In this document: positions 1 to 32,755 of the stretch, one piece after another
Position numbering within the stretch: position 1 is the first letter of the stretch
Layout of the letters: each line of letters starts with the position of its first letter
Position numbers and translations under genes: made by a program
The notes under the pieces: generated by a model
Told to the model about the DNA's origin: nothing
What the model saw: the letters and a program-made list of their open reading frames with translations, nothing else
Database searches by the model: none
Assembly: GCA_031279475.1 (NCBI GenBank)
Contig: JAITIL010000066.1
Location: 1-32,755, forward strand
Source: Prevotellaceae bacterium
GTDB taxonomy: Bacteria; Bacteroidota; Bacteroidia; Bacteroidales; UBA932
DNA: 32,755 bases
Direction of reading: 5' to 3'

Positions 1-56
1 AAAATTAGAAAGCTATGACACATTCTCGCATCAATCTAAAATCTAAAACTTTATAT

Positions 57-3000
57 ATGAAAAAACTTATTAAACTTGTTTTATGCGCCCTGCTAACAAC
101 CCTGTGGGGGACGTTGGCAGCGCAGAACGTGGTCACCGGCGTGATTATTGATGAAACCGGAGAACCACTGCCGGGCTCAGTGGTGCAGGTGCGAGGCAGC
201 ACCCGCGCCGTAGCTACCGACGTCGACGGCAGTTTCAGCATCAGCGTGAAGCCGGAAGATGTACTGGAAGTATCGTTTTTGGGTTACGAAACGCAGCCTG
301 TTACGGTGGGCGGACAAACAAAGATCACCGTGCAACTCAAACCCAAAGTCGACGAACTGAAAGAAGTTGTTGTTGTGGCCTTCGGCAAGCAGAAGAAGGA
401 GAGCGTGGTGGCCTCAATTGCCACCATCAGCCCTGCGGAGCTGAAAGTGCCGAGCAGCAACCTCACCACCGCCTTTGCCGGGCGCATAGCGGGCGTGATT
501 GCCTATCAGCGCAGCGGCGAGCCGGGCCTGGACGATGCACAATTCTTTATCCGGGGCGTCACTACTTTCGGCTACAAGAAAGACCCGCTGATATTGATCG
601 ACAACAACGAATCAACCTCGCAGGAACTGTCGCGCATGCAGCCCGACGACATTGCCAGTTTTTCTATCCTTAAAGACGCCACGGCCACAGCACTATACGG
701 CGCACGAGGTGCGAACGGCGTAATCATGGTGTCTACCAAGGAAGGCAAGGAAGGAAAAGCAAAAATCAATATCCGCTACGAAGAGGCGCTGTCCATGCCC
801 ACGCAAATGGTAGAACTGGCCGACCCAATCACCTACATGAATTTGCACAACGAAGCCATCAGAACACGCAACCCGTTGGGACAGACCATGTATAGCGATT
901 ATAAAATCCAGAACACCATTGCCGGCACTAACCCCTACGTTTTTCCAGCGACCAATTGGTATGACAAGCTGTTCAAGGATTTTGCCAACAACCACCGCCT
1001 GAATATGAATGTCAGTGGCGGCGGAAACGTGGCACAATATTATATAGCGGGAAGCCTGATTAACGACAACGGCGTGCTGAATGTGGACAAGAGGAACAAT
1101 TTCAACAGCAATGTCAACCTGAACCGCTATATGTTGCGCACCAACGTCAATATCAATATTACCAAAACCACTCAGGCCATTGTGCGCCTTTCCGGTTCCT
1201 TTGACGATTATTCGGGGCCTATTAACGGCGGCAGCGATGTGTACAGGCAAGTGATGAATACCAATCCCGTCCTCTTCCCGGCATACTACGAGCCCGACGA
1301 GAACTATAAATATTCCAAACACATCCTGTTCGGGAATTATGGCGACAGGCACTACGTTAATCCGTATGCCGAAATGGTAAAAGGCTATAAAGAGTCCACT
1401 ACTTCCGTGATGACGGCGCAGTTTGAGTTGAAACAAAAATTAGATTTTATTACGGAAGGGTTGTCGGCGCGTGCCATGTTCAATACCAGCCGTTATTCTT
1501 ATTTCGACGTTACCCGGGCTTACAATCCCTATTTCTATAGTGTAAGTAATTATGACAAAAACGCTAATACTTACCTGTTGGATGAACTCAATGTGGGCAG
1601 GGAATCGCTCAGTTACGCCGAAGGGGAAAAAAAGGTAAGCGCCACCACTTATTTTGAAAGCAGCCTCAACTGGAACCGCTCCTTTGCCGAAAAGCATGAG
1701 GTAGGCGGCATGATGGTATTCACCATACGCAATGAACTGGTGGGCAATGCAAGCAGCCTGCAAAAATCACTGCCTTACCGGAACATGAACCTTGCCGGCC
1801 GGCTCACCTATGCGTATGGCGGGCGCTACTTGTTTGAAGGAAACTTCGGATATAACGGCTCGGAACGTTTTGCCAAAAAGGAACGCTTTGGCTTTTTCCC
1901 TTCGGGCGGTATAGGATGGGTAATTTCCAACGAAGGTTTTTACGGCGAAGGCTTGAAATCCGTGCTCAGCAACCTGAAACTGAAAGCCACGTACGGGTTG
2001 GCGGGGAACGACGCCATCGGCACCGCCGATGAACGGTTCTTCTACCTGTCGCAAGTGACGATGAACAGCGGCGAACGGGCAAGTTCCTTCGGGACAAATG
2101 GGGATGTATCCCTGTCCGGCGTCAGGATCACCAGATATGCCAATGAAGATATCACTTGGGAAATTGCCAAAAAGATGAACGTAACGGCCGAGATAGGGCT
2201 GTTTAACGAATTAGACTTTCAAGCGGAATATTTCCGGGAACAACGCAGTAACATTCTGATGACCAGGCAAGACATTCCCACCTCCATGGGTCTGGAAACG
2301 ACCGCCAAATCAAATGTGGGCGAAGCGTCCGGCCATGGCGTGGATATGTCGCTGAACTTCAACCATTCGTTTGGCGCCAAGGCCTGGCTCACCGCGATGG
2401 CTAACTTCACGTATGCCACCAGTGAATACACGGTGTATGAAGAGCCCCAGTATCCCGACGCGCCGTGGAAAAGCCATGTCGGCTATCCGCTCTCGCAACG
2501 CTGGGGCTATATTGCCGAACGGCTTTTTGTGGATGATGCAGAGGTATACAATTCACCGGTGCAGTTTGGCAACTATATGGGCGGCGACATCAAGTATAAA
2601 GACTTGAATAGCGACGGAAAGATTAACGAATTAGACATGGCGCCCATCGGATACCCCTCAGAGCCCGAAATCATATATGGGTTTGGGGCGTCGGCAGGAT
2701 ACAGGTCGTTCGATTTTTCTTTCTTTTTCCAAGGTTCGGCGCGTTCATCCTTCTGGATTATTGACCCCGGGGTTGACCCCGTCATCAATACGGCGCCTTT
2801 CCTTGGTGGGCAAAGCGCCCTGATGAAAGCGTATGCCGACAGCCACTGGTCGGAAGAAAACCGCGACATCTATGCGGTGTGGCCCCGCCTGTCGCCCACC
2901 ACCGTGGAGAACAACAACCAGCTTTCCACATGGTTTATGCGCGACGGCTCATTCCTGCGCCTGAAATCCATAGAAGTGGGCTATTCGCTGCCCGAAAAAA

Positions 3001-3161
3001 TCATATCCCGAATTCACCTGAGCCAGCTTCGCATTTATTTCAGCGGAACGAATTTACTTACTTTCAGTAAATTCAAGCTTTGGGACCCCGAGATGGGCGG
3101 CAACGGATTGGGGTATCCTGTGCAGAAAGTATTCAATCTCGGCGTTCAGGTGTCTTTTTAA
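57..3161 (+). CDS. SusC/RagA-family TonB-dependent outer-membrane receptor (PUL 1)
   Basis: This is an outer-membrane beta-barrel that imports oligosaccharides with its SusD partner, using TonB energy. The 1034-residue product has a signal peptide (about residues 1-22, ending LAAQ) and a carboxypeptidase-D-regulatory-like domain (about 24-95). A TonB-box-like stretch EVVVVAFG sits near 103-110. The plug carries the SusC signature SILKDATATALYGARGANGV (203-222), and the barrel ends in aromatic VQVSF. There is no STN domain, so this receptor is not the FecR/ECF-signalling kind, unlike the second SusC in the window. I chose the ATG at 57 over an in-frame ATG at 15 because the signal peptide begins there. 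The susD gene follows after 28 bp, so they are co-transcribed. The regulator of this PUL is not visible and may lie upstream of the window. Confidence 0.96.
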   Translation: MKKLIKLVLCALLTTLWGTLAAQNVVTGVIIDETGEPLPGSVVQVRGSTRAVATDVDGSFSISVKPEDVLEVSFLGYETQPVTVGGQTKITVQLKPKVDELKEVVVVAFGKQKKESVVASIATISPAELKVPSSNLTTAFAGRIAGVIAYQRSGEPGLDDAQFFIRGVTTFGYKKDPLILIDNNESTSQELSRMQPDDIASFSILKDATATALYGARGANGVIMVSTKEGKEGKAKINIRYEEALSMPTQMVELADPITYMNLHNEAIRTRNPLGQTMYSDYKIQNTIAGTNPYVFPATNWYDKLFKDFANNHRLNMNVSGGGNVAQYYIAGSLINDNGVLNVDKRNNFNSNVNLNRYMLRTNVNINITKTTQAIVRLSGSFDDYSGPINGGSDVYRQVMNTNPVLFPAYYEPDENYKYSKHILFGNYGDRHYVNPYAEMVKGYKESTTSVMTAQFELKQKLDFITEGLSARAMFNTSRYSYFDVTRAYNPYFYSVSNYDKNANTYLLDELNVGRESLSYAEGEKKVSATTYFESSLNWNRSFAEKHEVGGMMVFTIRNELVGNASSLQKSLPYRNMNLAGRLTYAYGGRYLFEGNFGYNGSERFAKKERFGFFPSGGIGWVISNEGFYGEGLKSVLSNLKLKATYGLAGNDAIGTADERFFYLSQVTMNSGERASSFGTNGDVSLSGVRITRYANEDITWEIAKKMNVTAEIGLFNELDFQAEYFREQRSNILMTRQDIPTSMGLETTAKSNVGEASGHGVDMSLNFNHSFGAKAWLTAMANFTYATSEYTVYEEPQYPDAPWKSHVGYPLSQRWGYIAERLFVDDAEVYNSPVQFGNYMGGDIKYKDLNSDGKINELDMAPIGYPSEPEIIYGFGASAGYRSFDFSFFFQGSARSSFWIIDPGVDPVINTAPFLGGQSALMKAYADSHWSEENRDIYAVWPRLSPTTVENNNQLSTWFMRDGSFLRLKSIEVGYSLPEKIISRIHLSQLRIYFSGTNLLTFSKFKLWDPEMGGNGLGYPVQKVFNLGVQVSF

Positions 3162-3189
3162 ATTCTTTATACTTTTAATATCAACTGTT

Positions 3190-5154
3190 ATGAACAAAAT
3201 TATATTATATATCAAAAGGCGGCTCGGCCACGCGCTGTTGGCCGCATCAGGTTGTTTGCTGCCAGCGTCGTGCGACTATCTGGACGTCATTCCCGACGAT
3301 ATTCCCTCCCTTGACCATGCCTTCAGCAACCGCACCACAGCCGAAAGTTATCTGTACGGCTGTTACAGTTTCCGTCCGCCCATTGGCCGGATTAACGAAA
3401 ATGAAGCCGACCCCGGCCTGACGGCAGGCGACGAAACCTGGCAACGCTATCTCGTAGCGGAAGGCAGTGAGGAAAACGCTACCTGGCCCGGATCCCAAAT
3501 AGCGCGGGGCGAGCAAAACGCTGTTAATCCCATCCTCAACCGCTGGCATCATACTTATGCCGGCATCCGCCAGTGCAATATCTTTCTGGAGCGAATTTGG
3601 GAAGTATATGACGTGGAAAGCGCCGAACGGCAACGATGGATTGGCGAAGCCAAATTCCTGAAAGCCTACTATCATTACTTCCTCTTTAAACGCTATGGCC
3701 CCATCCCAATTATGAATGTAAACCTCCCCATTGACGCGAGCGCCGATGAAGTACAGGTGTACAGGGAGCCGGTAGATAAAGTGGTGGAATACATCTCCGC
3801 ATTGCTCGACGAAGCGATAATTGACTTGCCGTACCCGCACGAAGTGCTGCAGGGAACGCAAGCCGGACGGGCCGACAAATTAGTGGCGCTGACCCTGAAA
3901 GCCGAATTGCTGCTATTTGCCGCCAGCGACCTGTTCAACGGAAATACCGAAATGGCAAGTATGGTAGACAACAGGGGCGTTTCCCTCTTTCCGCAGACAA
4001 AAGACCCGGACAAATGGAAAACTGCGGCAACGGCTTGCAGCCTCGCCATTGCGGCTTGTCATGAAAACGGAAAGGCGCTGTACACGCAGCCTGACCCGGT
4101 GACGGTTGCCGAATCGCCTGTTTTTCAACTCCAATCGGCGATCCGCAACGTCATTGGCAACCGCTGGAACTGCGAGCTCATTTGGGGCGATACCGAATAT
4201 GACCACGGCCGGCTGGCGAGGGTAGCGGGAACGCGATTAATTGGTTTGGAGGGTGGAACCATGCGCTGGCTGAGCGGCGAATGGGCGCCCACGCTGAAAG
4301 CCGTGGAACAGTATCACTCTTCGCGCGGCGTGCCCATCAAGTACGATAAGGAATGGATAGACAACGGCTGGTATGAAAACCGCTACAAAATCAGGCCGGA
4401 TGCGTCTTCCGGTGATGAAAAATACCTGGTAGAAGCAGGCCAAAGGACCGTGTACCTGCATTTTAACCGCGAGCCCCGCTTTTATGCCTCCGTAGCGTTC
4501 GACAAAGGCGTGTATTATGGAGCAGGCTGGTATAAATTCGAAACCGACCGCAACGTAAAATATGCCAATTACCTGAACCTGGGATATGCCGGTTATCAAG
4601 CCGGCGTTGCCTATTCCGCTACCGGGTACAGTGTAAAAAAACTGTATGGGTTGCACGCCATACAGGAAACCAACAGGGTGGACGCAGGCGTTTTTTTCCC
4701 GTTCCCCATTTTCCGGCTCGCCGACCTGTACCTGATGTATGCCGAAGCGCTGAACGAGGCGGAAGGCCCCGTTCCCGAGGTATTTGAATACGTGAACCGG
4801 GTGCGTCAGCGGGCAGGCTTGGGAGATTTGCAATACTGCTGGGATAATTACACCAACCTTCCTGGCTACTATAGTAATAAGGAGAACCTGCGCGAAATCA
4901 TCCGGCAGGAGCGCGCCATCGAACTGGCGTTTGAGGGAAAACGTTTTTGGGATCTCCGGCGCTGGCAAAAAATAACCGAATTCAATGTCCCCCCGCGTGG
5001 ATGGAACGTGACCGGCAAAACGCCCGAGGATTTTTACATCGTGACTAATCTCCCCCGGATACCGTTACGATTTACGGTAAAAGATTACTTTTGGCCTATC
5101 AAAGAGTCGGAGCTCTATGTAAACAGAAACCTGAAACAAAATTATGGATGGTAA
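3190..5154 (+). CDS. SusD/RagB-family surface glycan-binding lipoprotein (PUL 1)
   Basis: This is the cell-surface lipoprotein that caps the SusC barrel and captures glycan. The 654-residue product has a lipobox LPASC with Cys28 as the lipidation site, followed by DYLDVIPDD, the typical SusD N-terminal stretch. The TPR-rich body includes a region near 143-180 (AKFLKAYYHYFLFKRYGPIP) characteristic of SusD. The C-terminal RagB signature is near 590-620 (REIIRQERAIELAFEGKRFW). It is somewhat longer than many SusD proteins. It lies 28 bp behind susC and 33 bp before the next lipoprotein gene, in the same operon. Family assignment is secure; the ligand is not deducible from the sequence alone. Confidence 0.95.
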   Translation: MNKIILYIKRRLGHALLAASGCLLPASCDYLDVIPDDIPSLDHAFSNRTTAESYLYGCYSFRPPIGRINENEADPGLTAGDETWQRYLVAEGSEENATWPGSQIARGEQNAVNPILNRWHHTYAGIRQCNIFLERIWEVYDVESAERQRWIGEAKFLKAYYHYFLFKRYGPIPIMNVNLPIDASADEVQVYREPVDKVVEYISALLDEAIIDLPYPHEVLQGTQAGRADKLVALTLKAELLLFAASDLFNGNTEMASMVDNRGVSLFPQTKDPDKWKTAATACSLAIAACHENGKALYTQPDPVTVAESPVFQLQSAIRNVIGNRWNCELIWGDTEYDHGRLARVAGTRLIGLEGGTMRWLSGEWAPTLKAVEQYHSSRGVPIKYDKEWIDNGWYENRYKIRPDASSGDEKYLVEAGQRTVYLHFNREPRFYASVAFDKGVYYGAGWYKFETDRNVKYANYLNLGYAGYQAGVAYSATGYSVKKLYGLHAIQETNRVDAGVFFPFPIFRLADLYLMYAEALNEAEGPVPEVFEYVNRVRQRAGLGDLQYCWDNYTNLPGYYSNKENLREIIRQERAIELAFEGKRFWDLRRWQKITEFNVPPRGWNVTGKTPEDFYIVTNLPRIPLRFTVKDYFWPIKESELYVNRNLKQNYGW

Positions 5155-5187
5155 TAATTAGTGAAACGGTTAATTAAAACAAATAAT

Positions 5188-6408
5188 ATGAAAAATTTTT
5201 CAACTTTCAATTTTCAACTTTTAACTGTGCTTCTGCTTGCCACGCTGATTATATTCAACGGCTGCACGGAAGAGCCCATAGGACAACAACCTGAAGACAG
5301 CGTGGCGCCCGGCAAAGTGACTCCGCTGCTGCCAACGAAAAGTGTTCCGGGCGGCGCAGTGGTTTACTATCAATTTCCTGCCGACGAAGATTTACTGTAC
5401 GTAAAGGCAGTCTATACCTTACAGGATGGCAAGGAACGGGACGTGAAAGCGTCCGTTTATACGGATTCTTTGGAAATCTTGGGATTCGGCGATACGGAAT
5501 CCCGCACCATACAGCTGATAGCGGTTGACCGCAGCCGGAATGAATCGACGCCTGTGCCGGTAACTATTCAGCCGGGCACACCACCCGTGCTCGCTATCGG
5601 TGAAAGTTTGGATCTGGTGGCCGATTTTGGCGGCCTGCACGCCTACTGGGATAATTCGCTAAAAGCCAAAATATCCATCCCTGTGCTGGTGAAAGACCAC
5701 AACGGCGATTATGTGCCTGTGGAAACGTTTTACAGCGAGCAGGTGCAAGGCGAAGGCACGGTAAGGGGCATGGATACTATTGAGGTAGACGTGAAGATTT
5801 ACGTGCAGGACCGGTGGGGCAACCAAAGTCAGCCGAAAACCTACACGCTGACGCCTATTTACGAAACGCTGTTCGACCGGTTGAAATTCAGTATCGTAAG
5901 TTTGAGTAACGACGCCGCGGCATATAGCGCCAATTATGCTTTGGAAAAGATGTTCAACGGCGACAAGAACGGCGAACAGAGCCTTGCTACCCAAGGTACC
6001 TCCCAGGGCGGTGCCGCCTGGCCACAAAGTGTGACCATAGACCTGGGCCTTGTGGGTAAATTAAGCCGTATCAGACTATATCAGCGTATAAGCACGCCAC
6101 CCGGTTATCTGTTCAGGGAAGGCAACCTGCATCTGTTTGAACTTTACGGACGAAGCGACACACCATCAATGAATGGCGATTGGAGCGAGTGGACGCTCCT
6201 GGCGCAATGTGAATCCAAAAAACCCTCCGGATTGCCGCTCGGCCAAACAAACGACGAAGATTTGGCAGTAGGACAAAATGGGGAGGATTTCCCCATCCCG
6301 GTGGCCGCTGCGCCGCTACGCTACTTGCGAATTAAAGTACTCGAAACATGGGCGGATGGAGATAATTTCCAGATAGGTGAGATAGAAGTTTATGGTGATA
6401 ACAGATAG
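5188..6408 (+). CDS. Surface lipoprotein, DUF4959/DUF5000-type, with discoidin-like C-terminus
   Basis: This is a predicted surface glycan-binding lipoprotein in the SusE position of the PUL. From the ATG at 5188 it is 406 residues with lipobox IFNGC (Cys26). An N-terminal Ig/fibronectin-like region follows (about 40-130, containing GKVTPLLPTKSVPGGAVVYY, which resembles DUF4959). A second beta domain comes next, and the last 140 residues resemble an F5/8 type C (discoidin, CBM32-like) fold, containing WPQSVTIDLGLVGKLSRIRL and ending LRYLRIKVLETWADGDNFQIG. The reading frame also extends upstream to a GTG at 5161, but the signal peptide begins at 5188, so I use that start. The DUF names are from memory of similar PULs and are less certain than the lipoprotein and discoidin calls. 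Confidence 0.85.
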   Translation: MKNFSTFNFQLLTVLLLATLIIFNGCTEEPIGQQPEDSVAPGKVTPLLPTKSVPGGAVVYYQFPADEDLLYVKAVYTLQDGKERDVKASVYTDSLEILGFGDTESRTIQLIAVDRSRNESTPVPVTIQPGTPPVLAIGESLDLVADFGGLHAYWDNSLKAKISIPVLVKDHNGDYVPVETFYSEQVQGEGTVRGMDTIEVDVKIYVQDRWGNQSQPKTYTLTPIYETLFDRLKFSIVSLSNDAAAYSANYALEKMFNGDKNGEQSLATQGTSQGGAAWPQSVTIDLGLVGKLSRIRLYQRISTPPGYLFREGNLHLFELYGRSDTPSMNGDWSEWTLLAQCESKKPSGLPLGQTNDEDLAVGQNGEDFPIPVAAAPLRYLRIKVLETWADGDNFQIGEIEVYGDNR

Positions 6409-6441
6409 CATTATGAATTATGAATTAAAAAATTAAAAAAT

Positions 6442-7578
6442 ATGAGGCAGTTTATAAAATATATACGACAAATGGCGCTTGGAAGCATGTTATGCGTCGC
6501 CTTGTGGGCGTGTTCCAAGATGAACGAATTAAGCGACAGGTTCCTGAATACAGGTGAAGCCGTGTATGCCGCTAAAGTAGATAGCGCGCTCACCTATACC
6601 GGATATAAAAAGGTGGAAGTGCAGGTTTATATCGGAGCCGGGAGAATTGATACGGTAAAGGTTTACTATAACGATTATCAGGATTGCACAGATATTCCGG
6701 TAAACAACCAGTCGGGCGTTTTCTCGAAGGTTATCGAAGGGCTGGAAGAACGCGGCTACATTTTCCAGGTTGTTTCTGTGGATAGTTACGGCAATAAATC
6801 GCTGCCAGTGGAAGTGCAGGGCATAGCGTTCGGCGATGACCGCTTGAATTTGATTAAAAGCATAAGCAGAAACATTGTATCGGCGATATACGATATTACC
6901 AATGGGGTATCGGTGAAATGGGGAGGCGCTGTGGAGAACAGCTCCGGTTGCCTGCTGACCTATACCAACACGAGTGATCAGTCGGCCACAATCGCCGTGT
7001 CTCCATCGGCAACCCTCACGGTTATCTCCGACTGGAAATCGGGATTGCGTTCTTCTACACAGTTTGTGGTCGGAGAAGGAAACATGGCGGAAACGTTTAG
7101 TACCGAACCGGTAAGTCTGGGCGTCCATAAAGAGGTGCTTCCCAAAACCGACTGGTCGGCTGAAGCCAGCAGCTTTCATGATGACCCCAGGCAGGCGTCA
7201 GCCGCCATAGACGGCAATCCGATGCAACCATGGCATTCCAGTGCGGGTGGTCAAAGTATGCCGCAATGGATCATCCTTAATTTCGGCAATGCAGTGCAAT
7301 TTGACGGCATTGTATTCCAAAACAGGATTGACGACATAAATGATAAGGCCTTTCCATACAGGATAAAATGGGAAGCAAGCAATGATAAGAGCAATTGGAC
7401 AACCATACTCGAATCCCTCGGACTGGAATATCCTACAGAGAAAGTAGCAAACCCATTGTGGTTACCCTGTACACCGACAACTGCCCAATACCTGAGGTGC
7501 ACCATATCTGAAACGTGGCCGACCAGCCGTAGCTACACTTATATTGGGGAACTGGGCATTTACCAAATTTTGGAATAG
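6442..7578 (+). CDS. Surface lipoprotein, DUF4998-type, with discoidin-like C-terminus
   Basis: This is a second accessory surface lipoprotein of PUL 1, 378 residues long. Its lipobox is ALWAC (Cys24), followed by SKMNELSDRFLNTGEAVYAAKVDS, the kind of start seen in DUF4998 proteins. Residues about 45-210 look like fibronectin-type beta sandwiches (for example KVEVQVYIGAGRIDTVKVYY). Residues about 235-378 form a discoidin/F5-8C-like module, with AIDGNPMQPWHSSAGGQSMP, PQWIILNFGNAVQFDGIVFQ and a closing YLRCTISETWPTSRSYTYIG. It begins 33 bp after the previous lipoprotein gene. Both genes have the same architecture and are probably glycan-capturing partners of the SusCD complex. A repeated hairpin element follows just after the stop codon. 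Confidence 0.85.
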   Translation: MRQFIKYIRQMALGSMLCVALWACSKMNELSDRFLNTGEAVYAAKVDSALTYTGYKKVEVQVYIGAGRIDTVKVYYNDYQDCTDIPVNNQSGVFSKVIEGLEERGYIFQVVSVDSYGNKSLPVEVQGIAFGDDRLNLIKSISRNIVSAIYDITNGVSVKWGGAVENSSGCLLTYTNTSDQSATIAVSPSATLTVISDWKSGLRSSTQFVVGEGNMAETFSTEPVSLGVHKEVLPKTDWSAEASSFHDDPRQASAAIDGNPMQPWHSSAGGQSMPQWIILNFGNAVQFDGIVFQNRIDDINDKAFPYRIKWEASNDKSNWTTILESLGLEYPTEKVANPLWLPCTPTTAQYLRCTISETWPTSRSYTYIGELGIYQILE

Positions 7579-7585
7579 TGGTTAC

Positions 7586-7616
7586 AGGTCTGCACGTTTT
7601 TTTGTTCGCAGAATCT
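7586..7616 (+). repeat. Hairpin-forming repeat element, copy 1
   Basis: This 31-bp element begins AGGTCTGCACG, continues with a T-run and ends CGCAGAATCTT. It is almost identical to 11106-11136. TCTGC (7589-7593) can pair with GCAGA (7608-7612), with AC/GT inside, around a T-rich loop. It lies 8 bp after the DUF4998 stop and 43 bp before the rhamnosidase ATG. It could attenuate or terminate transcription between the uptake and enzyme halves of the PUL; that role is inference. Confidence 0.6.
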
Positions 7617-7658
7617 TGAAAGCGTTTTATAAATCTCGTTAAAAAATAATAACAAATA

Positions 7659-10097
7659 ATGCGTAATATTTTAAATAACAGTGTAGCTGCAAGAATTTGT
7701 TTCATATTGTTCCTGTTGGCTATTGCCGCCCTGCCGGCGCCGGCGGCCGGATTAACAACGGCCTTGGTACAGAAAGCCGTTCCGGTATGGGCGGCAGGGC
7801 GTGAAAAGGAAATGAACCTGAGTCTCGGTTTCCGGGGTGTTTTTCAAACGCAGCGTGGCCAGGCGGCACGTTTGAAAATCACAGCCTCCTCGCTCTACAG
7901 GGTGTTTATTAACGGGACGTTTGTGGGGTCGGGTCCGGCGCGCGCCGCACATGGATATTTCCGTGTAGATGAATACGAGCTCGGCAAACTGGTGAAAACC
8001 GGTGAAAACATTGTGGCGGTGGAGGTGGCCGGCTACAACGTCAACTCCTTCTATACGCTTGATCAACCCTCCTTCCTGTTGGCCGAGGTGGAAGTGGACG
8101 GCAAGGTGGCGCTCGCTACGGGCAGCAAGGGTTTTGATGCATTTCAGCTGTCTGAACGGGTGCAAAAAACGGAGCGTTACAGTTTTCAGCGCCCCTTTAC
8201 GGAATATTATCGCATGAAAGAAGGGTATGACCGGTGGCGTAACTCGGCCGGAACACCGCTCACAGATGTAAAGCTGTCCGTGCAGCCAAAGGTGCACCTG
8301 CTCCCGCGCAACGTGCTGTTGCCCGAATTCAACATCATCCGTCCCGTGTCCGTATATGCTAAGGGAACGATGAAAAAAATTATCCCCGACAATTACCACA
8401 AAGACCGGTCGCTGACGCAGATAAGCCCTGCACTCAAGGGGTACACGGAAGCGGAGCTTGAAGTGGCGCCCTCGCAAAGGATACAGGAATTGGTAACCGA
8501 TACGCGGGAAATTATGAATAAACCGGCGGCGGCATTGAAAACACTCCCATTGAAGGCTCACGGGTTTTATATTTACGATTTCGGAATAGATTACTCCGGT
8601 TTTATCGGCGCAACAATAACCTGCAAAAGCCCGGCAAAACTGTATTTTTATTTCGACGAGCTGCTGACAGACGGCGATGTGAACACCAAACAGCGCCAGG
8701 GCGACGTCAACAACAAGATTGGCTATGAACTGGCGCCGGGCGTCTATGACTTGGAAACGTTTGAAACGTACACCTTCAAGTACCTGAAGATAATTCTCAT
8801 GGAAGGCGATTGCCAAATTGAAAAGGTATATCTCAGGGAATTTGCCTATCCCGAAAACAAAAAAGCCACGTTTCAAAGCAGCAATTTCAAGTTGAACAAG
8901 ATATTTGACGCCGCGCAGCAGACCTTCCGCCAAAATGCGGTAGATGTGTTCACCGACTGTCCCGGGCGCGAACGGGCTGGCTGGCTATGCGACAGCTATT
9001 TTACCGCTATCATGGAAAAGGAATTTACCGGAAAGTCGGCCATCGCCTACAATTTTTATGAGAACTACGCCCTTCCGGAAACGTTCAAAGACCTGCCCGA
9101 CGGGATGATACCCATGTGCTATCCCGCCGACCATTATGATGGCAATTTCATACCAAACTGGGCGTTATGGTTTATCGTGCAGGTAGACGACTATGCCCGC
9201 CGCGGTGGCGATCCGGCGCTGATAAGCCGGTTGAAACCGAGAATAGAGAAACTGCTGCGATATTTTTCCAAATTTGAAAATGAAGACGGACTTCTTGAAA
9301 AACTTGAAAAGTGGATATTTGTCGAATGGTCGAAAGCCAATGATTTTGTGAACGACGTCAATTATCCGTCCAACATGCTCTACGCTGCGGCGCTGGATGC
9401 GGCCGCCCGTTTATATGGCAACCCCGACTGGGAACAGAAAGCGGAAAATGTCCGGCAAGCCGTCTTGCGGCAGTCGTTTAACGGCGACTTCTTTGTAGAT
9501 AATGCCGTGCGCGAAAACGGAAAATTGAACGTTACGGAAAACACTACGGAAGTGTGCCAGTATTACGCCTTTTTCTTTAACATTGCCACACCCGAATCGC
9601 ATCCCGCGCTGTGGAAAAAGCTCGTCACGGAATTTGGCCCCAACCGCCGCGCTTATCCATCGGTTTTTGAGGCCAACGCCTTCATCGGAAACTACCTGCG
9701 CATGGCTGTCCTGTCACGCTACGGACTACAAAGCCAGTTGATGCTGGAAATCCAGGACTATTTCTATTCCATGGCCGACCGTACAGGCACGCTGTGGGAA
9801 AACATGCACCATTATGCCAGCTGCAACCACGGTTTCGCCTCCTATATCGGGCATCTACTGTACAGCGATGTACTTGGCGTCAGTCATATTGACTACACCG
9901 GCAAGGAAATCACAATCCGCTTCACCGACCTCGTGCTCGACAGTTGCAGCGGCGCTATGCCGATAGGCGACGATGCGGTGGCATTGAAATGGACGCGCTC
10001 CGGCAACAGGATTGACTATTCGCTGAAAACGCCGCAAGGCTACAAAGTAAAAATCGAAAACCGGAGCACGGCGGAAATACGGGAAGTCATAGAATAG
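7659..10097 (+). CDS. GH78-type alpha-L-rhamnosidase, exported
   Basis: This enzyme is predicted to hydrolyse terminal alpha-L-rhamnose from plant glycans. The 812-residue product has a Sec signal peptide (about 1-30, ALPAPAAG) without a lipobox cysteine, so it is probably periplasmic. N-terminal beta-sandwich domains cover about 45-390, including the rhamnosidase-like YRVFINGTFVGSGPARAAHG (80-99). The (alpha/alpha)6 barrel begins near 405. It carries DCPGRERAGWLCD, which gives Asp433, Glu438 and Asp445 in the D-x4-E-x6-D spacing I recall for the catalytic cluster of bacterial RhaB. Glu714 in TLWENMHHYASCNHGFASY is the likely general base. It is shorter than many GH78 enzymes. An uncharacterised GH78-like specificity remains possible. 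Confidence 0.86.
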   Translation: MRNILNNSVAARICFILFLLAIAALPAPAAGLTTALVQKAVPVWAAGREKEMNLSLGFRGVFQTQRGQAARLKITASSLYRVFINGTFVGSGPARAAHGYFRVDEYELGKLVKTGENIVAVEVAGYNVNSFYTLDQPSFLLAEVEVDGKVALATGSKGFDAFQLSERVQKTERYSFQRPFTEYYRMKEGYDRWRNSAGTPLTDVKLSVQPKVHLLPRNVLLPEFNIIRPVSVYAKGTMKKIIPDNYHKDRSLTQISPALKGYTEAELEVAPSQRIQELVTDTREIMNKPAAALKTLPLKAHGFYIYDFGIDYSGFIGATITCKSPAKLYFYFDELLTDGDVNTKQRQGDVNNKIGYELAPGVYDLETFETYTFKYLKIILMEGDCQIEKVYLREFAYPENKKATFQSSNFKLNKIFDAAQQTFRQNAVDVFTDCPGRERAGWLCDSYFTAIMEKEFTGKSAIAYNFYENYALPETFKDLPDGMIPMCYPADHYDGNFIPNWALWFIVQVDDYARRGGDPALISRLKPRIEKLLRYFSKFENEDGLLEKLEKWIFVEWSKANDFVNDVNYPSNMLYAAALDAAARLYGNPDWEQKAENVRQAVLRQSFNGDFFVDNAVRENGKLNVTENTTEVCQYYAFFFNIATPESHPALWKKLVTEFGPNRRAYPSVFEANAFIGNYLRMAVLSRYGLQSQLMLEIQDYFYSMADRTGTLWENMHHYASCNHGFASYIGHLLYSDVLGVSHIDYTGKEITIRFTDLVLDSCSGAMPIGDDAVALKWTRSGNRIDYSLKTPQGYKVKIENRSTAEIREVIE

Positions 10098-10148
10098 TGG
10101 TTAACGGTTAATGAACATGCGGTTTTTAATCACTAACCGTTAACCACT
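10096..10148 (+). repeat. Perfect 15-bp inverted repeat at the rhamnosidase stop codon
   Basis: AGTGGTTAACGGTTA (10096-10110) and TAACCGTTAACCACT (10134-10148) are exact reverse complements around a 23-nt spacer. The left arm overlaps the TAG stop codon. The RNA would form a stable 15-bp stem at the 3' end of the rhamnosidase message. No T-run follows, so it is not a standard intrinsic terminator; it could protect the 3' end or mark an old insertion border. Confidence 0.7.
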
Positions 10149-10166
10149 AATTTCGCTCTTTGACGT

Positions 10167-10185
10167 ATTGGTTTACACGCTTAAT
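10167..10185 (+). repeat. Left arm of 19-bp inverted repeat around the DUF3791/DUF3990 module
   Basis: ATTGGTTTACACGCTTAAT matches the reverse complement of 11080-11098 at 18 of 19 positions; the outermost 15 bp are perfect. The two arms enclose exactly the promoter and both genes of the small module. No target-site duplication is visible outside the arms, and no transposase or recombinase lies inside. Confidence 0.7.
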
Positions 10186-10253
10186 TTAATGTGCTAATGT
10201 GACTAATTGTTTAATGTGATTAATTAATTTAAAATACTATCACATTCAATTAT

Positions 10254-10268
10254 CGTAATTCGTAATTG
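10254..10268 (+). repeat. Left copy of a 15-bp direct repeat (CGTAATTCGTAATTG)
   Basis: The same 15 bases recur at 11050-11064. The two copies bracket the gene pair more tightly than the 19-bp inverted repeat does. Each is itself two copies of CGTAATT, and a further CGTAATTG lies at 11071-11078. It may be a short dispersed intergenic repeat rather than an attachment site. Confidence 0.6.
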
Positions 10269-10273
10269 TTTCG

Positions 10274-10281
10274 TATCTTTG
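10274..10281 (+). promoter_or_regulatory. Bacteroidetes -7 box (TATCTTTG) for the DUF3791 gene
   Basis: TATCTTTG matches the TAnnTTTG -7 consensus of Bacteroidetes and lies 25 bp before the ATG at 10307. No convincing -33 TTG is seen about 19-20 bp upstream, so the promoter may be weak. Confidence 0.5.
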
Positions 10282-10306
10282 TGGTGGTTTTTAAGAAGTA
10301 AAGACT

Positions 10307-10543
10307 ATGAATACAGCGGCATTAGACAAGCAAACGAGTGACAAGGTAAGCTTCATTGCTTTCATTATTCCCGAATTTGCAGCAGCGTACAAAATGAAAA
10401 TATCCGACGCCTACCGTTATCTAAAAAAATACGGCGGATTGGATTTCCTGCACAAGCACTGGTGGGCATTGCATACTGACAACAAGTATTACACACTGCT
10501 GGATATATACGACATTTGCCGGCAAAACGGAGGATTGCGATGA
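10307..10543 (+). CDS. DUF3791-family small protein
   Basis: This is a 78-residue soluble protein of unknown function. The body (SDKVSFIAFIIPEFAAAYKM, then SDAYRYLKKYGGLDFLHKHW) is the alpha-helical DUF3791 pattern. The family is generally found directly upstream of DUF3990 genes. Its TGA stop overlaps the ATG of the DUF3990 reading frame in an ATGA arrangement (10540-10543), typical of translationally coupled pairs such as toxin-antitoxin or effector-immunity genes. It has its own -7 box. Here the downstream partner is broken, so this gene may now be an orphan. The neighbours on both sides are PUL enzymes with no functional link to it. Confidence 0.8.
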   Translation: MNTAALDKQTSDKVSFIAFIIPEFAAAYKMKISDAYRYLKKYGGLDFLHKHWWALHTDNKYYTLLDIYDICRQNGGLR

Positions 10544-11044
10544 AGCTGTATCACGGCAGTTATATGAAAATCACGGAAATTGACCTGTCGAAAGGGGGCA
10601 TGGCTCGACTTTGTAGTTATGAACCGCGATGAATCGCATAAAGAGGCTCGTCACGAATATGATTTTGTCGAAGGCCCCGTTGCCGATGACAAAATACAAT
10701 ATCGACTGGATATGTTTTTACGGGGACGAATATCTCGCGATGTTTTTCTGGAACAACTGTCTCATCATGAACCTACGCACCAGATTTGTTTTTGTACGGT
10801 TAAGTCATTACAAACTATTACACTTTCGGAGAATGAGCCTGTGTGGAACATCGAAGACATCTCCGAATCGCTACTCGAAAAATTAATGCTCGACAATCAA
10901 ATAGACGAAATAAAAGCAGCCGATTTGTTTTATAACTCCGATACATTTGCTCAACTCGAAGACGAAAACTCCAAACTTAACCTCAGCCCGTGGCAAGAAA
11001 TCTATGAAATGCTAAAGAAAGAACTGAAAACGCATAACGGATAG
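10540..11044 (+). pseudogene. DUF3990-family gene, internally deleted and frameshifted
   Basis: The reading frame opens MKLYHGSYMKITEIDLSKGG and then stops after 30 codons (TGA at 10630). A different frame resumes without a gap at WLDFVVMNRDESHKE and runs to the TAG at 11042. It includes the family-typical YDFVEGPVADDKI and EPTHQICFCT. Aligned by eye with the intact DUF3990 gene at 24633, about 52 residues are missing at the junction near 10600, including the conserved DFGxGFYxT segment. DUF3990 resembles ADP-ribosyltransferase-like folds, so the lesion removes part of the presumed active-site region. The second frame stays open for roughly 140 codons, so the damage may be recent. A functional short form using an internal start is less likely. 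Confidence 0.82.
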
Positions 11045-11049
11045 CTTTT

Positions 11050-11064
11050 CGTAATTCGTAATTG
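11050..11064 (+). repeat. Right copy of the 15-bp direct repeat
   Basis: CGTAATTCGTAATTG is identical to 10254-10268 and starts 6 bp after the last stop codon of the broken DUF3990 gene. Confidence 0.6.
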
Positions 11065-11079
11065 AAAACTCGTAATTGA

Positions 11080-11098
11080 ATTTAGCGTGTAAACCAAT
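11080..11098 (+). repeat. Right arm of the 19-bp inverted repeat
   Basis: ATTTAGCGTGTAAACCAAT is the reverse complement of 10167-10185 with one mismatch. It lies 8 bp before the second hairpin repeat element and about 110 bp before the alpha-galactosidase start codon. Confidence 0.7.
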
Positions 11099-11105
11099 TT
11101 TCAAA

Positions 11106-11136
11106 AGGTCTGCACGCTTTTTTGTGCGCAGATTCT
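11106..11136 (+). repeat. Hairpin-forming repeat element, copy 2
   Basis: This has the same core as 7586-7616 (AGGTCTGCACG, a T-run, then CGCAGATTCT). TCTGC (11109-11113) pairs with GCAGA (11128-11132). It lies 76 bp before the GH27 start codon. Because it sits between the boxed module and the PUL enzymes, it was probably part of the PUL before the module arrived. Confidence 0.6.
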
Positions 11137-11211
11137 AATAAAAAGTAAAATTTGTGTAATTCGTAAAATATGAAAAAGGATAATACATTATCAAAAAACA
11201 AAATAAAAAAT

Positions 11212-12837
11212 ATGAAAACAAAATGGTTAATGAGTGTAGCGGGTGCAGCCTTGATGTTGTTCCTTGCAGGATGCGGCAGAGAAGAGAAAGCCGCACCGGG
11301 TACTATGAACGGCACGGCACCCATGATGGGATGGAGTTCGTGGAATGCCAACCACATCAACATCAATGAAACATTATTGAAGGCAACCGCCGATTCAATG
11401 GTTTCACTGGGCTTGAAAGACGTGGGATACGAGTGGGTAAATATTGATGATGGCTATTTTAACGGGCGCGACGCCAAAGGACATTTGCAGGTCAACGCCA
11501 AATTCCCCAACGGGATGAAAGTGATTGCCGATTACATCCGTTCCAAAGGGCTGCATCCGGGCATTTATTCCGAAATCGGGCAGCACACCTGCGGCTCGGT
11601 GGGCGATAACGATGCGGCAGGCAAAAATTCCGGTTTATACGGACATGAGGAGCAGGATTTACGGCTGTTTTTCGACACGTGGGGCTACGAATTTATCAAA
11701 GTGGATTATTGCGGCGGTCTCCGCCAGGGATTGAACGAAGAGGTTACCTACACCAATGTGGCGAACATCATCCGCAGCCTCGAGCGGGAATTAGGCCGCA
11801 AGCTGCGCTACAACATCTGCCGCTGGGGGTTCCCCGGCACGTGGGCGGCCGGTATTGCCGGCTCGTGGCGCATATCGGGCGATATTGCCGATAATTTTGC
11901 GTCACTCAAATACATCATTGACCTGAATACCTATCTGGCGCCCTACGCTTCGCCGGGACACTACAACGACATGGACATGCTGCAACTGGGACGCGGCCTG
12001 ACACCGGACGAAGAAAAAACGCATTTCGGGATATGGGCGATCATGAGTTCCCCGCTCATCATCGGTTGTAATTTCGAGGGAATACGCCAATCGACACTGG
12101 ATATTCTAAAAAATACGGAAATCATTGCCGTCAATCAGGACGACTTGGGTTTGCAAGCCGAACTGGTCGCCAAAAATGAGGATGGCCATGTTTTCGCCAA
12201 ACCCATTGAAACGGCGCACGGAAAAGTACGTGCGGTGGCGCTTTTCAATGCCGGCAATGCGGAAAAAGTCATCCGGGTAGCGTTTGCAGACATCCAACTG
12301 AGCGAAAAAGCGAAGGTGCGCGATTTGTGGGCGCACACAGACTTGGGCGAGTTTACGGGCTATTACGAAACCCTTGTCCCGGCGCATGGAACGGCCATGT
12401 TGCGCATAGAGGGCAAAGCGGCTATCGACAAACTCCGCTATGAGGGCGAATACGCCTACATGAACAAATTCACAACCATCAATCAGGCGGAAAATGCCCG
12501 CTTTCAAAAGGTGACGAATGTCCCTGTTTCCGGCGGATACGTCATGGGCTGGTTGGGCAACAGTAGCGACAATTGGGCGGAATACCGCGACGTATATCTT
12601 TCCAAAGGGGGCACATACACCTTCAAACTGTACTACATCTGCGGGGAAAACCGCGATGTGTCGCTGATTGTCAACGGAAGGGAATACCGTTTGGAAAACC
12701 TCAATTCGGGAGGGAACACATGCGCTACGGCAAAAATAGACATCGAACTCCGTGCGGGAAGCAACGTGATTCGTTTGGCGAACAGCACGACTTGGGCGCC
12801 CGATATCGACAAATTTGAACTGATTCCGAAAAACTAA
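11212..12837 (+). CDS. GH27 alpha-galactosidase-like lipoprotein with C-terminal CBM
   Basis: This is predicted to release terminal alpha-galactose, or beta-L-arabinopyranose, which some GH27 enzymes cleave. From the ATG at 11212 it is 541 residues with lipobox LAGC (Cys21), so it is membrane-anchored. The TIM barrel begins with PMMGWSSWNANHININE. Asp165 in FIKVDYCGG is the expected nucleophile and Asp224 in WRISGDI the expected acid/base. GHYNDMDMLQLG is a conserved structural motif. A C-terminal beta-sandwich barrel domain ends near 400, and residues about 410-541 look like a CBM35/CBM6-type module. An in-frame ATG at 11170 was rejected because the signal peptide starts at 11212. The gap to the GH43 gene is only 4 bp, so they are co-transcribed. 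Confidence 0.92.
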   Translation: MKTKWLMSVAGAALMLFLAGCGREEKAAPGTMNGTAPMMGWSSWNANHININETLLKATADSMVSLGLKDVGYEWVNIDDGYFNGRDAKGHLQVNAKFPNGMKVIADYIRSKGLHPGIYSEIGQHTCGSVGDNDAAGKNSGLYGHEEQDLRLFFDTWGYEFIKVDYCGGLRQGLNEEVTYTNVANIIRSLERELGRKLRYNICRWGFPGTWAAGIAGSWRISGDIADNFASLKYIIDLNTYLAPYASPGHYNDMDMLQLGRGLTPDEEKTHFGIWAIMSSPLIIGCNFEGIRQSTLDILKNTEIIAVNQDDLGLQAELVAKNEDGHVFAKPIETAHGKVRAVALFNAGNAEKVIRVAFADIQLSEKAKVRDLWAHTDLGEFTGYYETLVPAHGTAMLRIEGKAAIDKLRYEGEYAYMNKFTTINQAENARFQKVTNVPVSGGYVMGWLGNSSDNWAEYRDVYLSKGGTYTFKLYYICGENRDVSLIVNGREYRLENLNSGGNTCATAKIDIELRAGSNVIRLANSTTWAPDIDKFELIPKN

Positions 12838-12841
12838 ACAC

Positions 12842-14134
12842 ATGAAAAAAATAACAATAATGGCCGTTTGCGCCGCCGTGCTGTGGGCAACGGCTTGCAA
12901 CAACAATGCATCGAATCCGGATGACAACAATGATCCGCTGCCGTTGGAATCAATTGCCGTCACACCGGCGTCGCTTAAAGTGACGGCAGGCCAAACCGCT
13001 TCGCTGACCGCCGTACCGGCGCCGGAAAATGTAGATCCGGCGGAGAAACCGTTTGCATGGGCGTCCAATAATACCGGCGTGGCAACCGTGAGTAATGGAT
13101 TGGTCAGGGGCGTATATCCGGGTGCTGCCACAATTACGGTCAGCGGACGGCTGAACGACAACATCCGCACTGTTGTGCCGGTAACGGTATCCGCCGCCAC
13201 CTATCAAAATCCTGTCATTGGCCAAAGTTTGCCCGACCCGACCATCATAAAGGCTTCCAACGGATGGTTTTACGTTTACGCGACAGAAGATACCCCCAAC
13301 GTGCCGATCTATCGTTCGCAGAACTTGGTCGACTGGTGGTATGCCGGCGCCTGCTTTACCAGCAGCACCCGCCCGCCGTGGCCGGATGACCCGAATGCCG
13401 GTATCTGGGCGCCCGACGTCAATTACATCAACGGAAAGTATGTCCTCTACTTCTCAAGGTCTACCTGGGGCGGTGTATCGAAGTGCGGCATTGGCGTGGC
13501 CACGGCCAACGATCCCGGAGGCCCCTTCACCAACCACGGCAAACTGTTTAACAGTGCCGAAATTGGCGTACAGAATTCCATCGATCCGTTCTACATAGAA
13601 GATGAGGGGAAAAAATATCTTGTTTGGGGAAGTTACGGCGCCGGCGCCGGCATACATATCACAGAGTTAAACGACGACGGCCTTTCGGTTAAAGACATGC
13701 ATCATGTAACAAAGATTGCCGGGACTCATTTCGAAGGCGGTTATATCCATAAAAGGGGAAAATATTATTATTTGTTCGCGTCTACAGGCACCTGCTGCGA
13801 AGGCGCAAACAGCACGTACGCGCTTGTTGTCGGACGCTCCGAGAACCTTTTCGGGCCATACATTGATAAAGATAGCGACCCTCTGCTAAGCACCGCATAT
13901 AATTGGGCATGGGTAATACAGAAAAATGACCATTTTGTAGGCCCCGGCCACTGCTCCGAAATAGTAACCGACGACGCCGGCAACGACTGGATACTGTATC
14001 ATGGGTATGTAAAGGGCAAGGAAGATGCCGGAAGGCAGTTGCTGATGTCCCAAATCATTTGGGAAAATGATTGGCCGTCCGTGGCAGGCGGCTCTCCCGC
14101 TGTTAAAGCGGATGCGCCGGTGTTCAAAGATTAA
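12842..14134 (+). CDS. GH43 endo-arabinanase-like lipoprotein with BIG2 domain
   Basis: This enzyme is predicted to cut alpha-1,5-arabinan. The 430-residue product has lipobox ATAC (Cys19). A bacterial Ig-like (BIG2) spacer domain covers about 36-116 (ESIAVTPASLKVTAGQTASL). The five-bladed GH43 propeller runs from about 121 to the end. The three catalytic acids fit: Asp132 in LPDPTII (base), Asp248 in NSIDPF (pKa modulator) and Glu298 in HFEGGYI (acid). The stretch TCCEGANSTYALVVGRS and FVGPGHCSEI resemble arabinan endo-hydrolases of GH43 subfamilies 4/5 more than xylosidases. The Ig domain probably lifts the enzyme off the membrane. Arabinofuranosidase activity is the main alternative. Confidence 0.9.
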   Translation: MKKITIMAVCAAVLWATACNNNASNPDDNNDPLPLESIAVTPASLKVTAGQTASLTAVPAPENVDPAEKPFAWASNNTGVATVSNGLVRGVYPGAATITVSGRLNDNIRTVVPVTVSAATYQNPVIGQSLPDPTIIKASNGWFYVYATEDTPNVPIYRSQNLVDWWYAGACFTSSTRPPWPDDPNAGIWAPDVNYINGKYVLYFSRSTWGGVSKCGIGVATANDPGGPFTNHGKLFNSAEIGVQNSIDPFYIEDEGKKYLVWGSYGAGAGIHITELNDDGLSVKDMHHVTKIAGTHFEGGYIHKRGKYYYLFASTGTCCEGANSTYALVVGRSENLFGPYIDKDSDPLLSTAYNWAWVIQKNDHFVGPGHCSEIVTDDAGNDWILYHGYVKGKEDAGRQLLMSQIIWENDWPSVAGGSPAVKADAPVFKD

Positions 14135-14147
14135 GAATTTCAAAACT

Positions 14148-14219
14148 ATTAAATCTTTAAATTTTTAAATCTTTAAATCTTTGAATCTTTAAATCTTTGA
14201 ATCTTGAAATCTTTGAATT
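14148..14219 (+). repeat. 8-bp tandem repeat (TTTAAATC / TTTGAATC), nine units
   Basis: Nine consecutive 8-bp units follow the pattern TTTRAATC with small variations: ATTAAATC, TTTAAATT, TTTAAATC twice, TTTGAATC, TTTAAATC, TTTGAATC, TTGAAATC, TTTGAATT. The array fills most of the gap between the GH43 and GH2 genes and ends 12 bp before the GH2 -7 box. It is a candidate slippage site that could alter expression of the GH2 gene. Confidence 0.85.
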
Positions 14220-14231
14220 CTACAGAAGTTG

Positions 14232-14239
14232 TATATTTG
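14232..14239 (+). promoter_or_regulatory. -7 box (TATATTTG) for the GH2 gene
   Basis: TATATTTG matches TAnnTTTG and lies 29 bp before the GH2 ATG. The last repeat unit upstream supplies TTTG at 14212-14215, 16 bp away, which is shorter than the usual spacing. Confidence 0.5.
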
Positions 14240-14243
14240 TTTT

Positions 14244-14259
14244 AATTTAGCACTAAATT
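14244..14259 (+). promoter_or_regulatory. Palindrome AATTTAGCACTAAATT at the GH2 transcription start
   Basis: Two perfect 7-bp arms, AATTTAG and CTAAATT, flank CA. The site lies 5-20 bp downstream of the -7 box, about where transcription would start, and 9 bp before the ATG. Its position suits an operator for a dimeric regulator; no regulator is identified. Confidence 0.4.
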
Positions 14260-14268
14260 CTCGAAACA

Positions 14269-16071
14269 ATGAAAAGAATTATTTTTACAACACTACTTGT
14301 CTTCAGCGCAGTGTGCGTATTTGCGCAATGGAAACCCGCCGGGGATAAAATTAAAACAGCGTGGGCGGATAAAATCAACCCCGCAAACGTATTGCCGGAG
14401 TACCCGCGTCCGGCGATGGAACGCCCGCAGTGGAACAACCTCAATGGCCTGTGGGATTACGCCATCCTGCCGACAGGCGCCGCCGAGCCCGGCCAGTTCG
14501 ACGGAAAAATATTGGTGCCGTTTGCCGTCGAGTCGAGCCTCTCGGGCGTGGGAAAACGCCTCGGGAAAGAGAACGAACTGTGGTACAAACGCACGTTCAC
14601 GGTGCCGGCGGCCTGGAAAGGCAAGTCGGTGCTGCTGCATTTCGGCGCGGTAGACTGGAAAGCCGACGTGTTTGTGAACAACGTCAAAGTGGGCACGCAC
14701 AAGGGCGGCTACACGCCGTTCTCGTTCGACGTCACGCCCTACCTGACGCAAGGCGAACAGAAACTCGTAGTGAGGGTGTGGGACCCCACCGACGAAGGCT
14801 ACCAGCCGCGGGGCAAACAGGTGAACAAACCCGAAGGCATCTGGTACACGCCCGTGTCGGGCATTTGGCAAACCGTGTGGCTCGAGCCGGTGCCCGGGAA
14901 ACACATCACATCGGTAGCGCCCACGCCCGACATTGATGCGCAGCGGCTGTCGGTCGTCGTAGATGTGGCCAACGCTGCACACGGCGACATTGTGGAAGTG
15001 ACGGTTAAAGATGCGGGCAAAGTCGTGGCCACCGCTAAAGCGGCCGCAGGCCAGCAAATCGACATACCGGTGCCCGGCTTGAAACTTTGGTCGCCTGAAA
15101 CGCCGTTCCTCTACGATTTGGAAACGAGCCTTTATGCGAACGGTAAGCTTCAGGATAAAGTGACCGGCTATGCCGCCATGCGCAAAATTTCCGTCGGCCC
15201 CGACAAAAACGGCATACTGCGGCTACAGCTGAACAATGAGGCGTACTTCCAGCTCGGCCCCCTCGACCAGGGCTGGTGGCCCGACGGGCTCTACACCGCC
15301 CCCACCGACGAGGCGCTGCGGTATGACGTCCAAAAAACGAAAGATTTCGGCTTTAATATGATACGCAAACACGTGAAAGTGGAGCCCGCGCGCTGGTACA
15401 CGCACTGCGACCGCCTCGGGATACTCGTATGGCAAGACATGCCGAGCGGCGGAAATTCCCCACAGTGGCAGATGCATCAATTCTTCGACGGCAAGGAAGC
15501 CGTCCGTTCACCCGAATCCGAAGCGAACTTCCGGCAGGAGTGGAAAGAAATCATCGACTTCCTGAAGCCCAACCCCTGCGTGGTGGTGTGGGTGCCGTTC
15601 AACGAGGCGTGGGGGCAGTTCAAGTCGGTGGAAATCGCGGCATGGACGAAGAGCTACGACCCCTCGCGGCTTGTGAACCCCGCCAGCGGCGGCAACCACT
15701 ACCTCGAAGCGGGCGATATCCTCGACGTGCACCATTACCCCAATCCTAAAATCACGCTGCTCAACACCAAAAAGGCGAACGTGCTTGGCGAATATGGGGG
15801 TATCGGCCTGGCCATTGAAGGGCGCCTTTGGCAACCCGACAAGAACTGGGGGTACGTGCAGTTTAAAACCACGAAAGAAGTTACCGATGAGTATATCAAA
15901 TTTATCGGGCAACTGAAAGAAGCCGTCGGCCGCGGATATTCGGCCGCGGTCTACACGCAGACCACCGACGTGGAAGGCGAGGTGAACGGCCTCATGACCT
16001 ACGACCGCAAGGTTATCAAAATGGAAGAAGACCGCTTGCGGCAGGCCAACACGGGGTTGGTTAGGGACTAA
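14269..16071 (+). CDS. GH2-family beta-glycosidase, exported
   Basis: This retaining glycosidase probably removes beta-galactose or a related sugar. The 600-residue product has a Sec signal peptide (about 1-19, VCVFAQ) and no lipobox. The sugar-binding jelly-roll is about 45-205 (RPQWNNLNGLWDYA; WYKRTFTVPAAWKG). The Ig-like domain is about 212-310, and the TIM barrel starts near 315. Glu446 in WVPFNEAWG is the acid/base and Glu508 in VLGEYGG the expected nucleophile. At 600 residues it belongs with the short GH2 enzymes lacking extra C-terminal domains; substrate cannot be fixed by sequence. It is separated from the GH43 gene by a repeat array and has its own -7 box, so it may be expressed separately. 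It is the last gene of PUL 1, before a terminator. Confidence 0.9.
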   Translation: MKRIIFTTLLVFSAVCVFAQWKPAGDKIKTAWADKINPANVLPEYPRPAMERPQWNNLNGLWDYAILPTGAAEPGQFDGKILVPFAVESSLSGVGKRLGKENELWYKRTFTVPAAWKGKSVLLHFGAVDWKADVFVNNVKVGTHKGGYTPFSFDVTPYLTQGEQKLVVRVWDPTDEGYQPRGKQVNKPEGIWYTPVSGIWQTVWLEPVPGKHITSVAPTPDIDAQRLSVVVDVANAAHGDIVEVTVKDAGKVVATAKAAAGQQIDIPVPGLKLWSPETPFLYDLETSLYANGKLQDKVTGYAAMRKISVGPDKNGILRLQLNNEAYFQLGPLDQGWWPDGLYTAPTDEALRYDVQKTKDFGFNMIRKHVKVEPARWYTHCDRLGILVWQDMPSGGNSPQWQMHQFFDGKEAVRSPESEANFRQEWKEIIDFLKPNPCVVVWVPFNEAWGQFKSVEIAAWTKSYDPSRLVNPASGGNHYLEAGDILDVHHYPNPKITLLNTKKANVLGEYGGIGLAIEGRLWQPDKNWGYVQFKTTKEVTDEYIKFIGQLKEAVGRGYSAAVYTQTTDVEGEVNGLMTYDRKVIKMEEDRLRQANTGLVRD

Positions 16072-16099
16072 GAGCTGTTATTCGTTAAATACTAAGGGT

Positions 16100-16128
16100 A
16101 AAGCCGTTTTTTAAAGACGGCTTTCTTT
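16100..16128. terminator. Bidirectional intrinsic terminator between GH2 and kdsA
   Basis: AAAGCCGT (16100-16107) pairs with ACGGCTTT (16117-16124) around a T/A-rich loop. The stem is flanked by T-rich sequence on the + strand (CTTTATTC), and loop Ts serve the reverse reading. It lies between two convergent genes and marks the end of PUL 1. Confidence 0.75.
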
Positions 16129-16146
16129 ATTCAAAGATTTCAGAAT

Positions 16147-16977
16147 TTAAGGTTTCCCGTTCCCCGAAAGGGTAGCCCGGTGCAGCGGGAGCAAATGCTC
16201 AAGCAGGCTTTCCATCTCGTCGAGTGGAAGCATGTTGGCGCCGTCCGACAAGGCTTCGGCAGGGTAGGGGTGGGTCTCAAGAAATAGCCCATCTACGCCC
16301 ACAGCAATGCCAGCCTTGGCCAGCGTTTCAATCAGCGTGGGTTTGCCGCCCGTCACGCCGCTCTGCTGGTTGGGCTGCTGCAAGGAGTGGGTCACATCAA
16401 GCACCACCGGCACGCCGTTTTGTTTCATTTCCACAATGCCGCGAAAGTCCACCACTAAATCGTAGTACCCGAACTGGGCGCCGCGCTCGGTGAGCATCAC
16501 GTTAGGATTATACTGTTTCACCTTGTCTACGGCAAAGCGCATGGCCCCGGGCGCAAGAAACTGGCCTTTTTTGATGTTCACCACTTTTCCGGTTTGCGCG
16601 GCGGCCGCCAGCAGGTCGGTTTGGCGGCAGAGAAAGGCCGGTATTTGCAGCACGTCGATGTCGTAACGGGCGGCCAATTGCGCCTCGCCGGGCGAATGGA
16701 TGTCGGTCACTACCGGTATATCAAAGGTGCGCCGCACCTTCCGGAGTATCTCCAATGCGGCTTCATCGCCGATGCCGGTGAACGAGTCGCCCCGCGAGCG
16801 GTTGGCTTTGCGGTAAGACGCCTTGAAGATGTAGGGTATCTTTAACTTGTCGGAAAGCTTCGCAAGGTGCATCGCCACATCCATGCATAATTTTTCGCTT
16901 TCTACCACGCAGGGGCCGGCCATCAGGAAAAAATTGCCGGCGTCGCGGTGTCGTAAATTCGGTAAATTCGGTATCAT
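16147..16977 (-). CDS. kdsA: 3-deoxy-8-phosphooctulonate synthase (KDO-8-phosphate synthase)
   Basis: This cytoplasmic enzyme condenses phosphoenolpyruvate with arabinose-5-phosphate to give KDO-8-phosphate for lipid A inner core. The 276-residue product matches the family length. Family motifs seen are FLMAGPCVVESE (17-28), FKASYRKANRSRGDSFTGIG, VVTDIHSP, IPAFLCRQTDLLAAAA, VNIKKGQFLAPG, LTERGAQFGYYDLVVDFRG and LDVTHSLQQPN. Cys23 in AGPC occupies the position that is Asn in the metal-independent E. coli enzyme, so this one is predicted to be of the metal-dependent class. It starts 36 bp after the cardiolipin synthase gene on the same strand, probably the last gene of that operon. Confidence 0.96.
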   Translation of the reverse strand: MIPNLPNLRHRDAGNFFLMAGPCVVESEKLCMDVAMHLAKLSDKLKIPYIFKASYRKANRSRGDSFTGIGDEAALEILRKVRRTFDIPVVTDIHSPGEAQLAARYDIDVLQIPAFLCRQTDLLAAAAQTGKVVNIKKGQFLAPGAMRFAVDKVKQYNPNVMLTERGAQFGYYDLVVDFRGIVEMKQNGVPVVLDVTHSLQQPNQQSGVTGGKPTLIETLAKAGIAVGVDGLFLETHPYPAEALSDGANMLPLDEMESLLEHLLPLHRATLSGNGKP

Positions 16978-17013
16978 ATTATCGCATCTGTATTATTTTT
17001 ATCCATTTCATTA

Positions 17014-18489
17014 TTATAATAGCGGCGAGAGGAGGCGGGCCAGGCCTTCTTTCAATTTTTGCCAAAAGCTGCGTTTTTCCCATCGGTAACGGCGTACAAA
17101 GCGGCTGTTTTTCATGTCTGTTTTAAAATGTTCCTCAAGTTGCGAGGCAATTTGCTCATCATAGAACAAGGCCGTGATTTCGAAATTGTGTTCAAAGCTG
17201 CGGGTGTCCATATTGGCTGAGCCGATAGAGGCAAACGACCCGTCGATGGTGATAATTTTTGAGTGATTAAATCCTTTTTTGTAGAGATACACTTTCACGC
17301 CAGCCTCCATGAGTTCCGAAAGGTACGACATGGTGCTCCAGTAGGTAAGTTTGGAATCCGATTTGCTGGGCAGTATCAGGCGCACATCCACGCCGCTCAG
17401 CGAAGCGACTTTAATAGCCGTGAGGATGCTGTCGTTCGGGGTGAAATAGGGCGTGATGATGTAGATGTGTTCCTTGGCTTGTGTAATGGCCGAGAAATAG
17501 GCCTGCATGATGCTTGCCCAATCGCTGTCGGGCCCCGACGGCACAATCTGCACGTAATGTTTGTCGCGAATATCGAATTTAGGATAATAATTCTCGCGCT
17601 GGCCTACCTGCTTTTTGCTCACAAAAAACCAGTCGAGCAGGAAAGCGGCTTGCAGGGAGTGCACGGCCTCGCCTTCAATGCGGAGGTGGGTGTCGCGCCA
17701 TGTGTTAAAATCCCCGCCGCCGATATACCGGTCGGCAATGTTGATGCCGCCCAAAAAGCCCGTGCGGCCGTCAACCACCAATATTTTCCGGTGGTTCCGG
17801 TAGTTCACGGTGCGACTGAGCCATGGAAATCTTACTTTTGCAAAAGGGTATATTTTTACGCCGGCCTTTTTCAGGTCGGCCACATATTGTTTCGGCAATT
17901 TCCAGCTCCCGATATCGTCGTAAATCACACGCACTTCCACGCCTTCCTGCACCTTGCGTATCAACAGGTCTTTGATTTCTACGCCAATCTTGTCGGCTTC
18001 AATAATGTAGGACTCCAGGTGGATACTGTAATGCGCTTCGGCGATACTTTTTTTCATGGCTGTGAACGTGTCGACGCCATTACCATATACTTCCACCTTG
18101 TTTTTGTGCGTGAGCAAAGCCCTGCTGTTATTGAGTTGCAGCAGGATGGTGTTTTTAAATTTCTCTATTTTTTTCGCATTCTTCCATTCGGCGTAATAAA
18201 TCTGCAGGATTTGCCGTTTGCCCAAACTGTCCATGATGGCCACGTCGCGCAGCCCTTTGCGGCTGTACATTTTCCGCTTGCGGTGGTTTTGCCCAAAAAA
18301 CAGGTAAAGGATGATGCCGATGTAGGGGAGGGTGAGCAACACCACAATCCACGACAATGTTTTCACCGGATTCAGCCGGCTGAGCACCATCATGATGATG
18401 ATGTAAATGGCCAGCATCAGGTAAAAACCCATCAAAAGAAGGGCCACATGACTGGTAATCCAGTGCCATATAGTGCATAATATGTCCAT
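17014..18489 (-). CDS. cls: Cardiolipin synthase (phospholipase D family)
   Basis: This membrane enzyme makes cardiolipin from phosphatidylglycerol. The 491-residue product has two N-terminal transmembrane helices (about 15-37 and 45-66). Two phospholipase-D HKD motifs follow: His233-x-Lys235-x4-Asp240 (HRKILVVD) and His409-x-Lys411-x4-Asp416 (HSKIITID), the latter followed by GSFASIGSANMDTRSFEHN. This is the bacterial ClsA architecture and normal length. It sits 12 bp after the S46 peptidase gene and 36 bp before kdsA, suggesting an operon with envelope-related products. The exact phospholipid substrate is inferred from the family. Confidence 0.94.
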   Translation of the reverse strand: MDILCTIWHWITSHVALLLMGFYLMLAIYIIIMMVLSRLNPVKTLSWIVVLLTLPYIGIILYLFFGQNHRKRKMYSRKGLRDVAIMDSLGKRQILQIYYAEWKNAKKIEKFKNTILLQLNNSRALLTHKNKVEVYGNGVDTFTAMKKSIAEAHYSIHLESYIIEADKIGVEIKDLLIRKVQEGVEVRVIYDDIGSWKLPKQYVADLKKAGVKIYPFAKVRFPWLSRTVNYRNHRKILVVDGRTGFLGGINIADRYIGGGDFNTWRDTHLRIEGEAVHSLQAAFLLDWFFVSKKQVGQRENYYPKFDIRDKHYVQIVPSGPDSDWASIMQAYFSAITQAKEHIYIITPYFTPNDSILTAIKVASLSGVDVRLILPSKSDSKLTYWSTMSYLSELMEAGVKVYLYKKGFNHSKIITIDGSFASIGSANMDTRSFEHNFEITALFYDEQIASQLEEHFKTDMKNSRFVRRYRWEKRSFWQKLKEGLARLLSPLL

Positions 18490-18501
18490 CTTGCGGATGC
18501 G

Positions 18502-20649
18502 TTACGTTGTGAAATTCATTTCGTCCAGTAAATAACCCGCACCGGCTATTTTGTCAATCACAAACAGCACGTAACGTATGTCCACCGCAATATTGCGGCA
18601 AATTCCGGAATCATATTCCACGTCGCTCATGGTGCTTTCCCACGTGCGGTCGAAGTTTATTCCTATCAGTTCCCCGTTGCCGTTCAGCACGGGGCTTCCG
18701 GAATTACCCCCGGTGGTGTGGTTGGTGGCTATGAAAGCCACGGGAACAGTGCCGTTTTCGGCCCACCGGCCGTAATCTTTAGCGGCTACTACTTCCCGTA
18801 ACCGTTGCGGGATGTTGTAGTCATAGATGTCGGGATTGTCTTTCTCCATAATGCCTTCGATGGTTGATTGGGGAAGGTAATATACGGCATTAACGGGCGT
18901 GTATCCCGCCACCTTGCCATAGGCTATGCGCAGCGTGGAATTGGCGTCGGGGTAAAAGTCGCGCCCGGGCTGGAAGGCCATCAGGCCGCGCATGTAATCG
19001 CGGTATAATGCGTTGATTTGCGCCTGCAGGATACGATAGGGTTTTTCCACATTTTCCCTGTAAAAGTCATTGCTTTTTTTGTAAAGCATAAACAACGGGT
19101 CGTGAAGCAAGGCATGGACAAGACCGTTTTTGTCTTGTTGCAGCAACCGTTCCACGGCCTCTTGGGACGTAAACAAAGTGCGGGTATACAACGTGTCTGA
19201 CAGGGCTGCCATATCACCGTTATGTTTTTTACTTTCATCGCTTAGCGCAGGCGGGATAAAGGCTGCGGGGACGTGCTGCAGGTATTCGGTAAGCAGCGCC
19301 ACGAAAGTCTGTTTGTCGATGGAGAGTGAATAATTTTTAAAAAAGTCGGATGTGCGGGCTTGTAGCCGGCGTTTCAAGAGGGTATCGGGTGTGGCGTTTT
19401 TTTCGTCGGTAAGCGATGCGAAAGCCGCCACGTAATTTATTAGCTCAATGGCGTTGAATGCCTCCAGTTGGTAGTCGCGCACGGCTGCATATACCTGCCA
19501 GGCCTTGTAATGTTCGGCGAAGCGGGGCAGCAGGGTGTTATATTCCGGTTTATCGGCCGCCCATGCCGCGAACTGTGCCTCCAGCGACTGTTTCTTCTCT
19601 ACGGTTTTAAGGCGCGTCAGGCCTTTCAGTTCGCCCTGCCATTTTTTCCATGCGTTCGCCACGGCGGCCTGCTTCGACGCATATTTGATGCGCGTGCCGG
19701 CATGTTGCGCCATCTCGTTTTTCATGACGTCGAGCCGTATGCTTCGTAATTTAATTTTTTCGGGATTACCGTATGTGACCATATATTTCACAGCTTCGGA
19801 ATACAGGTACTCGGACGTGCGTCCCGGGAAACCATATATAAAGGTGAAATCGTTTTCCTTAAAACCTTTCAATGATATGCGGAGCGATGTTTTAGGCTGG
19901 TAGGGGATGTTGTCTTCCGAATAGGCGGCGGGCTTGTTGTCCTTATTGGCGTAGATGCGAAAGAGCGAAAAGTCGCCGGTATGGCGGGGCCACATCCAAT
20001 TGTCGGTGTCGCCGCCGAATTTCCCGATAGAAGAAGGGGGCGCGCCCACCAGCCGGATGTCTTCAAAAACCTGATAGACGAACAAGTAAAATTTATTGTC
20101 GTAGTACATGCTTTCTACAGAAGCCTGTGTTCCTTTTTCCTTTGCTTCCCCTTTAATAATGGCCGCCTTGTTTTTGCTTATTTTCGAAGCCCTTTCCGCA
20201 TCCGGCATGCGGGCGGTCACGCCTTTGAGCGCCTGGTCGGTGACGTCTTTCATGCGCAGCAGAAACCTTACGCTAAGCCTTTTGCAGGGCAACTCTTCGC
20301 TAAAGTTTTTGGCCCAGAAGCCGTCTTTCAGGTAGTCGTGTGCTTCGGAACTGTGCTCCTGTATTTGTCCCAGCCCGCAGTGGTGGTTGGTGAGCAGCAA
20401 TCCTTTACCGGAAATAAGTTCGGCCGTGCATCCACCGCCGAATTGCACAATGGCGTCCTTGAGGCACGCCTGATTGATGCTATAAATGTCTTCGGCCGAC
20501 AGTTTCAGCCCTTTGGCCTGCATATCGATAATGCGCGACTCAATGAGCGAAGGCAACCACATGCCTTCATCGGCCAGCGCTGTAACCGCACAAAAAAGGT
20601 GGAGCACGGCCCACAAACCCGTCTGTCTCATTTTTATCTTTATCTTCAT
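18502..20649 (-). CDS. S46-family dipeptidyl-peptidase, DPP11-like
   Basis: This exported serine peptidase removes dipeptides from peptide N-termini, a nutrient-acquisition function in amino-acid-using Bacteroidales. The 715-residue product has a signal peptide (about 1-26, AVTALA). The N-terminal half carries LLLTNHHCG with the catalytic His (89/90) and a likely Cys74-Cys91 pair. The C-terminal half carries GGNSGSP with Ser650 as nucleophile. Eighteen residues after the serine is Arg668 (INFDR). DPP11 enzymes have Arg there and prefer Asp/Glu at P1, while DPP7 enzymes have Gly. This points to acidic specificity. Full length and motif order are normal. It is the first gene of a likely operon with cls and kdsA. 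Confidence 0.93.
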   Translation of the reverse strand: MKIKIKMRQTGLWAVLHLFCAVTALADEGMWLPSLIESRIIDMQAKGLKLSAEDIYSINQACLKDAIVQFGGGCTAELISGKGLLLTNHHCGLGQIQEHSSEAHDYLKDGFWAKNFSEELPCKRLSVRFLLRMKDVTDQALKGVTARMPDAERASKISKNKAAIIKGEAKEKGTQASVESMYYDNKFYLFVYQVFEDIRLVGAPPSSIGKFGGDTDNWMWPRHTGDFSLFRIYANKDNKPAAYSEDNIPYQPKTSLRISLKGFKENDFTFIYGFPGRTSEYLYSEAVKYMVTYGNPEKIKLRSIRLDVMKNEMAQHAGTRIKYASKQAAVANAWKKWQGELKGLTRLKTVEKKQSLEAQFAAWAADKPEYNTLLPRFAEHYKAWQVYAAVRDYQLEAFNAIELINYVAAFASLTDEKNATPDTLLKRRLQARTSDFFKNYSLSIDKQTFVALLTEYLQHVPAAFIPPALSDESKKHNGDMAALSDTLYTRTLFTSQEAVERLLQQDKNGLVHALLHDPLFMLYKKSNDFYRENVEKPYRILQAQINALYRDYMRGLMAFQPGRDFYPDANSTLRIAYGKVAGYTPVNAVYYLPQSTIEGIMEKDNPDIYDYNIPQRLREVVAAKDYGRWAENGTVPVAFIATNHTTGGNSGSPVLNGNGELIGINFDRTWESTMSDVEYDSGICRNIAVDIRYVLFVIDKIAGAGYLLDEMNFTT

Positions 20650-20739
20650 ATATTCTTATTACAAAGTAAAATTACACAAAAAATTTAATTTTTACCACAG
20701 TTAAATGAAAATTTTAGTAAAAAACTAATCCCTAACCCG

Positions 20740-22041
20740 TTAACCCCTGCTTCTTGATACAGTCATATTTCCGCTGTCGGGAGAAATCCCGGTGGTGTGC
20801 ACGGCGATGATTTGCCCTGAAAGCGCGGGGTTGTATGGCGTTTCCACCTTAATGTAATTACGGGTATAGCCAGTCATCTTGCCGCCTTTGTTGGCGTCTT
20901 CGAACAATACCTGCTCGTCAATTCCTATGTTTTGTTCATAGAATTTTGCGTGCAGGGCGTCGCTGAGCTTGGTCAATACAGCGGCCCGCTGTATCTTTTC
21001 CTGCTCGGCAACCTGGTTGTCGAATCCTGCGGCAAGCGTGTCGGGTCGGGCAGAGTAGGGGAAGACGTGCAAAAAGGCCGGCGAGAGTTGTTCCAGGAAA
21101 TGACGGGTATCTTCAAAATCTCCGGGGGTTTCGCCGGGAAAGCCGGTAATCACGTCCACGCCGATAAAAGCGCGGGGCATAAGGCGCCGTATGTCGCCCA
21201 CCCGTTGGGCGAAAAGTTCGCGCGTATAACGCCGTTTCATTCGTTCCAGTATCTTATTGCTGCCCGACTGTAGCGGAATATGAAAGTGCGGTAATATTTT
21301 TGAGGAGCGCGCAATCCATTGCATCATTTCGTTGGTGAGCAAATTGGGCTCAATAGAGGAGAGGCGGTAACGGGCAATGCCTTCCACGTCATGCAACGCT
21401 TTCAGCAGGTCGAAAAAATTCTCGCCGGTGCTTTTCCCAAAATCGCCAATATTCACGCCGGTAATCACAATTTCTTTAATGCCCTGTTTAGCAATTATAC
21501 CGGCTGTTTCCACTAATTTTTTTACCGGCATGTTGCGGCTGTCGCCCCGCGCCAGCGGCACGGTACAATAGGTACAATGATAGTTGCAGCCATCCTGTAC
21601 TTTTAGAAACGAACGGGTTCGGTCGCCCGAAGAAAAAGCGGGGAAAAAACTGTTGGGTGCGGGACGGCAATAATTGTCGGGACGGACCTCCTGTAAGGTG
21701 GTGTGAGGGGTATAAAACAGGCTTTTGTCCATGAGGATAGCCAAACCCTTGACATCCTTGCATAGTTCGTTGATTTCATGCGGGCGCAATTGCGCATAGC
21801 AGCCGGTAACGATAACCCGGGCGCCGGGATTTAACTTCGCCACACGCCGGATGGCTTGCCGGCACTTGCGCTCAGAAGCCAACGTTACCGCACAGGTGTT
21901 GATTACATAAATGTCGGCCGCTTTCAAGGGGGACACCCGTTCGTATCCCGATTCGGGGAACTGCCGCGCAATTGTAGAAGTTTCAGAAAAGTTGAGTTTG
22001 CAACCGAGCGTAACAAAGGCTATTTTTTGTTTTTTTTCCAT
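20740..22041 (-). CDS. mtaB: tRNA N6-threonylcarbamoyladenosine-37 methylthiotransferase
   Basis: This radical-SAM enzyme converts t6A37 to ms2t6A37 in tRNAs reading ANN codons. The 433-residue product has an N-terminal methylthiotransferase domain with three cluster cysteines, Cys14 (TLGCKLN), Cys50 (INTCAVT) and Cys81 (TGCYAQ). The radical-SAM CxxxCxxC site is Cys152-Cys156-Cys159 (GCNYHCTYC). Conserved IPLQSGSNKILERMKRRYT and VDVITGFPGET follow, then a C-terminal TRAM-like domain (GYTRNYIKVE). TLGCKLN favours MtaB over MiaB or RimO. The ATG lies only 36 bp after the tRNA-Val gene and 9 bp after its terminator, so expression probably depends on read-through or an internal promoter. Confidence 0.93.
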   Translation of the reverse strand: MEKKQKIAFVTLGCKLNFSETSTIARQFPESGYERVSPLKAADIYVINTCAVTLASERKCRQAIRRVAKLNPGARVIVTGCYAQLRPHEINELCKDVKGLAILMDKSLFYTPHTTLQEVRPDNYCRPAPNSFFPAFSSGDRTRSFLKVQDGCNYHCTYCTVPLARGDSRNMPVKKLVETAGIIAKQGIKEIVITGVNIGDFGKSTGENFFDLLKALHDVEGIARYRLSSIEPNLLTNEMMQWIARSSKILPHFHIPLQSGSNKILERMKRRYTRELFAQRVGDIRRLMPRAFIGVDVITGFPGETPGDFEDTRHFLEQLSPAFLHVFPYSARPDTLAAGFDNQVAEQEKIQRAAVLTKLSDALHAKFYEQNIGIDEQVLFEDANKGGKMTGYTRNYIKVETPYNPALSGQIIAVHTTGISPDSGNMTVSRSRG

Positions 22042-22050
22042 GGTTAAAAT

Positions 22051-22076
22051 AAAAAAGCCATCCGTCCGATGGCTTT
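22051..22076 (-). terminator. Intrinsic terminator of tRNA-Val
   Basis: On the - strand GCCATC and GATGGC (22068-22073 and 22057-22062) form a 6-bp GC-rich stem, extended by flanking A/T pairs, followed by a T-run. It starts 2 bp after the mature tRNA end. Confidence 0.75.
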
Positions 22077-22077
22077 G

Positions 22078-22152
22078 TGGGAGCTATAGGGTTCGAACCT
22101 ATGACCCCCTGCTTGTAAGGCAGGTGCTCTAAACCAGCTGAGCTAAGCTCCC
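22078..22152 (-). tRNA. tRNA-Val (anticodon TAC)
   Basis: This is a 75-nt cloverleaf. The acceptor stem is GGGAGCT/AGCTCCC with discriminator A, and the D-stem is GCTC/GAGC. The anticodon stem CCTGC/GCAGG encloses loop CTTACAA, giving anticodon TAC. The T-arm is ATAGG-TTCGAAC-CCTAT. All stems pair fully. The CCA end is not encoded (the next bases read CAA), so it is added after transcription. It has its own promoter upstream and a terminator downstream. Confidence 0.97.
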
Positions 22153-22168
22153 TTTTGATTTGGGACGG

Positions 22169-22200
22169 CAAAGGTAGATGATTTTTTTTGAATATACAAA
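22169..22200 (-). promoter_or_regulatory. Promoter of tRNA-Val (TTTG-N20-TACCTTTG)
   Basis: Read on the - strand, TTTG (22197-22200) is followed after 20 bp by TACCTTTG (22169-22176). This is a full match to the Bacteroidetes -33/-7 promoter. It ends 16 bp before the tRNA 5' end. Confidence 0.75.
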
Positions 22201-22214
22201 CTTTTATTCAAAAA

Positions 22215-23015
22215 TTATTCTTCATCCTCTTCCGCCTCATCCGAAAAGTCGCTATTATCGTCGCCAGTATCAGGGAAGTCGTCATTATCGGAGCCGGTAT
22301 TTTCGGGGCCTCCGCCAAATATTTCCTTTTCCACTTCCTCGTAATCGGTATCGATCTTCACGTCAATTTTAACGAGGTAAGTCACGTTGGGCAAGTCAAT
22401 GGTGATGGCGTAAAAGTAAGTGCCGTCGGGCTTGTCAACCTTCATGATGTCGGCCATGTAGTCATTATATCCATGCGGATACTTTTCCTTAATGGCGTCA
22501 AGCACATCTTGTGTGAGGTTTTTGTAACTGACCACCAACCGGCGTTTCCCGCCCGATTGTACCGGAATTTTCTTCACCGGGGCGACGATGGGCGTTTTTT
22601 CTTGCTTTGCGACCGCCACCGCTTTTTTGCCTTCGGGCTTTCGAACCTGCCCGGACACGTCTTTTACCGTTTTTTGAACTTGCTTTGTCCCTGTTTTTAC
22701 CGCTTTTATTGGCTCTTTTATCTGTTTGCTTTTTACCGTTTTAGCGACAGGTTTAGCCGATTTTTTCGTTTTCTTAACAGGCGCAACTTTTTTTACAGGC
22801 TTTTTTACCACAGCTACTTTCGACGGAACAGTTTTTTTCGCCGTCGTTTTCTTGGCCTTTACAGGCGCTTTTTTAACAGGTTTAGCTGTTTTTTTGGGCA
22901 CAGCCTTTTTAGCCGGATTAGCCGGAAGTTTCTTTATCTTAACAGGTTTCGTTATTTTTTTTACCGTTTTGGCAGCAGGTTTGGTTTTTTTAGCTGTAAC
23001 AGGTTTTTTCGACAT
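22215..23015 (-). CDS. Histone-H1-like Lys/Ala/Pro-rich protein with conserved core and acidic tail
   Basis: This 266-residue protein has three clear parts. Residues 1-155 are a long low-complexity basic tail of lysine, alanine, proline, valine and threonine, with KKxxKPV-type repeats and hardly any acidic residues, like eukaryotic histone H1 tails. Residues 158-234 form a compact domain (RRLVVSYKNLTQDVLDAIKE, then YPHGYNDYMADIMKV and TYLVKIDVKIDTDYEEVEKE) that I recall as a small conserved Bacteroidetes protein of unknown function. Residues 235-266 are almost entirely acidic or small (Asp/Glu/Gly/Ser). No signal peptide or membrane segment is seen, so it is cytosolic. Nucleoid or RNA binding by the basic tail is a reasonable inference. 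The core-domain role is unknown. Confidence 0.82.
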   Translation of the reverse strand: MSKKPVTAKKTKPAAKTVKKITKPVKIKKLPANPAKKAVPKKTAKPVKKAPVKAKKTTAKKTVPSKVAVVKKPVKKVAPVKKTKKSAKPVAKTVKSKQIKEPIKAVKTGTKQVQKTVKDVSGQVRKPEGKKAVAVAKQEKTPIVAPVKKIPVQSGGKRRLVVSYKNLTQDVLDAIKEKYPHGYNDYMADIMKVDKPDGTYFYAITIDLPNVTYLVKIDVKIDTDYEEVEKEIFGGGPENTGSDNDDFPDTGDDNSDFSDEAEEDEE

Positions 23016-23261
23016 AATTTAAGAAAAGTAACAAAATAATTTTTTGCAATAATACATCAAAAATTCAAATAATAATGAATTATGTGAAGAAATATTTATC
23101 AACAGTCCCAAAACAAAATTGTCAAAATCCTTTATTTAAACGTTGTGTAATCCGGCGTGATTTTTCTAATATATTGACATTTATTGTTTTAAAATAATAA
23201 TTGACATAATTTATATTATGTTAAGTAGTGTTTTGAGCGTCCTGTTTTCAATATTATTCCT

Positions 23262-23269
23262 TATATTTG
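23262..23269 (+). promoter_or_regulatory. -7 box (TATATTTG) for rarA
   Basis: TATATTTG matches TAnnTTTG and lies 19 bp before the rarA ATG. A TTG at 23233-23235 is 26 bp away, longer than usual for a -33 element. The surrounding divergent intergenic stretch (23016-23288) is strongly AT-rich and holds no gene. Confidence 0.5.
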
Positions 23270-23288
23270 TAAAAATTGTGTAAAACGT

Positions 23289-24581
23289 ATGCCTGCTCCC
23301 TCAATACCTACTACGCCTTTAGCGGAACGTATGCGTCCGCAGCATTTGGACGAGTATGTGGGACAGTCGCATCTGGTGGCTCCGGGCGCCGTGTTGCGCG
23401 CCATGATTGACTCGGGCAACATCGCGTCGTTTATCTTGTGGGGACCGCCGGGCGTTGGCAAAACAAGCCTGGCGCGCATCATCGCCAACCGGCTCGAACG
23501 GCAGTTCTTCGCGCTCTCGGCCATTAACTCAGGCGTGAAAGACGTCCGCGAAGTCATCGAAAAAGCGAAAAACCAGCGCTTTTTCAGCTCAAAGCCTCCC
23601 ATTCTGTTTATCGACGAAATCCACCGCTTCAGCAAGGCGCAGCAAGACTCCCTGCTGGGCGCCGTAGAAAACGGCACGGTGGTGCTTATCGGCGCCACTA
23701 CGGAAAACCCCTCGTTCGAAGTAATCTCTCCCCTCCTCTCCCGCTGCCAGGTATATGTCTTAAAGTCACTAACGGTAGACGAGTTACAGTTTTTACTTGA
23801 CCGGACGCTTAAAAAGGATGTGTACCTGAAAACGCGGAAGTTTGAAGTGCTGGAAACCGAGGCGCTGTTCCGCTTTTCGGGCGGCGACGCCCGGAAGTTA
23901 ATCAATATCATCGACGTCGTTATGGGCACCTATGATGACGGTGAAACCATTGTAATCAGCAACGGGGTAATTACCGAACGCCTGCAGGAAAACATAGCGC
24001 TCTACGACAAAAACGGCGAACAACACTACGATATTATCTCGGCCTTTATTAAAAGTATGCGCGGCAGCGACCCGAACGCCACGGTGTATTACCTCGCCCG
24101 TATGTTGGCCGGCGGCGAAGACCCGCTGTTCATCGCCCGCCGTATGATGATTTTGGCGTCGGAAGACGTGGGCGTCGCCAATCCCAACGCCCTGCTGCTG
24201 GCCAACGCCTGCTTCGACGCCGTGCACAAAATCGGCATGCCGGAGGCGCGGATTATCCTCTCGGAAACGGCGGTGTATTTGGCCACGTCGCCCAAGAGCA
24301 ACAGCACCTACATGGCCATCGAGACGGCGGCGGCGCTGGTGGCCGAAACCGGCGACCTGCCCGTGCCGCTTCACCTGCGCAACGCCCCCACCAAGCTGAT
24401 GAAAGAACTGGGCTACCACAAGGACTACAAATACGCGCACGATTTCAAGGATAATTTTGTGGACATGGAATACCTCCCCGAAAAAATTGCGGGAACCCGC
24501 CTCTTTGAGCCTTCCAACAACCCAAAGGAGAACACCCTGAGGGAATTGTTGCGGAAGCTTTGGAAGAAATATGGGTATTGA
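23289..24581 (+). CDS. rarA: Replication-associated recombination protein A (AAA+ ATPase)
   Basis: This cytoplasmic ATPase acts at stalled replication forks. The 430-residue product has the RarA/MgsA start PLAERMRPQHLDEYVGQSHL (10-29) and Walker A GPPGVGKT (52-59). Walker B is LFIDEIHRFSK (106-116), and sensor 1 is GATTENPSFEV (135-145). The arginine-finger region is LLSRCQVYVL. The C-terminal clamp-loader-like and tetramerisation domains follow (MRGSDPNATVYYLARMLAGG, then NSTYMAIETAAALV), ending with the family-typical LRELLRKLWKKYGY. Length is normal. It is followed after 51 bp by the DUF3990 gene, which has its own -7 box. Confidence 0.96.
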   Translation: MPAPSIPTTPLAERMRPQHLDEYVGQSHLVAPGAVLRAMIDSGNIASFILWGPPGVGKTSLARIIANRLERQFFALSAINSGVKDVREVIEKAKNQRFFSSKPPILFIDEIHRFSKAQQDSLLGAVENGTVVLIGATTENPSFEVISPLLSRCQVYVLKSLTVDELQFLLDRTLKKDVYLKTRKFEVLETEALFRFSGGDARKLINIIDVVMGTYDDGETIVISNGVITERLQENIALYDKNGEQHYDIISAFIKSMRGSDPNATVYYLARMLAGGEDPLFIARRMMILASEDVGVANPNALLLANACFDAVHKIGMPEARIILSETAVYLATSPKSNSTYMAIETAAALVAETGDLPVPLHLRNAPTKLMKELGYHKDYKYAHDFKDNFVDMEYLPEKIAGTRLFEPSNNPKENTLRELLRKLWKKYGY

Positions 24582-24606
24582 GACTTTTTTATGTATGAAT
24601 AATGTG

Positions 24607-24614
24607 TAACTTTG
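24607..24614 (+). promoter_or_regulatory. -7 box (TAACTTTG) for the DUF3990 gene pair
   Basis: TAACTTTG matches TAnnTTTG and lies 18 bp before the ATG at 24633. A T-run at 24585-24590 is at roughly the -33 distance. Confidence 0.5.
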
Positions 24615-24632
24615 CACGGAATTGATATGTAA

Positions 24633-25109
24633 ATGGAAATTAGACGCAATATTATAGAAGTATATCACGGTGGATATTGTAAAATAGAGTTTCCGGAACT
24701 CATAAAAGGACGATACGCAAAAGATTTCGGAAGCGGGTTTTATTGCACCGAAATAAAGGAACAAGCCATACGCTGGGCTAAGCGCTACGCTACGCCGGTG
24801 ATTAATACATATAATGTGGAATTAAATGAGCGCTTGAATGTTCTTCATTTTAGGGATATGACAGAAGAATGGCTCGATTTTATTGTGCACTGCCGCGTCG
24901 GTATTGCACATGATTTTGATATTGTAATTGGCGCCATGGCCAACGACCAAATATATAACTACATATCCGATTACATCAACGGAGTGCTCACAAGGGAACA
25001 GTTTTGGGTGTTGACAAAATTCAAACACCCCACCCATCAAATTGCTTTCTGCACAATACAGGCATTACAATGCCTGACATATTTAAATAACGAGGAACTC
25101 GAAAAATGA
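24633..25109 (+). CDS. DUF3990-family protein (ADP-ribosyltransferase-like fold)
   Basis: This is an intact 158-residue DUF3990 protein. Seen in order are VYHGGY (10-15), the loop DFGSGFYCT (31-39), the helix EQAIRWAKRYA (43-53), DIVIGAMANDQI (96-107) and the C-terminal motif THQIAFCT (134-141). The His in YHG and the Tyr in GFYCT correspond to the H and Y positions expected in H-Y-E type ADP-ribosyltransferases. The third residue is not clear, so activity is unproven. No signal peptide is present. Its last codon overlaps the start of the next gene (ATGA at 25106-25109), so the two are translationally coupled. This looks like a toxin-type enzyme with a cognate partner, but that role is inference. 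Confidence 0.82.
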   Translation: MEIRRNIIEVYHGGYCKIEFPELIKGRYAKDFGSGFYCTEIKEQAIRWAKRYATPVINTYNVELNERLNVLHFRDMTEEWLDFIVHCRVGIAHDFDIVIGAMANDQIYNYISDYINGVLTREQFWVLTKFKHPTHQIAFCTIQALQCLTYLNNEELEK

Positions 25110-25564
25110 ACGGTAGGGAAAAGAAAGAATACAACGACCTGTTCTTCCTGTGCAGTTTAATAGAGTACATTGCACGGAGAACAAAAAACCACCGCGATGT
25201 GGTGGTCAACGCTATCGGCGCGGAGCAACTGGCGCACGTCTATGAACTGGCCGACGTGTACCACAGCGAAAATATCGACAAGATAACCGACGACCTCATA
25301 ACACAGCGGCACATACCCGCCGGCACGTTCGATAATGTCGCCGCGTGCTCCTACCGTGTCCCTACCCACTGGGACATCGGCAAGGTGTACAAGCGCCTGA
25401 TTGTGGACGTATGCAACGCACACGGCAAAACTCCTGTTGACGCGCTCGTAGAGGTCTATAACTCATGGATGTCGAGGGAACTGGAAAACTACAACAGCAG
25501 CCTGTTCTACGAAAATCCCAGTTACCTCTACGCCTCCTATGCGGAAGGCAGGATATTAGAATAG
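25106..25564 (+). CDS. Partner protein of the DUF3990 gene, function unknown
   Basis: This is a 152-residue soluble protein that I cannot assign to a characterised family. The N-terminal half (NDLFFLCSLIEYIARRTKNH, then RDVVVNAIGAEQLAHVYELA) is helical. A charged middle (ADVYHSENIDKITDDLI) follows, then a conserved-looking THWDIGKVYKRLIVDVCNAH and a tyrosine-rich C-terminus. From memory, similar proteins accompany DUF3990 genes in other Bacteroidales. It overlaps the DUF3990 stop codon by 4 bp and is therefore expected to be made in step with it, as antitoxins or immunity proteins are. It differs from the DUF3791 partner in the other module at 10307. No membrane segment, signal peptide or catalytic motif is visible. 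Confidence 0.72.
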   Translation: MNGREKKEYNDLFFLCSLIEYIARRTKNHRDVVVNAIGAEQLAHVYELADVYHSENIDKITDDLITQRHIPAGTFDNVAACSYRVPTHWDIGKVYKRLIVDVCNAHGKTPVDALVEVYNSWMSRELENYNSSLFYENPSYLYASYAEGRILE

Positions 25565-25574
25565 CTGCTGTTTT

Positions 25575-25604
25575 TTGCGGAATAAATTAAAAGACGTATC
25601 TTTG
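25575..25604 (+). promoter_or_regulatory. Promoter of the DEAD-box helicase gene (TTG-N19-TATCTTTG)
   Basis: TTG (25575-25577, inside a T-run) is followed after 19 bp by TATCTTTG (25597-25604), a full Bacteroidetes -33/-7 match. It ends 24 bp before the chosen TTG start codon and overlaps the upstream part of the open frame, which shows that frame's first codon is not the real start. Confidence 0.75.
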
Positions 25605-25628
25605 CGGCTAATTCTTAAGACATATACA

Positions 25629-27401
25629 TTGAAAACATTTTCCGAATTAGGCGTTGAACCTAACATTTTGAGAGCATTAGATGAGTTGGGTTTTGAGCGT
25701 CCTATGCCCGTGCAGGCCGAAGTGCTGCCCGTTTTACTCAATGAAGATACCGACCTGGTGGCATTGGCGCAAACCGGCACCGGCAAAACCGCCGCCTTCG
25801 GTATCCCCTGCATCCAAAAACTTGACACCGGACATAAAGACACAGAGGCGCTCATCCTTTGCCCCACCCGCGAGTTGTGTGTGCAAATCACCAACGACCT
25901 GAAGAACTTCGCGAAATACGTACCCGGCGTCACCACGCTGGCCGTGTATGGCGGCGCGTCGATTGAGCAGCAGAAGCGCACGCTGGCGAAAGGGGCGAAA
26001 ATCGTCGTGGCCACGCCAGGCCGCATGGTCGACCTTACCCGGCGCGGGTACACCGACCTCTCGCACGTGCACACGGTGGTGCTCGACGAGTCGGACGAGA
26101 TGCTCAACATGGGCTTCAAGGACGACCTTGACTTCATCCTCGCGAAAACCCCTGCCGGCAAGCAAACCCTCCTCTTCTCGGCCACCATGCCGCTGGAGGT
26201 GGAGCGCATTGCCCGCACCTATATGAACAACCCGCTGGAAATCACCATCGGCTCAAAAAACACAGGCTCGAAAAACGTGCACCACTACTACTACCTGGTG
26301 CAGGCGCGCGACCGCTACCAGGCGCTGAAACGCATTGCCGACTACTACCCCAACATCTACTCGATTGTGTTTTGCCGCACCCGCGCCGAAACGCAGGACG
26401 TGGCCGACATGCTGATGAAAGACGGCTATAACGCCGACGCGCTGCATGGCGACCTCTCGCAAGCCCAGCGCGACGCGGTGATGCGGCGTTTCCGCAGCCG
26501 TAACCTGCAAATGCTGGTGGCCACCGACGTGGCGGCGCGCGGCCTCGACGTGAACGACCTCACACACGTCATCAACTACAACCTGCCCGACGAGATAGAG
26601 CAATATACCCACCGCAGCGGCCGCACAGGACGCGCCGATAAAACGGGCATATCCATTGCCATTATCAACCTCAAGGAGAAGCACAAAATCAAGCGCACCG
26701 AAAAGGTCATCGGGCAGCAGTTCACGCAGGCCAAGGTGCCCACCGGCAAGGAGATTTGCGAGAAGCAGCTGTTCCACATCATCGAGAACATCGAAGCCAT
26801 CGACGTACAAAATGAAGAAATACAGGAATACCTGCCCATCATTATGAAGCGGCTGGAACATCTTTCGCGCGAAGACCTTGTGAGCCGCCTCCTGTCGGTG
26901 GAGTTTAACCGCTTTCTGGATTACTACAAAAATGCCCCCGATTTAAATGTCGACGAGTTTGGCGGCGCGGGAAGCCGCGAGGAACGCCGGAAAAGACGGA
27001 AAGAAGAACCCGGTCGTAAAAATCAGCGCAACCACGACGAGCATGACAGCGAGGCCGGCTATACCCGCCTGTTCTTCAACACAGGCCGCCTGGAGCGGGT
27101 GGAGCCGCCCCACATCATCCAACTGATTAACAAAGGCGCCGGCAAGCACGGTATTAACGTAGGCCGCATCGATATCTACGACGGCTTCACTTACGTGGAC
27201 GTTGACGCCCGCTACACCGACGATATATTGGACAACCTGAACGGCCTGCAGTTCCGCGGCCGCACCCTGCGGGTTGACGTGGCCACGCCGCGTGGCGGTA
27301 GTGATCCTCATGAAAAAAAACGCGCTACTGTAAAAAAGAAGAAACCCTTCAAAAAGAAAAAGCATGAATTTGAGGGAAAACAGAAAAAGAAAAGATGGTA
27401 A
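25629..27401 (+). CDS. DEAD-box ATP-dependent RNA helicase, CsdA/DeaD-like
   Basis: This helicase unwinds RNA duplexes and probably acts in ribosome assembly or cold adaptation. From a TTG start at 25629 it is 590 residues beginning MKTFSELGVEPN. The motifs are: Q motif GFERPMPVQ (21-29), motif I AQTGTGKT (47-54), Ia PTRELC, II DESD (153-156), III SAT (184-186), V VATDVAARGLDV and VI HRSGRTGR (328-335). A DbpA-type RNA-binding domain covers about 477-553, followed by a very basic tail (KKKKPFKKKKHEFEGKQKKKRW region). Motif II reads DESD instead of DEAD; the catalytic Asp-Glu pair is kept. A strong promoter sits directly upstream, so it is its own unit. Confidence 0.93.
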   Translation: MKTFSELGVEPNILRALDELGFERPMPVQAEVLPVLLNEDTDLVALAQTGTGKTAAFGIPCIQKLDTGHKDTEALILCPTRELCVQITNDLKNFAKYVPGVTTLAVYGGASIEQQKRTLAKGAKIVVATPGRMVDLTRRGYTDLSHVHTVVLDESDEMLNMGFKDDLDFILAKTPAGKQTLLFSATMPLEVERIARTYMNNPLEITIGSKNTGSKNVHHYYYLVQARDRYQALKRIADYYPNIYSIVFCRTRAETQDVADMLMKDGYNADALHGDLSQAQRDAVMRRFRSRNLQMLVATDVAARGLDVNDLTHVINYNLPDEIEQYTHRSGRTGRADKTGISIAIINLKEKHKIKRTEKVIGQQFTQAKVPTGKEICEKQLFHIIENIEAIDVQNEEIQEYLPIIMKRLEHLSREDLVSRLLSVEFNRFLDYYKNAPDLNVDEFGGAGSREERRKRRKEEPGRKNQRNHDEHDSEAGYTRLFFNTGRLERVEPPHIIQLINKGAGKHGINVGRIDIYDGFTYVDVDARYTDDILDNLNGLQFRGRTLRVDVATPRGGSDPHEKKRATVKKKKPFKKKKHEFEGKQKKKRW

Positions 27402-27469
27402 GCGCGTCTGTTTCTTAAATTTCCCCTATTTAGGATGTTAGTTTTTGCAAATTTTCATAATCGGGTTTG

Positions 27470-27500
27470 TTGAATATATGCAAAAAAAATATTATTTTTG
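27470..27500 (+). promoter_or_regulatory. Promoter-like signal (TTG-N20-TATTTTTG)
   Basis: TTG at 27470-27472 and TATTTTTG at 27493-27500 fit the -33/-7 spacing. The nearest gene downstream begins 372 bp away, so transcription from here would give a leader of roughly 365 nt or a separate small RNA. The region is AT-rich, so chance matches are possible. Confidence 0.4.
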
Positions 27501-27554
27501 CTTTTATTAATAAAGGCATTATATCATCTGTTATCACTTATTGCCGAATTTGAC

Positions 27555-27566
27555 TTGACAGGTCAA
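27555..27566 (+). promoter_or_regulatory. Palindrome TTGACAGGTCAA (site 1)
   Basis: Two 5-bp arms (TTGAC/GTCAA) surround AG. The sequence is the exact reverse complement of the site at 27837-27848. It is a candidate operator for a dimeric regulator. Confidence 0.4.
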
Positions 27567-27836
27567 AGATAAGTGAATATAAATACTTAATAATAAATAT
27601 TATATAAGATTATAGGGGGGCGCAAAGTAAGAAAAAGGGGAAGAATAATATAAATTAAAAGGGGAAAGTATTTTATATAAAAGATTATTTCTGTACAGGA
27701 TAAAGGCAAAAAAAGAGGTGTAGAAATAGGGTAAGAAAATATTGAATAAGACTCTAATACTGTTGATTATAAAGGATATATGCGGTTTATTATAAAAAAT
27801 TAGAAATCTGTAAACCCCAAGCTATCATAGCCTTAA

Positions 27837-27848
27837 TTGACCTGTCAA
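27837..27848 (+). promoter_or_regulatory. Palindrome TTGACCTGTCAA (site 2)
   Basis: This has the same arms as site 1, in the opposite orientation with CT in the centre, 282 bp downstream. It ends 24 bp before the ECF sigma start codon. Confidence 0.4.
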
Positions 27849-27872
27849 ATCAATGTTTCTTCATTTCATGAT

Positions 27873-28409
27873 ATGAACGATTATCAATATGTGGAAAAAT
27901 TGGCGCAAGACGACCACGAATCGTTTCGGAGGTTGTTTATGCGGTATTTTCCCAAATTGAAGGTTTTTATTGCAGGTTTTGTGAAATCCGAAGCTATAGC
28001 CGAAGAACTGTCGCAGGACGTCTTTGTGAAAATTTGGGAAAAACGAAAGACACTTACAGCTATACAATCGTTTAACGCCTACATTTACCGCATGGCTAAG
28101 AATGTTGTGTTGAATTATTTCCAACATGAACATATAGAAAAAAGGTATATCGGGCAACTTTCTCCCGATAACGCCATCTCGGCCGATGAATTGTTCCAGG
28201 CAAAAGAAACAGAACTGCTCATACAGTTAACCGTAGCAAAGATGCCTGCGCAACGGAAAAAAATTTTTGAGTTGAGCCGGAAATCGCAGTTGAAAAATGA
28301 AGAAATTGCCCAAAAATTACATCTTTCAAAGAAAACCGTAGAAAATCATTTAAACCTCGCCCTGAGGGAAATACGGGAATTACTTAAGAATTTCTTTACA
28401 ATTTTTTAA
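27873..28409 (+). CDS. ECF-type RNA polymerase sigma factor
   Basis: This sigma factor is predicted to switch on the downstream SusC-headed PUL when the anti-sigma factor is relieved. From the ATG at 27873 it is 178 residues. The sigma-2 region is about 20-85 (LFMRYFPKLKVFIAGFVKSE; ELSQDVFVKIWEKR; FNAYIYRMAKNVVLNYF). Sigma-4 is about 118-172 and includes the helix-turn-helix KNEEIAQKLHLSKKTVENHL. This is the RpoE-like class common in Bacteroidetes PULs. An upstream TTG in frame at 27837 falls inside a palindrome and was rejected. The fecR-type gene starts 54 bp later. Gene order sigma, anti-sigma, STN-SusC fits trans-envelope signalling. Confidence 0.93.
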   Translation: MNDYQYVEKLAQDDHESFRRLFMRYFPKLKVFIAGFVKSEAIAEELSQDVFVKIWEKRKTLTAIQSFNAYIYRMAKNVVLNYFQHEHIEKRYIGQLSPDNAISADELFQAKETELLIQLTVAKMPAQRKKIFELSRKSQLKNEEIAQKLHLSKKTVENHLNLALREIRELLKNFFTIF

Positions 28410-28463
28410 TTTTTCTTGGGGGTAACGGGTATTTCGATTGTCTTATACATAAAAACCGGAAAT

Positions 28464-29456
28464 ATGTCGAAGACACGCCGAATATTGCAATATTATTTTA
28501 ACCATACCTATTCAAAAATTGTCAGTAATAATTTTTTGGATTGGTTCATCAATCATCGGAATATTGACGAAAGAGACATTGTTTTACGGGAATTGTGGGA
28601 CAATTTGGAAGTAGCGCCACAACAATCAACGGAGCAATCGCTTAGCCAGGTGGAACGCCGGATTTCGATGCGCGGCAGACAACCATGGCGTGTTCCATTC
28701 CTGCAAAAAATCGGAAGAATAGCAGCAATATTCTTGCTGCCGCTGGTTTCGGCAAGTATCGTTTATTTTTACACCCATCACACCCATGCTGCCACAACTG
28801 GCAGTGAGTTGACGGAATGCTTTGTTCCCAACGGGAAAGTACGAATGGTGACGCTGCCCGATTCGTCACAAGTGCTGTTAAATGCCGGCACGGTGCTTAT
28901 TTATCCCTCTTCGTTTGGCGCCCATACACGTACCGTTTATTTAAATGGAGAGGCCTGCTTTACCGTGTGCCGCAATGAAAATAAGCCGTTTATCGTAAAA
29001 ACAACAGACATGGATATTGAAGTGTTAGGAACGGTTTTCGATGTTTCGTCCTATGCCGACAGCGAGCATGCCCTGGCCACGTTGAAAAGCGGCCGCGTGA
29101 ACGTCCATTTAAAAAACGAACCGTCAACTTCCGTGATATTGGAACCGTACGAACAAGTTTCATATAACAGGATATCGGGCGAGGTGAAAGTAACACGGCA
29201 AGTCAATGTGGAAAATGTATTTGCATGGAAAGATGGCCATTTGGTTATCCAAGGCATGTCGATGAACGAAATTGCCAAAACGATAGAACGGCGCTATGGC
29301 GTAACCATCTATCTTAATGCCAATAAATATGAAAAAGAACGGATAACCGCTAAATTCATACATGGAGAAACGGTCTATGAGTTTTTATCGGTGTTGCAAC
29401 AATTGATACCCGGTTTGAAATATAAAACAGAGGAAAATAAAATATATATTTATTAA
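28464..29456 (+). CDS. FecR-family anti-sigma factor
   Basis: This inner-membrane protein holds the ECF sigma factor inactive until the STN domain of the occupied SusC contacts it. From the ATG at 28464 it is 330 residues. The cytoplasmic N-terminus (about 1-80) is the sigma-binding part. One transmembrane helix is about 84-104 (GRIAAIFLLPLVSASIVYFY). The periplasmic FecR domain is about 118-215 (VPNGKVRMVTLPDSSQVLLN; LNGEACFTV; TTDMDIEVLGTVFDVSSY). A DUF4974-like C-terminal domain is about 258-330 (MSMNEIAKTIERRYGVTIYL). An in-frame TTG at 28416 was not chosen. It lies 165 bp upstream of the SusC gene. Confidence 0.94.
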   Translation: MSKTRRILQYYFNHTYSKIVSNNFLDWFINHRNIDERDIVLRELWDNLEVAPQQSTEQSLSQVERRISMRGRQPWRVPFLQKIGRIAAIFLLPLVSASIVYFYTHHTHAATTGSELTECFVPNGKVRMVTLPDSSQVLLNAGTVLIYPSSFGAHTRTVYLNGEACFTVCRNENKPFIVKTTDMDIEVLGTVFDVSSYADSEHALATLKSGRVNVHLKNEPSTSVILEPYEQVSYNRISGEVKVTRQVNVENVFAWKDGHLVIQGMSMNEIAKTIERRYGVTIYLNANKYEKERITAKFIHGETVYEFLSVLQQLIPGLKYKTEENKIYIY

Positions 29457-29509
29457 AAAAATAAAATCTTTAACTTTAACAAAAACTCCCTTCTGCCTAT
29501 GCATAAAAG

Positions 29510-29545
29510 AATCGGAGAGTAGTTAGTCAAGCATACTCCCCGATT
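29510..29545 (+). promoter_or_regulatory. Strong hairpin in the leader of the second susC
   Basis: AATCGGAGAGTA (29510-29521) pairs with TACTCCCCGATT (29534-29545) with one mismatch, around a 12-nt loop. It lies 77 bp before the susC ATG in the 165-bp gap after the FecR gene. A T-rich stretch (CTTTTTCTTTT) follows about 18 nt later. It may be an attenuator, an RNA processing or stability element, or part of an antisense-RNA target. Confidence 0.6.
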
Positions 29546-29621
29546 TGAAATCAATGAAACTTTTTCTTTTAATACAGTAAAAAAGAGTATTCAAGTATTC
29601 ACCAAAATCAATTACAAAATT

Positions 29622-32600
29622 ATGCAAATAATTACTTTTTTCAATGCAAGAAAGGATTATTTGATAGGGAAAGCAGGATTAATTATTTGTCTGTTAATGC
29701 TATCTTTTAGTCTTTTCGCTCAAAATCAAAACATTAAAATAACCCTTCCTCAAGAGTCAATGAGTCTTTTAGCGGCTTTTGAAGAAATCGAAAAACAAAC
29801 GCACCTGACCATCGCGTACAACGAGTCGAAAATAAATGTAAATCAAATTATTCCGGTCAATGTGGTCAACAAAACGCTTTCCGAAGCCATGACCGCCGTT
29901 CTAAGCGGAACGGAAACATCGTTTACCATTCAAGGCAATCAGATTATACTCGTTTCTGTCGCTCCGCGGCAATATACCGGTGTGGTTACGGACAGGAACG
30001 GCGAGCCTCTTATCGGTGCAAGCGTTGTGGTAAAAGGAACGAACAAAGCCGCCATGGCTGATACGGAAGGTAAATTCACCTTAAACGTCGCGCCAGGAAG
30101 CGTGTTGGTCATTTCATTTATCGGTTACAACTCGAAGGAAATTACGCTTGGCAACCAAACGAACTACAATGTGGTGTTGGAAGAATTAGCCACCGCCCTC
30201 GACGAAGTAGTGGTAACGGCATTGGGTATTAAACGCTCGGAAAAAGCGCTGAGCTATAATGTGCAGAAAGTTTCCAATGAGGAACTCACAACAGTAAAAG
30301 GCACCAACTTTATGAGTGCATTGGCTGGTAAAGCTGCCGGTGTAACCATCAATAATAGCGCTGCTGGTCCGGGCGCTGCGGTGAGAGTAGTGATGCGTGG
30401 TGCAAAATCCCTGTCTAAGAACAACAATGCATTATATGTGGTTGATGGGATTCCGATGTATAATTCCAGTTATGGTAACAGTACCGATGATGGACTTTTC
30501 TCTGCCCAACCTGGTAGTGAAAGCGCCGCTGATATTAATCCTGACGATATAGAAAGCATATCGCTGCTTACCGGCCCTTCTGCCGCAGCCCTTTATGGGT
30601 ACGAAGGCGCCAACGGGGTAGTGCTTATTACCACCAAGAAAGGCCGGGCAGACAAAACTACAGTAACCGTGAGCAATACCAGCACATTCTCTTCGCCGCT
30701 ATTGATGCCTAAATTCCAAAATATTTACGGCAATGTGCCCGGAGAACTTACCAGTTGGGGCGACCAACAAGCGAACTTCAACTATGACCCTGCCAAATTT
30801 TTCAATACCGGTACAAACATCACCAATTCCGTTTCGTTGGCCACCGGCAACGAAAAAAGTCAGACTTACTTGTCGGCAGCGGCTACCAATGCTGCGGGTA
30901 TCTTACCCAATAATGATTACAACAGGTACAATTTCTCCTTCCGCAACACCACTTCCTTCTTGGATAATAAGTTAGAACTGGATGTTAATGCTAACTTCAT
31001 TATTCAGGAAGATAAAAATATGGTTTCACAAGGCCAGTATTTCAATCCGTTGCCGGCGCTTTATCTTTTCCCGCGTGGCGAAGACTTTAGCGATGTGCAG
31101 GTATTTGAACGCTACGATGACCTTTTGGGTGTAAATACGCAATTTTGGACATATGGGGATCAGGGGCTTTCCATACAAAATCCCTATTGGATTATGCGTC
31201 GAATGAACAGGGAATCGGACAAAAGACGTTACAAGTTGGCATCCGGCTTGCAGTACAATATTACCGATTGGATAAATGTACTTGGTCGTATTAACATTGA
31301 TAATTCTATTTACCGTAATACCGAAAAACGGAATGCCGGCACATTATCTACTTTTGCCGGCACCAAAGGGTACTTCAAATTAGAAAATCGGGAAGAACGG
31401 CAAACCTACGGAGACGTTTTAGTGAACATTAACAAAGTGTTCGGTGATTTCAGCATAAATACCAATATTGGCGCCTCCATTAAAGATCTTCGTACAACCA
31501 ATAATTACACATTGGGTAACCTCGACAAGATTACCAATCTTTTTACGGTAGAGAATCTGAGTCGTACCAACGGATTTAAGACAGATCAAGGCGAACTGAT
31601 ACATCAGGCACAATCAATTTTTGCCAATGCTGAAGTAGGTTACAAAGGTATGCTCTATCTCACCCTTACCGGCCGTAATGACTGGGATTCGGCGCTGGCA
31701 TTCTCGGAGGCGGGCGATAAATCATTTTTCTATCCGTCGGTTGGGCTTTCGGGTATCATTAGCGAAATGGTTAAATTACCCAGGTGGTTTTCACTCCTCA
31801 AGGCGCGTTTGTCGTACACGTCTGTGGGTTCTGCCTACGAGCCATACATCACACGGGAAATCTATGAATATAACGACCAGACGAACCAGTACAACACCCT
31901 TACCCTGTATCCCAACAAAAACTTGAAACCGGAATTAACAAATTCGTGGGAAGCCGGCATTAATATGCGTTTCTTTAACGGCAATATTAACTTGGATGCT
32001 ACTTACTATCATTCTAATACATTGAATCAGACATTCATTGCAACACTCCCTGCAACCACAGGTTATACCGGTGTATATGTGCAAGGTGGTAACGTCCAAA
32101 ATTCCGGCGTTGAAATAGCCCTTGGTTATAACAATAAATGGGGCGATTTTGCATGGGCAAGCAATTTTGTATACAGTTATAATAAGAATATAGTAAAAGA
32201 ATTAGTTAACGGAATTACGAATCCGGTAACAGGCGAATCTGTTCAAATGCCTTATATAGATAAAGCTACATTAGGTAGCACTGGTTCGCCGATTGTACGG
32301 TTGACCGAAGGTGGCACCATGGGCGATGTTTATGTAAACCGCGATTGGAAACGTGATGATAACGGCTACATTTACCTTGATCCGGTGACTTACCTTCCCT
32401 CTATGGTCAATTCGGAATATAAAAAAATAGGCTCATTACTTCCGAAAGCACATGCAAGTTGGAAGAATTCATTTTCGTATAAGGGCGTAACCTTGAACGT
32501 ATTATTTAGTGGACGCTTTGGCGGATTGGTGATTTCCAATACACAAGCTATTTTAGATCGTTATGGCGTATCGGAATCCAGTGCTGCCATGCGTGAAGCA

Positions 32601-32755
32601 GGAAACATACTTGTAAACGGGAAGGAAGTACAGGCCAAAGACTATCTTAACATAGTAGCTGCCGGCACCGGACAAGGTGGATACTATGCATATGAAGCTA
32701 CAAACATTCGCCTGGCGGAAGTCAGTATTGAATATACCATCCCGAAAAAATGGGT
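29622..32755 (+). CDS. SusC-family TonB-dependent transducer with STN domain (3' end outside window)
   Basis: This outer-membrane receptor both imports a ligand and signals to the FecR protein. The frame is open from the ATG at 29622 through the last base (about 1044 codons), so the C-terminal barrel strands are missing because of the window edge. A signal peptide is about 1-34 (SFSLFAQ). The STN signalling domain is about 36-113 (NIKITLPQESMSLLAAFEEI). A carboxypeptidase-D-regulatory-like domain is about 117-190 (YTGVVTDRNGEPLIGASVVV). The TonB box is near DEVVVTALGIKRSEKALSYN. The plug carries SLLTGPSAAALYGYEGANGV, a variant of the SusC signature, and barrel sequence follows. The STN domain distinguishes it from the first SusC. 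A susD gene is expected just beyond the edge. Confidence 0.95.
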   Translation, partial: MQIITFFNARKDYLIGKAGLIICLLMLSFSLFAQNQNIKITLPQESMSLLAAFEEIEKQTHLTIAYNESKINVNQIIPVNVVNKTLSEAMTAVLSGTETSFTIQGNQIILVSVAPRQYTGVVTDRNGEPLIGASVVVKGTNKAAMADTEGKFTLNVAPGSVLVISFIGYNSKEITLGNQTNYNVVLEELATALDEVVVTALGIKRSEKALSYNVQKVSNEELTTVKGTNFMSALAGKAAGVTINNSAAGPGAAVRVVMRGAKSLSKNNNALYVVDGIPMYNSSYGNSTDDGLFSAQPGSESAADINPDDIESISLLTGPSAAALYGYEGANGVVLITTKKGRADKTTVTVSNTSTFSSPLLMPKFQNIYGNVPGELTSWGDQQANFNYDPAKFFNTGTNITNSVSLATGNEKSQTYLSAAATNAAGILPNNDYNRYNFSFRNTTSFLDNKLELDVNANFIIQEDKNMVSQGQYFNPLPALYLFPRGEDFSDVQVFERYDDLLGVNTQFWTYGDQGLSIQNPYWIMRRMNRESDKRRYKLASGLQYNITDWINVLGRINIDNSIYRNTEKRNAGTLSTFAGTKGYFKLENREERQTYGDVLVNINKVFGDFSINTNIGASIKDLRTTNNYTLGNLDKITNLFTVENLSRTNGFKTDQGELIHQAQSIFANAEVGYKGMLYLTLTGRNDWDSALAFSEAGDKSFFYPSVGLSGIISEMVKLPRWFSLLKARLSYTSVGSAYEPYITREIYEYNDQTNQYNTLTLYPNKNLKPELTNSWEAGINMRFFNGNINLDATYYHSNTLNQTFIATLPATTGYTGVYVQGGNVQNSGVEIALGYNNKWGDFAWASNFVYSYNKNIVKELVNGITNPVTGESVQMPYIDKATLGSTGSPIVRLTEGGTMGDVYVNRDWKRDDNGYIYLDPVTYLPSMVNSEYKKIGSLLPKAHASWKNSFSYKGVTLNVLFSGRFGGLVISNTQAILDRYGVSESSAAMREAGNILVNGKEVQAKDYLNIVAAGTGQGGYYAYEATNIRLAEVSIEYTIPKKW

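Follow-up and report, generated by a model that had tools for sequence, protein, structure and literature searches.

The window, a 32,755-nt stretch of DNA from a Prevotellaceae bacterium, carries a small module in the middle of a glycan-degradation locus (PUL), between a rhamnosidase and the other PUL enzymes. The module had been described as an inverted repeat enclosing a promoter, a DUF3791 gene and a broken DUF3990 gene, with no recombinase inside, and both its position and its contents were borne out. The repeat (10167–10190 and 11075–11098) has arms of 24 nt that are 92% complementary, the outer 15 positions being perfect. Boundaries drawn at these arms cut through the element; the unit extends from about 10151, 4–9 nt before a boxA at 10155, to about 11123, where a T-run ends. 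As DNA ends the arms are unequal, the right one being the 5′ half of a terminator hairpin (11084–11118 plus the T-run) and the left one the tail of a boxA-like signal. With the left end termed A and the right end B, the features are as follows:

7586–7616, plus strand: scar between the DUF4998 and rhamnosidase genes, corresponding to another B terminator's 3′ half (from comparison with a congener, G002)
7659–10097, plus strand: upstream host gene, alpha-L-rhamnosidase, co-directional
10155–10171, plus strand: boxA-like antitermination signal GCTCTTTGACGTATTGG, the 5′ part of end A (from matches to rRNA-operon boxA)
10167–10190, plus strand: putative anti-arm ATTGGTTTACACGCTTAATTTAAT, the left repeat of the preliminary description (complementary to the terminator 5′ arm; covariation in the family)
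10274–10281, plus strand: −7 element TATCTTTG of the internal promoter, Bacteroidetes-type, downstream of A (by its sequence)
10307–10543, plus strand: DUF3791 protein, 78 aa, probable antitoxin or partner (Pfam PF12668, E 1.4e-14; PADLOC candidate PDC-M13A)
10540–11044, plus strand: DUF3990 gene remnant, predicted ADP-ribosyltransferase-type toxin (Pfam PF13151, C-terminal part, E 2.6e-19)
11075–11098, plus strand: right repeat of the preliminary description, including the B 5′ arm common to terminator and putative antiterminator
11084–11123, plus strand: end B, intrinsic terminator AGCGTGTAAACC-loop-GGTCTGCACGCT followed by a T-run (predicted fold −14.2 kcal/mol, z −4.7)
11170–12837, plus strand: downstream host gene, melibiase, co-directional

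The two cargo genes are adjacent and lie in one operon, in the manner of toxin-antitoxin (TA) modules, and both match the PADLOC candidate systems PDC-M13/M10 (DUF3791 + DUF3990). However, the toxin gene of the window is broken near 10597, where an internal deletion of 182 bp has put it out of frame, as seen against an intact 236-aa homologue in a congener (L019), and the bracket is not specific to DUF3791/DUF3990. Intact homologues of the remnant occur in relatives. The earlier suggestion that the module is a relic holds for the toxin gene, which is dead, but not for the bracket, which is intact. A search for a PDB relative of DUF3990 found none. The C-terminal part of the DUF3990 protein in the window (P0002, residues 91–151) matches proteins that in PDC-M13 systems are small and encoded separately, and P0002 thus seems to include an additional component by fusion.

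The bracket recurs around unrelated genes. Further copies in the same genome, which the preliminary description had proposed to look for, enclose an AAA-type ATPase (contig C61) and, with a variant end pair, a 351-aa protein (contig C2). The repeat pair is far beyond chance, recurring in its own genome and in dozens of others while reversed-pattern controls stay near zero; in the family, 37 of 150 genomes, spread over 11 of 26 genera, contain the left-end pattern, and the reversed control matched almost nowhere. Scanning GTDB genomes located 83 loci, the majority from draft MAGs and nearly all in Bacteroidales, mostly from termite and cockroach gut lineages and also from Parabacteroides, Bacteroides and a goat-colon genome. 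The preliminary description had named a common dispersed repeat unlinked to DUF3791/DUF3990 as what would refute it, and this applies by half: the arms are dispersed and occur with other cargo as well, but they are not a passive repeat. In 73 complete cassettes the order is constant (A, promoter, cargo, B). The cargo comprises one or more genes, most of them oriented alike; a median of 31 nt separates the final stop codon from B, and A and B are 0.06–2 kb apart. Cargo includes PIN/VapC, RelE/ParE/YafQ, HigBA, MNT/HEPN, GNAT and DUF3791/DUF3990 proteins, as well as AAA_14/DUF4143 ATPases, PD-(D/E)XK proteins and four-helix proteins. Gene-less brackets of 62–192 bp also occur (L051, L031, L147), and some A-ends are without a recognizable B. 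Bracketed cassettes can stand in head-to-tail arrays (L052, G005:C42; L053, G050:C35; L271, G050:C160), where the next boxA lies close behind the previous terminator. Viral carriage was rejected, as the exact A-end was absent from IMG/VR viral contigs.

Cassettes lie within host operons. Of the nearest upstream genes, 60 of 66 point the same way as the cassette (60:6, p 3e-12), as do 59 of the 68 nearest downstream genes (59:9, p 4e-10), and both remain significant against a background of two-thirds. Among 67 cassettes, 58 have the promoter signal TAnnTTTG no more than 110 nt after A, where 5.4 would be expected; before A the signal is at chance (2/71). After B it is not above chance either (6/72, against 3.2 expected), so the downstream host genes appear to depend on read-through across the terminator.

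End A consists of GYTCTTTGACRTATTGG fused to TTTACACG, with the family-wide consensus GYTCTTTGACRTATTGGTTTACACG. GYTCTTTGACRTATTGG is identical or near-identical to the boxA of rRNA operons (rrn) in related cassette-bearing genomes; 16S is missing from the MAGs of the genus, and the rrn boxA was therefore taken from wider relatives. In one of these, Th196P3bin81, GCTCTTTGACATATTGG stands ~180 nt before 16S in the rrn leader and matches the window boxA at 16 of 17 positions, the mismatch falling inside the A/G variation of end A. In PG1894_26, GGTCTTTGACATATTGG lies downstream of 16S, and related boxA forms occur before and after 16S, in rrn leaders and spacers, in other genomes. From these matches, the first 17 nt of end A are identified as the rRNA-operon boxA of these bacteria. 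GCTCTTTGACGTATTGG itself is found again, as an exact 17-nt match to window A, in the genome from which the window comes, at the end of contig G000:C131; by its context this site is only probably an rrn spacer, since a search for rRNA or tRNA on the stub found none. A second multi-copy boxA family, with a TATATTTG-like promoter and then TCTTTGACGTATTGAATTTGATATATTAAAAATATATCGCTTTAACTTTTATTC (L253–L264, L266, L267), has roughly ten copies in G053 and several in G018; since boxA follows directly after the promoter, these sites look like leaders of some repeated operon type.

An intrinsic terminator makes up end B, with a 5′ arm (CGTGTAAACCAAT) complementary to A; the family-wide form of B is AGCGTGTAAACCAAT-loop-GGTTTACACGCT plus a T-run. 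A T-run of at least 5 is present in 73 of 73 members, a count to be read knowing that the T-run was also a selection criterion for B. In the window, the hairpin was missed by a simple consensus terminator scan, which had a loop limit of 8. Complementarity between A and the B 5′ arm (B5′) is likewise kept in all 73, but because the arm belonged to the search pattern, changes within it weigh more than this count. In 48 distinct cassettes, 8 of 15 pairs of the A:B5′ helix are changed on both sides (shuffle mean 1.5; reached in 0 of 500 shuffles), a figure inflated by kinship among the sequences, with independent arm changes numbering about five. The 13-bp core of the helix is 97.7% paired, the covariation signal is lost when the A:B partner is slid, and the terminator helix, which shares the B5′ strand, covaries too. 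Few variant arms emerged from the order-wide search, while an unbiased search for boxA in the family revealed them: the same boxA is joined to different complementary arms in L231 (TTTGTGCG/CGCACAAA) and in L251 and L067 (TTCACACG/CGTGTGAA); in L272 (ATTGTGTG/CACACAAT) the terminator's 3′ arm suits B5′ less well than A does; and L271 has a compensatory 1-nt deletion. At the B-loop positions opposite the UU of A, nearly all changes are A to G (20 vs. 5), which keeps a wobble pair, against 4 vs. 25 at the adjacent loop position (Fisher p 1e-6), although this purine bias could also stem from a DNA site bound by protein.

Predicted energies favor the long-range pairing. The A:B duplex is stronger than the terminator hairpin in 68 of 73 cassettes (means −22.2 vs. 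−16.0 kcal/mol), and in the window the difference is that between −30.5 and −14.2 kcal/mol. Unconstrained minimum free energy (MFE) folding pairs A with B in the 976-nt window transcript, and A with B5′ in 44 of 60 cases. Two mutually exclusive helices, both with covariation, share one strand, as in terminator/antiterminator pairs, and the repeat pair is most likely better read as RNA than as DNA ends, that is, as a boxA and an antiterminator/terminator pair acting in the transcript.

Evidence of mobility bears on this reading. The preliminary description had listed a non-autonomous cassette among its options, and the finding of the same ends around unrelated cargo, of the same cassettes at different loci, of an empty site and of an intact cassette in a congener where the window has a scar supports it. 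The empty site, which had been proposed as something to look for in relatives, is a single clean case: in G337, 12 bp separate a TonB-type receptor gene from the gene that follows it in the operon, at a junction that in L136 and L248 holds two different cassettes with similar brackets. The congener G002 has a cassette with an intact DUF3990 gene where its DUF4998 gene (88.7% identical) is followed by the rhamnosidase gene (81.8%); at that junction the window has only the terminator scar, its cassette sitting one gene further on, and from this comparison the scar is read as the mark of another insertion one gene upstream of the present cassette. G036 has a gene-less bracket before its rhamnosidase. 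In three Parabacteroides, flanks and bracket are common to all and the cargo differs, so that cargo has been exchanged within one bracket. Between related cassettes at different loci, homology begins 4–9 nt before A; it stops at the T-run in one pair (L145/L245) and extends further in others. No target duplication was visible in the window or in the comparison of L136, L248 and G337, the relatives being only 65–77% identical. Among Bacteroides relatives, no intact junction was found that could serve as an empty site for the L113 cassette, and Parabacteroides G159 was rejected as an empty site, since an extra gene is present there. The C61 cassette has an 18-bp direct repeat, AATTTTCAAAAAGTTTGC (minus strand), before A and again in B (L006, 1952–1969 and 3354–3371); it derives from a B end, which suggests recombination between B ends or insertion beside an older B.

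Copies that begin shortly before A and in one pair end at the T-run, an empty site, a scar and inverted ends around varied cargo would all be expected of a non-autonomous transposon (a MITE or mobile insertion cassette) that is mobilized in trans, with A and B as its terminal inverted repeats and the terminator as an incidental feature. We consider this unlikely. The arm sequences change while complementarity is kept, in contrast to fixed terminal repeats; B has an extra half-palindrome and a T-run that A lacks, so that the outer parts of the ends differ; the identity of boxA is left unexplained; and gene-less brackets, the strong co-direction with host genes, the lack of visible target duplication and the failure to find a transposase all count against it. 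A Y1 (RAYT-type) transposase was rejected as the mover because it is present in only two cassettes (L130 and L144). The first, at L130:3798–4620 in Parabacteroides PFB2-10, holds a REP-associated Y1 transposase with flanking GCCGTCTGCTTTAGCTGACG repeats, and as the transposase is accompanied there by its own REP-like repeats, it looks like cargo; a relative of PFB2-10 has a RelE-type pair at the same locus. An IS91/Helitron-like GTTC target was also rejected, because the GTTC belongs to boxA.

The elements are probably small accessory cassettes that reside in host operons and carry around them an RNA antitermination device, which keeps the host operon transcribed. End A would supply an rrn-type boxA and an anti-arm of 12–15 nt, followed by the internal promoter, the cargo and end B. 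Transcripts from the cassette promoter would begin after A, lack it, and end at B, so that cassette and host would be insulated from each other. Host-operon transcripts entering the cassette would carry A. NusB/S10 would bind boxA and keep A close to the RNA exit channel. The rRNA operon offers a proposed model for this, in which boxA tethers the leader there for pairing with the trailer (PMC10250234). The 5′ arm of B, as it emerges, would pair with A over 13–24 bp and not with its own 3′ arm, the terminator would fail to form, and the downstream host genes would be transcribed; because such pairing lets host transcripts pass B, insertion would be close to non-polar. NusB binding, tethering and read-through are steps that we infer; boxA identity, covariation, operon context and calculated energies are what the sequences show. 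When no phage protein takes part, boxA in E. coli works chiefly against Rho (PMC5725501), and the disarming of an intrinsic terminator must therefore rest on A:B pairing over 0.06–2 kb, which tethering would have to assist; boxA may additionally shield the cassette interior from Rho.

The rRNA operon is among the closest likenesses to this antitermination bracket: it has the same boxA in related genomes, and immediately 3′ of boxA begins a strand whose pairing partner lies far downstream, although in the cassette the loop consists of accessory genes with their own promoter and the 3′ partner is the arm of an intrinsic terminator. The leader-trailer topology (PMC10250234) would also suit a bracket whose A:B helix is cut by RNase III, excising cassette RNA from the host transcript with antitermination as a secondary effect. 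The 24-nt helix of the window fits such processing, but most helices are only 13–17 bp, and a strand shared with the terminator points to a termination switch; as the main function processing is quite improbable, though RNase III cleavage at A:B could coexist with antitermination.

Cellular boxAs outside rRNA operons are known from suhB and, in Citrobacter koseri, from a site just upstream of a ParE-like toxin gene, which boxA represses through NusB (PMC5725501). By this precedent, boxA in read-through mRNA might keep translation of the TA cargo low. However, those boxAs lie in the 5′ UTR of the gene that they repress, whereas in the cassettes boxA stands upstream of the internal promoter and is matched to a terminator, so the main cargo transcripts would be without it; A:B complementarity, gene-less brackets and ATPase cargo would also be unexplained, and repression of this kind is highly improbable as the purpose of the bracket. 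Inverted repeats flank a promoter in these cassettes and invertible loci are common in Bacteroidales, but the earlier suggestion of a segment flipped by a recombinase deserves next to no credence, since all copies share one internal polarity, running from A through promoter and genes to the terminator at B, and are mostly co-directional with the flanking genes, and the outer sequences of the two ends differ.

Other likenesses to the antitermination bracket are partial. Attenuators and riboswitch expression platforms share its two mutually exclusive helices with one common strand and a U-tract terminator; in contrast, the cassette strands are 0.06–2 kb apart with genes and a promoter between them, and the choice appears to be set by where transcription starts and not by a ligand. 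Integron gene cassettes are similarly small, interchangeable, TA-rich, arranged in tandem and palindromic at the 3′ end, but the bracket here is two-ended and has its own promoter, and the cassettes are usually single in operons; an integron-type site was rejected because the A and B consensus, by inspection, lack GTTRRRY and no integrase lies inside. BoxA, antiterminator and TA cassette are each of a known kind. A search of open-access papers did not turn up their combination; on boxA together with cassettes, or with TA in operons, the one relevant case there was the ParE-like toxin of Citrobacter.

Accessory genes inserted in an operon normally cost polarity, and the cassettes appear to solve this with a portable antitermination bracket. 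It is fairly likely that this bracket borrows the rRNA antitermination machinery, making the insertion of a class of interchangeable Bacteroidales cassettes, mostly TA or defence-like, into useful operons transcriptionally neutral, and that a bracket can outlast its cargo and act as a docking place for other cargo; because of such neutrality, selection would not remove the cassettes. If true, this would explain TA and ATPase modules inside Bacteroidales operons and give boxA a cellular role outside rRNA in their phylum. It would also provide a compact tool for adding independently expressed genes within operons without polar effects, and make the boxA tethering model testable on a simple reporter.

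Additional structures adjoin the window cassette. Directly before A, after the rhamnosidase stop codon, lies a strong AT-rich hairpin, TAGTGGTTAACGGTTAATGA/TCACTAACCGTTAACCACTA (10095–10149, z −6.6), and related TGGTTAATG repeats also precede A in L019 and L031. Past the B terminator, an arm GTGCGCAGAC (11107–11132) can pair with the B 3′ arm GTCTGCACGC, so that the T-run becomes a loop; this extra arm is present in L019, L041 and L088 and is limited to the window's genus and some relatives.
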